DNA of 64,000 nt from the NCBI RefSeq assembly GCF_028368935.1, contig NZ_JAQNDK010000001.1, forward strand, positions 372,001 to 436,000. The letters are read 5' to 3'. Every line of letters starts with the position of its first letter. The stretch's first letter is position 1. Positions 1 to 64,000 of this stretch are shown one piece after another. Both the position numbers and the translations under genes were made by a program. The notes beneath the pieces were generated by a model that was not told where the DNA came from, did no database searches, and saw only the letters and a list, made by a program, of their open reading frames with translations. This DNA comes from Sorangium aterium (GTDB lineage: Bacteria > Myxococcota_A > Polyangia > Polyangiales > Polyangiaceae).

Positions 1-1123
1 TGAAGTCGTCCTCGCCGAACGCGGGCGCGACGTGGACGATGCCGGTGCCGGAGTCGAGCGTGACGAAATCCGCGCCGAGGACGACCCAGTAGAGCGGCTC
101 TGCCTTGCCGTCCTTCCTGCGCAGGGGGGTGTCGAACAGCGACCTCGCGAAGCTATCGAACGGCGGGCGGTAGCGCTTGCCGACGAGCTCGCTCCCCTTG
201 AGCTCGCGGAGGACGGGCAGGTCCCGCTTGAACTTCTTGGCGAGCTCCTCGCGCAGCGCCGCCGCCACGATGAGCTTGCCGGCCACGGGCGCCGTGCCGC
301 CCGCGGGCGCGCCCGCGTCCACGACGACGTAGTCGAACTCGGGCCGGACCGCGGCGTAGCCGTTCGAGGGCAAGGTCCACGGGGTCGTCGTCCAGGCGCA
401 GAGCGCTGTGTCCGGCTCGTCGACCAGCGGGAACGCGACGAAGACGCTGGGGTCGTCGACCGTCTTGTAGTTCGAGCCGACCTCGGCCGCGCTGAGCGCC
501 GTCCCGCCCTGGGGCCACCACCAGCAGACGCGGTGACCGCGGTAGAGGAGCCCCTTCCGGTGCAGCTGGGAGAGCGCCCACCAGACGCTCTCGACGTAGC
601 TCCGGTGGTACGTGACGTAGGCGCTGTCGAGGTCGACCCAGAAGCCGATCTTGTCGGTCAGGTTCTCCCACGCCTCGGTGTACCGGAAGACGGAGTCGAC
701 GCAGCGCGAGATGAACGGCTCGACGCCGTACCGCTCGATGTCGGCCTTGCCGTGGATGCGCAGCTCCTTCTCGACCTCGACCTCGACCGGCAGCCCGTGC
801 GTGTCCCAGCCGGCCTTCCGCGGCACGTCGTAGCCGCGCATGGTCTTGTACCGGGGGAAGACGTCCTTCACGGCGCGCGTGAGCACGTGGCCGTTGTGCG
901 GCATGCCGTTGGCGGTCGGCGGGCCCTCGTAGAAGACGAACGTGCCCCGCGAGGGGCCGGTGGCGCGGGTCTCGGCGCGGAGCGTCTTCTCGAAGATGCG
1001 GCGCTGCTTCCAGAAGGCGAGGATCTTCGCCTCGTCGGCGGGGAAGTTCAGCTCGGTCGCCACCCTGTCGAACAGGGGCTCGTGCGGGCCGTCGGTCGGT
1101 TTCTTCGAGGACGCTTCGGACAT
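1..1123 (-). CDS. ileS: Isoleucyl-tRNA synthetase, N-terminal part (cut by window edge)
   Basis: Class I aminoacyl-tRNA synthetase that charges tRNA-Ile in the cytoplasm. The frame opens at ATG 1123 and stays open to base 1, so about 374 residues are present and the C-terminal part lies outside the window. The start reads [16 protein letters not shown]. The class I signature follows as [11 protein letters not shown], a HIGH-box variant with Asn-Gly in the middle. Downstream segments such as [15 protein letters not shown], the Trp-rich [16 protein letters not shown] and [14 protein letters not shown] are typical of IleS catalytic and editing (CP1) regions. The KMSKS loop and anticodon-binding domain are off the edge. 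The gene diverges from the Uma2 gene at 1222. The family call is secure; only the exact start is uncertain. Confidence 0.95.
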
Positions 1124-1221
1124 GGCCCGGCCTAGTAGCAAGGCCCATTGCCAGCGTCGAGGGAAGCGCTGGGCCGGCGCGGAGCGCGCGCGACGAACGG
1201 CGGGGATGCTAAGATCTGACG

Positions 1222-1812
1222 ATGAGCGCGCAGCACCCGCTATTTCCAGGCAATGCGCCCGAGGTCGAGGCCGCGTTCCAGGCCGTGCCTGACGAGATGG
1301 TCGCCGAGATCCTCGACGGGGAGCTGCACACGTTTCCGAGGCCGGCGCGGCCGCATACGCGCACGGCGTCGCGGCTGGGCCGTCGCCTCGGGCCGTTCGA
1401 TGACGATCCGGGCGAGCCTGGCGGATGGGTGATCCTCGACGAACCCGAGCTCCACCTGGGACCACGGCCCGACAAGGTCGTGCCCGATCTCGCCGGCTGG
1501 CGCCGCGAGCGCATGCCCGACGCCCTCGGGCCCGAGGACGCGCCCGCGCATTACAACGTCGCGCCCGACTGGGTCTGCGAGGTGATCTCCCCGCGCACCG
1601 AGCGCGTCGACCGGGGCAAGAAGATGCGGATCTACCGGCGCGAAGGGGTCCGCCACGCCTGGCTGATCAACCCGGTCGCGCAGACGCTCGAGGTCTACCG
1701 GCTCGACGACGGCCCGTGGTCCTTGCTCGACACCTACGAAGGCGACGAGATCGTACGTCCCGAGCCGTTCGAGGCGGTCGAGCTGCCGCTCGCCTCGCTC
1801 TGGGCGCGGTAG
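1222..1812 (+). CDS. Uma2-family (DUF820) putative endonuclease
   Basis: A 196-residue protein of the Uma2 family, which has a restriction-endonuclease-like fold and is often expanded in cyanobacteria and myxobacteria. Its cellular role is not known. The core pattern is visible: [12 protein letters not shown], then [19 protein letters not shown], then [14 protein letters not shown] and LEVYRL. These match the family's P-D-(x)n-E-V-x-S-P...K...Y...GV...W arrangement, with the Asp and Glu likely to bind metal. It starts at ATG 1222 and stands alone between the divergent ileS and the convergent thiE. No partner toxin or antitoxin gene is seen next to it. The family is confident; nuclease activity is inferred from the fold only. 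Confidence 0.85.
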
Positions 1813-1849
1813 CGCGCCGCGTGGCGCCGGCAGCGCGGCCGCGCGCGCC

Positions 1850-2467
1850 TCACCCCGTGAGCGGCGCCGGCAGCGCGCCGCCGAAGTCGGCGCGGATGGC
1901 GGCTACCCCGTCCGCGCCCGCCGCGAGGCAGGCCGGCGCCGAGGCCGCGTCGATGCCGCCCAGGGCGAGGAGCGCGACGCCGCGCGAGGCCGCGGCCAGG
2001 CGGGCCCGCGCCTCGCGCAGCGCCGCGAGGCCGAGCGGCGGGCCCTTGCCTGGCGTCGCGAAGATCGGCGAGAGCACCGCGGCGTCCGCGCCGGCCTCGG
2101 CCGCCCGGAGCACCTCGTCGACGCTGTGGCACGCGACGGAGACGAACGCGCCGGCCCCGAGCAGGGCGCGCGCGTCGGCCACCGCGACCGAGCGGCGGCC
2201 CAGGTGAACGCCGTCCGCGCCGAGGAGGAGCGCCAGATCCACGCGATCGTTGACGACGAACGAGGCGCCGAGCGCGGCGGTGGCGTCGCGCAGCCGCCCG
2301 CCGAGCGCGTGGAGCGCCGCGCCCGAGAGCTCGGGATCGCGGAGCTGCACCGCCACGCGGGCGCGGGCCTCGGGGGGCAGGGCGCCGAAGGCCGAGAGCC
2401 GCGCGAGCAGGACCGGCTCCGGGACGTCCGCCGCCTGGGTGATCAGGGTCAACTTCGGGGTCAGCAT
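1850..2467 (-). CDS. thiE: Thiamine-phosphate synthase
   Basis: A 205-residue TIM-barrel enzyme that joins hydroxymethylpyrimidine diphosphate and thiazole phosphate to give thiamine phosphate. Start MLTPKLTLITQ at ATG 2467 was chosen because the upstream in-frame extension reads like the antisense of the neighbour. Family landmarks are VQLRDPELSG (substrate Gln/Arg strand), FVVNDRVDLALLLGADGVHLG (written here in two halves: FVVNDRVDLALLL and GADGVHLG), the S/P-rich loop VLSPIFATPGKGPPLG, and LLALGGIDAASAPACLAAGADGVA near the end (LALGGID then GADGVAAI). The length is typical of ThiE/TenI proteins. Catalytic residues are consistent with ThiE, but a TenI-like thiazole tautomerase cannot be fully excluded, because TenI is close in sequence. 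It sits 31 bases downstream of a small TPR-like gene on the same strand; thiG and thiC lie elsewhere in the window. Confidence 0.85.
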   Translation of the reverse strand: MLTPKLTLITQAADVPEPVLLARLSAFGALPPEARARVAVQLRDPELSGAALHALGGRLRDATAALGASFVVNDRVDLALLLGADGVHLGRRSVAVADARALLGAGAFVSVACHSVDEVLRAAEAGADAAVLSPIFATPGKGPPLGLAALREARARLAAASRGVALLALGGIDAASAPACLAAGADGVAAIRADFGGALPAPLTG

Positions 2468-2498
2468 GGCCGTCCTCCAGCGCGCCGGCGGCGGCGCC

Positions 2499-2816
2499 TC
2501 ATCGCGCTCCGTCGCCCGGAGGGCGCTCTGCCGGGGCGACCGCCTCGCCGAGCGCATCGAGATCCTGCCGGGCCATCCGGGCGAACCGGCTCGCAGGATA
2601 CCGATCGACAAGGAAACGCAGCGTGTCGACCCGGGCACGGCGATCACCGCTCGCCTCGAAGCGCTCGGCCAGCGCGTACAGGGCCTCGCTCGGGTCCTCG
2701 TACACGCGGCGATCCGGGTCGACCTCGCTCGCGCACTGGTAAGGAGCCTGCGCGACGGCGGCGAAGATCGCGATGGAGCCGAAGGCCGCGCGGAAGCCGG
2801 TGAACACGAGCGGCAT
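2499..2816 (-). CDS. Small exported TPR/BamD-like protein, hypothetical
   Basis: A protein of about 105 residues from ATG 2816; an in-frame TTG at 2843 is an alternative start. It opens with a hydrophobic segment (GFRAAFGSIAIFAAVAQA) that looks like a signal peptide or single membrane anchor. Next comes a Cys that is not in a good lipobox, and then one helical hairpin, EALYALAERFEASGD followed by ARVDTLRFLVDRYPASRFA. The 'RYPxSxxA' ending is typical of BamD/YbgF-type TPR units. It lies between the upstream glycosyltransferase and downstream thiE on the same strand, so it may be cotranscribed. Function unknown. Confidence 0.6.
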   Translation of the reverse strand: MPLVFTGFRAAFGSIAIFAAVAQAPYQCASEVDPDRRVYEDPSEALYALAERFEASGDRRARVDTLRFLVDRYPASRFARMARQDLDALGEAVAPAERPPGDGAR

Positions 2817-2922
2817 TCGCCGATGAACGAGCGCGAGCGTCAAGAGGACGCCGCGGTCGCGGCGACGCCGCTCCTCCGGCCGAGCCGCGCGGGCCCGCTC
2901 GTCCGCGCGGTCGGGAAGGTGG

Positions 2923-4209
2923 CTAGTTCAGGGAGACGCCCGTCCGGGCGGCGCCGTTCTCGAACCCGCCCTTCGAGGCCGGGGCGCCGAAGGGCGCGTC
3001 GCCCGTCTCCCGACCGCCGGTGCTCGACAGGGGCTCGCCGCGGGCGCGCAGGAGCGACTCGTGGAGGGCGCGCGCGCTGTCATCCCAGTCGCGCCTGCCG
3101 GCGAGCTCCGCGATCCGCGCCGGGTCGTAGTCGGCCCGGGCGGCGCGGAGCAGCGCATCCATCAGCACGCCCCGGTTCCCCGGCGGGATGAGCTCGCCGA
3201 GCTCGGGGCTGCACAGGACGTCGGGGATGCCTCCCACGCTCGTCGCGACCACGCGGCGCCCCGAGGCGAGCGCCTCGAGCAGGACGTTGGGCGTCCCCTC
3301 GTGCTTGCTCGGGAGCGCCAGAGCGTCGCACGCGCCGAGCCACAGCGACACCTGGTCGTGCGGCAAGTAGCCGGTCACCGTCAGCCGCCCGCCCAGCCGG
3401 GCGGCGGCGGCCCTGCACGCCTGCTCCTCGGCGCCGCTGCCGACGAGCGCCAGCTCGATGTCCGGGTGGACAGGCGCGAGCTGCTCGAACGCCTCGACCA
3501 GATCGAGCACGCCCTTGTCGCGGCTCAGGTGGCCGACGAAGACGATCAGCCGCGAGCTCGGCGACTTGCCGAGCGCGGCGCGCGCCTCGGCGCGGTTGCG
3601 AGGCTGGAACGTCTTCACGTCGACGCCGTTCATGACGATGTCGATGCGATCGCGCGGCACGCCGAGCGCCGCGACCCCGTCCGCGAGCTTGCGGCTGACC
3701 GTGACCACCCGGGCAGCGCGCGTGAGCCCCCAGCCGAGCGGCCGTCGCATCCGCGGGTCGCGCGGGATCACGTCGATGTCCGAGCCGTGCGTCTTGATCA
3801 CGGCCGGCACCCCGAGCAATCGCCCCAGACAGACCGCGGCAAAGCCGTCCGGGTAGGCGAAAGCCCCGACGATGACGTCGGGCAACGGACCGCGCCCGAT
3901 GAGCTCCGGGAGCATCGACGCCGCATACAGCGGGCCGTTCAGGGCGGGCGCGACCCTCGGCACATAGAGGTACCGCGGATGCCGGACCGGCAGCCCCTCG
4001 ATGACCTCTTCGCGCGGCGCGCTGGCGCCGATAGGCCACTTCGAGAGGCGCTCGATGCCGGGGAACCACGGGATCGTCGCGAGCACCCGGACGTCGCAGT
4101 AGCGCGACAGCGCGGCGAACTGCCGCCGATTGTACGGCGCCTCGTCCGGGTGAACCGCGTTCGGGAAGATCTTCGTGATCAGCAAAACGCGCATCCGCCG
4201 CAAGAGCAC
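2923..4209 (-). CDS. Glycosyltransferase family 4 (GT-B fold)
   Basis: A 428-residue retaining GT4-type glycosyltransferase, probably acting at the cytoplasmic face on polysaccharide or lipid-linked sugars. The N-terminal Rossmann domain starts MRVLLITKIFPNAVHPDEAPYNRRQF. (Shown in two parts: MRVLLITKIFPN and PDEAPYNRRQF.) The mid-part has KTHGSDIDVIPRDP and VVTVSRKLADGVAALG, then VMNGVDVKTFQP. The C-terminal nucleotide-sugar domain carries FVGHLSRDKGVLDLVEAF and the E-x7-E motif in KHEGTPNVLLEALASGRRV. Two starts are possible: GTG 4209, or ATG 4194, which is the one matching family N-termini. A GGAGG lies about 14 bases before the ATG. The tail after residue 385 is low-complexity. A second GT4 gene lies upstream on the same strand across a repeat-rich spacer. 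Donor and acceptor cannot be predicted. Confidence 0.85.
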   Translation of the reverse strand: MLLRRMRVLLITKIFPNAVHPDEAPYNRRQFAALSRYCDVRVLATIPWFPGIERLSKWPIGASAPREEVIEGLPVRHPRYLYVPRVAPALNGPLYAASMLPELIGRGPLPDVIVGAFAYPDGFAAVCLGRLLGVPAVIKTHGSDIDVIPRDPRMRRPLGWGLTRAARVVTVSRKLADGVAALGVPRDRIDIVMNGVDVKTFQPRNRAEARAALGKSPSSRLIVFVGHLSRDKGVLDLVEAFEQLAPVHPDIELALVGSGAEEQACRAAAARLGGRLTVTGYLPHDQVSLWLGACDALALPSKHEGTPNVLLEALASGRRVVATSVGGIPDVLCSPELGELIPPGNRGVLMDALLRAARADYDPARIAELAGRRDWDDSARALHESLLRARGEPLSSTGGRETGDAPFGAPASKGGFENGAARTGVSLN

Positions 4210-4291
4210 CTCCTCTCCGAGCGAGCCGAGTCGGCGAGCGCCTCTGAAGAGGACGTCGTTCGCGCTCGGTCTCGCATTCGGTCCAACCAGT

Positions 4292-4440
4292 CTCGCTCAG
4301 TCTCGCTCAGTCTCGTCAATCCCGCCAGTCACACGCAGTCCCGCCCATCTCGCTCAGCCACGGTCAGCCACGTTCAGCGTCCCATTTTGCCTCGCTCAGC
4401 ATCGCTCGGTGTCCCAATTTGCCTCGCTCAGCATCGTATT
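4292..4440. repeat. Short imperfect repeats between two glycosyltransferase genes
   Basis: The spacer of about 275 bases between the two GT4 genes holds clustered imperfect direct repeats. These are 'tctcgctcag' copied back to back, 'cagccacg(g/t)t' copied twice, and 'cctcgctcagcatcg' copied twice, separated by 'tcccaatttgcc'-like spacers. No gene with plausible coding character is seen. The repeats may be slippage products in untranslated DNA. Confidence 0.6.
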
Positions 4441-4485
4441 CGGCCTGGTCACCATCGATTCGGTCTCACCTGGTACCGTATGTCG

Positions 4486-5751
4486 TTACACGTCCAGACC
4501 GGCTCGATGACCGACCCGCTGGTTGCCGTCGTCCCGTCCAGCGGCCGGCCCGGAGGCCCCGGCGGGCGTCGACCACGCGCGCGCCCGGGACGGGGCGTCG
4601 ACCCCGCGCCGCCTGGCGATGAGCTCGTCGAACAGGCGCACGTGCGCGTCGACCATCGCTTCCAGGCTGAACTGCTCGGTGAACTTCGCGGGGCCGCGCG
4701 CGCGCGCGCGCTCGCGGAGCTCTCCGTCGCGGGCGACGCGCGAGAGGTGCTCGGCCAGCGCGCCAGGGTCCTTCGACGGGACGAGGAACCCGTCGACGCC
4801 GTGCTCGACGATCTCGGGGACGCCGCCGACGCGGCTCGCCACGATCGGCTTGCCGAGCGCGAGCGCCTCGAGCAGCGCGAGCGGCAGCCCCTCCCAGAGC
4901 GACGGGAGCACGTAGGCGTCGAACGCGGAGACCAGCTCCGGCACGTCCGAGCGATATCCGGGGAAGATCACCCGGTCGCCGAGCCCCGCGTCCCTGGCGC
5001 GCTGCTCCAGCTCCGCCCGGAGCGGGCCGTCGCCGGCGATGACGAAGCGCGCCTCCGGGGCGCGCCGCAGCACCTCGGGCGCCGCCTCGAGGAGGTAGCG
5101 GAGCCCCTTCTGCTCGATGTGCACGACGGCGCACCCGAACACGAACTCCCGCTCGCCGATGCCGAGCTCCGCGCGGATGCGCGCGCCCGCGCCGCTCTCG
5201 CGGGCGCGGGCGAAGCGCGCCCCGTCGATGCCGTTGTGGATGACCCGGACGGGCGCGCGGACCTTCACGTCGTCGACAAGGATGCGCCTGAGGTCGTGCG
5301 ACACCGCGACCATCTCGTCGGCGAGGTAGGCGTAGTAGCCGAACTTGCGCCGATCGAAGCCCTTCGCCCGGTTGATCTGGTTGTGCTCCGAGTAAAGGAC
5401 CGCCGGCCGATCCCGGAGCAGGCGCGCGGCGAAGCCAGCGAAGATGAGCGGAGCACGGTTGTGGACATGGACGATATCGACCGAGCGCTGGTGAAAGAAG
5501 CGCCGGATCCAGAGCAGCGCCTCCGGATCGCTCTTGAGGCCCGGCAGCACCGGCCGCAGATCCTTCGTGATCACGAGGCACTTCGAGCGGGGGAGCTTGA
5601 CCTCCGAGAAGAGCCGCCCCTCGCCGTCGAGGCAGATCAGCGAGAGGTCGAAGCCGTGATCGCCGAGGCGATCGAGGAGGCTCAGCACCACCTTCTCGAG
5701 CCCGCCGACCTCGAGGTTGTTCACGACCATGCAGACGTTGGGCTTGCTCAT
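4486..5751 (-). CDS. Glycosyltransferase family 4 (GT-B fold)
   Basis: A 421-residue GT4-type glycosyltransferase. The N-terminus MSKPNVCMVVNNLEVGG with GLEKVVLSLLDRL is the usual glycine-rich acceptor-domain start. VDIVHVHNRAPLIFA and LYSEHNQINRAKG follow. The C-terminal domain has VVHIEQKGLRYLLEAAPEV, RFVIAGDGPLRAELEQRA, and the E-x7-E motif in SLWEGLPLALLEALALGKP followed by SRVGGVPEIVEHGVDGFLV (each part under 20 residues here). This arrangement resembles exopolysaccharide or lipopolysaccharide transferases of the WcaL/EpsF kind. The last 35 residues are rich in Ala, Arg and Gly and probably disordered. Same strand as the GT at 2923. Specificity unknown. Confidence 0.88.
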   Translation of the reverse strand: MSKPNVCMVVNNLEVGGLEKVVLSLLDRLGDHGFDLSLICLDGEGRLFSEVKLPRSKCLVITKDLRPVLPGLKSDPEALLWIRRFFHQRSVDIVHVHNRAPLIFAGFAARLLRDRPAVLYSEHNQINRAKGFDRRKFGYYAYLADEMVAVSHDLRRILVDDVKVRAPVRVIHNGIDGARFARARESGAGARIRAELGIGEREFVFGCAVVHIEQKGLRYLLEAAPEVLRRAPEARFVIAGDGPLRAELEQRARDAGLGDRVIFPGYRSDVPELVSAFDAYVLPSLWEGLPLALLEALALGKPIVASRVGGVPEIVEHGVDGFLVPSKDPGALAEHLSRVARDGELRERARARGPAKFTEQFSLEAMVDAHVRLFDELIARRRGVDAPSRARAWSTPAGASGPAAGRDDGNQRVGHRAGLDV

Positions 5752-6049
5752 AGTCTCCTGAGCGGACCGTCAGGTCGCCGCGGTCGTCGTCGGAGCGCCG
5801 TGACGCGCCACGACAGCGTGTCGACCGTGCGATGAGCGTTCCGTGTCAATTTGGCTCAGGTAGGTGAGCGTATCATGACATGCGGATGCTGTTCGCTTGA
5901 CTTGGCGTCGCGGCAGCGCCGTGCTGGACGTCGGAGTTGCTCGTTCATCATCCCTCATCGCGCCCGCGAGGGCTCCCGCATCTGTGGAATACGCCGGGAA
6001 CGCGAGCTCGCGGGGCTCTGAGGTGCGGGGCCACACCCGCAGCGCCGCG

Positions 6050-6832
6050 CTACAGCGCGGCGATCTTGCCCTGCTCCGGCGACGAGGCCGTCGCATAGAG
6101 CTTCTTCGGCATCCGCCCCGCGAGATACGCCATCCGACCGGCCCTCACCGCGTCCTTCATCGCCTGCGCCATCAGGATCGGGTCCCGCGCGCCCGCGATG
6201 GCCGTGTTCATCAATACCCCATCACACCCGAGCTCCATCGCCACCGCGGCGTCGCTCGCTGTCCCGACTCCCGCGTCCACGATCACCGGCACCTTTGCTG
6301 TCTCTCGGATGATCATCAGGTTGTACGGGTTGCGGATGCCGAGCCCGCTGCCGATCGGCGCCGCCAGGGGCATCACGGCCGCGCACCCGATGTCTTCCAG
6401 CTTACGACAGACGATCGGGTCATCCATGCAGTAGGGCAGCACGGTGAACCCCTCCTTCACCAGGATCCGCGCCGCCTCGAGCGTCGCCTCGTTGTCCGGG
6501 AACAGCGTCCGTTCGTCGCCGATGACTTCGAGCTTCACGAGCTCGGACAGACCGAGCTCGCGCGCGAGCCGGCAGGTGCGGACCGCATCCTCGACGGTAT
6601 AGCAACCGGCCGTGTTCGGCAGGATCGTGACGCGTCCCTGCTGGAGCAGCGACATCATCGACCCCTCGCCCCGCTCCTTCAGATTGACGCGGCGGAGGGC
6701 CACCGTGACCACCTCCGCGCCGGACGCTTCGAGCGCGCGACGGGTCTCATCCAGGTCCTTGTACTTGCCCGTCCCCACGAAGAGGCGGGAAGTGAACGTG
6801 TATCTGCCGATCGTCAACGCGTCGCTCGTCAT
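6050..6832 (-). CDS. thiG: Thiazole synthase
   Basis: A 260-residue TIM-barrel enzyme that makes the thiazole phosphate carboxylate half of thiamine from deoxyxylulose phosphate, a glycine or tyrosine-derived imine, and sulfur carried by ThiS. It starts at ATG 6832 ([17 protein letters not shown]). Signatures are [34 protein letters not shown], the Schiff-base Lys in [12 protein letters not shown], and the phosphate loops [12 protein letters not shown] and [17 protein letters not shown]. Length matches ThiG closely. No thiS, thiF or thiO/H is adjacent. thiE and thiC are elsewhere in the window, so the pathway genes are scattered. I searched the leader for TPP riboswitch motifs and saw none. 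Confidence 0.95.
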
Positions 6833-6955
6833 CGCAGGCTCCTCGGGTCTCGACCCAGACGATCTGCTAGTCGGACCGGGACACAGGGTCCAGCGCGTCG
6901 ACGAAAACCGGCGCTCCCGGCGCGCCGCGCTCGGCAGCATGGTATCTTTGCGCCC

Positions 6956-7654
6956 ATGTCTCCCAGAGCTTTTGGCATAGCCCTCCTCGTCGCGTTGCCT
7001 CCAGCGCTCACGCTCACGCCCCTCCCGACAGCGGACAGCCGCGCGCAGGCCGACCCGGGAGGCGCCGGGGTGAGCCGCGGCGCGCTGCTGTCCGGTCCGC
7101 GCGCGGCGCAGGCGGCCGTGGCCGTTCAGCTCTCGCTGGACGAGCTCGTCGCCGCGGCCTCGTACGTGGTGGTCGCGACCGCGATCGAGCAGCGCAGCCA
7201 GTGGGAAGAGCTCGGCGGGGCCAGGAGGATCGTCACCTATACCCGCCTGTCGATCGACCGGACCGTGGCCGGACAGCCCGACGGCGAGGTCTGGGTCAGG
7301 ACGCTCGGGGGCGTGGTCGGGGACGTCGGACAGCACGTGTCCGGCGACGCGCAGATCGCGATCGGCGCGCAGGCGATGGTCTTCGTCTCCAAGGTGGGAT
7401 CCGCCCTGGTCGTCTCCGGGATGGCCCAGGGCCACTACCCCGTCGTCGACGGCGAGGAGAAGCCGAGCGTCGCCGGCGGCTCCGGCGCGCGGCGCGTCGC
7501 CGTGCGGCGGCTGGCCGCGAGCCCCGACAGCGGGACCGTCCTGTCCCGGCCGGGCCCCGCGATCTCGGCCAGCGAGCGGCTCGTCGGCGCGACGCTCGAC
7601 ACGGCGATCGACGCGGTGAACCAGGCATGGAAGGCGAAGCATGCGCAGAAGTGA
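6956..7654 (+). CDS. Secreted protein of unknown function, coupled to matrixin
   Basis: A 232-residue protein from ATG 6956. Residues 1-30 form a signal peptide ([15 protein letters not shown] ... SRAQA). The body has a beta-rich region, [19 protein letters not shown], then [30 protein letters not shown] and [20 protein letters not shown]. This looks like a small exported beta-barrel or sandwich domain often paired with metalloproteases in myxobacteria. The last 14 bases overlap the start of the matrixin gene (7641), which strongly suggests translational coupling and a joint role such as inhibitor, chaperone or co-substrate. It diverges from thiG. No known family is recognised. Confidence 0.75.
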
Positions 7655-8630
7655 CCTCGCGCCCCGCCCCGCGGGCGCGCGCCACCCCGCGCGGGCCAAC
7701 GCCATCGCCGCAGCCTGCAGCGCGCTCGTCGCCGCGGCGCTCGCCTACCCCGGGGACGCCCTGGCCTACTGCCGCACGAGCGTCTGTCCGCCGGAGAAGA
7801 CGCCGTCGGGCAAGGCGGAGACCGCGGCGGTGTGCACGCCGCCGCAGGGCTCCGACTGCGGCACCCCGCTCGCCTGGCCTGCGCCGTGCGTGAGCTACTC
7901 CCTCCAGGAGGACGCCTCCGCCCAGGTGTCGCTCCAGGAGGCGGAGTCGATCTTCGAGGAGGCGTTCGCGGCGTGGACGGAGGCCGACTGCGGCGACGGG
8001 CAGACCCCGCGCATGGAGGTCACCTACCTGGGCCCTGTCGCGTGCGCCGCGCACGAGTACAACAAGGCCAAGGCGAACGCGAACATCATCATGTTCCGGG
8101 ACGACGGGTGGCCGTACGCCGACAGCGGGAACACCCTCGCGCTCACGACCGTCACCTACCACCTCAAGACCGGCGAGATCTACGACGCGGACATGGAGAT
8201 CAACTCGTTGGCGCTCTCCCAGGGAGCCGACGGCGTCGCGTTCGACCTCCTGAGCATCGCCACCCACGAGGCCGGCCATTTCCTCGGGCTCTCGCACTCG
8301 ATCGAGCACGACGCGACCATGTTCGCCAACTACCGCTCTTCGCTCCGCGACCTCTCCCAGGACGACCGCGACGGGATCTGCGCGGTGTACCCGCCCGGGG
8401 AGCCGATCGAGGGCTGCGACCCCACGCCGCGCCACGGCTTCTCTTCGCTGTGCGCCGCGGATCAGCCCGCGGTGAAGGAGTCGGGCGGCTGCGCCGCGGC
8501 GCGGCGCGGCAACGCTGGCCAGGACGGGCGCGGTGGAGGGCTCGTCCTCGCCGCGCTCGCGCTGGTCGGCGTGGTCGCGCGGGCCCGGCGCGGCGCGGCC
8601 TCGCGGGCGGGCCGCGAGGAGGCCTGCTGA
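7641..8630 (+). CDS. Matrixin-family zinc metalloprotease with MYXO-CTERM-like tail
   Basis: A 329-residue exported protease. An N-terminal signal segment ends near GDALAYC. A Cys-rich pro or substrate-facing part follows ([14 protein letters not shown]), then the catalytic domain with [16 protein letters not shown]. The zinc site [12 protein letters not shown] gives three His ligands and the catalytic Glu, and the downstream Met of DATMFA is the met-turn of metzincins. The C-terminus has a Gly/Cys motif ([10 protein letters not shown]), a hydrophobic helix ([17 protein letters not shown]) and a basic end. This is the layout of MYXO-CTERM sorting signals, which are processed to anchor the protein at the cell surface. 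It overlaps its upstream partner by 14 bases and its stop overlaps the next gene's start. Confident for matrixin; the sorting call is good but not certain. Confidence 0.88.
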
Positions 8631-9838
8631 GCCAGAGCCCTCCCGTCCTGGTCGAGCGCGAAGGCGAGCTCGCCCGGCTGGTCGAGCGCGCCGCCCGCGC
8701 CGACGCGCTCGCGGTCGACGTGGAGGCCAACGGGCTGTTCGCGTACCGGGCGCGGCTCTGCACGGTCCAGCTCGCCTTTCGCGAGGGGGACGAGATCGCG
8801 ATCGGGGTGGTCGACGCGCTCCGGGTGCCTGTCGCGCCGCTCGCGCCGCTCCTCGGGGCCGCTGGTCCGCCCAAGGTGCTGCACGACCTCACCTTCGACG
8901 CGCGCATGCTCGCCGAGGCGGGCGCGCCGCTCGCGGGCGCGCACGACACCTCGGTCGCCGCGCGCATGCTGGGGTGCGCGGCGACGGGGCTCGCCGCGCT
9001 GCTCCTGTCGGAGCTCGACGTGAAGGTCGACAAGCAGCTCCAGCAGCACGACTGGGGGCGCAGGCCGATCGAGGACGCCGAGCTGCGCTACCTGGCCGAC
9101 GACGTGCGCCACCTGCTCTCGCTCCGCGCGCGGCTCGCCGAGCGCAGCCGCGCCCTCGGGATCGACGAGGAGATCGAGGAGGAGTGCGCCTACAAGCTCG
9201 CGAGCGCCCTCGGGCCGCCGCGCGATCCGCGGCCCGCTTACGCGCGCATCAAGGGGGCCCAGGCGCTCGATCCGCAGGGCCGGGCGATCCTGCGGCGGCT
9301 CGTGGCGGCGCGCGAGGCGGTCGCCGAGGGGGCCGACGTGCCCTCCTTCAAGATCGTCGCCAGCGAGGTGCTGCTCGAGCTCGCGCAGCGGAGGCCCGCC
9401 AGCGCAGACGACGTGCGCGCGATCCGCGGGGCCGCGGCGGGCCGCGCGGCCGCGTGCGTCGCGGCGTGGCTCCGCGCGATCGAGCAAGGGTGCAGCGACG
9501 GCGACGTGCCCGAGGAGGAGCGCGCCCTCTTCCAGCAAAGCCGCCCGCCCCGGAAGGAGCTCGCCGCGCGGCGCGCGGTGGAGACCCGGATCGCGGCGTG
9601 GCGCAGGGCGGAAGCGAAGGCGCGGAAGGTGGACGAGCAGGTCGTGCTGCCCGGTCACTGCGCGCAGGATCTCGCGGAGATCGCGCTGGCGACGGCCCAC
9701 GCCCGGGACGAGGCGATCGCCGCCGCGATCGCGCGCATCCCGGGGCTCGGCGCGGGGCGGCTCGCGCGCTACGGCCGCGCGCTCGCGGCGCTCGTGGCCG
9801 CGGCGCAGCCGGGCGAGCCGCCTGCAGCCGTGACGTAG
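8627..9838 (+). CDS. rnd: Ribonuclease D-like 3'-5' exonuclease, apparent CTG start
   Basis: A 403-residue DEDDy exonuclease likely to trim the 3' ends of tRNA and other small RNAs. Exo I is VDVEANGL (Asp and Glu), Exo II is LHDLTFDARML (Asp), and Exo III is YLADDVRHLL in the Y-x3-D form. QQHDWGRRPIEDAELRYL is a classical RNase D segment. An HRDC-type domain begins near SFKIVASEVLLELAQRRP. The catalytic region begins only about 30 residues after the matrixin stop, and no ATG, GTG or TTG occurs in frame between them. The best start is CTG 8627, which shares bases with the matrixin TGA (CTGA) and follows an AGGAGG at 8616-8621. This would be an unusual start codon; a sequence error is the alternative. 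Confidence 0.88.
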   Translation: MSQSPPVLVEREGELARLVERAARADALAVDVEANGLFAYRARLCTVQLAFREGDEIAIGVVDALRVPVAPLAPLLGAAGPPKVLHDLTFDARMLAEAGAPLAGAHDTSVAARMLGCAATGLAALLLSELDVKVDKQLQQHDWGRRPIEDAELRYLADDVRHLLSLRARLAERSRALGIDEEIEEECAYKLASALGPPRDPRPAYARIKGAQALDPQGRAILRRLVAAREAVAEGADVPSFKIVASEVLLELAQRRPASADDVRAIRGAAAGRAAACVAAWLRAIEQGCSDGDVPEEERALFQQSRPPRKELAARRAVETRIAAWRRAEAKARKVDEQVVLPGHCAQDLAEIALATAHARDEAIAAAIARIPGLGAGRLARYGRALAALVAAAQPGEPPAAVT

Positions 9839-9846
9839 CTCCGCGC

Positions 9847-9911
9847 GTCGGTTGCGCCTGTCGGTTCCGCTTGTCGATTCCGCGTGTCGGTTCCGCCTGT
9901 CGGTTCCGCGC
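9847..9911. repeat. Five copies of a 13-base tandem repeat
   Basis: Five head-to-tail units of 13 bases, consensus gtcggttccgcct with one or two changes per copy, lie directly after the RNase D stop and before the MscS gene. I see no open frame here. The unit has no clear dyad symmetry, so a terminator is not indicated. Confidence 0.8.
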
Positions 9912-10023
9912 GTCCGCGATCCTCGGCGGGATCTCAGACACGTGGAGCCCGCTGCGAGCGAGCGCACGTGGCGCGCGCGCCGCCCGGTCGACAGAGCCGC
10001 CGGGCGATGGAATAGCAGGGCCC

Positions 10024-11784
10024 ATGCCGTCGACCGATCATCCCAAGGGGCCGAGGCGGCTCCGCCTCTGGCCGCCGGCGAGGTGGCTCCGCGCTGCGTT
10101 CGCCTTCGCGCTCGTGTTCGGGTGCGCCCTCCTGGGAGCGAGCGCCGGAGAGCTGTCCCCTCCGCCGCCCCCGCCGTCGCCGCCGCCGCCCGCGGCGGGC
10201 GCCGAGGCCGGCCCTGAGCCGGAGGCGACCCCTGTCGCGCCCGACTCGCCTCGAGCCTCCATGCGCAGCTTCGTCGAGCTGTGCCGCGCGGGCGATTACG
10301 CCGAGGCCGCGCGCTACCTGGACGTGCCGCCGAGGGCGAACGGCGCGGAGCTCGCGCAGAAGCTCAAGGCGGTGCTCGATCGGCACCTCTGGCTGGAGGT
10401 GGAGACGCTCTCGCCGAACCCGCAGGGGGACACGCAGGACAACCTCGGGGCCGGCGTGGAGCAGCTCGGCAAGATCCCGACGCGGACGGGGCCCCAGCCG
10501 GTGCGCCTCGTGCGGCGCACCACGCCCGACGGCGTGCGCTGGATCTTCTCGCGCGCCACGGTGGAGCGCGTCGATGAGTGGTACGCACGGCTCGAAGATC
10601 GCTGGCTCCGCGATCACCTGCCGCCGGCGCTCCTGCGCCCCGGCCCGCGCGAGCTGCTCTGGTGGCAGTGGCTCGCGCTGCCGGTCCTCGCGCTGGCCGG
10701 CTGGCTCGTCGGCGCGGTGCTGAGCTACCTCGTCCGCGCCGCGCTCCGCCGCGTCATCGCCCGGACGGAGTCCACGCTCGACGACGTGCTCCTCGGGGGG
10801 GCGCGCGGTCCGTTCACGTTCGCGGCGGCGCTCCTGGTGATCACGGCCGTGCTCCCGTGGCTCGGGCTGTACCTGCCGGCCGAGGAGTTCCTCGGCCAGG
10901 TGCTGCGCGCCGGCGTCTTCGTCGCGGTCTTCTGGTTCGCACTGCGCGCGATCGACGCCTTCGGCGGCCGCCTGCTCGCCGCCCCCGCGACGCGCGACAA
11001 CCCGGCGGCGCGCTCGCTCGTGCCGCTCATGGGGCGGATCGCGAAGGTCGCGATCGTGATCATCGGCGTGATCGCGGTGCTCTCGGAGCTCGGCTACCCC
11101 GTGGCGAGCCTCATCGCCGGCCTCGGCATCGGCGGCGTCGCGCTGGCCCTCGCCGCGCAGAAGACGGTGGAGAACCTCTTCGGCTCGGTCGCGATCGGCA
11201 TCGACCGGCCGTTCCAGGTCGGCGACTTCGTGAAGGTCGACGCGCTCCTCGGCACGGTCGAGAGCATCGGGCTCCGCTCGACCCGGATCCGCACGGTCGA
11301 CCGGACCATCGTCACGATCCCGAACGGCAAGCTGGCCGATCTCCACATCGAGTCGTTCACGGCGCGCGACCGCATCCGCCTCGCCTGCCTGCTGGGGATC
11401 GAGCGCGACACATCGCCCGAGCAGCTCCGCGCCATCGTGGAAGAGTGCGAGCGGGCGCTGCGGGAGCACCCGAAGGTCTGGCCCGAGGACGTCGTTGTGC
11501 GCTTCATCGGCGTCGGCCCGTCCTCGCTCGACGTGGAGGTGGTGGCCTGGTTCCAGACGACCGACTTCGCGGAGTTCCGGGACATCCGGCAGGCGATGCT
11601 GATCACCTTCCTGCAGATCATCGACATGGCCGGATCGAAGCTCGCCTACCCGACGCAGACGCTGCACGTCGCGCCGCGCGGAGGGGAGCGCCCGCAGCCG
11701 GAGGCGGCCGCGGCGGGGGGCTCGGCTAACGGGCGGCGCGCGCCGCGGCGGGCGCCATCGGCTGAAGCCCCGCCTTCTCGATGA
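10024..11784 (+). CDS. MscS-type mechanosensitive channel
   Basis: A 586-residue inner-membrane channel protein that should relieve turgor on osmotic downshock. The start [16 protein letters not shown] at ATG 10024 is followed by a signal or first TM ([17 protein letters not shown]), then a Pro-rich linker. The periplasmic domain (about residues 80-200) starts [22 protein letters not shown] (shown here as [13 protein letters not shown]). Several TM helices follow ([67 protein letters not shown]). The pore and beta-domain signature is [19 protein letters not shown], then [21 protein letters not shown] and [17 protein letters not shown]. The low-complexity C-terminal tail overlaps the convergent bioB by 59 bases. 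An MscS family member is certain; conductance type is not. Confidence 0.92.
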
Positions 11785-12787
11785 GCGCGCGGTCCTCGTC
11801 CTCGCCGGGGTTCGGCGTGGTGAGCAGCTTGTCTCCGTAGAAGATCGAGTTCGCCCCCGCGTACATGCAGAGCAGCTGCGCCTCGCGCGAGAGCTCCGTC
11901 CGCCCGGCGGACAGGCGCACCATCGCGCGCGGCATCATGACCCGCGCGACCGCGATCATCCGGACGAACTCGATCGGATCGACCGGGGGGAGGCTCTCGA
12001 GGGGCGTCCCCGGCGAGCGCACGAGGGCGTTGATCGGCACGCTCTCCGGGTGGGGATCGAGGCGCGCGAGCTCGACGAGCATCTCGCAGCGGTCGGCGAT
12101 CGACTCGCCCATGCCGATGATGCCGCCCGAGCAGACGGTGATGCCCGCCCGCCGGACGTTGCGCAGGGTGACGAGCCGCTCGTCGTACGTGCGCGTCGAG
12201 ATGATCGATTTGTAGGCCTTCCGCGAGGTGTCGAGGTTGTGGTTGTAGGCGTCGAGGCCGGCCTCCTTGAGGCGGCGCGCCTGGTCGTCGGTGAGCATGC
12301 CGAGCGTGCAGCACGCCTCGAGGCCGAGGGCTTTCACGCCGCGCACCATGTCGAGGACGCGCTCGAAGGCGGGGCCGTCCTTCACCTCGCGCCACGCGGC
12401 GCCCATGCAGAACCGCGTCGAGCCGCCGTCGCGGGCGCGCCCTGCGGCGGCGAGGACCGCGCCGACGTCGAGCATGCGCTCCGGCCCGACCTCGGTCTCG
12501 TAGTGGCTCGACTGCGGGCAGTAGGCGCAGTCCTCGGGGCAGCCGCCCGTCTTGACGCTGAGCAGGGTGCAGAGCTGGACCTCGTGCTCGCCGTGGAACG
12601 CGCGGTGGACCGCGCGGGCGCGGTCGATCAGCTCGAAGAGCGGCAGGTCGTGCAGGGCGACCGCCTGCTCGACGGTCCAGTCGTGGCGGGGCGCGCCCGC
12701 CGACGGGGCGTGCCCGGCCGGGCCGCCGCATCCATTCCTGTGCTCCGCCCCTTCTCGTTCGATCCCTTCGAGCATGGGCTCGCTCAT
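11726..12787 (-). CDS. bioB: Biotin synthase
   Basis: A 353-residue radical SAM enzyme that inserts sulfur into dethiobiotin to give biotin. The [4Fe-4S] ligands are in [16 protein letters not shown] (C-x3-C-x2-C). [21 protein letters not shown] follows (first part [14 protein letters not shown]), and [13 protein letters not shown] matches the BioB SAM-binding region. The mid-barrel has [35 protein letters not shown] and [15 protein letters not shown], all characteristic. The start at ATG 12787 ([18 protein letters not shown]) gives an N-terminal extension of about 35 residues over E. coli BioB; a later start is possible. The C-terminal coding end runs antisense over the last 59 bases of the MscS gene. 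It is the last gene of a long minus-strand run; other bio genes are not in the window. Confidence 0.95.
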
Positions 12788-12905
12788 AGCCGGGCTTGAG
12801 GCGCCGCCGCAAGCGAGGCGCGAAAGGGAGGGATTTCCTGGCGTCCTTGGCGGCTTGGCGGCCCGAAATTCTGCTCTTTCGTGGCGGCTTGGTCCGCTCG
12901 TCGCT

Positions 12906-13958
12906 CTAGAGCGCGGTCACCGCCTTCGCCGTCTCCTTGGCGATCGTCCCCTGGGCGACGAGCTGCCTGAGGTGCGCGTCGAAGGTCTGCATGCCGTACG
13001 GCGTGACCCCCTTCTCCATCAGCTCGCGCAGCGAGGGGCTCCCCTCCGGCCGGCGGATCGCCTCGCGCACCGCGGCCGTACCGACGAGCACCTCGGCGGC
13101 GAGGACCTCCCCCGCGCCGTCGCGGCGAGGGAGCAGGCGCTGCGCGACGACGCCGTGGAGACAGTCGGCCAGCCGCTCGCGCGCCTCGCTCGGGCTCTTG
13201 CCGAGCGCGATCAGCCGCCCGAGCGTGCGCGTGACGTCCGCGGCGCTGACCGCCGCGAGCACGAGGTGCCCGGTCTCCGCGGCGTGGAGCGCGAGATCGA
13301 GCGACTCGCCGTCGCGGAGCGCGCTGATCAGCACGACGTCCGGGTCCTGCCGCAGCGCGGAGCGCAGCGCGGTCGGGAAATCCGCGGTGTCGACGCCGAT
13401 CTCGCGCTGGCTCACGCTGGAGCGGTTGTCCTCGTGCACGTGCTCGACTGGATCTTCCAGGGTGATGATGTGGCGCGGCACGGTCGCGTTGATGTGCCCG
13501 ACGAACGCGGCGAGGGTCGTGCTCTTGCCGCTGCCGGCCGTGCCCGCGACGAGGATGAGGCCGTGATCGTGCTCCACCATCGCCCGGACCGCCGAGGGCA
13601 CGCCGAGCTCCTCGAACGTCGGGATCTTGAGCGGGATGCTCCGCAGGATGATCGCGAGCGAGCCGCGCTGGCGATAGATGTTCACCCGGAACCGGCCGAG
13701 GCCCGGGACGACGTACGAGGTGTCGAGCTCCTGGAGCGTGGCGAGCAGCTCGCGCGACGGGCGCCCGGCGAGCAGCACCCGCGCGGCGGCCTCGCTGTCC
13801 TCGGGCCGGATCCTGTCGACGCGGAAGTAGACCATGTCGCCGCGGACCCGCGCGCCCGGCGGCTGACCGACCTTGAGGTGGATGTCGCTGGCGTGGGCGG
13901 CAAGCGCCTTGCCGAGGAGCTGATGGAGGAAGGCCTCGGAGGTGTACGGCGTCGTCAC
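12906..13958 (-). CDS. PilT/GspE-like ATPase with altered catalytic motifs
   Basis: A protein of about 350 residues from GTG 13958 ([16 protein letters not shown]); an upstream GTG at 14009 is also open. The N-terminal domain has [18 protein letters not shown], the usual PilT/GspE beginning. The ATPase core has Walker [11 protein letters not shown] and the Asp box [14 protein letters not shown], then [25 protein letters not shown] (in parts [12 protein letters not shown] and [12 protein letters not shown]). Where PilT has a Gly-Glu in the Walker B strand followed by MRD, this protein has [12 protein letters not shown], so Glu is replaced by Ala. Where PilT has the His box GTLHT, it has LAAVSAADV. 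The loss of both residues suggests weak or no ATP hydrolysis. No pilin genes adjoin; the pilin locus is 33 kb away. Family call good, function unclear. Confidence 0.82.
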
Positions 13959-14090
13959 GGGGGGCAAGGTACCAAATTGGAACCCGACCGGCCCAAAGGG
14001 CGGCTGCACGAAACGAAAGCGCAGAGGGCGCCGCGCCGCCGCGCGGGACGGCCGCGCGCGCCGGGACCGCCGCGACGGCTGCGCGGGACG

Positions 14091-16321
<2,231 letters not shown>

Positions 16322-16768
16322 TCAGGGAGGCGGCGCTTCGGGGAGCTCGGTCATCATGCCGAGCGTCTGGGCGCCGGCGGCCTTCGCGCCGTCGAGCACC
16401 TCCACGACGGTGCCATAGACGGCGCCGTCGTCGGCGACGACGAAGACGATCCTGTCCTGCGGCCTGCTGTAGCGCTCGAGCAGCGGCCTGAGCTTGCCCA
16501 CGAGCTCGGCGCGCTCGACCGGCTCGTCGTTCACCCGCAGCTCACCTTGCGCGCTCACCCGGACGACGAGCTGGTCGGGCGGCGGCGGGGTGTCCTGCTT
16601 GACCTGCTCGGTGTCCGGCACGCGCACGCCGATGTCCTTCTCGAGGAGCGGCGTCACGACCATGAAGATGATGAGCAGCACCAGCACGACGTCGACGAGC
16701 GGCGTCACGTTGATGTCGGAGTTCAGGGGCACCACCGGCTTGATGACGAACTTCCTCTTCGCGCTCAT
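16322..16768 (-). CDS. exbD: ExbD/TolR-type protein 2
   Basis: A 148-residue inner-membrane partner of an ExbB/TolQ proton channel. A short cytoplasmic head (MSAKRKFVIKPVVPLNSD) precedes the single TM helix (VTPLVDVVLVLLIIFMVVTP), which carries the conserved Asp of the proton path. A periplasmic ExbD fold follows, with LVVRVSAQGELRVNDEPV, RIVFVVADDGAVYGTVVEV and LDGAKAAGAQTLGMMTE. It lies 5 bases downstream of a second exbD gene, and both follow exbB. Having two ExbD-like subunits is common where TolR and ExbD functions are split or duplicated; which it is here cannot be told. Confidence 0.92.
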   Translation of the reverse strand: MSAKRKFVIKPVVPLNSDINVTPLVDVVLVLLIIFMVVTPLLEKDIGVRVPDTEQVKQDTPPPPDQLVVRVSAQGELRVNDEPVERAELVGKLRPLLERYSRPQDRIVFVVADDGAVYGTVVEVLDGAKAAGAQTLGMMTELPEAPPP

Positions 16769-16773
16769 CGCCG

Positions 16774-17190
16774 CTATCTCCCCTTCAGCTCCTCGACCGC
16801 CAGCGAGACGCTCTTCGCGCCCGACTTGCGCGCCGTCTCCATCACCCTGCGGACGTCGCCGAACGAGAGGCGCTGGTCCCCCTTGACCAGCACCTTGCGC
16901 CCCGGCTGCGCCGCGAACTCGCGCGTGAGCCGCTCGGCGAGCCCGGCGTCATCGTACCTGTCGTTCTCGACCCACACCGTCTTCTCCAGCGTCACGGAGA
17001 GGATCAGCGGGTCCACCTCCTTCTTCTCCTCGTCCACCTTCGCGGCCTGCGGCAGCTTCACGTCCTTGCCGCGCTGGAGCATCGGCGTGACGACCATGAA
17101 GATGATGAGCAGGACGAGGACGACGTCGACGAGCGGCGTGACGTTGATCTCGCTCTTGGGGCCCCTCTGCGGGCCGACACCCATCCCCAT
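16774..17190 (-). CDS. exbD: ExbD/TolR-type protein 1
   Basis: A 138-residue ExbD/TolR protein. The start MGMGVGPQRGPKSEINVT precedes the TM helix VTPLVDVVLVLLIIFMVVTP, which is identical to that of the gene 5 bases downstream, showing tandem duplication or strong constraint. The periplasmic part (VDPLILSVTLEKTVWVEN, KVLVKGDQRLSFGDVRRVM, SVSLAVEELKG) is clearly diverged from its neighbour. It probably assembles with the ExbB protein at 17302 and energises the TonB-dependent receptor at 19241. Confidence 0.92.
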   Translation of the reverse strand: MGMGVGPQRGPKSEINVTPLVDVVLVLLIIFMVVTPMLQRGKDVKLPQAAKVDEEKKEVDPLILSVTLEKTVWVENDRYDDAGLAERLTREFAAQPGRKVLVKGDQRLSFGDVRRVMETARKSGAKSVSLAVEELKGR

Positions 17191-17301
17191 TGGAACGCTC
17201 GCTTCCCTTCTGGGCGCGTCACCGCGCGCCGCGCCGCGGGCGCGAGGCGCCGGGCGCCGCGCTCCGCGGAGAGGCGCGCGGCGTGTCGCGCGGGTCCCCT
17301 G

Positions 17302-18018
17302 TCAAGCAGCCTCTTCGGCGGCCGGCGCGAGGCGCCCGTCGAGCCGCTTCGCCACGACGTCGAGGAGCTCGTTCGACGACTCCGAGATGTCGATCGACCG
17401 GGCTTCGACCCAGCCCTGGAGATAGTTGTACCCCATGACGGCCGGGATCGCGACGATCAGCCCGAAGGCGGTCGTGATGAGCGCCTCCGCGATACCCGCC
17501 GAGACGGTGCCGAGGCCGCCGGAGCCGGAGGCCGCCATCTGCTGGAACGCCGTCACGATGCCCATGACCGTCCCGAGGAGGCCGACGAACGGCGCCGTGG
17601 ATCCGACCGTGGCGAGCAGTCCATAACCTCGCTTCAGGCTGAGCACCTCGCGCTGCGCCTGCCGCTCGAGCGCCCGCGAGACCGACTCGAACACTCCCTC
17701 GCGCTCGTGCCCCTGCGCCGGCAGCCGCGAGGGCGCGTTCGAGGCAAAGGCGGCGAGCCCGGCGCCGATGACGCGCCCGAGATAGCCGAGCTCGCCGCCC
17801 GGCCTGGCGGCGGTCCAGGCCCCCTCGAGCTCGCCCCGGGCGAGCATCGGCCCGACCCGCGCCGCGAACGCGCGGGAGGCCGCGCGCGACAGGAACGACA
17901 CGACGAGGCGCTCGCCCAAGACGATCAGCGACGCAACGGACATGATGGCCAGCGCGAAGACAATCAGCTTCGCGAAGACCCCCATGTGGCCCCACAGCTC
18001 GATCAACGTGAATTGCAT
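17302..18018 (-). CDS. exbB: MotA/TolQ/ExbB proton channel protein
   Basis: A 238-residue inner-membrane subunit that forms the proton channel powering TonB or Tol transport. The start MQFTLIELWGHMGVFAK at ATG 18018 was chosen because the upstream in-frame extension consists only of translated 23-base repeats. TM1 is LIVFALAIMSVASLIVL. The TolQ/ExbB signature is in the C-terminal half: LLATVGSTAPFVGLLGTVMG, IVTAFQQMAASGSGGLGTV, then EALITTAFGLIVAIPAVMGYN (here EALITTAFGLIVAIPAV). Thr and Ser residues in TM2/TM3 of the proton path are visible. It precedes two exbD genes on the same strand. Confidence 0.95.
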   Translation of the reverse strand: MQFTLIELWGHMGVFAKLIVFALAIMSVASLIVLGERLVVSFLSRAASRAFAARVGPMLARGELEGAWTAARPGGELGYLGRVIGAGLAAFASNAPSRLPAQGHEREGVFESVSRALERQAQREVLSLKRGYGLLATVGSTAPFVGLLGTVMGIVTAFQQMAASGSGGLGTVSAGIAEALITTAFGLIVAIPAVMGYNYLQGWVEARSIDISESSNELLDVVAKRLDGRLAPAAEEAA

Positions 18019-18066
18019 CGTCTCGCGCCTCCTGGCGCCCCATGTCGCGTGATGGTTCTGGTGATG

Positions 18067-18178
18067 CTGGAGCAGCAACTCTGGTGGTGCTGGAGCAGCA
18101 GCTCCGGTGATGCTGGAGCAGCAACTCCGGTGATGCTGGAGCAGCAGCTCGGGTGATGCTGGAGCAGCAGCTCTGTGG
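18067..18178. repeat. Five 23-base tandem repeats in the leader of exbB
   Basis: Five near-identical 23-base units (consensus ctggagcagcagctccggtg plus atg) lie between tonB and exbB, upstream of exbB on the minus strand. The second unit contains the inverted repeat ggagc-agca-gctcc, and the others contain weaker versions, so the array could form a row of small hairpins in the exbB leader transcript. No gene is plausible here; the open frames through it are runs of Leu, His, Cys and Ser. Confidence 0.85.
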
Positions 18179-18269
18179 ATACGGAGCGGACTCGGCAGCA
18201 CCGCAGCGCGGACCCACCCGTACCCTTACATGCTCCAGCGGTTCAATAACACTCCTGCGCGTCCGGACG

Positions 18270-19058
18270 TCAAGGGAGCTTGAGCCGGATGGGGAACACG
18301 TAGTCCACCGAGACCGGGCGCCCCTGGTACATGACGGGGGTGTAGCGATGCGTCGCGAGCGCATCGAGGATCGCCCGGTCCATGTGAGGAAGCGACTTGG
18401 CCATCCGGCAGCCGGTCAGCGAGCCGTCCAGCTTGATAATGCACTTGACAATCGCGAGCCCCTCGACCCGCGCGGCGAGCGCCTCGCGCGTGTACTGCGG
18501 GTCGCGCCCCGCGATCTTCGAAGGGCGGGTCATTCCGGCGCCGAACGCCAGCACCACGTTCTGCGGAGGCGCCGTGCTGCCCAGCTGGCCGCCGACCTTG
18601 CCGCCCAGCTGACCGCCCATCTGCCCGCCGACCTCGCCGCCGACGGTGCCCCCCTGAACGCCGCCCTGGACTCCCCCCTCGACGCCGCCCGGCTGCTCCG
18701 GCGCGTCCTCCTTGACCGGCTCCGGCTTCGGCTCTGGCTCAGGCGCCTTGGCCTTGGGCTTCTCCGGCATGTCGTAGATGGTGTCAGGCGTCTTGACGGG
18801 CTTCGGCTGCTCGACGCGCTCCACCTTCGGCGGGCGCTTCGCGCCGCCGCCCGGAGGAGGCGGCGGCGGCGGCGGAGGTGGCGGCGGCGCCGGGGCGAAA
18901 AATGTGACCTCGACGTCCTTCGGCTTCTCGGTTCGAGGGCGTGTGGCCTGCCAGAGGATCGCCCCCGCGATCGCCACGTGGGCGATGATGGAGAGCGCTG
19001 TCCCCGTCCCTAGCCGCCCCTGGGTGGCGGTAGCGCGACCTAGTACCGAGTCGAACAT
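18270..19058 (-). CDS. tonB: TonB-family energy transducer
   Basis: A 262-residue inner-membrane anchored periplasmic protein that couples the ExbB/ExbD motor to outer-membrane receptors. It begins with a cytoplasmic head and one TM (TALSIIAHVAIAGAILWQA). A long Pro run (APAPPPPPPPPPPPPG) follows, then Pro/Lys/Glu-rich linkers (KPKAKAPEPEPKPEPVKE) and a Gly/Gln/Val-rich stretch (GGVQGGVQGGTVGGEVGGQ). The C-terminal TonB domain has REALAARVEGLAIVKCIIK, MDRAILDALATHRYTPVM, and the YVFPIRLKLP ending. It diverges from the TonB-dependent receptor gene at 19241 across about 180 bases, which is typical for a shared system. Confidence 0.93.
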   Translation of the reverse strand: MFDSVLGRATATQGRLGTGTALSIIAHVAIAGAILWQATRPRTEKPKDVEVTFFAPAPPPPPPPPPPPPGGGAKRPPKVERVEQPKPVKTPDTIYDMPEKPKAKAPEPEPKPEPVKEDAPEQPGGVEGGVQGGVQGGTVGGEVGGQMGGQLGGKVGGQLGSTAPPQNVVLAFGAGMTRPSKIAGRDPQYTREALAARVEGLAIVKCIIKLDGSLTGCRMAKSLPHMDRAILDALATHRYTPVMYQGRPVSVDYVFPIRLKLP

Positions 19059-19240
19059 GAGGGGTCGTAACTCCTAGGACTCGAGCCGATCGAGGTAGAG
19101 AAGCCGCGACGTATGGAAGCGTGCGGCGCCTACCCGGAGTGTACAAGCGAGCGAGTCCTACAAAAAAGTCTATTGTCTGGCGCGATTCCTGTCTAGGGTA
19201 AGGAAGGACTCGAGGGGCATACACTTCTGGAGGGAATTCC
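19059..19240. promoter_or_regulatory. Divergent control region between tonB and the TonB-dependent receptor
   Basis: A 182-base divergent spacer with locally lower GC content than its surroundings, including an A-run near 19162. A possible sigma-70-like pair on the plus strand is ttgtct (19173-19178) and tagggt (19194-19199), with a spacing of only 15 bases, so it is a weak candidate. A good ribosome-binding site, ggaggg (19229-19234), precedes the GTG start of the receptor. I see no clear Fur-box palindrome. Confidence 0.4.
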
Positions 19241-22200
19241 GTGAAGTTTCTCGAAAAGAGGCTGGTACACGGAGGGCGCCCACGTGCGCCGTTGGGGCCG
19301 TGGGCGGCGTTGCTGCTGCTCGCGATGACTTTGTTGACCGCGTACCCTGCGTTCGCGCAGACGGGCAGCGGCGTGCTCCTCGGGCGGGTCGTCGACGCGT
19401 CGAACAGGGCGCCGGCCGCCGATGTGGTCGTGACGGCGACATCGCCAGCGCTGCAAGGGGAGCAGCTGGTCGTCACGGACGGCACTGGCCAGTACCGTAT
19501 CCCGAACCTGCCGCCAGGCGACTACACACTGCGCTTCGAAAAGGACGCGTTCAAGCCGTACGCGCGCGGCGGGATCGCGGTCCGCGCCGCGACGACCATC
19601 CGCGTCAACGTCGAGCTGCTCCCGGAGGCGCTGAAGGCGGACGAGATCGTCGTTGTCGGCCGCGCGCCGACGGTCGACGTCGGCTCGAGCGGCGTGAGCC
19701 AGAGCATCACCCAGGACTTCACCCGGCGCATCGCCATCTCGCCCCCCACGGGGAAGGGCGCCACGACGCGCTCCTTCGAGTCGGTCGCCGCGACCACGCC
19801 CGGGGCGCAGGCCGATGAGTTCGGCACGTCCATCGCCGGCACCTCCTCCCCCGAGAACCAGTACGTGATCGACGGCCTGTCGGTGAACGACCCGGCCTAC
19901 GGGATCGTCGGCACGCCGCTCACGATGGAGTTCATCAAGGAGGTCAACGTGGTGGCCGGCGGGTACATGCCCGAGTACGGCCGCGCGACCGGGGGCGTCC
20001 TCGATGTCGTCACGAAGAGCGGCGGCAACGCCTTCCATGGCTCGGTCTTCTTCAACATCACGCCAGGCGTCTTCGAGGGCGCGCCCAAGGCGGTCCGTCG
20101 CCAGGGCGAGACCATCCAGACGGACGAGACCCTGTCGTCCATCCGCGACTACGGGTTCGAGGTCGGCGGCCCCATCCTGAAGGACAAGCTCTGGTTCTAC
20201 GCGGGCGCCGATCTCGCGTTCAAGAGCAACTCGATGGAGCGCAACCTGTTCGCCACGCGCTACGACCCCACCACGTTCGAGCCGGTGACGGATCCCAGGA
20301 CCGGGCTCAACGTCGTCGATCGGCTGCCGGGGACGCAGCGCTTCTACCGCGCCGAGGAGCAGACGCTGCAGTACCTCGGGAAGCTGACCTACCAGATCGA
20401 TCCGGACCACAGCGTCGCGCTCTCCGTCTACGGCTCGCCCTCCACCTCGGGCGGCAACGGCACGTTCGGGTTCGACCCGCAGCAGGGCCTGACCGAGCTC
20501 TCGAACATCATCGGCGAGTACGGCGCGATGGCGCACGAGTACGTGGCGTCGTCCACGGACGTCGCGCTGAAGTGGTCGTCTGCGTTCAAGAACAAGACCC
20601 TGCTCCTCGACGCGACGCTCGGCTGGCACGGCCAGCGGAGCGCGCGGCTGCCCCCGGACGGCTCGGAGCTCGGGACGCGCAATGGCCTGGCGGGCGTGCC
20701 CCTCATGGTCTGGCAGCGGTATTCCCCGAACCGGTATTCGATCGACGATTTCGAGAAGCTCTCGCCCGAGGCCCGGGCCATGTGCAAGCCGCTGCGCGCG
20801 GAGAACGGCGAGATCGCCGCGCTGCCCTGCGCGGTGCGCCAGTACTGGCAAGGCGGGCCCGACTACATCGACGACGCCTCGCTCAACCGCTTCCAGCTGA
20901 ACGCGAAGGTGACGAGCATCTTCCAGGGGCTCGGGCACCACGTGGTCAAGGCCGGCATCGACGGCGAGATCACGACGTACAAGCACATCAAGGCGTACGC
21001 GGGCGGCACCACCTACGTGGAGGAGGGAGACTGGAATGCCTCCCATGACGAGCGAGCGTTCGGCTTCCTGACCGGGCCGGACGGCCTGGCGACCAGCCCT
21101 GACGAGAACGGCTTGATCAAGGACTACGTGATTCAGGACAAGATCACGGTGTCGTCGCTCGGAGCGACGATCGGCGCGTTCGCGCAGGACAGCTGGAGCA
21201 TCCTGGACCGGGTGACGTTGAACATCGGCGTTCGCTACGACGCCCAGTACCTGTATGCCAACGACGGCAAGCTCGGGCTGGCGCTCGCGAACCAGTGGTC
21301 TCCGCGCGTGGGCGTCGTCTACGACATCACGCAGCAGGGCCGGTCGAAGGTGTTCGCGAACTACGCGCGGTATTACGAGAGCGTCCCCCTCGACATGCTG
21401 GATCGCGCGTTCGGCGACGAGCGGTACATCCGCTCTTACCACGCGGGGGGCGCCGGCGGCTGTAACCCTGGGAACGCCGAGGACGCGACGGGTTATGGCG
21501 AAGGGCAGTGCCGGAACGACGACACCCGGGTCCCGGTCGGCGGGTCGCACGACCCGAACAAGAACTGGCTCACGCTCGGCGGCGGCAAGTCCCCGGTGGA
21601 TCCGGATCTCGTCCCGCAGTCGTCGGACGAGATCGTGCTCGGCGGCGAGTACGAGGTGCTCCCGAACGCGCGGGTCGGCGCGACGTACACGAAGCGCTGG
21701 ATGAACAACGTCATCGAGGACATGAGCCGGGACGAGGCGAACACCTACTTCGTCGGCAACCCCGGGAAGGGGATCGCCAAGGACTTCCCCGAGGCCACGC
21801 GCGATTACGACGCGCTGACCCTCTATTTCAACAAGACATTCTCCGACCTGTGGCTCGCCCAGGTCAGCTATACGCTGTCGTACCTGCGAGGCAACTACCC
21901 GGGCCTCTTCAAGCCCGAGACCGACCAGCTCGATCCGAACATCAACACGGAGTTCGATCTGGCGTCGCTCCTCGTCAACCGCGAAGGGGCCCTGCCCGGC
22001 GACAACACGCACGAGATCAAGGTCTACGGCGCGAAGGCGATCGAGCTCCCGAAGGGAATGGTCCTCGACATCGGCCTCACGTACAGGTCCCGCTCCGGCG
22101 CCCCCATCGACTACTGGGGAGCGCACTACCTGTACGGCCCCGACGAGTCGTTCATCCTGCCCCGGGGCGCCGGCGGCCGCCTCCCCTGGATCCACAACGT

Positions 22201-22507
22201 CGACGGCCACATCGGCTATTCGGTCAAGCTCGCGAAGGACAGCGAGCTCACCGTCACCATGGATGTCTTCAACATCGCCAACTTCCAGCAGGTCGTCCAG
22301 GTGGACCAGCGTTACACGACAGCGTTCGTCGACCCCTGCGTCGGTGGGACGAAGGAAGATCTGAATCCGAGGAGCGGTCCGACGTGCGTGAAGGACCACA
22401 ACACCGGCGAGCCGCTCGAGGCCAAGGCCGTGAACCCGAACTTCGGCAAGCCGACGCAGTTCCAGACGCCGCGGCAGTTCCGGTTCGGCGCGCGGGTGAC
22501 GTTCTAG
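19241..22507 (+). CDS. TonB-dependent outer-membrane receptor with N-terminal carboxypeptidase-regulatory-like domain
   Basis: A 1088-residue outer-membrane receptor. GTG 19241 is favoured by the ggaggg site 6 bases upstream. A signal peptide (LLLLAMTLLTAYPAFAQ) precedes a beta-sandwich regulatory-like domain (about residues 45-130: GVLLGRVVDASNRAPAADV, YRIPNLPPGDYTLRFEKD). Next comes a TonB-box-like DEIVVVGRAP and the plug with ENQYVIDGLSVNDP and YMPEYGRATGGVLDVVTKSGG (here YMPEYGRATGGVLDV). The barrel has many aromatic-rich strands and ends QFRFGARVTF with a terminal Phe. Cys-containing loops such as GAGGCNPGNAED may bind the substrate or be disulfide-linked. This is the Oar/CarboxypepD type, common in myxobacteria and Bacteroidota and usually linked to large substrates or protease secretion rather than siderophores. 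It lies next to tonB and before a Gly-rich lipoprotein. Confidence 0.95.
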   Translation: MKFLEKRLVHGGRPRAPLGPWAALLLLAMTLLTAYPAFAQTGSGVLLGRVVDASNRAPAADVVVTATSPALQGEQLVVTDGTGQYRIPNLPPGDYTLRFEKDAFKPYARGGIAVRAATTIRVNVELLPEALKADEIVVVGRAPTVDVGSSGVSQSITQDFTRRIAISPPTGKGATTRSFESVAATTPGAQADEFGTSIAGTSSPENQYVIDGLSVNDPAYGIVGTPLTMEFIKEVNVVAGGYMPEYGRATGGVLDVVTKSGGNAFHGSVFFNITPGVFEGAPKAVRRQGETIQTDETLSSIRDYGFEVGGPILKDKLWFYAGADLAFKSNSMERNLFATRYDPTTFEPVTDPRTGLNVVDRLPGTQRFYRAEEQTLQYLGKLTYQIDPDHSVALSVYGSPSTSGGNGTFGFDPQQGLTELSNIIGEYGAMAHEYVASSTDVALKWSSAFKNKTLLLDATLGWHGQRSARLPPDGSELGTRNGLAGVPLMVWQRYSPNRYSIDDFEKLSPEARAMCKPLRAENGEIAALPCAVRQYWQGGPDYIDDASLNRFQLNAKVTSIFQGLGHHVVKAGIDGEITTYKHIKAYAGGTTYVEEGDWNASHDERAFGFLTGPDGLATSPDENGLIKDYVIQDKITVSSLGATIGAFAQDSWSILDRVTLNIGVRYDAQYLYANDGKLGLALANQWSPRVGVVYDITQQGRSKVFANYARYYESVPLDMLDRAFGDERYIRSYHAGGAGGCNPGNAEDATGYGEGQCRNDDTRVPVGGSHDPNKNWLTLGGGKSPVDPDLVPQSSDEIVLGGEYEVLPNARVGATYTKRWMNNVIEDMSRDEANTYFVGNPGKGIAKDFPEATRDYDALTLYFNKTFSDLWLAQVSYTLSYLRGNYPGLFKPETDQLDPNINTEFDLASLLVNREGALPGDNTHEIKVYGAKAIELPKGMVLDIGLTYRSRSGAPIDYWGAHYLYGPDESFILPRGAGGRLPWIHNVDGHIGYSVKLAKDSELTVTMDVFNIANFQQVVQVDQRYTTAFVDPCVGGTKEDLNPRSGPTCVKDHNTGEPLEAKAVNPNFGKPTQFQTPRQFRFGARVTF

Positions 22508-22537
22508 ACGCGGCGCGCGCGGGAAAGGATGCAAGCG

Positions 22538-23539
22538 ATGAAGAAGCGATGGCTTGTTTGGATGGCAGCGCTCGGGGCAGTCTCACCGCTCACGGCGATG
22601 TCTCCGGGCTGCTCGCAGCCCAAACCCGAGTGCACCGTGGCCACGGCCACCTTTTATCCGTACGCGACGAAGTTCACCCGGATCGGCGGGGATGCGGAGG
22701 GCCCCTGTGCTCGGAAGGATGGGACTGTCGAGCTGGTCGGGATGCAGACGTACAGCCCGGACGAGAACGGCGACCAGCTCCCCGACGAAGGCAGGAAGCG
22801 CGTCGCGATCCAGACGGCGGAGTTCGGCGACTGGTATCGCGGCGGCGCCACGATCGACCCGAACCCGGATCTGAACGCGTTCGCGCTCGGTGTCTTCGCC
22901 GCGCGCGAGCCGGATGACAGCGACATCTGCACGGTGCCGACGTTCGATCCCGCCGAGGTGGTGTTGCTGCCCGGCGGCGAGGGCGGCGCTGGCGGAGCAG
23001 GCGGTGATGGTGACGGCGGCGCCGGCGGAGCAGGCGACGGTGGCGCTGGCGGAGCCGGTGGTGCCGGCGACGGTGGCACCGGCGGTGCCGGTGGTGCCGG
23101 CGACGGTGGCGCTGGCGGAGCAGGCGGAGCCGGTGGTGCCGGCGACGGTGGCACCGGCGGTGCCGGTGGTGCCGGCGACGGCGGCGCTGGCGACGGCGGC
23201 GCACCGCCGTTGGCGCTGGGATCGCACAAGCTCGAGTGGCGCAACCTGCGCGTGTACGTGACGCCCGCCAACCTCGCGAATCAATTCGAGGCAGAAGTCA
23301 CGTACTCCGAAGAGAGCTGCTCGGCGACGTACAAGGTCGTTGGGCTCTGGCCGACGGTCGACTGTCAGATCTACACCCCGAACCCCGACCCCGAGGGCGA
23401 TCCCATCCCCACGGGCAAGTTCGACAACGACAAGTGCACGAATCCTAAGTCTGGCATCTCCCCGGATCTCAAGGTGAAGTGCGACACCAGCGTGGGCCTG
23501 TGCGTGCTCGACGCGGACAGCATTCCCGCCTTCAAATAG
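22538..23539 (+). CDS. Gly-rich lipoprotein following the TonB-dependent receptor
   Basis: A 333-residue predicted lipoprotein. ATG 22538 was chosen because ggaaagg lies about 8 bases upstream and the head MKKRWLVWMAALGAV fits a signal peptide; another ATG is at 22529. The lipobox is TAMSPGC. An N-terminal globular part (CTVATATFYPYATKFT, ARKDGTVELVGMQTYSPD) is followed by about 75 residues of Gly/Ala/Asp repeats (GGAGGAGDGGAGGAGG). Next is a Cys-rich C-terminal domain with several Cys pairs (ESCSATYKVVGLWPTVDC, CTNPKSG, CDTSVGLCVLDAD). It lies 30 bases after the receptor gene on the same strand and is probably its surface-exposed substrate-binding partner, analogous in layout to SusC/SusD. 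That partner role is inference. Confidence 0.8.
   Translation: MKKRWLVWMAALGAVSPLTAMSPGCSQPKPECTVATATFYPYATKFTRIGGDAEGPCARKDGTVELVGMQTYSPDENGDQLPDEGRKRVAIQTAEFGDWYRGGATIDPNPDLNAFALGVFAAREPDDSDICTVPTFDPAEVVLLPGGEGGAGGAGGDGDGGAGGAGDGGAGGAGGAGDGGTGGAGGAGDGGAGGAGGAGGAGDGGTGGAGGAGDGGAGDGGAPPLALGSHKLEWRNLRVYVTPANLANQFEAEVTYSEESCSATYKVVGLWPTVDCQIYTPNPDPEGDPIPTGKFDNDKCTNPKSGISPDLKVKCDTSVGLCVLDADSIPAFK
22975..23212. repeat. Gly-rich coding microsatellite inside the lipoprotein gene
   Basis: Imperfect 9- and 18-base repeats (ggcggtgccggtggtgcc and variants) encode the G/A/D/T linker of the lipoprotein. Some units are exact copies, such as the GDGGTGGAGGAGDGG block that appears twice. The array could expand or contract without breaking the frame, because all units are multiples of three. 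Confidence 0.85.
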
Positions 23540-23547
23540 GCAGCCCG

Positions 23548-23575
23548 GCGGGCGGGGCGCCATCGCCCCGCCCGC
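23548..23575. terminator. Strong hairpin between convergent genes
   Basis: A perfect 12-base inverted repeat (gcgggcggggcg and its complement) with a 4-base loop ccat lies just after the Gly-rich lipoprotein stop and before the convergent gene ending at 23669. There is no T-run, so it is a hairpin terminator only in a loose sense; it could act in both directions. Confidence 0.65.
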
Positions 23576-23668
23576 GCTCCTCCGGCCCCTCTCCCCTCAC
23601 CTTCCCTGGAACACCGTCGCCCCGGCGCACCCCCGGCTGTGCGCAGACAGCGGGCCAGGATCGCCGGC

Positions 23669-24970
23669 TCACGGCGCGGGTTTGACGGCCAGCCTCGCCA
23701 GCGCCGCGCAGCCGGCCCCGCTCGCGATCTCGAGCTTCGTCGTGAGCGCGCACAGGCGCGACGCCCGCCCGAGCGCCGCCGGATCGCCCGATACGATGGC
23801 CCGCTTGGACTCGTATCCGGTCCGGACCGCGAGCATCGTCTGCGCGCGGGGGGGCAGCTCCGCGCGCCGCGCCACGAGCAGATCGCCGAGCTTCGGCCCG
23901 GGATCGGCGGCCGGCGCCCACGTCCAGACCGACGCGACCAGCGCGTCCGCGAAGGCCGCGCGCAGCTCGTCGCCGCCGCGCGCGCCGTCGCACGGCAGCG
24001 CGGGCCCCGCCGGCCCGACGTCGGTGGCGAGGAGCCTCCGCCCCGCGATCCGCCGGAGCAGATCGTTCTCCACGCCGGCGATCTTGCCGTCGTCGTCCGA
24101 GAACGCCCCCGCCTTGAACCGCACGGCGAGCGCGGCGCACTTCTCGTCGCGCTCCGCGCGCAGCCGCTGCTCCTCGCGGGCCCTCTCCTCGGCGCGCAGC
24201 CGCTCCTCGCGCTCGCGCGCCTCGCGGGCCTCCACCGCGGCGCACTGCTCGAGCCGCGCGGCGACGCGCCGCTGCTGCTCGCTCGCCGCGCGGCCGAGAT
24301 CGTCCTCCGCGATGTCGCGGACCGCGCACACCTCCGGGCGCTCCAGGACCGCATCGACGCGCGCGCGGGCGGCGCGGAGCCGCAGGATCACCGACAGCGC
24401 CGCGACGATCACGAGGGCCGACACGACGATCGACGCGATCCTCCGGTTCCGCCGCCGGCGATACGCCTTGGCGAGCGCGCCGCCGCCGCTCTCGTCGAGC
24501 AGCTTGCGGCAGCGGCCGATCATCGCCTGCCATTGCGCGATGTCCTCGGCGAGCACCTGGAGCGGCTCCGCGAACGGGCGATCGCGCCGGACCTTGTTCG
24601 CCAGCCGCTCGAGCCACATGCCGGCGTCGGGGGCCCGACCGTGGTCGGTCACCTCCGCGACGCCCTCGAGCAGCCCGCCGATGCGCCCGGCGTAGACGTC
24701 CCACGCGACGATGGCCTCGGACTGGCTGTCGCCGAGCCGCTCGATGGCCTCGCGCACGTCGGCCATCGGGAGGAGGCGCTCGACGTCCTCCCGGCGCACG
24801 CCCGCGAGCTTCGCGGCCTGATCGACGCCGCGCTGGAAGCCGCCGAGGAGCCCCTCCGGCGCCAGCTCGCGGAGCCCCTCCGGCACCCGGCTCGCCTGCA
24901 TGCACGCGCCGGCGTGGTGCAGCGGCCCCATGGCGCAGGTCAGGAAGGTGCCGCCGAGCTTCACTTCCAT
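23669..24970 (-). CDS. Single-pass membrane protein of unknown function
   Basis: A 433-residue protein from ATG 24970 (MEVKLGGTFLTCAMGPLHH). An N-terminal helical region (residues 1-170; RREDVERLLPMADVREAIE, GRIGGLLEGVAEV) leads to one membrane segment (RRIASIVVSALVIVAALSV, about residues 173-195). A charged Arg/Glu-rich coiled-coil follows (AREAREREERLRAEERARE), then a globular C-terminal part with several Cys (LPCDGARGGDELRAAF, RLCALTTKLEIAS). The basic run before the TM and the coiled-coil after it suggest the N-terminal half is cytoplasmic. No catalytic motif is recognised. It is convergent with the lipoprotein gene and follows the methyltransferase on another promoter. Function unknown. 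Confidence 0.7.
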   Translation of the reverse strand: MEVKLGGTFLTCAMGPLHHAGACMQASRVPEGLRELAPEGLLGGFQRGVDQAAKLAGVRREDVERLLPMADVREAIERLGDSQSEAIVAWDVYAGRIGGLLEGVAEVTDHGRAPDAGMWLERLANKVRRDRPFAEPLQVLAEDIAQWQAMIGRCRKLLDESGGGALAKAYRRRRNRRIASIVVSALVIVAALSVILRLRAARARVDAVLERPEVCAVRDIAEDDLGRAASEQQRRVAARLEQCAAVEAREAREREERLRAEERAREEQRLRAERDEKCAALAVRFKAGAFSDDDGKIAGVENDLLRRIAGRRLLATDVGPAGPALPCDGARGGDELRAAFADALVASVWTWAPAADPGPKLGDLLVARRAELPPRAQTMLAVRTGYESKRAIVSGDPAALGRASRLCALTTKLEIASGAGCAALARLAVKPAP

Positions 24971-25047
24971 CGAACCGTGGCTCTCCTCTCCACGAGATAC
25001 CCTGGACAGCGCGGCGCGGAAAGGCTCGCCGCGCTGTCCACCGTGCA

Positions 25048-25713
25048 TCACCGGCCGCTGCGCGAGACCTCGAGGTCCCAGAGCGCGTAGAGCACGTCGA
25101 CGTCGTACTCGGTGTGTCGCCAGCCGGGGTGGAGCCGGTAGCTGCGCGGGAGCAGGCCAGAGCCCAGGATGGCGTCCGTCTGCTCGGCGAAGGTGTAAAG
25201 ATACATCTTCACGCCGGTCAGCTCGGCGTCGGAGAGCGGGCGCGCGTGGCGCTCGTGGAGCCGGACGTTCGGCCTCCGCTCGACGATGCTCACCAGCAGG
25301 CGGCCGCCGGGGCGCATCGCGCCGGCGAGGTTCTTGAGCACGAGCGAGAGATCGTCGCAGAACTCGAGCGTGCCGAGCGCGAGGGCGACGTCGAACCGCC
25401 CCCAGGAGCGGGGGATCGGGAGGTGGTAGTCGTGCCGGTGATAGGCGCCGTGGGGCCGCTTCTTGCGCGCGATCTCGAGCATCCCCTCGGCGATGTCGAA
25501 GCCCACGACCTCGACGGACTGCGGGAGATCGCGCGTGAGGTGGCCCGGACCGCAGCCCGCGTCGAGCACGCGGGCGCCGTCTGTGACCACCTCGCGCAGG
25601 AACGCGCGCACGGGCTTCTCGTAGTGCTGGATGTCTTTCCAGGTGGAGACGTAGTCGGGCGCGAAGTCCTCGTAGTAGTCGACGAGCCGCTCGATCCGGG
25701 TCGCTCGCTTCAT
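25048..25713 (-). CDS. Class I SAM-dependent methyltransferase
   Basis: A 221-residue methyltransferase. The start MKRATRIERLVDYYEDFAP (first 18 residues) at ATG 25713 directly follows the SDR gene, whose stop at 25722 is only 8 bases away. Motif I is ARVLDAGCGPGHLTRDL, motif II has VVGFDIAEGMLEIARKK, motif III is FDVALALGTLEFCDDLSL, and the post-motif GAMRPGGRLLVSIVERRP is typical. It probably acts on a lipid, sugar or quinone-like small molecule, given that it shares an operon with an SDR and is divergent from an acyltransferase; the substrate is not predictable. The family call is solid. Confidence 0.9.
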   Translation of the reverse strand: MKRATRIERLVDYYEDFAPDYVSTWKDIQHYEKPVRAFLREVVTDGARVLDAGCGPGHLTRDLPQSVEVVGFDIAEGMLEIARKKRPHGAYHRHDYHLPIPRSWGRFDVALALGTLEFCDDLSLVLKNLAGAMRPGGRLLVSIVERRPNVRLHERHARPLSDAELTGVKMYLYTFAEQTDAILGSGLLPRSYRLHPGWRHTEYDVDVLYALWDLEVSRSGR

Positions 25714-25721
25714 GACGCCTT

Positions 25722-26699
25722 TCAGGTGATGTCGTCGACCGCCTGGACGGTCTCCTGGATGTCGTGCTCGTGCGTGTAGCCGAGGATGTCGCGCGCCCGC
25801 CGGTCGTCGACCATGCACACGTAGCGGATGTGATCGAGCTCGGGGGCCGGGAACGACGTCGCCCTGAACCGCCAGAGCCGCGGGATGATCGTCTGCATGA
25901 CGAAGTGGGGAATCGCCGCGCGGGCCCGGCCGGTCATCTCGATGACGCGCGAGAGCGGCAGCGGCGCGGGCCCCGCGAGGTTGAAGATCCCGCGCACGCC
26001 GGGGCGCAGCGCCGCGAGGATCGCGGAGACCACGTCGTCCTGGTGGATGACCTGCACCATCGGGTCGAAGCCGAGGAGGGTCGGGATCACGTTGAGCCGG
26101 AGGTAGTTCGACGGCGCGTTCCGCACGGAGCCCAGGATGTGGACCGGCCTGAGGATGACCGTCTCGGTCTGGGGGTGCTTCCAGAAGAACGACTGCGCCA
26201 GCATGTCGACCTCGATGAGGTCGCGGATCTCGCTGAACGACGCGCCGCCGAGCAGCGGGGCGTCCTCGGTGATGAACTGCGGGTTGTCGGGGCGCGGCCC
26301 GTAGGCGTTCGCGCTCGAGAGCACGATGAGCTTGGGCACGTCGTACTGCGCGACGAACTCGAGCAGCCGCTGGAACCCAGCGAGGTTCCAGCTGTGGTGC
26401 TCCATCTGGCTCACCCGCGGATCGTGCATGACCCCGAGGTGGACCACCGCGGCGAGCTGCTCCTGGCGGAAGATGTCCTGGGTCTTCTTGCGGCGGATGT
26501 CGATCTGGTGATGCTCGATGTCCTTGGGGCGCCCCTCGAAGCTGCGCCGGTCGACGCCGATCACGTGCCGCTCGCGGTGGAGGCGCCGCGCCAGGCGCCG
26601 CCCGAGGCGACCGCAGATGCCGGTGATGAGGATGGACCGGAGGGACGGATCGGTGTCCGCGGCGGGACGGCGACCTCGACCGAGCATGCGTTCGCTCAT
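25722..26699 (-). CDS. Extended-SDR NAD-dependent epimerase/dehydratase-like protein 1
   Basis: A 325-residue extended short-chain dehydrogenase/reductase. Rossmann signature ILITGICGRLGRRLARRL (G-x2-G-x2-G) and the NAD-ribose Asp in HVIGVDRRSF are present. VVHLGVMHDPRV and KLIVLSSANAYGPRP match the family core. The catalytic Y-x3-K appears as FSEIR, so Tyr is replaced by Phe and Lys by Arg. The C-terminal half has VILRPVHILGSVRNAPSNY and LLGFDPMVQVIHQDDV, shared with the second SDR at 58977. Coordinates from ATG 26699; a long upstream in-frame extension is antisense to the acyltransferase and was left out. It is divergent from an acyltransferase and cotranscribed with a methyltransferase. 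Confidence 0.88.
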   Translation of the reverse strand: MSERMLGRGRRPAADTDPSLRSILITGICGRLGRRLARRLHRERHVIGVDRRSFEGRPKDIEHHQIDIRRKKTQDIFRQEQLAAVVHLGVMHDPRVSQMEHHSWNLAGFQRLLEFVAQYDVPKLIVLSSANAYGPRPDNPQFITEDAPLLGGASFSEIRDLIEVDMLAQSFFWKHPQTETVILRPVHILGSVRNAPSNYLRLNVIPTLLGFDPMVQVIHQDDVVSAILAALRPGVRGIFNLAGPAPLPLSRVIEMTGRARAAIPHFVMQTIIPRLWRFRATSFPAPELDHIRYVCMVDDRRARDILGYTHEHDIQETVQAVDDIT

Positions 26700-26786
26700 C
26701 GGAGCGACGGTCGCTTCGAGGAGGCCGATGGTCAAGCCCTTCGTGCCGGTGCAGGGCCACGCGAGTTTTGCTATCGTCCGCCGCCC

Positions 26787-27713
26787 ATGGCCAGCAGAAC
26801 GACGCTCGCCAGGCTGAGCCACTTCGTCACCCACAGCGCGCTGCCGCTCGCGCGCGTCGGGGTCGACAGCCTGCGCGGCACGATCGACGACGCGACCATC
26901 CGGCTGCTCGGCCAGGACTTCGAGGACCGGCTCCGCCGGGTCACGCTGCCGCACGCGGCGGACGGGGTCGACCCGTTCGGGCTCGACCGGGAGTGGGCGA
27001 AGTACGCGGTCGGGGTCGCCGCGTTCTTTCATCGCTTCTACTTCCGGACCGAGGTGTTCGGCATCGAGCGCGTCCCGGCCGGCCGTGTGCTCCTCATCGC
27101 GAACCACTCGGGCCAGCTCCCGTTCGACGGCATGCTCATCGCGGCCTCGATGTTCCTGGACGCGGAGCCGCCGCGCGTGATGCGGAGCATGGTCGAGAAG
27201 TGGACGCAGACGCTGCCGTTCGTGGCGACCTTCTTCTCGCGCGTGGGCCAGGTGGTCGGCGTCCCCGAGAACGCGCGCCGGCTGCTCGACATGGGCGCGG
27301 CGATCCTGGTGTTCCCGGAGGGGACGAAGGGGATCTCGAAGGGGTTCTCCAGCCGCTATCAGCTGCTCGATTTCGGGCTCGGCTTCATGCGGCTCGCGCT
27401 CGAGACCGACACGCCGATCGTGCCCATCGCGGTCATCGGGGGCGAGGAACAGTACATCTCGCTCGGCAACCTCGAGTCGGTCTCGAAGGCGCTCGGCATG
27501 CCGACGTTCCCGATCATCCCGCAGCTCCTGCTCCCCGGCGGCCAGCTGCCGCTGCCGACCCGATACCGGATCTACTTCGGCGAGCCGATGACGTTCCACG
27601 GCGACCCCGACGACGACGACGCGGTGATCCAGGAGAAGGTGGCGCTCGTGAAGGGTCGGATCCAGTCGATGCTGAACCGCGGCCTGAAGGAGCGGAAGAG
27701 CGTCTTCTGGTGA
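26787..27713 (+). CDS. Lysophospholipid/1-acylglycerol-type acyltransferase 1
   Basis: A 308-residue PlsC-like acyltransferase that should move an acyl chain to a lipid or sugar-lipid acceptor at the membrane. The region VLLIANHSGQLPFDGMLI contains the catalytic His-Asp, with more residues between them than the classical H-x4-D. The acceptor motif FPEGTKGISKGFSSRYQLL is present, and PIVPIAVIGGEEQYISLG is also typical. The C-terminus RGLKERKSVFW resembles that of the acyltransferase at 60170 (TRKSIWFG), showing the two are paralogues. It starts at ATG 26787, divergent from SDR 1. Its stop codon lies inside an 8-base tandem repeat. Substrate unknown. Confidence 0.88.
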   Translation: MASRTTLARLSHFVTHSALPLARVGVDSLRGTIDDATIRLLGQDFEDRLRRVTLPHAADGVDPFGLDREWAKYAVGVAAFFHRFYFRTEVFGIERVPAGRVLLIANHSGQLPFDGMLIAASMFLDAEPPRVMRSMVEKWTQTLPFVATFFSRVGQVVGVPENARRLLDMGAAILVFPEGTKGISKGFSSRYQLLDFGLGFMRLALETDTPIVPIAVIGGEEQYISLGNLESVSKALGMPTFPIIPQLLLPGGQLPLPTRYRIYFGEPMTFHGDPDDDDAVIQEKVALVKGRIQSMLNRGLKERKSVFW

Positions 27714-27783
27714 CCGCGTGACCGCGTGACCGCGTGACCGCGTGATCGCGTGATCGCGTGATCGCGTGATCGCGTGATCGCGT
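27712..27783. repeat. Nine 8-base tandem repeats at the end of the acyltransferase gene
   Basis: Four copies of gaccgcgt followed by five copies of gatcgcgt, head to tail. The first unit supplies two bases of the acyltransferase TGA stop codon. The second group differs from the first by a single C-to-T change, consistent with local expansion of one variant. It sits between convergent genes. Confidence 0.9.
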
Positions 27784-27797
27784 GCGCGCGCGGGCGT

Positions 27798-28786
27798 TCA
27801 GGCGCCCGCCAGCGTGACCGCGGCGTCGGGGCCGTGAGCGAGGACGCGCGCGTGGCCGCCGAGGATGGCGGGCTCGTTGCGATGGCCGTGGCCGATCGGC
27901 AGCCCGGCGACGACGGGGATGCCCAGCGGGAGCAGCCTGTCGCGGAGGACCTCGTCCACCGTGATGCCGTCGGTGCCTGGCGCGCATTGCTCGAAGTCGC
28001 CGAGGACCACCGCCGTGGCCGGGGCGAGGTGGCCGCCGACCTCCAGCGTCGCCAGCATGCGATCGATGCGGTAGGGCCGCTCGGTGACGTCCTCGAGCAG
28101 GAGGATGCACCCCTCCGGGACCCGGAGCCGTCCCGCGGCGGCGCAGGCGTGGAGCAGGGCCAGGTTGCCGCCGAAGAGCGGCCCCTCGGCCACGCCGGCG
28201 CGCAGCGTGGTGAGGCCGTCGAAGCGGCGCTCCCCCAGCGGATCTTCGAGGGCGCGGATCAGCGCGGCGCGGGCGCGGGCGTCGCCGCGCCCGAGCGCGG
28301 TGACGTGGACGCCGTGGAGCGACGCCACGCCCGCGCGCGCAGCCTCGACGTGGAGGGCCGTGACGTCGGAGAAGCCGACGATCCAGCGGGGGTGCGCTGC
28401 GAGGACGCTCCAGTCGAGCCGGTGGACGAACCGGTTCGCGCCGTAGCCGCCGCGGGCCGCGAAGATGGCCCTGACGTCGGGTGCGAGAGAGCGCGGGCGA
28501 GCTCGTCGCTGCGTCGGGCGTCGCTGCCGGCCAGGTAACCGGCCCGCGCGAACAGCCCGTGATGGGAGGGCGCCGACAGCGATGGCGGCCCGCCCCGCCG
28601 GCCGTCGTCGTCGTCGAACGGAGGCCCCTCGCCCGCGTCGAAGAGGACGCGGTAGCGCTGGGCGAGCCAGCCGATGCCGACCCGCGCGAGGACGTGCTCG
28701 AACGGGCTGGAAGGGGCGATCACCGCGACGGTATCGCCCGGCCGGAGCGCCGGCGGCAGGATCGGCGGGGGAGAGCTAGCGAGCAC
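27798..28786 (-). pseudogene. LD-carboxypeptidase (S66), reading frame broken by a one-base shift
   Basis: An S66 family muramoyl-tetrapeptide LD-carboxypeptidase, which trims D-Ala from peptidoglycan tetrapeptides. The gene is seen in two frames. The N-terminal part (GTG 28786: LPPALRPGDTVAVIAPSSP, then RAGYLAGSDARRSDELARAL) is in one frame. From about base 28485 the conserved text continues in another: PDVRAIFAARGGYGANR, RWIVGFSDVTALH with the Ser nucleophile, GPLFGGNLALLHA, and LPIGHGHRNEPAILGG with the catalytic His. Adding one base near the shift would restore a normal-length enzyme. The start lies inside the last codons of the upstream TPR gene. It is either a true pseudogene, a sequencing error, or a recoding site. 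Everything needed for catalysis is present across the two frames. Confidence 0.8.
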
Positions 28787-31700
28787 CAGGATCGTCGTCG
28801 AGCAACTCCACGTCTTCCGCATCCGTGTCGACGTCGATCGCGTCGGAGCCAGGCAGGGGCGGCACGGGAGCAGCGGGCGCCTCGGGGAGCGCAGGGGCCG
28901 AGAGGGATACCTCCTCGTGCGCTCGATGGACCTCGCCATCGTCGATGTCGCCGAGCGCCGGCGGCGCTGCATGAGCGTCGAACTCCGACCATTGCGCGGG
29001 AGCGGCCGGCGCATCGGCATACGCAGCCGGAGCAACGTGGATGACCTGGGTGGCGCTATCCAGAGGGAGCCTCTGCCCCTCGCGCAGGGCCACATCGACA
29101 TGGGCAGCGCCGCCGCTCGCGTCGGCCGCGTCGGCGTGCGAAGCGACGCCGTAGGTCCAGACCTGCTGCACCGGCTCGACAGGCAGCGCTTGCGGGGCGG
29201 CGGCATCCGCCGGGTACGCCTCCGCAGCCGGGTACGCCTCCGCAGCCGGGTACGCCTCCGCAGCCGGGTACGCCTCCGCAGCCGGGTACGCCTCCGCAAC
29301 CGGGTACGCCTCCGCAGCCGGGTACGCCTCCGCAACCGAGTACGCCTCCGCAGCCGGGTACGCCTCCGCAACCGGGTACGCCTCCGCAGCCGGGTACGCC
29401 TCCGCAGCCGGCTGTGCCTCGGGAGCCGGCTGCGCCGCCGCAACCGACAGCGCCTCCGCGGCCGGCTGCGCCTCGGCGCCCTCGTGCGCCTCGGAGCCCG
29501 CGTAGCCGTTGCTCACCGCCGCCACCGCGCCGGCCTCGAGGCCGAGCGTCTCGAGCGCCGGCGCCCGGGGCGCGAGCGGCGGCTCGGTCAGCGGCGGGCC
29601 CGGCGCCCGGGTCGGGAGCGAAGGAGGCGGCGGGGTGCGCTTGAGCTTGCCGGTCTTGGCCCGCTCGAGGCCCGCGGTCGCGTCCGGATCGCCCGCCTTC
29701 ATGCGGAGGACGCGGCGCCAGGCGTCCGCCGCCTCGCGCGCCTCGCCGAGCTCCTCCTCCCAGAGGCGCGCCACCTTGCGCGCGAGCTCCGCTCGCTGCG
29801 CCGGATCGCGGCCGCGGAGGATCTGGTCCTCGTACAGCTGGATCATGCCGCGGTGATCGCCGAGCTCCAGCAGGAGACCCGACAGGTCGTTCATCACGTC
29901 CTGATCCGAGGGCGACAGGTCATGAAGCTTCTTCAGGTCCGCCGCGGCGCCCTGCCTGTCGCCGAGCACATCGCGCCGCAGCCTGGCGCGACGCTGCAGG
30001 AGCTTGCGCACGAGCGGGCCGTCGAACACCTCGTCGAGCGCGCGGTCCAGCGTCGCGCTGACGCGGGGCAGATCGCCCACCTCGCGCCCGAGGGCCTCGA
30101 GCGCGTCGAGCGAAGCGTCGTCGACCTGCGCCAGCACGGCGTCGCCCAGCCAGCCGAAGGCGCGGTCGACGTCGCGGAGGTCCTGGTGCGCGATCGTGGC
30201 CGCGCGCCGCAGGAGCGCCGCCCGGGTGCGGCCGCCGTCGCGCGAGCCCTGGCCGCCGGCCGCGAGCGCCTCGACGAGGATCGTGCGCAGCGCCGTCGAC
30301 CCCGATCGCTCGTCGTCGTCCCGCGCCACCTGCTCGAGCATGGCGATCGTCTCCTCCTGGACGCCGCCGCCGAGGGCCAGCTCGAAGAAGCTCCTCGCCC
30401 GGTCGATGGCGCCGCGCTCGCAGGCGATCTGGGCGGCGCGGACGAGCGCCGCCAGGCGATCGGCCGGCGTGCGGCACCGGCTCACCTGGCGCTCGAAGAG
30501 GTCGATGATGAGGCCAGGGGCCTCGGCCAGCGCCGCGAGCCGCTGGAGCAGCGGCTCGACCTCGGCGGTCGGCACGCTCGCGAGCGCGCCCTCGCCGTGG
30601 TGGATCGACTCCAGCGGATCGGCGCCCACGGAGACCCGGACCTCGGCCTGCCGCACGAGCTCGGCCGCCCGGGCCATGCCCGAGAGATCCCTGGCGAGGA
30701 GCTCGTGCGCGACGGTGAGGGCCTCGCGATCCTGGAGCTCCACCGCGATCGCCTCGAGCTTCTCCGCGAGGCCGGCGTCGGCGGTGCGCGAGCGCGCGAG
30801 CTCCATCGCCACGCGCGCGGCGTCCTTCTGGCGACCGACCTCCACGAAGCGCTCGAAGGCCCCGCGCAGGGCGAGCTCGCGCCCCGCGCGCGCGATCGAC
30901 TCGTTCCAGGCGACCAGCTTGGTCGCGACGATCCCCTTCCACCCGACCCGATCGCCGAGCGCGACGTACGCGTCTCGGCACGGCTCGTCGCCCTGATCCG
31001 CGAGCCGCTCCAGGAGCGCCAGCGCCTCGTCGCTCTTGCCCAGCTGCTGGTCCAGGATGTCGGCGAGGCGGCGGGTCATCTGCGACGCCTCGTCGTCGTC
31101 GCCCTCCACCTCGATCAGGATCGCCATCAGGCGCGCGACCTTTGGCCAATCGTTCAGCCGCTCGGCGAGCCGCAGGAGCCGGGCGACCGCGTCGAGGTCG
31201 TCCGGCTCGACGGCGTGGACGATCTCGAGCGCCCGGACGGCGCCGCGCGGATCGTCGAGCGGGCCCTCGTACAGCGCCGCGAGCCGCTGCGCGATGTCGA
31301 CCTGGTCGTGGCCGTACACGAGCACGAGCTCACGCTCGAGCGCGCCCGCGACCCCCCTCGGGTTGCCGCGCTGCTCCTCCAGATCGGCGATCCCCCGTAG
31401 CGCGATCCGGTTCTGCGGATCGAGCGTCGCCACGACCGCCTCGTAGCGCGCGATCGCGGCCTCGAGGTCGCCGGGGCCCTCCGCGAGCATGCGCGCCTCG
31501 CGCAGGGCGAGCGAGATCTTGCCGGGCTCGCTGTCCGTCAGATCGCCGAGCTTGCGGAGGAGCTCCGCGCCCTGCTGGTGATCGCCGCGCTCGCCGGCGT
31601 CCTGGGCCAGCCGCTCGATGGCCTCGGCGTCGTCGCCGTCGGCGAGCAGGAGCGTGAGCGTCGCGCGCTCCCCGTCGCGGTCACCGAGCTCGCGCTGCAG

Positions 31701-34160
31701 GGCCGCCGCGGCCCGTCGCGCCGCGACGCGCTCCGCCCTGTCGCCGAGCACCTCGGCCCGGCTCAGGAGGAACCGCACGAGCTCGGGCCGCCGGTGGGCG
31801 CGCCGGTAGAGGTCCTCGATCGCGGGGCCGGCGTCCGTCGCCGGATCGATCTCGATGGCGCGCTCGACGCGGTCGAGCGCGCCGTCGACGTCTCCGGCGC
31901 TGAGGAGCAGCTCGGCGGCCTCGACGAGGAGCGCCGGACGCGCCTTGCGGTCCGCGAGCAGCGCGCGCTCGCAGAGCGCCCTCGCCGCCTCGGCGAGCCG
32001 CCCCGCCGCGACGTAGGCCTTCTGCGCGAGCTCCCACAGCCTCGGCTGGCGCAGGAGCTCGGCGGCCTGGCCGTAGGCGTCGCCCGCGGCGCCCGGCTCG
32101 TCGAGCCGCATCCGGAGCTCGCCGAGCTTCTGAAGGAGCGGCCCGTGGGTCAGCTTCCCCTGGAACCAGGTCGTCGCGTCGGCGAGGACCCGCGCCGCGA
32201 GGTCGAAGCGCTCGCCGCGCTCGAAGAGCTTGACGGCGGACAGGAGCGCCGCGCCGTCGTCAGGCATGAGGCCCGCGATCCGCACCCACGCCTCCGCGGC
32301 CGCGATGGGGTCGCGGCGCTTCTGCTCGTGGAGCGCGACGAGCGCCCTCTCGAGCTCGACCCGCTGCGCGACGTCGGGCGTCGCGGCGGCGTCGTGCTCG
32401 AGCAGCGCGGCGAGGTCGTCCCACCGCGAGCTCCGCTCGAGCAGCCGCCTCAGCTCGGCCTGCGCCTGCGCGTCGCCTGGATCGAGCTCGGAGAGCAGCT
32501 TCCAGGCCTGGACCGCCGTGTCGACGTCGCGCAGCTGCGCCTCGCACAGCCCGGCGACGTCGCGCAGCTGCGCCTTCCTGCGCTCGATGGGCGCCTCGGG
32601 GACGCGCGCCGCCGCGAGCAGCACGTCCCGCAGCTCGACGAACATCCGCTTCTGGCGCAGCTGCTCCTCGACCTGCGCGAGCACGTCCGGGTTGGCCGGC
32701 TCGCCCTTGAGCACCTCACGGAGCCTGGCGAGCGTCATCGGCTTGCGAACCTCGGCCGGCTCCTCTCTCGGAGGCTGCAGCTCCTCCGAGGGAGCCGAGC
32801 TACCGAAGGCGCCGGGCGCCGGCGCGGCGCCGGCCAGGCCGTACGCCCCCGCGGGGGCCGGCGCTACGGCGTCCGCAGGTGAAGCCAGCGTGTCCGGCGC
32901 CGTCGACCCCGGCGCGGGAGCGAACGAAGACGCCGGCGCGAACGCGGCCACCGCCGGATCGACCAGCCCAGCGACGGCCGGCGACGAGAGGAGGCCCGAG
33001 GGGGGCACGGACGCGTGCGCATGGGCGGCTCCCGCGCTGGGCGGCACCGACGACCGGTGCGCAGGCGCGGCAGCCACGCCCATGGGCGGCGGCGGCGCCG
33101 ACGGCAGCCGCGGGGGGGGCGCGACGGACGCCCGCTTGCGCGCCTCGGGGGCCATGAACCCGTTCGGGTTGACCTGGAGGTAGGCGAGGTAGCGCGGGCG
33201 AAGCTCCGCGATGCGGCCCAGCTGCTTCCCGTAATGGTCGGCGAGCTGCATGGCGCGATCGTGCCCCGGCGCCGCGCGGAGGGCGTAGACCGAGTACGAG
33301 TAGCCGTACTCCCCGTCGTACGTCTCCGCGAGCGCCACGAAGAGCTCCGCGGCCTCGTCGCGCTCTGGCTGCGGCACCGGCTCGCCCGCCTCGATGCGGT
33401 CGACGATGGCGACGCCGAGCGCCTGGATGAGCCCCACGTCGTGCGGCACGAACGCGCGCGCGTTCCGCAGCGCCACCGTGGAGCCCGCGAGGTCGCCGGC
33501 GCGGCGCCGGATGTCGGCCTCGTCGCGCAGCAGGGCGAGCCGCCGCTCCGGGTCGTCGACGAGCGCCTGCTCCATCGCGAAGTACGGGATCGCCTCGGCG
33601 TACTGCTGCTGGGCCTTCAGCATCTCGCGGGCGGCGTAGATGGCGTAGACGTTGTGCGGATCGAGCTCCGCCAGGCGGCGCCAGTTCTCGAGGGCGCGCT
33701 CCGGCCGCGAGAGCGGCGGCTCGCTCCACAGCCGGCCGAGCTCCTCGTGCAGGGTCGAGACCTGCGCGCGCACCTCGGGCCGCTCGAAGAGCAGCGGCGT
33801 GAGCGCCTTGACGAGCCGCTCCAGGAGCGCGACGAGCGCCTTCTGATCGCCCTTGTCGCGGTAGAGCTGCGCCAGCCGCTCCGCCGCGGTCCGCTGCGTC
33901 GGATCCTTGTCGATGGCGATCATGAGCGTCCGCGCGGCGTGGTGCGCGTCGCCGATGGTGGTCGACCACACGTTCGCGGCCTCGCTCAGCCAGTGCGCCG
34001 CGTACGATGGATCTGCGGTGGAGCTGCCTACGCGCTCGAGCAGCATGGCGTACGAGCGTGGGTCCTGCTCCCCGGCTCGGTGAGCATACGCCAGGGCTTC
34101 CCCGTCATGCGGATTCGTGACGAGCCGCTGGACGAGCGTTTCCATCTCCCGGGGATCCAT
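28776..34160 (-). CDS. Very large TPR-repeat protein (1794 residues)
   Basis: A large protein built mainly of tetratricopeptide-like helical repeats, probably a scaffold. The N-terminal part (residues 1-330) has TPR blocks such as YAAHWLSEAANVWSTTIG and RAAERLAQLYRDKGDQKAL-like units (seen as ERLAQLYRDKGDQKALV). Residues about 330-480 are a Pro/Ala/Ser-rich linker (SVAPPPRLPSAPPPP). Residues about 490-1560 are a long series of TPR-like units with motifs AEAWVRIAGLMPDDGAAL, LRDVDTAVQAWKLLSELDP and DRAFGWLGDAVLAQ. The last 230 residues are low-complexity and include eleven EAY hexapeptide repeats. No signal peptide or TM is seen. It follows the Ser/Thr kinase gene on the same strand, with 163 bases between, and its end overlaps the LD-carboxypeptidase start. 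Function unknown. Confidence 0.85.
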   Translation of the reverse strand: MDPREMETLVQRLVTNPHDGEALAYAHRAGEQDPRSYAMLLERVGSSTADPSYAAHWLSEAANVWSTTIGDAHHAARTLMIAIDKDPTQRTAAERLAQLYRDKGDQKALVALLERLVKALTPLLFERPEVRAQVSTLHEELGRLWSEPPLSRPERALENWRRLAELDPHNVYAIYAAREMLKAQQQYAEAIPYFAMEQALVDDPERRLALLRDEADIRRRAGDLAGSTVALRNARAFVPHDVGLIQALGVAIVDRIEAGEPVPQPERDEAAELFVALAETYDGEYGYSYSVYALRAAPGHDRAMQLADHYGKQLGRIAELRPRYLAYLQVNPNGFMAPEARKRASVAPPPRLPSAPPPPMGVAAAPAHRSSVPPSAGAAHAHASVPPSGLLSSPAVAGLVDPAVAAFAPASSFAPAPGSTAPDTLASPADAVAPAPAGAYGLAGAAPAPGAFGSSAPSEELQPPREEPAEVRKPMTLARLREVLKGEPANPDVLAQVEEQLRQKRMFVELRDVLLAAARVPEAPIERRKAQLRDVAGLCEAQLRDVDTAVQAWKLLSELDPGDAQAQAELRRLLERSSRWDDLAALLEHDAAATPDVAQRVELERALVALHEQKRRDPIAAAEAWVRIAGLMPDDGAALLSAVKLFERGERFDLAARVLADATTWFQGKLTHGPLLQKLGELRMRLDEPGAAGDAYGQAAELLRQPRLWELAQKAYVAAGRLAEAARALCERALLADRKARPALLVEAAELLLSAGDVDGALDRVERAIEIDPATDAGPAIEDLYRRAHRRPELVRFLLSRAEVLGDRAERVAARRAAAALQRELGDRDGERATLTLLLADGDDAEAIERLAQDAGERGDHQQGAELLRKLGDLTDSEPGKISLALREARMLAEGPGDLEAAIARYEAVVATLDPQNRIALRGIADLEEQRGNPRGVAGALERELVLVYGHDQVDIAQRLAALYEGPLDDPRGAVRALEIVHAVEPDDLDAVARLLRLAERLNDWPKVARLMAILIEVEGDDDEASQMTRRLADILDQQLGKSDEALALLERLADQGDEPCRDAYVALGDRVGWKGIVATKLVAWNESIARAGRELALRGAFERFVEVGRQKDAARVAMELARSRTADAGLAEKLEAIAVELQDREALTVAHELLARDLSGMARAAELVRQAEVRVSVGADPLESIHHGEGALASVPTAEVEPLLQRLAALAEAPGLIIDLFERQVSRCRTPADRLAALVRAAQIACERGAIDRARSFFELALGGGVQEETIAMLEQVARDDDERSGSTALRTILVEALAAGGQGSRDGGRTRAALLRRAATIAHQDLRDVDRAFGWLGDAVLAQVDDASLDALEALGREVGDLPRVSATLDRALDEVFDGPLVRKLLQRRARLRRDVLGDRQGAAADLKKLHDLSPSDQDVMNDLSGLLLELGDHRGMIQLYEDQILRGRDPAQRAELARKVARLWEEELGEAREAADAWRRVLRMKAGDPDATAGLERAKTGKLKRTPPPPSLPTRAPGPPLTEPPLAPRAPALETLGLEAGAVAAVSNGYAGSEAHEGAEAQPAAEALSVAAAQPAPEAQPAAEAYPAAEAYPVAEAYPAAEAYSVAEAYPAAEAYPVAEAYPAAEAYPAAEAYPAAEAYPAAEAYPADAAAPQALPVEPVQQVWTYGVASHADAADASGGAAHVDVALREGQRLPLDSATQVIHVAPAAYADAPAAPAQWSEFDAHAAPPALGDIDDGEVHRAHEEVSLSAPALPEAPAAPVPPLPGSDAIDVDTDAEDVELLDDDPGAR
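29211..29408. repeat. Eleven 18-base coding repeats (P-A-A-E-A-Y units)
   Basis: About eleven head-to-tail 18-base units (minus strand reads a Pro-Ala/Val-Ala-Glu-Ala-Tyr hexapeptide each) lie near the 3' end of the large TPR gene. Units differ by single bases (Ala/Val and Pro/Ser choices), so the array has both old and recent copies. The regular Tyr spacing could make a repeated binding or phosphorylation surface; that is speculation. Confidence 0.9.
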
Positions 34161-34323
34161 CGGTGCGCGGCGAAGTTACACGTTAGCCTCCGGCTCGTAC
34201 AGCGACTCTCGGCGTCCTTCGCGATCGGACGCCGCTGTCTCTCGCGCGACGGGACTCCATGGAAGAGCGGGCAGTCGGGGGCCGACGTCGGCCTCGCGCA
34301 GCGGTGCCGCGCGCGTGCCGTCA

Positions 34324-36093
34324 TCAGTCGAATTTCACATACGGCTTGCGCGGCTGCGCTGTCTTTCGCTTCGGTATCGAAGCCGATGGGACGCCCGTCG
34401 GCGCGGGCGCCGCGCTGGCGACACCCGCGGGCGACGGAGGCGGCGCCGGCGCGGTCGTCGCGGCGGCGGGCGGCGGCGCCAGAGCGGTCGTCGTGGCGGC
34501 GGGTGACGGCGCCGGCGCGGTCGTCGCGGCGGGCATCGGCGGCGGCGACGGCGCGGTCGTCGCGGCGGGCGGCGACGGCGCGGTCGTCGTGCCGGGCGGC
34601 GACGGCGCGGTCGTCGTGCCGGGCGGCGACGGCGCCGCCGGCGGGGTCGTCGTGGCGGCGGGCGGCGGGTTGGCGCGCGCTATCGCGTCCGCGAGTACCC
34701 TCGCCTCCAGCGCTACCCCTTTCTGAAGACTGTGCGCGCCGCCGTCCGCGGGCCGGCGGAGCTCGCGCACGGCGAGCGCCATCACGATCAGGGACAGCGC
34801 GCCGGCGCCGACGGCCACGCGCGAGGTGCGCCTCCGTGGCGCGGAACGCAGCGTGCTCGGCGCCTGCGCGGCGTCGTCGCCCACGACCGCGAGCAGCTCG
34901 CTCGTGGCGCCGACCTCGGCGGGCTGAGCCGGGCCGAGGCGCTCGCGGTCGAGGCTCGGCCTGGCCTCGTCCATCGCGCGATCGAGCTCGGCGATGAACT
35001 CCTGGGCGCTCCGCGGCCGATCCTCGGGCCGCTTGGCCAGGGCGCGCTGCAGGAGCTGCGAGAGCGACGGCGGTATCCTGGCGTCCGGCGCGGCCTCGCT
35101 CGCCGGCACGGGCGACGACTTGATGTGCCTCGCCATCACGACGACCGCATCGTCGTCGATGAACGGCGGCCTCCCGACCAGCATCTGATAGAGCAGGACG
35201 CCGAGCGAATACAGGTCGCTCCGCGCATCGAGCGGCCTGCCCTGCGCCTGCTCCGGCGACATGTACCGCGGCGTCCCGAAGACGGTGCCTGCCTGGGTCT
35301 CGAGGGCGTCGACCGGCCGCTCTGTCCCGGTCATCACCTTCGCGATGCCGAAGTCGAGCACCTTGCAGATCTCCTCGTGCTCGCCCGCGGGGGGCCTCGC
35401 CAGGAACAGGTTGTCCGGCTTGAGGTCCCTGTGGATGATCCCCTTGTCGTGCGCCTCGGCCAGCGACAGGAGCGCGTGCCGCGCGAAGCGGGCGGCGTCG
35501 CCCATGCGCAGCCGCCGCAGGCGCTTGAGCCGCTGGCCGAGCGACTCGCCCTCGAGCAGCTCCATCGCGAGGTAGAGCGAGCCGCTGCTCGACGCCGTCC
35601 CCTCCATGGGCGAGCTCTGCTCTGCGGAGCGACCGCGGCCGAAGGCCGCGTCCGTCGCGTCGTCCACGACCTCGCCGAAATCGAACACGGTGACCGTGTG
35701 CGGCGACCGGAGGAGGCTCATCGCGCGCGCCTCGCGGGTGAAGCGCGCCTTCGCCTGCGCGTCGAACGCCCTGTCCGACCGCAGGATCTTGATGGCCACG
35801 TCGCGGCCCATCGCCTCCTGGCGCGCGCGGTACACCGTGCCCATCGAGCCGGCGCCGAGCTTGCCCACGATCACGAACCGATCCGCGATCGTGATCCCCA
35901 GCAGCGGATCTCCGTCGGTCTCGGCGAGCACCTCGCGGCTCACGAGGGCCAGCCCGTCGTGGGGGCAACGAGGTAGCCTCGCGCTCTGGCCGTCCTGGGA
36001 ACCGCGCTCGCCGGCGGGGGACGGGAGCTGGCTGGACGAGGTCCTCCCAGCGACGGCCGCGAGGTGGTGACAGCGCGGGCAAATCAGCGCCAT
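34324..36093 (-). CDS. Ser/Thr protein kinase with N-terminal zinc-ribbon and one TM
   Basis: A 589-residue Hanks-type kinase from ATG 36093; GTG 36213 would add 40 residues and overlap the upstream gene. The N-terminus has two Cys pairs (LICPRCHH and PRCPHDG), a zinc-ribbon-like motif often seen at the head of myxobacterial kinases. The kinase domain (about residues 72-345) has GKLGAGSMGTVYRA, the invariant Lys in DVAIKIL, HRDLKPDNLFLARPP, DFGIAKVMTG, the activation segment FGTPRYMSPEQAQG and ARSDLYSLGVLLYQML. A juxtamembrane stretch leads to a TM helix (VGAGALSLIVMALAVREL), then about 120 exported residues rich in Pro/Thr/Ala repeats ending KRKTAQPRKPYVKFD. It follows a TPR protein and a Cys-rich lipoprotein and precedes the giant TPR protein, all minus strand. 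Confidence 0.92.
   Translation of the reverse strand: MALICPRCHHLAAVAGRTSSSQLPSPAGERGSQDGQSARLPRCPHDGLALVSREVLAETDGDPLLGITIADRFVIVGKLGAGSMGTVYRARQEAMGRDVAIKILRSDRAFDAQAKARFTREARAMSLLRSPHTVTVFDFGEVVDDATDAAFGRGRSAEQSSPMEGTASSSGSLYLAMELLEGESLGQRLKRLRRLRMGDAARFARHALLSLAEAHDKGIIHRDLKPDNLFLARPPAGEHEEICKVLDFGIAKVMTGTERPVDALETQAGTVFGTPRYMSPEQAQGRPLDARSDLYSLGVLLYQMLVGRPPFIDDDAVVVMARHIKSSPVPASEAAPDARIPPSLSQLLQRALAKRPEDRPRSAQEFIAELDRAMDEARPSLDRERLGPAQPAEVGATSELLAVVGDDAAQAPSTLRSAPRRRTSRVAVGAGALSLIVMALAVRELRRPADGGAHSLQKGVALEARVLADAIARANPPPAATTTPPAAPSPPGTTTAPSPPGTTTAPSPPAATTAPSPPPMPAATTAPAPSPAATTTALAPPPAAATTAPAPPPSPAGVASAAPAPTGVPSASIPKRKTAQPRKPYVKFD
34440..34680. repeat. Coding repeats in the extracellular tail of the kinase
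   Basis: On the minus strand these bases encode repeated units such as SPPGTTTAP and SPPAATTAP in the extracytoplasmic tail. Two 27-base units are exact copies. Units are multiples of three, so copy number can vary without a frameshift. Confidence 0.75.
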
Positions 36094-36185
36094 GGCCCTG
36101 CTGGGCTCGTCGGGCGACCCGGGGGCGCTGGCTGGGAACTGGCCGTCTGCTGCACGAACTACCACCGCGATGGGGGGATCGTCCG

Positions 36186-37202
36186 TTACTTGGGCTCGCA
36201 TCGCAAGGCCCACGACTCGCCTGTCGCTCGCGGGCGACAGCCGAAGAACGCGGCGTCGCCGCAGGACGCATCGCTGCAGCAGACGTCGCTACAGAATCGC
36301 TGCGTTTGTTCAGGATCCTTGATGCACATACCACTCCGACAGTCCTCGGGCGTGGAGCACGGAGCGCCGATGGCCGCAAGGCTGTCCCCGGACAGCAGCC
36401 TGATGCACGCGCGGACGGTCGAGCGTTCGTCGATCGCGAGCTCGGCGCAGCCGACGCGCTGCCTCACCTCGCCGGGCGTGTCCGGGCACATCTCCGAGCC
36501 ACAGCACGGGATGGTGCAGCGGCCTCTCCCTTCGACCTCGGCGCAGAGCCCGGACGCGCAGTCATCGTCCAGAGCGCAGGGCTCGAAGTAGCCTCCATCG
36601 CCCAGGGCGGCGGCCCGGCACGCCAGGGCCGGGCCGGGCGAGACGAGATCCGTCGTGAGCCGGCACGCCGCCCCGTTCGCGGCGCAGCTGGTGTCGGAGC
36701 AGCAGGCGTCGACGCAGACGCCGCCGCTGCAGATGCCAGATCGGCAGTCGCCGGGCGCGGCGCAGGACGCGCCGGAGAGCTGCGTGCCCACGTCGGGCCG
36801 GCCGACCTCCCGGCCGATGCGACAGAGGCCGCTCCCTCCGCCGTCGGGGATCCAGCAGACGGCATCCCGGACAGGATCGCAGTCGCTCGAGCTGCAGCAG
36901 GCGCGCGAGCATACGCGCGGCCCGTCGCCGTCGAACAGCGCTGGATCGAGGCAGAAATCGAGCGCGCCGCAGTCCTCGTGCCGCGCGCAGCGCGCGCCCA
37001 GCGCGCGCTCCAGCTGCTGCTCGACGCAGGCGCCCTCCCTGCAAACGGCGCCCTCGGGGCACGCCGGCGGCCCGATCGCGCCCTCGTCCGAGCAGCGCAC
37101 CTGGCCCAGCGTCCCGTCGACGAGGACCTCGCACCCGGCGCCGAGCGACACGAGCGCGGCGAGCCCGCGGAGCAGCCTCCGCAGCGCGGCGCCGTGGCGC
37201 AT
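36186..37202 (-). CDS. Cys-rich lipoprotein
   Basis: A 338-residue predicted lipoprotein. Start ATG 37202 shares its A with the TGA stop of the upstream TPR gene. The signal (RRLLRGLAALVSLGAGC) ends in a lipobox Cys. The rest has many regularly spaced Cys pairs in units of the type SCAAPGDCRSGICSGGVC, DACCSDTSCAANGAAC and CALDDDCASGLCAEV, the disulfide-rich 'x-C-C-x-x-x-x-C' modules common in myxobacterial surface proteins. The final unit is KDPEQTQRFCSDVCCSDAS. No catalytic motif. Its close coupling to a TPR protein and to a kinase gene suggests a surface complex sensed by the kinase; this is inference. Confidence 0.82.
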   Translation of the reverse strand: MRHGAALRRLLRGLAALVSLGAGCEVLVDGTLGQVRCSDEGAIGPPACPEGAVCREGACVEQQLERALGARCARHEDCGALDFCLDPALFDGDGPRVCSRACCSSSDCDPVRDAVCWIPDGGGSGLCRIGREVGRPDVGTQLSGASCAAPGDCRSGICSGGVCVDACCSDTSCAANGAACRLTTDLVSPGPALACRAAALGDGGYFEPCALDDDCASGLCAEVEGRGRCTIPCCGSEMCPDTPGEVRQRVGCAELAIDERSTVRACIRLLSGDSLAAIGAPCSTPEDCRSGMCIKDPEQTQRFCSDVCCSDASCGDAAFFGCRPRATGESWALRCEPK

Positions 37203-38260
37203 CAGAACTGCACCCGGAGCCGGGCTCCATCGGCGCCCAGCGACAGGCGGATCGCCTGCGCCCCTGCGCCGGCGCCGCGCGGGAGAGGCCGGTGGTCCTG
37301 ACCCGAGAGCAGCGCGCGCGAGCCGACGGCCGAGGCCGCGCGAGAGGCTGGGCTCGCCGCGGGCGCCCCCGGAGACAGGTACAGGTAGAGCGCCGCTGCC
37401 CCGGAGAGGCCGGCGACCAGCAAGGCGACGTCCGCGGCGACGGCGCACCGGTGAGCGGCGCTCGCGTCGGCCTGCAGATCGGCGATGGAGACGCCGGCCC
37501 CGGTGCGCTCGTCGGCGCCGGGATCCCGCGCCACGGCGAGCGCGGCGAAGACGCCGCCGACCACGAGCGACCCCGCGGCGATGCCCCCGCTGACGGCGAG
37601 CCAGGTCGCGCGCGGCCTCGCGCCGCCGACCGCCGCGGGAGGGCGCGGCAGGCGCGGCAAATACGGCAGCGCCGTGGAGACCGAGGCGGCTTTCTCGGGC
37701 GCTGGCGGCTTCGCGCTGGCGAGCTCCCGCTTCGCGCCCTTGAGCCGCTTGAGGACCGCGTGGACCTCCTCACGCGCCTTCGGGAGCGCCTCCATGTCGA
37801 GGTAGCGGCGGTAGTAGCGCTCGGCCTCGTCGATCTCGCCCAGCCGCTCGTGGATCATCGCCAGGTTGTAGATGAGCTCTTTGCCCTCGGGATCGAGCGC
37901 CACGGCGGCCTCCAGCTTCGCGATGGCCGCGCGGTACTCGCCGTGCTGGTAGCGCCGCTGCGCCTCGTCGTGCAGCGCGGTCGCTCGCTCGATGCGGAGC
38001 CGCTTCTCCTCCTCGTCACGGGAGAGCGGCGGCGGGGCGGGAGGGCTCGGTCCGCCGCCCTGCGGCAGCTGCGCGGGCGCGGCGGCGGGCGCGACCACAG
38101 GCGCGCCGAGCGGCGCCGGCGAGGACACCTGCGCGGCCAGCGCCGGCGGCGCGCCGTGGGCAACCGCCGCGGCCGCTGCGAGCGCGGAGGCGAAGCCCAC
38201 GACGATGCGCGCGGCCTCGGGGCCGATCGAGCGAGGAAGGCGCGCTGTGTGGCTCGTCAC
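37202..38260 (-). CDS. Exported TPR protein with C-terminal TM segments
   Basis: A 352-residue protein. It starts with a signal-like segment (RIVVGFASALAAAAAVAHG). A Pro/Ala-rich linker leads to TPR units (ALHDEAQRRYQHGEYRAAI, AKLEAAVALDPEGKELIYN, EIDEAERYYRRYLDME). After a linker come two hydrophobic segments (WLAVSGGIAAGSLVVGGVF and CAVAADVALLVAGLSGAAA). This layout, TPR followed by two membrane helices, is a frequent myxobacterial type. It overlaps the Cys-rich lipoprotein start by one base and is the first gene of the group with kinase and giant TPR protein. Function unknown. Confidence 0.82.
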   Translation of the reverse strand: MTSHTARLPRSIGPEAARIVVGFASALAAAAAVAHGAPPALAAQVSSPAPLGAPVVAPAAAPAQLPQGGGPSPPAPPPLSRDEEEKRLRIERATALHDEAQRRYQHGEYRAAIAKLEAAVALDPEGKELIYNLAMIHERLGEIDEAERYYRRYLDMEALPKAREEVHAVLKRLKGAKRELASAKPPAPEKAASVSTALPYLPRLPRPPAAVGGARPRATWLAVSGGIAAGSLVVGGVFAALAVARDPGADERTGAGVSIADLQADASAAHRCAVAADVALLVAGLSGAAALYLYLSPGAPAASPASRAASAVGSRALLSGQDHRPLPRGAGAGAQAIRLSLGADGARLRVQF

Positions 38261-38338
38261 GGCCGCCCACCATAGCGTAACTTCCGCGCGGATAACGGCC
38301 TCTTGCGGCGGGCGGGGTGAAGGCCGCCGCCGCGGCGA

Positions 38339-38647
38339 TCACCGGAGCTTGCAGCTGTACTCGCCGGCGAACACGAGCGCGCGCTCGCACCTGACGTCCA
38401 CGGTGCGCTTCGCCGTGGTGAACTCGAAGGTCTGGCCGAACGGCGTCCGCTCCAGCCGCGTCATCTGCGCTCTGCAGCCCTCGCTGGGGCGGCGCGGCTC
38501 CGGCGCGCTCGCGGCGCCGTCCTCGCCGCACGCGACGAGCGCCGCCCTCCGTTCGACGTCGGCGTTGTCCGAGACGACGTTGTAGACCGCCGAGACGCTG
38601 AACGCGACGCAGAGAGCGAAGAGGACGAGCTGGCCGAAGCGCTTCAC
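38339..38647 (-). CDS. Small membrane-anchored protein, hypothetical
   Basis: A 102-residue protein starting MKRFGQLVLFALCVAFSVSA, a single N-terminal membrane segment or signal peptide. The rest has three Cys residues (LVACGEDG, EGCRAQMTRLE, and CERALVFAGEYSCKL with two), suggesting disulfides outside the cytoplasm. It lies between the TPR gene and the DUF4190-like gene on the same strand. No family is recognised. Confidence 0.65.
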   Translation of the reverse strand: MKRFGQLVLFALCVAFSVSAVYNVVSDNADVERRAALVACGEDGAASAPEPRRPSEGCRAQMTRLERTPFGQTFEFTTAKRTVDVRCERALVFAGEYSCKLR

Positions 38648-38703
38648 AGCCCGAGCTTACCCTGTCCGGCGCGCGAGGGGCTCGTCGCCGCGCGCGACCC
38701 GGC

Positions 38704-39783
38704 TCAGAGCCGCATGCCCGAGCCGGGCAGCGGGTTCCACGGCTGCCGGCGGGTCGTGTACTGGCCCCGCACGAACGCCCCGAGCACGGGCGCGATGTTG
38801 CGCGCGATGTCGTCGTCCCACTCGCCGCCGTTGATCCCGTCCTGCGGGGAGAGATCCGGCGAGAGCAGGAAGAAGCCCGGATAGAGCCGCCGCGGCACCT
38901 TGATCTGGTCGAGGTCCTCCTTGAAGAGATCGATGTCCACGCGCACGAGCCGCACGCTCCGGAGGGCCGTCTGCATCAGCGGATCGGCGAGCGCGCGGTC
39001 GACCCCGCGGCACGGCTCGCAGGGATCGCTCGTCGTCATCACGAGGACCTTCTCGCCCTGGGCGTACGCCTCCGCGCGCTGCTTGGCGAGCTCCTCGCTG
39101 AGCACGGAGACGTCGACGCCGATATCGACGATCAAGACCCCCCCGACGCGCCGGTGGGTCGTGTGCTGAGGGACGCTGCCGCTCGGCTGCGCCGCCGGGG
39201 GAGGCGCCTCCGGCAGCGGCATCGACGGCGACGCCGTGCTCGCCGGCTCCGGCGAGGCCTCCCCCTCCGGGATGGCGGAGGCCGTCTCTCCGGTGCGATG
39301 GGTGCTCCACATCCACACGCCGAAGCCGATCGCCGAGCTCCAGCAGAGGGTGAGCAGGACGCCGAGCGCGAGCCCGACGCTGGCGAGCGCGTACCCCCTG
39401 CGCACGGCCGGGGCCTGCTCGATCTCGCGGCGCGCCGCCCAGCCGAAGGCGATCGCGGCGATCGCCCCGAGCGGCCCGAACAGCGCCGCGACGACCGAGC
39501 TCACGGCCAGCGTGGAGAGCTGCCGTCGCTCCGGCGGGGGCGGCGGCGTGAGGTAGGGATCCTGGATGATCAGCCGCGCCGCCTGCGCGCGGCTCAGCTG
39601 GGCTGCGGCCGGCACGAGCGCGACGCGCGCCGCGACGGGGTCGCAGGGCGGCGCGCCGGCAGGCGGCTCGTTTTCGAAGGGCAGGGCGGCCGTCTGCACG
39701 TCCCTGAGCGCTGCAGGCGGCTCGTTCGCATCGCGGTTCGGCGGTGGCTGAGTCGGGCCGAATGCGTGGCTCACGCTCTTCAT
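38704..39783 (-). CDS. Membrane protein fusing DUF4190-like helices to a thioredoxin-like domain
   Basis: A 359-residue protein. After a Pro-rich cytoplasmic head (residues 1-85), two membrane helices resembling DUF4190 appear (STLAVSSVVAALFGPLGAI and YALASVGLALGVLLTLCWSS), with the usual FGWAARREIE between them. A linker leads to an exported domain: GGVLIVDIGVDVSVLSEEL, VLVMTTSDPCEPCRGVDRAL with a C-x2-C redox motif, RLVRVDIDLFKEDLDQ, and VPRRLYPGFFLLSPD with the cis-Pro region. Together these match a thioredoxin fold. It may reduce or isomerise disulfides of the Cys-rich exported proteins encoded nearby; that link is inference. Confidence 0.8.
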   Translation of the reverse strand: MKSVSHAFGPTQPPPNRDANEPPAALRDVQTAALPFENEPPAGAPPCDPVAARVALVPAAAQLSRAQAARLIIQDPYLTPPPPPERRQLSTLAVSSVVAALFGPLGAIAAIAFGWAARREIEQAPAVRRGYALASVGLALGVLLTLCWSSAIGFGVWMWSTHRTGETASAIPEGEASPEPASTASPSMPLPEAPPPAAQPSGSVPQHTTHRRVGGVLIVDIGVDVSVLSEELAKQRAEAYAQGEKVLVMTTSDPCEPCRGVDRALADPLMQTALRSVRLVRVDIDLFKEDLDQIKVPRRLYPGFFLLSPDLSPQDGINGGEWDDDIARNIAPVLGAFVRGQYTTRRQPWNPLPGSGMRL

Positions 39784-39840
39784 CCTAGCGCCGGAGGCCG
39801 CGCTACGCCCGCCGCACCGGGCCTCTCGTCGCGTGAGCGC

Positions 39841-41190
39841 TCAGGGGATGCAGGTGCGCTCGATCACCCGCAAGACTGCGCGCTTCGTGCTCACACCGGT
39901 GCTCATGGGCTCCGTCCATGCGACGCCCACCCGCTCACCGGCGAGCGCGACGCTCGGAGAATCCTTTACGGGAAACACCCCATCCGACACCCGGATCCCT
40001 CGAGCAGAGGGCGCTCCGTCGGCGGCCAGCTTCACGAGCAGGGTTTGCCCCTCCACCTTGCCATCGTGGCCGACCCACGCCACGAGGGCCCCGTCGCCGC
40101 TCGGCGCGAGCGCGCGCCACTTGCCCTTACCGACGACCCAGGGCGCCCCGCGCGGCTGCGCCTCGGCGTCCAGAGCGCGGGCGATCAAGGTGGCTCCCTC
40201 GCTCCAGAGCAGCAGCGCGCCGGCGCTGCCTGTAGCCACGAGCCCGAGCCGCTGATCCCTGTCCGGTGTCTCCTGAGCCGCGCCAGCCGGTCGGTCGCCG
40301 CCCTGTCGCTTCGCAACGAGGTGGGCATTCCCTTCCCTGCCCGCGGCGTCGAACCGCGAGGCCCGGATGCTCCCGTCCTCCTCGTCCTGCCAGGCGACGA
40401 GGTAGCCGCCGGACGCGTCGGCAGCGACCGCAGGCCAGCGCGGCATCTTGGCGCTTCGCGTGACCCCGACCGCCTTGAGCTGCGGCTGCGCAGGATCCAC
40501 CGGCGCGAACTGGAACACCCCCAGGCGATGGCGGTCCGGCCCGAAGGGCGCCGCTGCGACAAGGGCGCCACCTGGAGCGGGCGCGAGGGCGACATGGTCG
40601 CTGACCTCCCTCCCGATCGCGCCGACGCGCTGGATCCCCACCGGCGGGTTCGTCTCCCAGCGGGGCCTCGCATACGCGAGCCCCTCCGCGTCGAACCACG
40701 TGACCGCCCACTCGTCGCCCGAGGAGAAGATCCGGAGCCCTGCGTCTCGCGTGCTCGAGATCGCCCTCGCACGAGCGACCTGCCGGGCATCGCTATCGAA
40801 GCCGGCGAACGCGATCTGCGCGTCCCCTCCCTTGAGGTCCACGAGCCACACGGCCCCGAACGAACCGTCGGCGCGCCCGGCGATCCCCATCCCCTCGCGC
40901 AGGATGTAGGTCGCGATATCACCCGACTTCGTCTTGCACCCCTCGAGGGAGCCGACGGGCACGAACTCCTGCACGCCGGTCCCGCGCGGCACCTCGGGCT
41001 CGGCCGGCGCAGTGGCCACCGCGGGCTCGGTCGGGGCGCTCGACGCAGCGGCGGCTGCGAGGACCGCCCCCGAGGCGCTCGGACCAGGGGCGGCACTCGC
41101 GGCTCCTCCCGCCGAGGGGGAGGAGCGGCGATCACAGGAACTGCCGAAGACGGCAAGCAGGGACAGAGCCACGACCTTGGCAAGAGTCAT
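39841..41190 (-). CDS. Lipoprotein with beta-propeller-like repeats
   Basis: A 449-residue predicted lipoprotein (signal MTLAKVVALSLLAVFGSSC with a lipobox Cys). The body has repeated beta strands with regular Trp and Asp (FGAVWLVDLKGGDAQIAFAG-type, seen as GAVWLVDLKGGDAQIA; EWAVTWFDAEGLAYARPRW; GGYLVAWQDEEDGSIRASR; ALVAWVGHDGKVEGQTLLV; RVGVAWTEPMSTG). Repeats of this kind usually build a propeller. There is no catalytic motif. It ends the minus-strand group just beside tRNA-Leu. Function unknown. Confidence 0.75.
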   Translation of the reverse strand: MTLAKVVALSLLAVFGSSCDRRSSPSAGGAASAAPGPSASGAVLAAAAASSAPTEPAVATAPAEPEVPRGTGVQEFVPVGSLEGCKTKSGDIATYILREGMGIAGRADGSFGAVWLVDLKGGDAQIAFAGFDSDARQVARARAISSTRDAGLRIFSSGDEWAVTWFDAEGLAYARPRWETNPPVGIQRVGAIGREVSDHVALAPAPGGALVAAAPFGPDRHRLGVFQFAPVDPAQPQLKAVGVTRSAKMPRWPAVAADASGGYLVAWQDEEDGSIRASRFDAAGREGNAHLVAKRQGGDRPAGAAQETPDRDQRLGLVATGSAGALLLWSEGATLIARALDAEAQPRGAPWVVGKGKWRALAPSGDGALVAWVGHDGKVEGQTLLVKLAADGAPSARGIRVSDGVFPVKDSPSVALAGERVGVAWTEPMSTGVSTKRAVLRVIERTCIP

Positions 41191-41219
41191 GGCTAAAGAA
41201 GCAGGACAAGAAGAGCGCT

Positions 41220-41306
41220 TGGTGCGAAGCAGAGGACTTGAACCTCCACGGGAGTTACCCCACTGGAACCTGAATCCAGCGCGTCTGCCAATTCCGCCAG
41301 CTTCGC
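41220..41306 (-). tRNA. tRNA-Leu (anticodon CAG)
   Basis: On the minus strand this reads as a tRNA. A 7-base acceptor stem gcgaagc pairs with its complement, the D arm contains tggcagac, the anticodon stem ctgga/tccag has the loop ttcaggt (anticodon CAG), a long variable arm follows (ggggtaactccc), then the T arm ends in gttcaagtcc. The 3' CCA is encoded at 41222-41220 and the discriminator is A. The long variable arm and anticodon identify leucine. Length 87 bases. Confidence 0.95.
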
Positions 41307-41628
41307 GAGCGGGGACGGCATCACTACCTCACCCTTTCGCGATCCGTCAAGCGCTGTGTCACGCCCCGAGCGTTTTTCTTCGCCGACCGTTCCGTCCGTT
41401 GTGCCTGTTGAGTTCGCCACGTCCGTTGCATCCATCACATTCGTCGCATCCGTCCCATCCGTCCCATCCGTCCCATCCGTCCCATCCGTTGCGCCCGTCG
41501 CGTTCCCGTCCTTCGCCTTGCTCAGGCCTCCCTGGCTTCCTCCGGCTGCCAGCTGACCCCGGCGCGCGGCCTCCTTGCCGGATTGGTTCCCCCGCTGACG
41601 CCGCACCGGTGCACGACGAGGAGCGCCT
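41307..41628. other. Intergenic region with 9-base repeats (no gene)
   Basis: A 322-base gap between tRNA-Leu and pyrC. It holds five head-to-tail 9-base units (consensus cgtcccatc, the first imperfect) at 41442-41486, with related degenerate copies before them (gtccgttgcatccatc). Frames across it are only Thr-Asp-Gly or Pro-Ser-Val runs. No RNA gene or clear promoter is recognised. A gaggag at 41618-41623 serves the pyrC GTG start. Confidence 0.8.
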
Positions 41629-42981
41629 GTGCTAGGGGAGCGCGCTCCCATGGCGGCCATCGGCTCACCTCCTCCTCTCCTTCTCTTCGTCGGCGTGCGC
41701 GCCGTCGACCCGGCCCAACAGCTCGACGACGTGATCGATGTCGTCGTGGAAGACGGCGTCATCACCCGGGCGGGACGCGGCGCAGCGACCGACGAGCTGC
41801 GCCGCGCCGACCGGGCCGAGATCATCCAGGGCGATGGGCTCCTGCTCCTCCCCGCGTTCGTCGACCTCCACGCCCACCTCCGCGAGCCCGGGCAGGAGTA
41901 CAAGGAAGACATCGCCTCCGGGCTGGCCGCCGCGGCGGCCGGCGGCTTCGCCCACGTGTGCGCGATGCCGAACACGCGGCCCGTCAACGACACCCGCTCC
42001 ATCACCGAGGCCATGATCGCGCGAGCCCGCGCGATCGGGGGGCCCGCGCTCCACCCCATCGGCGCGATCACGATGGGCCAGAAGGGCGCCGAGCTCACCG
42101 AGATGGCCGATCTCAAGGACGCCGGCGCCGTGGCGGTCTCCGACGACGGCCGCTGCGTGACGTCGAGCTCCGTCATGCGCCGCGCGCTCGAGTACGCGAA
42201 GACCTTCGATCTCACGATCATCCAGCACGCCGAGGACCACGCGCTCACCGACGGGGCGCAGATGCACGAGGGGGCGATTTCGACGCGGCTCGGCCTCCGG
42301 GGCTGGCCGCGCGTGGCGGAGGACATCATCGTCGCGCGCGACGTGCTGCTCGCCGAGGCCACCGGCGCGCGCTACCACGTCGCGCACATCTCGTCGCTCG
42401 GGGCGGTCCGCATCCTCCGCGAGGCGAAGGCCCGCGGCATCGCCGTGACCGCCGAGGTGACGCCCCACCACCTGACGCTCACCGACGCCGCCGTGCTCGG
42501 CTACGACACGGCGTGCAAGGTCAACCCGCCCCTGCGTGAGCAGGCGGACGTCGACGCGCTCCGCGAGGCGCTCGCGGACGGCACCATCGACGCGGTCGCC
42601 ACCGACCACGCGCCCCACTCCACGCTCGAGAAGGACTGCGAGTTCGCCGAGGCGTCGCCCGGCCTCATCGGCCTCGAGCTCGTCGTCCCGGTCCTGCTCG
42701 ACCTCGTCCGGCAGGGCGCCCTCCCCCTCGGCCGGCTCGTCGACGCCCTCACCCGCGCCCCCGCCCGCATCGCGCGGCTCGAGGCGCCCACGATCAAGGC
42801 CGGCGCCCGCGCCGAGCTCTGCCTCGTGGATCCGAACCTGAGCTTCGTGCTCGACCCGGCGCGCCTGCGCTCGAAGAGCAAGAACACGCCGTTCCTCGGA
42901 CGGCAGCTCACGGGCCGCGTCAAGATGACGCTCGCCTCGGGGCGGGTCGTCTTCGTCGACGGCGAAGGAGCGGCGACATGA
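41629..42981 (+). CDS. pyrC: Dihydroorotase (type I)
   Basis: A 450-residue zinc amidohydrolase that cyclises carbamoyl aspartate to dihydroorotate in pyrimidine synthesis. GTG 41629 has a gaggag 5 bases upstream; ATG 41650 with aggggag 9 bases upstream is an equally good start. The metal site is seen in DLHAHLREPGQEYKEDI. AMPNTRPVNDTRSI is the family loop, followed by IQHAEDHALTDGAQMHEG and HVAHISSLGAVRILREA. TPHHLTLTDAAVLGYD and the late catalytic segment VATDHAPHS are clear. The length and the GQEYKED segment match class I enzymes. Its last bases overlap rimO by four (ATGA). Confidence 0.94.
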   Translation: MLGERAPMAAIGSPPPLLLFVGVRAVDPAQQLDDVIDVVVEDGVITRAGRGAATDELRRADRAEIIQGDGLLLLPAFVDLHAHLREPGQEYKEDIASGLAAAAAGGFAHVCAMPNTRPVNDTRSITEAMIARARAIGGPALHPIGAITMGQKGAELTEMADLKDAGAVAVSDDGRCVTSSSVMRRALEYAKTFDLTIIQHAEDHALTDGAQMHEGAISTRLGLRGWPRVAEDIIVARDVLLAEATGARYHVAHISSLGAVRILREAKARGIAVTAEVTPHHLTLTDAAVLGYDTACKVNPPLREQADVDALREALADGTIDAVATDHAPHSTLEKDCEFAEASPGLIGLELVVPVLLDLVRQGALPLGRLVDALTRAPARIARLEAPTIKAGARAELCLVDPNLSFVLDPARLRSKSKNTPFLGRQLTGRVKMTLASGRVVFVDGEGAAT

Positions 42982-44444
42982 GCTCGCGCAAGGTCCATTT
43001 CGTCAGCCTCGGCTGCCCCAAGAACCGCGTCGACTCCGAGGTGATGCTCGGCGTCGCCCGCGCGGCCGGCTACGCGCACGTCGACGACGCGGCCGAGGCC
43101 GAGGTGATCGTCGTCAACACCTGCGGCTTCATCGGCGAGGCGAAGAAGGAGTCGATCGACGCCATCTTCGAGATGGCGCAGCACAAGGAGCACGGCAGCT
43201 GCAAGCGCCTGGTCGTGGCCGGCTGCCTGTCGCAGCGCCACCCCGACGAGCTCGCCCGCGAGATGCCCGAGGTCGATCACTTCCTCGGGTCGAGCGACAT
43301 GCTCAAGCTCGGCCGGGTGCTCGCGGGCGGCGCCGAGCGGATGCTCGTCGGCAACCCCGCCGAGTGGCTGATCCACGCCGGCGATCCGCGCACCCTCTCG
43401 ACCCCCGGCGGCAGCGCTTACGTCAAGATCGCCGAGGGCTGCAACCGCACCTGCTCGTTCTGCGTGATCCCGGACCTGCGCGGCGCGCAGCGCTCCCGGC
43501 CCATCCCGGACGTGGTGCGCGAGGTGGAGCAGCTCGCGGCGGCGGGCGTCCGCGAGATCAACCTCATCTCGCAGGACACGATCGCCTACGGCCGCGACGC
43601 GGCCGGCCGCGCCGAGGACGGCGCGCGCGCGACGCTCGCGCAGCTCGTCGAGCGGGTCGCCGACGTGCCCGGCGTGCGCTGGGTGCGGCTCTTCTACCTG
43701 TACCCCGAGAAGATGACCGACGACCTCGTCGAGCTGCTCGCCGGCCACCCGCGGGTCGTGCCCTACGTCGACATGCCGCTCCAGCACGCCGCCGACGCGA
43801 TGCTGAAGCGGATGCGGCGCGGCCACGGCGGCGATCGCCTCCGCCGGGTCGTCTCCACGCTGCGCGAGCACGTCCCCGACCTCACGTTCCGCACAGCGTT
43901 CATCGTCGGCCACCCCGGCGAGACGGACGCCGAGTTCGAGGAGCTCTGCGACTTCGTGCGCTGGGCCGAGTTCGAGCGCGTCGGCGTGTTCCGCTACTCC
44001 GACGAGGAGGCGAGCCGCAGCCACGAGCTCGAGGGCAAGGTCCCCGCGCGCACGGCCGCGAGCCGCTACCGCCGCCTCATGACGCTGCAGCGCCGCATCT
44101 CGCACAAGAAGAGCGCCGCCATGATCGGCCGCGAGCTCGAGGTGCTCGTCGAGGGGACGAGCGACGAGCACGAGTACGTGCTCATGGGCCGCCACGCCGG
44201 TCAGGCGCCCGAGATCGACGGACAGGTCTACCTCTCCGGCGGCGAGGTCCGCCCCGGCCAGATGTGCCGGGTCCGGATCACGCAGGCGAGCGACTACGAT
44301 CTCGTCGGCGAGCTGCTCGACGACGAGGAGAGCGGGCGCGGCGCCGGGCTCCCCCCGGCCGCGGATCTCGGCGCGGCCACGGCGAAGCGGCGCGTCGCCC
44401 TGCGCGTGCTGCAAACCGATGGACGCGAGCGCCAACAGAATTGA
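42978..44444 (+). CDS. rimO: Ribosomal protein S12 methylthiotransferase
   Basis: A 488-residue radical SAM enzyme that adds a methylthio group to an Asp of ribosomal protein S12. The N-terminal MTTase domain has Cys ligands in VSLGCPKNRVDSEVMLG, VVNTCGFIGEAKKES and VAGCLSQRHP. The radical SAM cluster is EGCNRTCSFCVIPDLRG (C-x3-C-x2-C). INLISQDTIAYGRD, FYLYPEKMTDDLVELL and YVDMPLQHAADAMLKRM are typical. The C-terminal TRAM domain is VLVEGTSDEHEYVLMGRHA. CPKNRVDSE distinguishes RimO from MiaB-like proteins. ATG 42978 overlaps the pyrC stop by 4 bases, so the two are cotranslated though unrelated in pathway. Confidence 0.95.
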   Translation: MSSRKVHFVSLGCPKNRVDSEVMLGVARAAGYAHVDDAAEAEVIVVNTCGFIGEAKKESIDAIFEMAQHKEHGSCKRLVVAGCLSQRHPDELAREMPEVDHFLGSSDMLKLGRVLAGGAERMLVGNPAEWLIHAGDPRTLSTPGGSAYVKIAEGCNRTCSFCVIPDLRGAQRSRPIPDVVREVEQLAAAGVREINLISQDTIAYGRDAAGRAEDGARATLAQLVERVADVPGVRWVRLFYLYPEKMTDDLVELLAGHPRVVPYVDMPLQHAADAMLKRMRRGHGGDRLRRVVSTLREHVPDLTFRTAFIVGHPGETDAEFEELCDFVRWAEFERVGVFRYSDEEASRSHELEGKVPARTAASRYRRLMTLQRRISHKKSAAMIGRELEVLVEGTSDEHEYVLMGRHAGQAPEIDGQVYLSGGEVRPGQMCRVRITQASDYDLVGELLDDEESGRGAGLPPAADLGAATAKRRVALRVLQTDGRERQQN

Positions 44445-44547
44445 CGGTCCGGCGATCGGGTCGCGGCGCGATCGCTGAAAATCCGGCTGCATCAGGGCGC
44501 TCCGCGGCGGAGGGGGCGCGGCACATGGTGTGCTATGACGCCGTGCC

Positions 44548-44946
44548 GTGCCGATGCTCCGCCGCGCTGCGCTTCACCTCGCCGTCGCCCTCGCGATCTC
44601 GCTGCTCGCCGGTGCGGCGTGCCTGAGCCCGACGCTGCCGCTCCCCCCGCCCGAGCCGGCCGACACGATGCGGCCCGTCGCAGACCGCGAAGGGGTATGG
44701 CAGATCTCGGGCAACTGCAGCCCTGGCGCGCGCGTCAGCCTCTTCAACGAGCGGACGCAGCGGGGCGTGATCGAGGACGACACCGACAGGAACGGCCGTT
44801 ACCTCCTCGAGATCGAGGCCGAGCTCTGCGACACCCTGCTCGTATGGCAGGAGCTGGAGGGCAACGGAGGCGAGGAGAGCGAGGCGCAATCGTTTGTCGT
44901 CGAGGAGCGCACACCGCTCGGCGTCGTGAGCGACGCCTGCCCCTGA
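44548..44946 (+). CDS. Lipoprotein, hypothetical (beta-sandwich-like)
   Basis: A 132-residue lipoprotein. Start GTG 44548 (ATG 44554 also possible). The signal LHLAVALAISLLAGAAC ends in a clear lipobox. The remaining 105 residues have a small beta-rich domain: WQISGNCSPGARVSLFNE, RGVIEDDTDRNGRYLLEIE, CDTLLVWQELEGN, AQSFVVEERTPLGVV. This resembles an Ig-like or CarboxypepD-like fold with two Cys. It stands between rimO and the response regulator. Function unknown. Confidence 0.7.
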   Translation: MPMLRRAALHLAVALAISLLAGAACLSPTLPLPPPEPADTMRPVADREGVWQISGNCSPGARVSLFNERTQRGVIEDDTDRNGRYLLEIEAELCDTLLVWQELEGNGGEESEAQSFVVEERTPLGVVSDACP

Positions 44947-45085
44947 GGGCGCGACGAAGCTCCATGCACCGAAGTGGGAGAGTGACGACGCGGCGAGGTG
45001 ACGACACGGTGACGTGACGACGCGGCGCGCCGCGCCCGATGGCCGCCATCGACGCGTGAGCGGAGCATCGTGATACGGTGTTGGC

Positions 45086-46566
<1,481 letters not shown>

Positions 46567-46570
<4 letters not shown>

Positions 46571-46583
46571 CGGTTTTCGTCAC
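46567..46583. other. Small hairpin between regulator and pilin genes
   Basis: Inverted repeat gtgacg-gtttt-cgtcac with a 5-base loop, overlapping the TGA stop of the regulator gene. A direct repeat cgtcaccgccg (46546 and 46578) is also present. It may be a weak terminator or a regulatory site; I cannot decide. Confidence 0.4.
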
Positions 46584-46655
46584 CGCCGCAAAAGAACACA
46601 ACCCCACACCTCCGGCACCCTGCCCTCCTCACCTCAAGGAAAACCGAGGCAACTC

Positions 46656-47318
46656 ATGAGCTTCTCGCGCAACTCGAAGACGGCGCCGCGCCGCGCTCTC
46701 CTTGGCACGTCACCTGCTGGAGCAACAGGGCGCATGCGGAGCAGGCGGCGACAGCGAAGCGCAGCGAGGCGAGCGTTCACGCTCGTCGAGCTCCTCGTCG
46801 TCGTAGCGATGATCGGTGTCCTCGCGGCGATCGCCATGGTCGGATACCGCAGGTACATGGACGCGGCGGGCATCGCCGAGCCGAAGGCGGTCATGCAGGG
46901 CATCCGCGGTGCACAGGAGGCCTACAAGGCCGAGATGCTCGTGTACCTGAATGTGTCTCAGGGATCGCTCGATGCCTGGTACCCTGCGGGGACGCTCAAC
47001 GATCGCAAGCGCGCGTGGGGCGGCGCTCACCCCCACGCCACGAACTGGCAGCTGCTCAACGTGACGACGGACGGCGCGGTCCGCTTCGGATACGCGACTG
47101 TGGCCGGCGACGCCCCCCCCTTCAGCGTGACGCCACACTCAGGCTTCACATGGTCGGGGCTGCCCGCTGGCAACCCGCTGGCAGATCCGCAGTTCGCGCC
47201 GAACGGCCCCTGGTACGTCGTCCAGGCGGCCGGTGATCGCGACTCGGATGGGACGTTGGCCTTGCTCCTGACGACATCCACGATGTCAGGGATCTACTGG
47301 GAGAACGAGACGGAGTGA
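46656..47318 (+). CDS. Type IV pilin-like protein 1 (Ala at processing site)
   Basis: A 220-residue pseudopilin or pilin from ATG 46656; ATG 46734 would give a short 14-residue leader and may be the true start. The processing region is ARRA then FTLVELLVVVAMIGVLAAI, with the conserved Glu at mature position 5. The residue before the cleavage site is Ala, not the usual Gly. The rest starts AMVGYRRYMDAAGIAEPKAV, a typical N-terminal pilin helix, followed by a globular C-terminal part with no Cys. The gene follows the sigma-54 regulator and precedes two related pilin genes. Confidence 0.85.
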   Translation: MSFSRNSKTAPRRALLGTSPAGATGRMRSRRRQRSAARRAFTLVELLVVVAMIGVLAAIAMVGYRRYMDAAGIAEPKAVMQGIRGAQEAYKAEMLVYLNVSQGSLDAWYPAGTLNDRKRAWGGAHPHATNWQLLNVTTDGAVRFGYATVAGDAPPFSVTPHSGFTWSGLPAGNPLADPQFAPNGPWYVVQAAGDRDSDGTLALLLTTSTMSGIYWENETE

Positions 47319-47474
47319 CGGACTAGAGGAGTTTTGCTCCGGTGAGGCGCAGAGAGCGCCTGTCCGTGGGAGAGGTTTTCGCGCTGCGGGCCGGCCGAGC
47401 CCGCACCAGGCGACATCATGGTCAGTCTCGGCAAAGCATCCAATTAAAGAAAGCATCACGGAGGATCGACACTC

Positions 47475-48092
47475 ATGCGTGCAATCAAGCGATATGACAG
47501 GAGAGGCTTCACGCTCGTCGAGCTCATGATCGTCGTCGCCATCATCGGCGTCCTCGCCGCGCTGGCGATCTACGGCGTGCGCCGGTACCTCGCGACCGCG
47601 AAGACCTCGGAGGCCAAGAACACGGTGGGCGCGATCACCCGCGGTGCGGCTGCCGCCTACGAGCGGGAGAACGCCGCCGCGGCCATCTTGGGCGGCGGCG
47701 CCACCTCGACGGCCGCAAGCCACGAGCTCTGCGACTCGGCGACCGATCCGGTTCCGGGGACCGTCCCACAGGGCACGAAATACCAGCCGAACTCGGCCCC
47801 GACGGCCGATTTCAACGTGGGCACCTCGACCCAGGGCTGGCCGTGCCTCAAGTTCACGATGTCGCAGCCGATTTACTATCAGTACCACTATCTCCGGGGT
47901 GCGAACAACCCCAACCCCGCCCTCACAGGCGCGCCCCTGGTCGGCGGCGGGCTGACCGGCTTCGAGGCGAGCGCCATCGGCGACATCGACGGCGACGGCA
48001 CTGCGTTCAGCGGCTTCGCCCGCGGCGGCACGATCACCAACGGCGAGCTGGCGCTGGCCACGCAGGTCTTCGTCAACAACGAGTTCGAGTGA
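47475..48092 (+). CDS. Type IV pilin-like protein 2
   Basis: A 205-residue pilin-like protein. The leader MRAIKRYDRRG is followed by FTLVELMIVVAIIGVLAAL, a textbook type IV pilin signal with Gly before the cut and Glu at +5. The helix continues AIYGVRRYLATAKTSEAKN. The C-terminal part contains two Cys residues (HELCDSATDPVPGTVPQG, WPCLKFTMSQPIYYQYHY) that may form the disulfide loop. It is a close relative of pilin 3 at 48171 (shared SEAK/AEAK and NTVGAITR/QTVGAITR, KYQPN/KYQPD, SQPIYYQY/SQPIYFQY). A hairpin follows its stop. Confidence 0.9.
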   Translation: MRAIKRYDRRGFTLVELMIVVAIIGVLAALAIYGVRRYLATAKTSEAKNTVGAITRGAAAAYERENAAAAILGGGATSTAASHELCDSATDPVPGTVPQGTKYQPNSAPTADFNVGTSTQGWPCLKFTMSQPIYYQYHYLRGANNPNPALTGAPLVGGGLTGFEASAIGDIDGDGTAFSGFARGGTITNGELALATQVFVNNEFE

Positions 48093-48100
48093 GACCTCCC

Positions 48101-48130
48101 GGCTGCCCGGCTCACATGAGCCGGGCAGCC
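48101..48130. terminator. Strong hairpin after pilin 2
   Basis: A perfect 14-base inverted repeat (ggctgcccggctca and its complement) with a 2-base centre begins 8 bases after the stop of pilin 2 and lies 40 bases before pilin 3. It is likely a terminator or an RNA-stability hairpin that sets unequal expression of the two pilins. There is no T-run. Confidence 0.7.
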
Positions 48131-48170
48131 CCGGTCCATCGGCGTCGTCTGCGAGCGGAGAGGGCGTGTT

Positions 48171-48773
48171 ATGTCGAGCACGACAGCGGTCCGTGGACGA
48201 GCCTTCACCCTCATCGAGGTCATGATCGTGGTCGCGATCGCCGGCGTGCTCGCCGCGCTGGCGATCTTCGGCGTGCGCAGCTATCTCGTCACGGCGAAGA
48301 CGGCTGAAGCGAAGCAGACCGTCGGCGCCATCACCCGCACCGCGATCGCCCAGTACGAGCGCGAGCGCGACGTCTCGCAGATCCTGGCGGCCACGGGCGT
48401 CGCCTCGGCGAACACTCACCTCCTCTGCACCTCGGCGACGCCGGTCCCGCTCCTCTTCGCGTCCGTCGAGGGGAAGAAGTACCAGCCGGACGATGCGCCG
48501 GGCGCCGACTTCAACTCGGGCTCGACGCTCGCGGGCTGGCAGTGCCTCGGCTTCTCCATCAGCCAGCCCATCTACTTCCAGTACTCGTACCAGGTCGGCG
48601 GAAGCTACGTCAGCCAGGGCCTGCTTGGCGCTCCCATCCCCGGACCGGACGGCTTCGAGGTGGGCGCGGTCGGGGACCTGAAGGGCAACGGGCAGAGGTA
48701 CACGATCGCCCGCACCGGGGAGGTGCGCGACGGCGAGATCGTGACCAGCACCGCGATCTTCGAATCCGAGTGA
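48171..48773 (+). CDS. Type IV pilin-like protein 3 (Ala at processing site)
   Basis: A 200-residue paralogue of pilin 2. The leader MSSTTAVRGRA is followed by FTLIEVMIVVAIAGVLAAL, with Glu at +5 but Ala instead of Gly before the cut. The helix AIFGVRSYLVTAKTAEAKQ and the C-terminal part (HLLCTSATPVPLLFASVEG, WQCLGFSISQPIYFQYSYQ) match pilin 2 closely, including the pair of Cys. It probably arose by tandem duplication. The difference at the cleavage residue may slow processing or direct it to a different prepilin peptidase. Confidence 0.88.
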   Translation: MSSTTAVRGRAFTLIEVMIVVAIAGVLAALAIFGVRSYLVTAKTAEAKQTVGAITRTAIAQYERERDVSQILAATGVASANTHLLCTSATPVPLLFASVEGKKYQPDDAPGADFNSGSTLAGWQCLGFSISQPIYFQYSYQVGGSYVSQGLLGAPIPGPDGFEVGAVGDLKGNGQRYTIARTGEVRDGEIVTSTAIFESE

Positions 48774-48833
48774 TGCGAACCGTGCCTCCCTCACGCTTGT
48801 TCGATCGTGGAGGGGTGAGGTAGAGAGGAGCCC

Positions 48834-49331
48834 ATGACCTGGCGCTCCTGGAGCGCGCTGGAGCTCAGCGCGGCCTTCGCGGTCGGCGGCAGCGTCCTCG
48901 CCGTCGCCGTCCCCGCGTTCTTCCGAAACCTCAGCGCATCCAAGCTGAGCGAGCCCATCGAGGGGCTCGACCGGCTGGTGACGAGCGCTGTCGCCTACGC
49001 CGAGTCGCGGCCGCAGGAGATCAGCTTCCCCCCGTCCGCCCCGCTGACCCCGGCCCAGGTGCCGCGCGGCGTGCGCGCGGTCGATCCGCCGGAGTCGTGG
49101 GAGCACCTCACGTGGCGGTCGCTCGACTTCCGCTTCGAGGGGCCCCACGCGTTCTCGTTCCAGTTCACGAGCGAGCTCGACGCGTCGAAGGCGATGCGCT
49201 TCACAGCGACCGCGCACGGCGACCTCGACGGCGACGGCGTGCTGTCCACGTTCGAGGTGCGCGGCGAGCGGATCCCCGGGGAGCCCGCCCGCGTGCTGCC
49301 GGGCATGTTCGTGGACCGCGAGGTGGAATGA
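48834..49331 (+). CDS. Degenerate pilin-like membrane protein
   Basis: A 165-residue protein whose beginning (TWRSWSALELSAAFAVGG, then SVLAVAVPAFFRNLSASKL) has the shape of a pilin N-terminal helix with a Glu at the +5 position relative to Trp, but lacks the Gly/Ala-Phe cleavage signal. The remainder has DFRFEGPHAFSFQFTSELD and a calcium-binding-like loop HGDLDGDGVLSTFEVRG. A gagaggag site precedes ATG 48834. The last bases ATGA overlap the start of the next gene. It is likely a minor pilin-like partner of the three pilins upstream that may not be cleaved. Confidence 0.75.
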   Translation: MTWRSWSALELSAAFAVGGSVLAVAVPAFFRNLSASKLSEPIEGLDRLVTSAVAYAESRPQEISFPPSAPLTPAQVPRGVRAVDPPESWEHLTWRSLDFRFEGPHAFSFQFTSELDASKAMRFTATAHGDLDGDGVLSTFEVRGERIPGEPARVLPGMFVDREVE

Positions 49332-50317
49332 TGGGGGACCTTCCCGCGCCCGGGGCGGGGCCTCCTCCGGCAGCCCGCTCGCTCCTCGCCCGCCTCGCAG
49401 GCGCGCGCGAGGCGCTCGTCGCTGTCGCGCTCTCCGCCGCCGCCGCCGTCGCCATCGGGAGCGTGCGCGCGCCGGCCGCCGACCTGGCGCAGCGGGTCGC
49501 CGAGACCTCCGACGTGTACGTCCTGCCGCCGACGGACGAGGTGGTCGCCCTGTCGCTCGGCTACCGCTCCGCGCTGGCCGATCTGCTCTGGTCGCACGTG
49601 CTCGTCTCGCAGGGCATGCACACCATGGAGCGGCGCCGGTTCGAGAACCTCACCCTGCTGCTCGACGCCATCAACGCGCTCGACCCGACCTTCCGCGACC
49701 CGTACCTGTTCGCGGACGCGCTCATCACCTTCCAGACGAGCGAGACGCCGCACCGCGAGGTCGTCAAGGCGCGTGAGATCATGGAGCGCGGGGTCCAGAA
49801 CCGCCCCCTCGACGGCGAGATCTGGCTCGCGCTCGGCCAGTTCGTCGGCTTCATCGCGCCGGCCGCGTACCTGACCGATCCCCAGGAGAAGGCGCAGTGG
49901 CGCCTCGATGGGGCCCGGATGCTCGCGCGCGCCGCGGAGCTCGGCGGCGGCGACGCGAACATCAGCTGGCAGGCGCTCGGCGGTGCGGGCATCCTGGGGC
50001 GCGCCGGCGAGCGAGAGGCGCAGATCCGGTTCCTCCAGCGCACGCTCGCCGTCACCGACGACGAGGAGCTCAAGCAGAAGATCCGCGCGCAGCTCGACAA
50101 GCTCCTCGACGCGCGCGACGCAGAGAAGTACCGCCGGCGCCTCGACGGGTTCCGCGATCTCTGGCGGCGCGATCTGCCGTTCGTCAGCAACACCGCGATC
50201 CTCGTGCTGGGCCCCCCGCGCGACCCGGCGTACTGCGCCGGCGGCGCGCACGCGGACGAGCCGCGCTGCGCGACCACCTGGCGCGCCTGGGCGGAGCGGG
50301 TCGAGGGCGAGCGGTGA
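49328..50317 (+). CDS. TPR-like membrane-anchored protein of the pilin cluster
   Basis: A 329-residue protein; ATG 49328 overlaps the previous stop (ATGA), and ATG 49331 is also in frame. An N-terminal membrane segment (REALVAVALSAAAAVAIGS) is followed by helical repeat regions (ALSLGYRSALADLLWSHVL, NLTLLLDAINALDPTFRDP, REIMERGVQNRPLDGEIWL, RMLARAAELGGGDANISWQ, QIRFLQRTLAVTDDEELKQ) of TPR type. The C-terminus contains two Cys (DPAYCAGGAHADEPRCATT). It is cotranslated with the degenerate pilin, so it may help assemble or anchor the pilus. Function inferred from context only. Confidence 0.75.
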   Translation: MMGDLPAPGAGPPPAARSLLARLAGAREALVAVALSAAAAVAIGSVRAPAADLAQRVAETSDVYVLPPTDEVVALSLGYRSALADLLWSHVLVSQGMHTMERRRFENLTLLLDAINALDPTFRDPYLFADALITFQTSETPHREVVKAREIMERGVQNRPLDGEIWLALGQFVGFIAPAAYLTDPQEKAQWRLDGARMLARAAELGGGDANISWQALGGAGILGRAGEREAQIRFLQRTLAVTDDEELKQKIRAQLDKLLDARDAEKYRRRLDGFRDLWRRDLPFVSNTAILVLGPPRDPAYCAGGAHADEPRCATTWRAWAERVEGER

Positions 50318-50750
50318 GCTGCCGCGGGCGCTGAAGCGGCGCGCCGGACGCCGGCGCGACGCCCGGGCGTCCGCGGAGCAGGCGGAATGAACCGCCGGAG
50401 GCAGCGACGGCCAGCGCCCTGCAGCGCCCGGACTCGCTGACAGCTCGTCGGGGTGTCCCAGGCGGCTCTCCTGACGTCCCTGGCGGCTCTCCCGGCGCCC
50501 CGGGCAGCTGGCCTTGGCGTTCCAGACGGCTTTCCTGGTGTCCCTGGCGGCTTGTCTTGACGCCCCCTATGGCCTTCCTGGGTGTCCCTGGCGGCCTTCC
50601 TGGGCGCTCCTGGCGGTCTTCCGGAGCGTCCCGCCAGCTCTCCCGGCGTCCTTGGCGACCCTCCAGCGGTACTTGGCGGCTCTCCAGGCGTCCCTGGCGG
50701 CTCTCCAGGCGTCCCTGGCGGCTCTCGCGGCGTCCCTGGCGGCTGAATGT
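50318..50750. repeat. Non-coding array of about fourteen 21-base degenerate repeats
   Basis: A 433-base gap between the TPR-like gene and the convergent PEGA gene. From about 50450 it is filled by about fourteen units of roughly 21 bases (consensus cgtccctggcggctctccag). The last four units are nearly exact and the earlier ones progressively diverged, which suggests growth from the PEGA-gene end. Frames through it only give Pro-Pro-Gly-Thr-Pro-Gly-type runs. No gene or RNA is seen. Confidence 0.8.
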
Positions 50751-52955
50751 TCATTCGAACTTGACGGCCGCGGTCTTCGTCTCGCCTGCCTTCAGCGTGA
50801 CGGTGACCGACTTCTTCCCGAGATCCGGATGGATGAACATCACCGTGTGCGACCCCGCAGGGACGCTGACGCCCACCTTGGGCGTGCTCCCCAGCGGCCG
50901 CCCGTCGAGGACCACCTTCGAGACCGGGATCGAGTTGATGTTCAGCGTCGCACCGCCGGCAGCAGCCGCGGGCTCCGGCGCTTCCGTCGGCGCTTCCGCC
51001 TTCGGCGCGGCGGCCACGGCCTCCGACTTCGGCGCAGCCGGCTCCGGCGCAGGCGCGGGCGCAGGCGAGGCGGCGGCCGGCTCGGACTTGCGCGCCTCGT
51101 CGAGCGCGATCCGGATCGTCCTCTCGGCCTGCCCGTCCTCGAACGAGATCGGCTGAGAGAAGTCGTTGTATCCCTTCTTCGTCGCCACGATCTTCCAGCG
51201 CTCGGACGCGGCGACATCCACCTTGACCGGCGGCTTCTTCCAGGCCGAATCGGGCAGCTTCTTCTCCGTGCCCTTGGCGCTCACCAGCTTGACCGAGGCG
51301 CCCGACGTGGCGAGCTCCAGCGTCACCTGCCCCTTCAGCACCTTGAGCGCGACCGCGCCGAGGTCCTTCATCTGACCCTGGCCGACGTCCACCGTCTGCT
51401 CCAGGGGCTCGAAGCGCTCGCCGCCGTCGAAGCGGATCTTGTGCTCCCCCGGCGGGACGCTGACCTCGACGGGCAGCGCGCCCTTCTCCTCGCCGTCGAT
51501 GAAGACCTTCACGCCGGGCGCGCCCGACGCCTTCACGCCGGTCGTGGTGGACGCGCTGGTGGACGACCGCTCCGCGCTGGCCGCGTCGAGCGTGATCACG
51601 ACGACCTTCTCCTTGCCGCCCTCGACGATCTCGACGGCGTCGCGCGGCGGGAAGTCGGGGGCGAGGATCTTGACCACCTTCGAGCCGGGCTCGAGATCGC
51701 GCACGACGCACGGCACGGTGTCGCAGCGCTTCTGGCCGTCGAGGAAGATCTCGGCCCGGTCGACGGAGCTGCCGCCCGGGGTCTTCAGGTCGATCGTGAG
51801 GGCGCCCTTCTTCGGCACCAGCAGGACCACCGCCAGGATGAGCACGGCGACCAGCGCGAGCCCGCCGAGGAGCACGCCCGCCTTGCCGGCGCCCTGCTGC
51901 ACCACGTGGCGCGGGCGGATCTCCGTCGGCTCGTCCTTGCGCGACAGCGCGCGGAGCCCGAGGTCCGGCGGCATCGCCGGCGCGGGCGGGGCGCTCGGGA
52001 TCGGCGGCGGCGCCGGGACGGGGGTGCGCACCCGCGAGGCCGACGCCGCGCCGCCAGAGCTCGCGACCAGCGCCGCGGCCGCCTTCGGGATCGACGGTGA
52101 GCCCGCCGCCGGCAGCGCGCTCGAGCGCCCATGATTGTAGTCGTTCCCCTGCTTGTCGTAGACGTGGGTCGACTCCTCGTCGTCGTCCCAGTTCATGTCG
52201 ACCGCGGTGCCCTTGGCCGAGCGAGGCTTCGCGTCGTCACCCGCCTTCTGCGGCGGCTTCACCGACGGAAGGCGCACGGGCGGAGGGACCACCGGAGGCA
52301 GCGAGTTCGGGGCCCCGCTGACGGGCGCCGGCGGCAGCGGGCTCTTCGACGGCAGGGCCGGGGCGCTGATCGCGGGCAGGGACGGCTGGCGCGACCGAGG
52401 CGCCACCACGGGCGGCAGGGAGCCCGTCTTGACCGACGGAGGCATCGGCGGCGGAAGCGACCCCGGGCTCGTCCCCTTCGTCGTCACGGGCGGCGGAAGC
52501 GACGCCGGACCGGTCCCCTTCTGCGTCACGGCCGGCGGCGGGAGCGACGGCGGCGGGAGCGACGCCGGACCGGCCCCCTTCGCCGACAGGGGCGGCGGGA
52601 GCGACGCCGGACCGGTCCCCTTCGGCGGCACGGGCGGCGGGAGCGACCCCGGGCTCGTCCCCTTCGACGGCACGGGCGGCGGGAGCGACCCCGGGCTCGT
52701 CCCCTTCGACGGCACGGGCGGCGGGAGCGACGACGGGCCGGCCCCCTTCTGCGTCACGGGCGGAGGAAGCGGAGACGGCACGCCGCTCGGGAGCGTGGCC
52801 GCATGGTTCGGAGGCGGCGGCACCGCCGCGCCGACGAGGGTGCGCGACCGCGCAGGCGGCGAGGGAGGCACGAGGGCGGGGCTCGTGGCGGGCGACTTCT
52901 TCTTCGCGAGCCCCTCGAATACGTCCAGATCGCTGCCGCCCTTGTTGTCCGCCAT
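50751..52955 (-). CDS. PEGA-domain membrane protein
   Basis: A 734-residue protein from ATG 52955 (MADNKGGSDLDVFEGLAKK; gaggag site just upstream). The frame is open further upstream to 53204, and ATG 53138 is an alternative. Residues 20-330 are a Pro-rich region with 14-residue units (SLPPPVPSKGTSPG) and an acidic motif NWDDDEESTHVYDK. One TM helix follows (GVLLGGLALVAVLILAVVL, about residue 370). The exported part has PEGA-type beta domains: VDRAEIFLDGQKRCDTVPC, APGVKVFIDGEEKGALPVE and VSVPPGEHKIRFDGGE, and at the end SKVVLDGRPLGSTPKVGV with VPAGSHTVMFIHPDLGK. PEGA domains bind surface or S-layer-like partners; a kinase tail of this type is common in myxobacteria. Function unknown. Confidence 0.85.
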   Translation of the reverse strand: MADNKGGSDLDVFEGLAKKKSPATSPALVPPSPPARSRTLVGAAVPPPPNHAATLPSGVPSPLPPPVTQKGAGPSSLPPPVPSKGTSPGSLPPPVPSKGTSPGSLPPPVPPKGTGPASLPPPLSAKGAGPASLPPPSLPPPAVTQKGTGPASLPPPVTTKGTSPGSLPPPMPPSVKTGSLPPVVAPRSRQPSLPAISAPALPSKSPLPPAPVSGAPNSLPPVVPPPVRLPSVKPPQKAGDDAKPRSAKGTAVDMNWDDDEESTHVYDKQGNDYNHGRSSALPAAGSPSIPKAAAALVASSGGAASASRVRTPVPAPPPIPSAPPAPAMPPDLGLRALSRKDEPTEIRPRHVVQQGAGKAGVLLGGLALVAVLILAVVLLVPKKGALTIDLKTPGGSSVDRAEIFLDGQKRCDTVPCVVRDLEPGSKVVKILAPDFPPRDAVEIVEGGKEKVVVITLDAASAERSSTSASTTTGVKASGAPGVKVFIDGEEKGALPVEVSVPPGEHKIRFDGGERFEPLEQTVDVGQGQMKDLGAVALKVLKGQVTLELATSGASVKLVSAKGTEKKLPDSAWKKPPVKVDVAASERWKIVATKKGYNDFSQPISFEDGQAERTIRIALDEARKSEPAAASPAPAPAPEPAAPKSEAVAAAPKAEAPTEAPEPAAAAGGATLNINSIPVSKVVLDGRPLGSTPKVGVSVPAGSHTVMFIHPDLGKKSVTVTLKAGETKTAAVKFE
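52441..52760. repeat. 42-base coding repeats in the PEGA gene
   Basis: On the minus strand, units of 42 bases encode Ser-Leu-Pro-Pro-Pro-Val-Pro-x-Lys-Gly-Thr-x-Pro-x. Two neighbouring units (around 52640-52723) are exact copies at DNA level; others differ slightly. All units are multiples of three. Confidence 0.85.
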
Positions 52956-53458
52956 GTTCGAGAACTCCTCAGGATATGCGGCGCCGTTCGCCACGGCGTC
53001 CCGGAAACGATCGCGCCTGCTCCGCGCGACGAGCGTGAACCCGATGTACAAGCGCTCGTCGCGGGCGAGCTCGGAGCGCGCTGCAATCGCCTGATCCGCT
53101 GCAGCGTACCGCTGGTCCGGTGACTTCGCGAGCGCCATCGGGAGGAGCTCGGCGGCGGCGAGGCGCCGCGCGCGCCGCGATCTCGCGCGGATCCAGCGCT
53201 CCACCGCCGGCGATGCGGCGCGCGACGTCCGCGGCGCTCGCGACGTCCGCTGCGCGCCGCAATGCGACGCTGCGCGCGATCCACCACCCGCGAATCGCGC
53301 GCGCGCCCCCGCCCGGCGAGCCCACGCAGATCCGCGCCGAGATGTCGCAAGCTCCGAAGGATCGCAATCGATGCACCGACCGCCGTGTATTAGTCCGTCG
53401 GGCCGTCAGCGCACAAGCGCCTACTGCACGTCAGGGAAGGGCCGGGGCGCCGCCCCGC
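52956..53458. other. Region with possible remnants of a frame-broken gene
   Basis: A 503-base stretch between the PEGA gene and the NAGPA-like gene. Two frames on the minus strand contain helical protein-like text: WWIARSVALRRAADVASAA (with DVARRIAGG) in one frame, and MALAKSPDQRYAAADQAIA with RSELARDERLYIGFTLVAR in another. The second is continuous with the PEGA gene start. These may be parts of one small gene broken by a frameshift near 53210, or an N-terminal extension of the PEGA protein. The evidence is weak. Confidence 0.3.
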
Positions 53459-56254
53459 TCAGTGATCGCCGTCAGGCGTTTCCTCTTTCTTCGGCTTTTT
53501 GAAGTACCGCACGCGCTTCTGCTGCAGCGGGTACCAGACGCTGTGCGGAACGATCGGTGTGGATTCGAACATCCGGCCAGCGCCGGGCGCCTCGGCGCGC
53601 GTGAGCCGGACGGCGCGCGGACCTGACGGCGGGTGGACGGCGGCGCCGGAGAGATCGGTATCGCCGCCGAGGGCCACCGTGAGCGGCCGGGGAAGGTAGA
53701 TCCGCGAGGAGCAGCCGAGCCCCGCCAGGAAATCCTGGAGCAGCTTGGCGTCGCGCGGGTGCGGGTCGACGAGCGCCGGGGGCGGCGCCGATGCGTCCGG
53801 CGCCAGCGCGGCGTCCGGCGCGCTGGACGGCCCGGCCGCGACCCGCTCGACGTAGATCAGCATCCCGTCCTCGTCGTTGACGCCCAGCGCGGCCACGGCC
53901 CTCGCGCTGCCGAGCGCCCCCGTCGCGACCCGGACCGCGCCGCGCACCGGGGCTGTCGGCGAGGCGGAGAAGGACCCGGCCGAGTGCCAGATGCTCGATC
54001 CCTCGCCCTGCACCGCGCCGTGCGTCGCGGCGCCGTCGCTGAAGACCGCCACGGTCGCGCCCGCGCCGGCCGGCGCGGGCGCCCCGGGCTCGCCCACCGG
54101 CGCGGCCGTGACGGTCCGCGGATCCACCTTGAGCACCCGCAACCGGACGTCGGGCCGCGCGGGATCGGGGCGGATCTCGGTGAGCGCGAGCGCATAGGGG
54201 AAGCCGTGCTGCGGGAGCCCCTGGGTGCGCCAGGCGCCCTCCCCCGCCACGGCCGGCGCCGCGCGGGGCGCCAAGGGCGGCCCCGGCAACAGGTGGCGCA
54301 GGGTCATGTAGAAGAAGTCGCGCGCCTCCCGCCGGATATAGCGGGGAAAGTTCATCAGGCCCATGCCGCGGATGAGCCGGCGGCCGCGGAACCGGTAGCC
54401 CGAGAGCCCCGAGACGTCGCCCTCGGTCTCCCATTCCCCCTGGAGCGGGCGCCCCAGCGGCGGCAGCTCGCCGTTCGGCGCCACACGATAGAACTCGAGC
54501 CCGCTGTGGCCAGCGTTCATGTCGAGCGCGATCCCGTAGGCGCAACGGGCCTGGATCATCGCCTGGGCCAGGGCCTCGGGGCTGACGTCGGCGCCATAGA
54601 AATAGGCGACGAAGCGCTCGCGGGTCAGGCAGATGCCGGTCCTGACCGTGTGCGTCTTGTCGGCCCACCCGGGCGGCGTGCCTCCCCACCACGTCCGGCC
54701 GAAGGGATTGAATTTCTCGTCCTCGACCATGACCGTCATGTTCTGGCGGAACGACAGCATCCATTCGGGGACGGTCTCGTCCTCCGACCAGCTCCCGAAG
54801 ACGGTGCTGCCGTCGCGCCGGACGGCCACCGTCGCGGCGTAGGGCTTCGGCGGCAGGTACATCACCCCGTCGGCCATCATGCCGAACTCGCCGTGCATCG
54901 CCTGGAAGCCGGCGTTCGACGCGGCGACCACGCGCTTCATGACCTCGGGCGTGCGCGGGATGAGCCCCGGCCCGGCCTCGCCCGTCGCGCCCTTGGGCTC
55001 CACCGTGCCCGCCATCATGTGGAGCTCCACCTGGCGCGGGTCCCAGAGCGCGATGTAGACGCGCGTCGCCTTGCGCGAGCGATCCGTCCGGAGGAACGTG
55101 GTCATGAACGCCGGCGGGAGCCCGTCGAGCTGGCGCACGAAGGCGTCGCCGCCCTGCGGGTTCCACTGCCCCTCGCCCGGCAGCGGCGGCGTCACCCAGG
55201 GCTCGAGCGGCGCCGGCGGCCAGCCGATCTCGGGATCGATCGGGATCTGGCGGACAGGCGGATCCAGCTCGCTCTGGCCGAGGTCCGAGGCGATGTCCTC
55301 CGCGCCGGTGTCGCCCGTCACCGCCTCCTTGTTGCGGAGGACGAAATCGAGCGCCGTGAACGCCACGGCCTTGACCGTCTGCATCGCGGCGTCGCCGATC
55401 ACGAGGCGCACCCGGTCGACCGCCCAGGTGACGAGGTTCCCCGGCCGCGCGACCTCGGACGCCTCGGCGCGGATCCACGCGGGCAGCGCCGCGTCGTCCG
55501 CGCCGCGCACCGGCAGGCGCGCCTCGCGGCCGCCCGCGCGGACGACGACCGCGCTGTCGTCCTCCAGGGCGACGGCGACGTCCCCCGCGTCCGGGCCGCG
55601 GCGGCTCCGCGGCTCCTCGGCGCGCGGCTCTTCGGCGCCCGGCTCCTCGGGGTGCGGCTCCTCGGCGACGTCGATCACGAAGGTCCGCCGGCCGATCCCG
55701 CGCAGCCGGCCTGTCGCCTGCCAGCTCGTGACGGCGTGCTGGAGCCGCTCGACGAGGGACCAGTCCGCGCCGCCCGAGAGCTCTTGCCCGTCCAGATCGA
55801 GCACGTGCACCGTGGGCGACGCGGCCTCGATCAGCGGGCGCGAGACGTAGGCGAGGGCCTCGCCGCGGAGCACGGGCTTCGACTCGTCCGCGCCGCTCGT
55901 CTCGGTGAGGTTGTGGATCGCCGAGACGTCGAGCAGGACGCCCTCCGGCGAGAGCCTCGCGTCGACGAGGTACAGGTCGGTGGGCTCCCCGCGCTCGCCG
56001 CCGGCGCGCACGCCGCGCGCGACCGCGCGCGCGTCGACGCCGAACGGGTGGAGGCCGCCGCGCGGCGGATCCACCCACACCACGTCGCCCGCCGCCGCGG
56101 CGACGCCCCGCTCCGCGAGCTCCGCGGCGAGCGCGGTCGAGCGGTCGCGGGCGCCTCGGCCGACGGCGGACGACATCGCCACGGCCGCGGACGCGCAGAG
56201 GACGAGGAGGCCGATGCGCTCGCGGCGCAGGAAGGGCGTTTTCGGGGACTGCAT
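53459..56254 (-). CDS. Large exported protein with NAGPA-like (phosphodiester glycosidase) domain
   Basis: A 931-residue protein from ATG 56254 (MQSPKTPFLRRERIG). An N-terminal TM segment (GLLVLCASAAVAMSSAVG) puts the rest outside the cytoplasm. Residues about 60-330 are a mixed domain (GDVVWVDPPRGGLHPFGVD, HNLTETSGADESKPVLRG). From about residue 360 a domain like the NAGPA/phosphodiester-glycosidase family appears: VVAASNAGFQAMHGEFGMM, MADGVMYLPPKPYAATVAV, then the late core RCAYGIALDMNAGHSGLEF, where Asp and the Gly/His/Ser turn lie at the position of the family's catalytic motif. A linker and C-terminal region follow (VRLRVLKVDPRTVTAAP, AVLLQDF-like parts, ending KKPKKEETPDGDH). Its substrate could be a phosphodiester-linked glycan or polymer at the surface. 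The family call is moderate. Confidence 0.75.
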   Translation of the reverse strand: MQSPKTPFLRRERIGLLVLCASAAVAMSSAVGRGARDRSTALAAELAERGVAAAAGDVVWVDPPRGGLHPFGVDARAVARGVRAGGERGEPTDLYLVDARLSPEGVLLDVSAIHNLTETSGADESKPVLRGEALAYVSRPLIEAASPTVHVLDLDGQELSGGADWSLVERLQHAVTSWQATGRLRGIGRRTFVIDVAEEPHPEEPGAEEPRAEEPRSRRGPDAGDVAVALEDDSAVVVRAGGREARLPVRGADDAALPAWIRAEASEVARPGNLVTWAVDRVRLVIGDAAMQTVKAVAFTALDFVLRNKEAVTGDTGAEDIASDLGQSELDPPVRQIPIDPEIGWPPAPLEPWVTPPLPGEGQWNPQGGDAFVRQLDGLPPAFMTTFLRTDRSRKATRVYIALWDPRQVELHMMAGTVEPKGATGEAGPGLIPRTPEVMKRVVAASNAGFQAMHGEFGMMADGVMYLPPKPYAATVAVRRDGSTVFGSWSEDETVPEWMLSFRQNMTVMVEDEKFNPFGRTWWGGTPPGWADKTHTVRTGICLTRERFVAYFYGADVSPEALAQAMIQARCAYGIALDMNAGHSGLEFYRVAPNGELPPLGRPLQGEWETEGDVSGLSGYRFRGRRLIRGMGLMNFPRYIRREARDFFYMTLRHLLPGPPLAPRAAPAVAGEGAWRTQGLPQHGFPYALALTEIRPDPARPDVRLRVLKVDPRTVTAAPVGEPGAPAPAGAGATVAVFSDGAATHGAVQGEGSSIWHSAGSFSASPTAPVRGAVRVATGALGSARAVAALGVNDEDGMLIYVERVAAGPSSAPDAALAPDASAPPPALVDPHPRDAKLLQDFLAGLGCSSRIYLPRPLTVALGGDTDLSGAAVHPPSGPRAVRLTRAEAPGAGRMFESTPIVPHSVWYPLQQKRVRYFKKPKKEETPDGDH

Positions 56255-56414
56255 TCGCGAACAACGCGCGGAGGGGCGGGGCTCTTGCCCGGGCGGCCGA
56301 GAACGACCGGACGCGCGCGCGGCAGCCGTTATCACCGTTTTTGTACCGCGGCCAGGTTCGGGGGCGCGCGGCGCTAGCGTCCGCCGAACCGGCGGTGCTA
56401 CATCGGGCGCGCCC

Positions 56415-56726
56415 ATGTCGAACGCTGACTCGCCCCCTCTCCGCCGCGACGAGGCGCTGACGATAGCGCGCCTCGCCCACCTCGACCTCTCCGCCGAGGA
56501 GATCGAGCGCCTCACCGGTGATCTCGGCAACATCCTCAGCTACGTCCGGCAGCTCGAGGAGCTCGACGTCTCGGCGGTGCCGCCGACGGCGCACGTGCAG
56601 ATCGAGCGGCTGCCGCTCCGCGCCGACGAGGAGGCGCCGAGCCTGCCGCGCGAGGTGGCCCTGCGGGAGGCGCCGCGGGTCGAGGACGACGGGTTCGCCG
56701 TTCCGGCGTTCGTGGACGAGGGGTGA
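56415..56726 (+). CDS. gatC: Asp/Glu-tRNA amidotransferase subunit C
   Basis: A 103-residue subunit of the GatCAB complex that converts Glu-tRNA(Gln) and Asp-tRNA(Asn) to their amide forms. The start [19 protein letters not shown] at ATG 56415 is followed by [19 protein letters not shown] and [19 protein letters not shown], the standard GatC helices, and by [19 protein letters not shown]. The gene ends in a 4-base overlap with gatA (GTGA). gatB is not in the window. Confidence 0.94.
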
Positions 56727-58285
56727 CGCCGATGGACGCAGCGATCCTCGATCGATCCATCCCGGAGCTCGCGGCGCTCGTGCAGCGCGGCGAGGTGAGC
56801 GCCGAGGAGGTGGCCAGGGCCGCGCTCTCGCGCATCGAGCAGCGCGACGGCGCGCTGGGCGCCTTCCTCACCGTGCAGGGGGAGCAGGCCGTCGCGGCGG
56901 CGCGCGCGCTCGACGCGCGGCGCGCGCGCGGAGAGGCGCTCGGCCCGCTCGCCGGCGTGCCGATCGGGCTCAAGGACGCGCTCTGCACCGAGGGCGCGCC
57001 GACGACCGCCGGCTCGAAGATCCTCACGCGGGCGGCGGCGGGCGGGGACGGCGCGCCCAGGGCGCCCGACCCGGCGCGCGGGTTCCGCCCGCAGTTCGAC
57101 GCGACGGTCGTCGCCCGCCTGCGCGAGGCCGGCGCGATCCTGCCGGGCAAGTGCAACATGGACGAGTTCGCGATGGGCTCGTCGAACGAGAACAGCGCCT
57201 TCGGGCCGGTGAAGAACCCGTGGGACCCGTCGCGCATCCCCGGCGGCTCGTCCGGCGGCAGCGCGGTCGCGGTGGCGGCGGGGATGACGCCCGGCTCGCT
57301 CGGGTCCGACACGGGGGGCTCCATCCGCCAGCCGGCGAGCCTCACCGGCGTCGTCGGCATCAAGCCGACGTACGGCCGCGTCTCCCGTTACGGCCTCATC
57401 GCGTTCGCCTCGAGCCTCGACCAGATCGGGCCGTTCGCGCAGGACGTGAAGGGCGCGGCGCGCCTGCTCGAGGTGATCTCGGGCCGCGATCCGCGCGACG
57501 CGACGAGCCTCGACGCCCCGGTGGGGGCCTACGAGGCCGCGTGCGGCCGCGACGTCGCGGGGCTGCGCATCGGGGTGCCCGAGGAGTACTTCGCGAAGGG
57601 CATCGACGCCCGGGTCGAGGCGAAGGTGCGGGAGGCCATCGAGGGCCTGCGCGGGCTCGGCTGCGAGATCAAGCCCGTGCGCCTGCCGCACACGCGGTAC
57701 GCCGTGGCGGCCTACTACATCGTCGCGACGGCCGAGGCGTCGTCCAACCTGGCGCGCTTCGACGGCGTGCGCTTCGGGCTGCGCGTGGAGGGCGACCGCG
57801 GGGGGAAGGCGGACCTCCAGGGCCTCTACGGCCGGACGCGCGGCGAGGGGTTCGGCCGGGAGGTGAAGCGCCGGATCCTGCTCGGCACGTACGTGCTGTC
57901 CGCGGGCTACTACGACGCGTATTACCTGCGCGCGCAGAAGGTCAGGACGCTGATCCGGCGCGATTTCGACGAGGCCTTCCGCGAGGTCGATCTCATCGCG
58001 GCGCCGGTCTCGCCGACGGTCGCGTTCCGGCTGGGGGAGCGGGTGGACGATCCGCTGTCGATGTACCTGGCCGACGTCTACACGCTGCCCGCCAGCATGG
58101 CGGGGCTGCCCGCGATCAGCGTCCCGTGCGCGACCGCGCAGGCGCCGGACGGCGGGCCTGCGCTGCCCGTCGGCCTGCAGCTCATCGGCCCTGCGCTGGA
58201 GGAGGCGCGGCTCTGCCAGGCGGCCTACGCGTGGGAGCAGATCTCCCCGGTGCGCGGGCTGCGCGCGTGCGTGTCGAACGCGTGA
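56723..58285 (+). CDS. gatA: Asp/Glu-tRNA amidotransferase subunit A
   Basis: A 520-residue amidase that releases ammonia from glutamine for the GatCAB complex. GTG 56723 overlaps gatC; ATG 56732 is an alternative. The Ser-cisSer-Lys triad sits in [19 protein letters not shown] (Lys) and in [19 protein letters not shown] with [17 protein letters not shown] (Ser residues). [19 protein letters not shown] and [19 protein letters not shown] follow as usual. The C-terminal half has [18 protein letters not shown] and [19 protein letters not shown]. Length and motifs match GatA rather than a stand-alone amidase. Confidence 0.96.
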
Positions 58286-58301
58286 CGAGCGGGGCGCGCC
58301 G

Positions 58302-58898
58302 ATGAGCTCCGCGATCACCGTGGCGGCGGCCGGCCCCGAGCACCTCCCGGGGCTCGAGGCGCTCTTCGAGGCCGCCGGCACGCCCTGCTACTGCCGGTAC
58401 TACCACTTCGGCGGCACCAACAACGAGTGGCTCGCGCGGTGCTCGGACGGCCAGGGCGAGAACCGCCGGGAGTTCGCCGAGGCGCTCGCCTCGGGCAGCG
58501 ACGAGGCGCGCGGCGTCGTGGCGCTCGCGCCGGAGGCGCCGCACGTCGTCGGGTGGCTCAAGGTCGCGCCCGCGGCGGCCGTGGCGAAGGCGTACGAGCG
58601 CCGCCTGTACCGCGGGCTTCCGTGCTTCGCGGGTGATCGCGCCGGCGTCTTCCTGATCGGCTGCGCCGTCGTGCACCCGGACTACCGGCGGCGAGGGGTC
58701 GCGACCGCGCTCGTCGCGGGCGCGGTGGAGCTCGCGCCCGCCTGGGGCGCGCGCGCCCTCGAGGCCCTGCCCCGCCGCCCGAAGGAGGCGGTGAGCGACG
58801 AGGAGCTGTGGACCGGCCCGGTCTCCGCGTTCACGCGGAACGGATTCGCCGAGGTGCACACGTTCGAGCCGTATCCGGTCCTGCGCCGGGTGTTGTGA
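58302..58898 (+). CDS. GNAT-family N-acetyltransferase
   Basis: A 198-residue acetyltransferase from ATG 58302, 16 bases after gatA on the same strand. The acetyl-CoA site is VHPDYRRRGVATALVAGAV. GVFLIGCAVVHPDYRRR and VAGAVELAPAWGARALEAL are typical of strands 4-5 and the following helix. The N-terminal part has a Cys-rich segment (TPCYCRYYHFGGTNNEWLA) often seen in a GNAT subgroup of unknown substrate. It ends with WTGPVSAFTRNGFAEVHTF, the usual final strand. The substrate is unknown. Confidence 0.85.
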   Translation: MSSAITVAAAGPEHLPGLEALFEAAGTPCYCRYYHFGGTNNEWLARCSDGQGENRREFAEALASGSDEARGVVALAPEAPHVVGWLKVAPAAAVAKAYERRLYRGLPCFAGDRAGVFLIGCAVVHPDYRRRGVATALVAGAVELAPAWGARALEALPRRPKEAVSDEELWTGPVSAFTRNGFAEVHTFEPYPVLRRVL

Positions 58899-58976
58899 CA
58901 GCGCCGCGGCGGGCCCCGGCCAGGGTCGCGCTTCGCTTGCGCGCGCCGGCCGACCAGGTAGTGTCGCGCCCCGCGC

Positions 58977-60149
58977 ATGGCTCCCACGTCCGAGCACCCT
59001 GAAGCCGCGGCCCACGACGCCGCCGAGCGAAGCTCCACCGCCGGCGCAGATCACGCGGAGCCTGCCTCCTCCGCAGGCGCGGCCACGACCGGCGGGAGCG
59101 AGCCCCCGGCGTCCGCGGCGGCGGAGTCCTCGCCGACCAGCCGGCGCGCGTCGCCCAGCTCGAGGGGCCGGGTCATCGCGCTCACCGGCGCAGCGTCCTT
59201 CCTCGGGCGCAACCTGATCGGGATCCTCGAGGAGGACCCGCGCATCGCGCGCGTGGTGGCCATCGACATCAAGCGGCCGGACACGGGCGGCTCCAAGCTG
59301 CGCATGCACACGGTCGACCTGACGGAGCCCGCGTCGGAGGAGCGCGTCGCCGAGGTGCTCGCGGCCGAGCAGGTGGACACGCTCGTCCACCTCTGCTTCC
59401 TGTCGTCGCCCACGCCGGCGACCGCCTGGGCCCACGAGCTCGAGTCGGTCGGCACGATGCACCTGCTCCACGGCGCGCGCCAGGCGAGCCTGCGCAAGCT
59501 GATCCTCTGGAGCCAGACGATCCTCTACGGCGCGCACCCGACCAACCCCAATTTCCTCACGGAGAAGCACCCGCTCCGGGCGGACCCGGACGAGCGCTTC
59601 TTCGCGGACAAGATGGCCGCCGAGCGGGAGCTCAACGCCTTCGGCGCGAAGGCCAAGGGCACGACCGTCACCATCCTGCGGACCGCGCCGATCCTCGGCC
59701 CGACGGTCCAGAACTACGTCACCCGGTTCCTGGCGCGGCGCCTGGTCATGACGATGCTCGGCTTCGATCCGCTGTGGCAGTTCATCCACGAGGTCGACGC
59801 CATCGCCGCCTTCAAGCTGGCCATCGACAGCGATTTTCCCGGGACCTTCAACATCGTGGGCGACGGCGTGCTGCCGCTGTCCACGATCGTGCGCCTCGCG
59901 GGCCGGACGGCGGTCCCCGTGCTGCACAGCGCCGCCGGGCCGCTCGTCTCCGCGCTCTGGGCGGCGCACGCGGCGATCGCCCCGCCCGGCTTCCTGCGGT
60001 ACCTGCGCTATCTCTGCGTGGCGGACGGCGAGAAGGCGGCGCAGGTCATGGGGTTCCGGCCGGTCTACACGACGCGCGAGGCGTTGCTCGATTACACAAG
60101 CGCGCAGCGGCTGCGGGACGTGCGCCTCCTGCAAGAGACGCCTGCGTGA
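58977..60149 (+). CDS. Extended-SDR NAD-dependent epimerase/dehydratase-like protein 2
   Basis: A 390-residue SDR from ATG 58977. It has an Ala/Glu/Pro-rich N-terminal tail of about 60 residues that the other copy lacks. The Rossmann core is VIALTGAASFLGRNLIGIL, with Ser at the second Gly position, and VVAIDIKRPDTGGSKLRMH. The Y-x3-K site appears as FFADK, so Tyr is replaced by Phe while Lys is kept. ILRTAPILGPTVQNYVTRF and MLGFDPLWQFIHEVDAIAA match the corresponding blocks in SDR 1 at 25722. The C-terminal part has STIVRLAGRTAVPVLHSAA and RYLRYLCVADGEKAAQVMG. It lies 20 bases before an acyltransferase gene on the same strand. Confidence 0.88.
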   Translation: MAPTSEHPEAAAHDAAERSSTAGADHAEPASSAGAATTGGSEPPASAAAESSPTSRRASPSSRGRVIALTGAASFLGRNLIGILEEDPRIARVVAIDIKRPDTGGSKLRMHTVDLTEPASEERVAEVLAAEQVDTLVHLCFLSSPTPATAWAHELESVGTMHLLHGARQASLRKLILWSQTILYGAHPTNPNFLTEKHPLRADPDERFFADKMAAERELNAFGAKAKGTTVTILRTAPILGPTVQNYVTRFLARRLVMTMLGFDPLWQFIHEVDAIAAFKLAIDSDFPGTFNIVGDGVLPLSTIVRLAGRTAVPVLHSAAGPLVSALWAAHAAIAPPGFLRYLRYLCVADGEKAAQVMGFRPVYTTREALLDYTSAQRLRDVRLLQETPA

Positions 60150-60169
60150 TGCGGTTCGGGGGGTGAGCG

Positions 60170-61426
60170 ATGGGCACGGAGCACGATCGAGAGCTCGAGG
60201 AAGCAGGGAACGGATCGCCGTCGACGCGCGGGCGCCCCGACAGGACGGGGCCCAGGCAGGTCGTGCCGAGCGCCGACGTCGAGGACGAGGAGGCCCGGTA
60301 CCTGGCGCCGATCGGCCCGACGGAGCCCTCGGACGGGCGGAAGACGCAGTCGTCCGAGGGGCACGCCCCGGTGGTGCCGGTGACGACCGAGGAGCTCCAG
60401 CGCCAGATCACGGAGCTCGAGGCGCGGCTCAAGCGGATGCTCGCCGGGGGCCCGTCGCCCGACGCGAGCTGCGCGGCGGGAGGTGAGCCCGAGACCGAGC
60501 GGAGCCCGCGCCAGGGCGGAGCGCCCGCGGCGTCGGCCGGCTTCGCCAGCGAGCCGCCGCTCTCCGAGCCCGGGACGGCGCGCGACGTCCTGTCGACCGA
60601 TTTCTACCTGCGGCAGTGGGGCCGCGCCGGCCTGCGCCGCCGCTCGGAGGAGGTCGACGAGTTCGGCTTCGATCCCAAGTACGAGGCCCGGTACAGGTCG
60701 CTCTTCGACTTCCTGCACAGGCACTATTTCAGGATCGAACTCGAGGGCATCGAGCGCATCCCCGCCGAGGGGCGGTGCCTCGTCGTGTCCAACCATTCGG
60801 GCGGGCCCATCCCCTACGACGGGCTCATGCTGCGGGCCGCGGTGCGGCGGGAGCACCCGGCGCGGCGGGAGCTCCGCTGGCTGGCCGACGATTTCGTGTA
60901 CTACCTGCCGTTCGCCGGCACGATCATGAACCGGCTCGGGGCCGTGCGGGCCTGCCAGGAGAACGCCGAGCGGCTGCTCGCGGGCGAGCGGCTCATCGCG
61001 GTCTTCCCGGAGGGCGTCAAGGGCAGCGGGAAGCTCTACAAGGAGCGGTACCAGCTCCAGCGCTTCGGTCGCGGCGGCTTCATCCGGCTCTGCCTGCGCA
61101 CGCGCACGCCGCTCGTCCCGTGCGCCATCGTGGGGGCCGAGGAGACGAACCCGCTGTTCTATCGGGTCGAGCACCTCACGCGCGCGCTCGGCATCCCGTA
61201 CCTGCCCATCACCCCGACGTTCCCTGCGCTCGGGCCGCTGGGCCTCGTGCCGGCGCCCACCAAGTGGAAGATCCGCCTGGCCGATCCCGTGCGGTTCGAC
61301 GCGTACGGCCCGGAGGCGGCGGACGATCAGATCCTGGTGCGGCGCCTCGCGGAGCGCGTGCGCGCCACGATCCAGGGGCTCATTGACGAGACCCTGGCCA
61401 CCCGGAAGTCGATCTGGTTCGGATGA
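60170..61426 (+). CDS. Lysophospholipid/1-acylglycerol-type acyltransferase 2
   Basis: A 418-residue PlsC-like acyltransferase with a disordered acidic N-terminal region (residues 1-130, SRTRGRPDRTGPRQVVPS-type sequence) absent from copy 1. A gggggg site precedes ATG 60170. The catalytic region is CLVVSNHSGGPIPYDGLML, and the acceptor motif is FPEGVKGSGKLYKERYQLQ, with TPLVPCAIVGAEETNPLFY. The C-terminal RKSIWFG parallels RKSVFW in copy 1. It follows SDR 2 directly and its ATGA overlaps truB. The pair most likely acts on the same lipid. Confidence 0.9.
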   Translation: MGTEHDRELEEAGNGSPSTRGRPDRTGPRQVVPSADVEDEEARYLAPIGPTEPSDGRKTQSSEGHAPVVPVTTEELQRQITELEARLKRMLAGGPSPDASCAAGGEPETERSPRQGGAPAASAGFASEPPLSEPGTARDVLSTDFYLRQWGRAGLRRRSEEVDEFGFDPKYEARYRSLFDFLHRHYFRIELEGIERIPAEGRCLVVSNHSGGPIPYDGLMLRAAVRREHPARRELRWLADDFVYYLPFAGTIMNRLGAVRACQENAERLLAGERLIAVFPEGVKGSGKLYKERYQLQRFGRGGFIRLCLRTRTPLVPCAIVGAEETNPLFYRVEHLTRALGIPYLPITPTFPALGPLGLVPAPTKWKIRLADPVRFDAYGPEAADDQILVRRLAERVRATIQGLIDETLATRKSIWFG

Positions 61427-62628
61427 AGCGATCTGCCGAGGCGAATCCTCCCCCCATGCCCGAGAACACGACCGAAGGGGATCCGCCCGCCGAGCCCGAG
61501 CGAGCGACGAGCAGGGGCGCGCGGCCGGAGGGCGTGCTGGTGATCGACAAGCCGCGCGGGCCGACGAGCCACGACGTCGTGGCCCGCCTGCGCCGCGCCC
61601 TCGGCGTGAAGCGCATCGGGCACGCGGGGACGCTCGACCCGATGGCGTCCGGCGTCCTCGTGGTGCTCGTCGGCGAGGCCACCAAGCTCGCCCCGTACCT
61701 GACCGCGCAGGACAAGCGCTACACGGCGCGCGTCGTCCTCGGCGTGGGGACGGACACCCTCGACGCGGAGGGGGAGATCACCGCGGCGCAGCCCCTGCCG
61801 CCGTGGCTCGACGCGGAGCTCGGCGCCCTTGCGGGGGCCGGCGGGCCTCCCGGCGGTGAGGCGCTCGCGCTCGCGGCGCCGCGCATCGCCGCCGCGGTCG
61901 ACGCGGAGCGGGCGCGGCGGGAGCAGGCGCCGCCGGCCTACTCGGCCATCAAGGTCGCCGGGCAGCGCAGCTACGCCCTGGCGCGCGCCGGCCAGGCGGT
62001 CGACCTGGCGGAGCGGGCCGTCGAGGTCCGGTCGCTCGAGGTGACCGGCGCCTCGCGCGGCGGGCCCGGCGCGCCGGCCGAGGGCGCCGCGCCGGCCGCC
62101 GATGCCGCGCCGGCCGCGGGTGCCGCGCCGGCCGCGGGCGCTGCGTCCGCCACCCTCGATCTCGAGCTCGGGGTGAGCAAGGGCTATTATGTGCGCTCGC
62201 TGGCGCGCGATCTGGGCGCGCACCTCGACGTCCCCGCGCACCTGTCTGCGCTCCGCCGCACGGCGAGCGGCAGCTTCACCGTGGAGCAGGCCGTGTCCCT
62301 CGATGCCGGCGCCGAGGTGCTGCGCGCGTCGCTGCGCCCGCTCGCCGACGCAGCCGCCGCGAGCCTCCCGGTCGCCCGCCTGACCGAGAACGGCGCCCGG
62401 CGCGCGCGCATGGGACAAGCGCTCACGGAATCCGACTTCTCGCTATCTCCTGCGCACCCTGGCGCTGCTGTATGGCTCGATCCGGACGGAGTTGTCGTGG
62501 CGCTCGGCGCTGCCGAGGTCGCCGATGAGAGCGCCGCTGATGGCCTTCCAGCGCCATCAGCGACTCGATTTTCCGTCCTGCGCGGCTTTTCTGGAGCGCC
62601 CGACATGCGTGGGAATGCTGCTAGATAA
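61423..62628 (+). CDS. truB: tRNA pseudouridine-55 synthase with Ala-rich insertion
   Basis: A 401-residue pseudouridine synthase that makes pseudouridine 55 in tRNA. It overlaps the acyltransferase stop (ATGA). Domain markers are VLVIDKPRGPTSHDVVARL, RIGHAGTLDPMASGVLVVL with the catalytic Asp, GEATKLAPYLTAQDKRYTA, QAPPAYSAIKVAGQRSYAL and GVSKGYYVRSLARDLGAHL. Between the strands near residues 215-245 it carries an Ala/Pro insertion built from three 18-base units. The N-terminal 35 residues are also disordered. The C-terminal part is longer than in E. coli TruB. Function is not in doubt. Confidence 0.94.
   Translation: MKRSAEANPPPMPENTTEGDPPAEPERATSRGARPEGVLVIDKPRGPTSHDVVARLRRALGVKRIGHAGTLDPMASGVLVVLVGEATKLAPYLTAQDKRYTARVVLGVGTDTLDAEGEITAAQPLPPWLDAELGALAGAGGPPGGEALALAAPRIAAAVDAERARREQAPPAYSAIKVAGQRSYALARAGQAVDLAERAVEVRSLEVTGASRGGPGAPAEGAAPAADAAPAAGAAPAAGAASATLDLELGVSKGYYVRSLARDLGAHLDVPAHLSALRRTASGSFTVEQAVSLDAGAEVLRASLRPLADAAAASLPVARLTENGARRARMGQALTESDFSLSPAHPGAAVWLDPDGVVVALGAAEVADESAADGLPAPSATRFSVLRGFSGAPDMRGNAAR
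62086..62139. repeat. Three 18-base coding repeats inside truB
   Basis: Three head-to-tail units (gccgcgccggccgcgggt and close variants) encode Ala-Ala-Pro-Ala-Ala-Gly/Asp inside truB. The insert lies in a loop between conserved strands, so it probably does not disturb the active site. Confidence 0.85.
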
Positions 62629-62843
62629 GAGAAACCCACAGCACACGGCAATTCCCTGGACTTCGGCAGATCTACGGCGCATGTCACTGGAAGCGCTCGG
62701 CAGGATCGGTCGAGCTGGGGAGTCCGCCTTCGGGCGAGAGCGGCAAGAACGCGTGGTTCCGTCATCTCCTGAGATTTCGCGTCCCGGTCCGGTTGCGCTC
62801 CCCTCGCCTGTTCCGTTACGATTCGTCCGTTAGGAGCCTCTGT

Positions 62844-64000
62844 TTGAGTCCCGATTTCGTTCCATTGCCAGCGCTCGGCGCTGCAGTTCTCTCCGCTGTA
62901 CTTGGCTCGCTGTTCGTCGGTGCCGACACCGCACTGACGACGTTGAGCGCGACGAGGCTCGGCGCCCTGATTGAGCAGGCGACGGGCCCCACGAAGTCCG
63001 CCTACGAGCGGATTCGTCGAGAAGACGCCAAGCTCCGTTCCCGCTACCTGCTCGGCTGGGTCGTATCGACCAGCCTGACGGCCGCCTGCTTCGACCTCTT
63101 CTTCCGGCGGGTTGTCCCTGGCGCGGCGCTCTATCTCGGGCTGGCGACCACGATCGTCGTCAGCGGAGCCCTTTACGAGGTCAGCTCCACGCTGGGCCGC
63201 AAGCACGCCGATCGGGCCGCATCGATGGCGGTCCGCTTCTTGCGCCCTCTCGAAATCGCCATGCTGCCGCTCGCCGTACCGCTCGGCTGGATCGGCTCCA
63301 AGCTGGGGCCGCGGGACGGTGAGCAGCCGTCGGACCCGAGGGTTGCCGAGGCGGAGGTCGAGATCCTCGTCGATGAGGTCGAGCGCTCTGGTCTGTTCGG
63401 GCGGGAGCCGGCGGAGATGATCCGGAATGTGCTCGAGTTCGCCGATCTCACGGCGCGGGACGTGATGGTGCCGCGGTCCAAGGTCGAGGCCATCGAGATC
63501 TCCACTCCGCTGGAGAAGGTGCTGGAGATCGTCACCGAGAGCGGGCACTCGCGGTATCCGGTCTACAAGGATCAGACCGACAACATCGCTGGTCTTCTCT
63601 ACGCGAAGGACCTGTTCAAGGTCCTCGAGGAGCGCCGGCTCAAGAACACGACGCTCCGGGAGATCACGCGGAGCCCTGCCAATTTCGTCGCCGAGTCGCA
63701 GCCTCTCTCCTCTCTGCTCCGGGAGATGAAGAGCCGGAGACAGCACCTCGCGATCGTGGTCGACGAGTTTGGCGGTATGTCGGGGATTGTCACCCTGGAG
63801 GACGTGCTCGAGGAGATCGTCGGAGACATCCGGGACGAGCATGACGAGACGGACGACGGTGCCGCCATCCAGGATCTTGGCGACGGCCGCTTGGTCGCCG
63901 ACGCGGCCGTGTCGATGAGCGATCTCTCGGCCTACCTGGGCGCCGAGCTCGACCGGGAGGGAAAGTACGATTCCCTCGGCGGGATGATCACGCAGCACGT
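62844..64000 (+). CDS. CBS-domain membrane protein of the CorC/hemolysin type (5' part, runs off the edge)
   Basis: Start TTG 62844 is preceded by aggag (62832-62836, 7 bases upstream); no better start is seen. The frame stays open to base 64000, giving about 385 residues. An N-terminal membrane region (ALGAAVLSAVLGSLFVGAD, LLGWVVSTSLTAACFDLFF, LYLGLATTIVVSGALYEVS) corresponds to the CNNM/DUF21 domain. The CBS pair follows, with LTARDVMVPRSKVEAIEIS, GHSRYPVYKDQTDNIAGLL, YAKDLFKVLEERR and AIVVDEFGGMSGIVTLEDV. GGMSGIVTLEDVLEEIVGD is a signature of this family. The C-terminal CorC/HlyC domain starts but is cut. Likely role: magnesium or cobalt transport or efflux. It follows truB after a 215-base gap without a gene. 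Confidence 0.9.
   Translation, partial: MSPDFVPLPALGAAVLSAVLGSLFVGADTALTTLSATRLGALIEQATGPTKSAYERIRREDAKLRSRYLLGWVVSTSLTAACFDLFFRRVVPGAALYLGLATTIVVSGALYEVSSTLGRKHADRAASMAVRFLRPLEIAMLPLAVPLGWIGSKLGPRDGEQPSDPRVAEAEVEILVDEVERSGLFGREPAEMIRNVLEFADLTARDVMVPRSKVEAIEISTPLEKVLEIVTESGHSRYPVYKDQTDNIAGLLYAKDLFKVLEERRLKNTTLREITRSPANFVAESQPLSSLLREMKSRRQHLAIVVDEFGGMSGIVTLEDVLEEIVGDIRDEHDETDDGAAIQDLGDGRLVADAAVSMSDLSAYLGAELDREGKYDSLGGMITQH

Follow-up and report, generated by a model that had tools for sequence, protein, structure and literature searches.

The window analysed here, a stretch of 64,000 nucleotides from the genome of Sorangium aterium, encodes a PilT-like protein that has lost the catalytic glutamate of its Walker B motif, and the simplest account of the distribution of this loss is that the Glu was lost once, before Sorangium and its nearest relatives diverged. 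By score, fold, and its Walker A and Asp boxes the protein is a member of TIGR01420, and by the residues tested it is not an active motor. It is probably an extra PilT that serves as an ATP-binding regulator or a passive part of the pilus motor.

Family membership and catalytic motifs

The gene, its motifs, and its conserved neighbours lie in the window as follows.

12906..13958, minus strand: PilT-family gene that has lost its catalytic Glu, encoding 350 aa if read from GTG 13958, its likely start
13518..13544, minus strand: Walker A, GTAGSGKST, intact in the alignment to PilT structures
13443..13466, minus strand: Asp box, ITLEDPVE, intact; Glu185 is equivalent to PilB E357, a Mg ligand
13311..13328, minus strand: atypical Walker B, ISALRD for VGEMRD (Gly229 to Ser, Glu230 to Ala)
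13236..13256, minus strand: second half of the His box, AAVSAAD for STLHTPD of the family (His255 to Ser, Thr256 to Ala)
11726..12787, minus strand: bioB (biotin synthase), conserved downstream neighbour
14091..14903, minus strand: putative lipoprotein gene, conserved upstream neighbour, with an LGC lipobox-like sequence in its translation
14786..16258, minus strand: thiC, conserved upstream neighbour

The open frame as listed spans 12906-14009 on the minus strand (367 aa, first codon GTG at 14009). Translation probably begins at GTG 13958, since the orthologues begin at the matching point (MTTPY in genome G032, MSSPY in genome G039) and residues 1-16 of the longer frame are modelled by AF2 with low confidence (pLDDT <50). 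The protein scores 369.5 bits against TIGR01420 (PilT/PilU family), above the curated cut-off of 319.1, and its AF2 model (pLDDT 89.9) adopts the two-domain fold of PilT, with PilT4 as the top structural match (Z 42.5 over 342-344 residues). Ranked by E-value in Foldseek, the nearest structure is PilT2 of T. thermophilus (5fl3), with 44% identity.

The original prediction had described a PilT-like ATPase with intact Walker A and Asp boxes, in which Ser-Ala stands for the Gly-Glu of Walker B and the His box is missing. The modelled fold agrees with this description, and alignment to PilT structures recovers both intact boxes as well as the Ser-Ala of ISALRD. The HMMER alignment to solved PilT structures runs without gaps across both altered motifs, and therefore the Glu of VGEMRD and the His of TLHT have been replaced, not displaced; a Glu or His at a shifted position, the alternative named at the outset, is thereby ruled out, with no acidic residue moved into place. 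The His box needs a finer description, as it has two His: the one that contacts the gamma-phosphate (residue 255) is lost, as predicted from AAVSAAD, whereas TGH still holds the first one, residue 248. Compared with an active motor, the protein thus has Ser-Ala for the Gly-Glu that holds the catalytic Glu, and a His pair reduced to 248, with Ser at 255.

The residue roles are known from PilB, where catalysis depends on the Glu that follows Walker B, Mg is bound by the Glu of the Asp box, and the second His touches the gamma phosphate (PMC5424180); in PilT of V. cholerae the Glu equivalent to the catalytic one is E204 (PMC6762196). From the residue roles in PilB it follows that the window protein keeps the Mg and phosphate-loop residues together with the first His, and is without the catalytic Glu and the second His; the conserved arginines are retained as well. 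In the alignments, the stretch around the atypical Walker B departs from DPDVILVGEMRD and the His-box stretch departs from the Polyangiaceae consensus TGHLVLSTLHTPD. Over 66 columns that are near-invariant among intact orthologues, the protein breaks three, and because all three fall within the Walker B and His-box motifs these losses are not due to chance. The His-box change of the window genome is known from one assembly and differs from relatives in 6 of 12 bases, in a way that small indels offsetting one another could produce, so that it may be an assembly error at this site.

Origin of the loss and selection on the gene

Orthologues were found in most of 108 Polyangiaceae genomes, and 88 distinct ones were compared for their motifs. 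Gly-Glu is kept in 80 of these, 77 with the full motif set and 3 with Pro for the second His, and is absent from 8, which belong to five Sorangium genomes, G032 (presumably Chondromyces crocatus), G039 (presumably Minicystis rosea), and G003. The sixth Sorangium genome, G019 (89% complete), yielded no copy of the PilT-like gene. In a tree of 107 proteins the eight form one clade (support 99/95), and they do so again when the motif columns are left out of the tree (SH-aLRT 90), so that a single ancestral loss of the Glu is the simplest reading. A long-branch artefact was considered and rejected, as the clade stands when either or both of the long-branch rows, L139 and L141, are removed and the motif columns omitted. 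A recent pseudogene or a sequencing error as the source of the Glu loss was likewise ruled out, because the loss recurs in independent genomes.

Within the clade, every member has Ser for the Gly, and the Glu is replaced by Ser, Ala, or Asp, the other seven members reading Ser-Ser, Ser-Ala, or Ser-Asp at this site. In place of the conserved Ala that was to be looked for in the orthologues, the eight members share the absence of Glu, and the residue that took its place varies. The loss of the second His is later than that of the Glu: within Sorangium it is confined to the window genome (one of five copies, the other four keeping both His), and it also occurred separately in G039 and G003. The joint loss of both motifs, as first described, is thus, within Sorangium, a property of the window genome alone, and the ancestral event is the loss of Glu. 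The Walker A Lys is retained in seven of the eight and the Asp-box Glu in all of them; R232, adjoining the Walker B motif, is lost in three. The G003 copy (L141) has Arg for the Walker A Lys (GQGRTT), no Gly-Glu, and neither His of the His box, and probably cannot use ATP in any way.

Related deviations were observed outside the clade. Three copies from the sister genus g15 (L113, L140, and L142) combine an intact Gly-Glu with Pro for the second His of the His box, and a PilT-like protein from Acidimicrobiia, in an unrelated phylum, (L086) reads VSELRN and SAMYTGN, with the Glu kept and the Gly and the second His lost.

The reading frame is intact in all five Sorangium copies found, which break 2, 2, 3, 3, and 4 of the 66 near-invariant columns, G229 and E230 always included, while intact orthologues break 0-1. 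The copies of G039 and G003 break 13 each and sit on long branches. Pairwise dN/dS among Sorangium is 0.13-0.36 for the PilT-like gene, close to the 0.15-0.24 of bioB and higher than the 0.03-0.12 of canonical PilT; as the values were obtained by simple counting and the genome is very rich in GC, they serve for comparison only. With so few broken columns and such dN/dS values the Sorangium gene is no obvious decaying pseudogene, and the data argue for selection on a folded, probably ATP-binding protein. The pattern in G039 and G003 suggests erosion.

Genomic setting and known relatives

Across many Polyangiaceae, thiC, the lipoprotein gene, or bioB is usually found near the orthologues. None of these genes adjoining the PilT-like gene in the window belongs to the pilus machinery, and a Pfam search gave no match for the putative lipoprotein. 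In the window genome a canonical pilB adjoins an intact pilT (C1:749069-751319), PilC-like genes and PilM are present as well, and a pilin-like N terminus was noticed at window position 47505. Distance from the pilin cluster had been offered as an argument, and it is uninformative, because pilus genes are normally dispersed in Sorangiineae (PMC6060248) and are scattered in the window genome as well. A canonical PilT with the Glu and both His is also present in G058, G032, G039, and G003, the other genomes of the degenerate clade that were read for it.

Several PilT-like proteins are known from M. xanthus (PMC6060248), and a tandem pair of further PilT-like genes was observed in the window genome at G000:C1:1956666-1958877 (L127, L136, L189, L195). 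One gene of this pair reads GTMNTPS, with Asn at the His-box position, and the other reads DADVILIGELRT, with ASFGVLV for AETGHLV. Both oddities are present in all Sorangium copies read, and the Asn also in G039, G003, and G056.

Compared with PilT, the retraction ATPase of type IVa pili (Geobacter PilT4, P. aeruginosa PilT), the window protein is alike over its whole-length fold, Walker A, Asp box, and arginines, but it is without the Walker B Gly-Glu and the second His of the His box, and its gene lies away from other pilus genes. Its closest solved relative by sequence, T. thermophilus PilT2, is likewise an accessory PilT paralogue, yet one that retains Glu and His; this intact accessory PilT alters retraction speed and piliation (PMC12393216). 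PilU, of the same family, is likewise an additional PilT-like protein and depends on PilT for its role, but its catalytic Glu is present (E202 in V. cholerae) and it is typically encoded directly downstream of pilT (PMC6762196), whereas the gene studied here adjoins bioB and the lipoprotein gene, about 365 kb from the intact pilT on the same contig. The nearest parallel in catalytic state is the E204 mutant of V. cholerae PilT, which likewise keeps Walker A and has Ala for the catalytic Glu. This mutant supports PilU-dependent pilus function and shows stronger hyperpiliation than a Walker A mutant (PMC6762196). The mutant is engineered, however, while the Sorangium state is natural, conserved in a clade, and accompanied by an intact PilT encoded elsewhere. 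A literature search of partial coverage for a degenerate PilT or a pseudo-ATPase in type IV pili found no such protein reported.

A possible role at the pilus base

What the clade does with such a protein can be read in several ways. The paralogue may have become dispensable, lost catalysis first, and decayed slowly since, with no current function. We consider this rather unlikely for the clade as a whole, and yet relaxed constraint is a real rival for the more eroded G039 and G003, with their long branches, their 13 broken columns each, and the Walker A Arg of G003. The repeated His-box losses, including those to Pro in three neighbouring g15 genomes, also speak for it, as does the distance ratio of the PilT-like protein to BioB, the median of which is slightly higher in Sorangium (1.4) than in other intact pairs (1.19). 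However, the same ratio is 3.35 in g15, where Gly-Glu is intact, so rapid change is not a consequence of losing the Glu, and that loss brings no clear increase in rate as measured against BioB. Decay also fits poorly with Sorangium copies that all keep their frame, have dN/dS well below 1, and preserve 62-64 of the 66 columns.

A protein that is still an active ATPase, in which another residue or a bound water replaces the Glu or which is an active subunit of mixed rings with PilT, seems improbable to us. The retained Walker A Lys, Asp-box Glu, first His, and conserved arginines would suit such a protein, and so would the Asp that G039 has at the Glu position, but the Ala or Ser found there otherwise cannot act as a general base, no acidic residue has shifted into place, and substitution of the Walker B Glu has been reported to abolish the ATPase activity of PilT proteins (PMC6762196). 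More doubtful still is an ATP-sensing or scaffolding role unrelated to the pilus and tied to the neighbouring genes. The order thiC, lipoprotein gene, pilT-like gene, bioB is conserved across many Polyangiaceae with no pilus gene adjacent, as such a role would have it, but most members of this neighbourhood carry the full PilT catalytic set, which means that the neighbourhood predates the Glu loss, and in Sorangiineae a dispersed pilus gene is in any case the usual condition (PMC6060248).

Our preferred reading, which we hold about as firmly as we doubt it, is a clade-specific accessory PilT paralogue that binds ATP, hydrolyses it poorly, and influences retraction, either by braking it or as PilT's passive partner. 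Its catalytic state is well supported by the residues, and its role at the pilus is one that we only infer. The nucleotide-binding regulator of the original prediction, as opposed to a motor, is accordingly still the best description, given the nucleotide-binding residues kept, the clade-ancestral loss, the purifying selection in Sorangium, and the intact PilT alongside, though its regulatory part is putative. Against an accessory PilT stand the missing pilus neighbours, a dN/dS above that of canonical PilT, the erosion in G039 and G003, and the loss of R232 in three of eight members.

As an accessory PilT, the protein would retain the PilT fold and most of the subunit interface, to judge from the residues kept and the modelled fold, and would still bind ATP-Mg, with hydrolysis very slow if any, as one would expect from other species in which this Glu has been mutated. 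It may dock on the PilC platform, or form mixed or stacked rings with intact PilT, where, locked with ATP, it would brake the motor or else be a passive partner, a relation also possible between PilT and PilU, and the outcome would be a tuned retraction of the type IV pilus. In the window genome, the His box may then have eroded afterwards, once catalysis no longer depended on it. More tentatively, we propose a dead PilT that arose in nature and was conserved in this clade: it would hold ATP but not hydrolyse it, and its dedicated task would be that of a brake or clutch in type IV pilus retraction, which would make it the natural equivalent of the engineered Walker B mutant. PilT paralogues are widespread, few of them have been explained, and the question arises what a PilT ring does besides hydrolysing ATP. 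If the reading is true, a PilT without only its hydrolysis residues, selected beside an intact PilT, would offer a direct test of a non-motor role at the base of the pilus.
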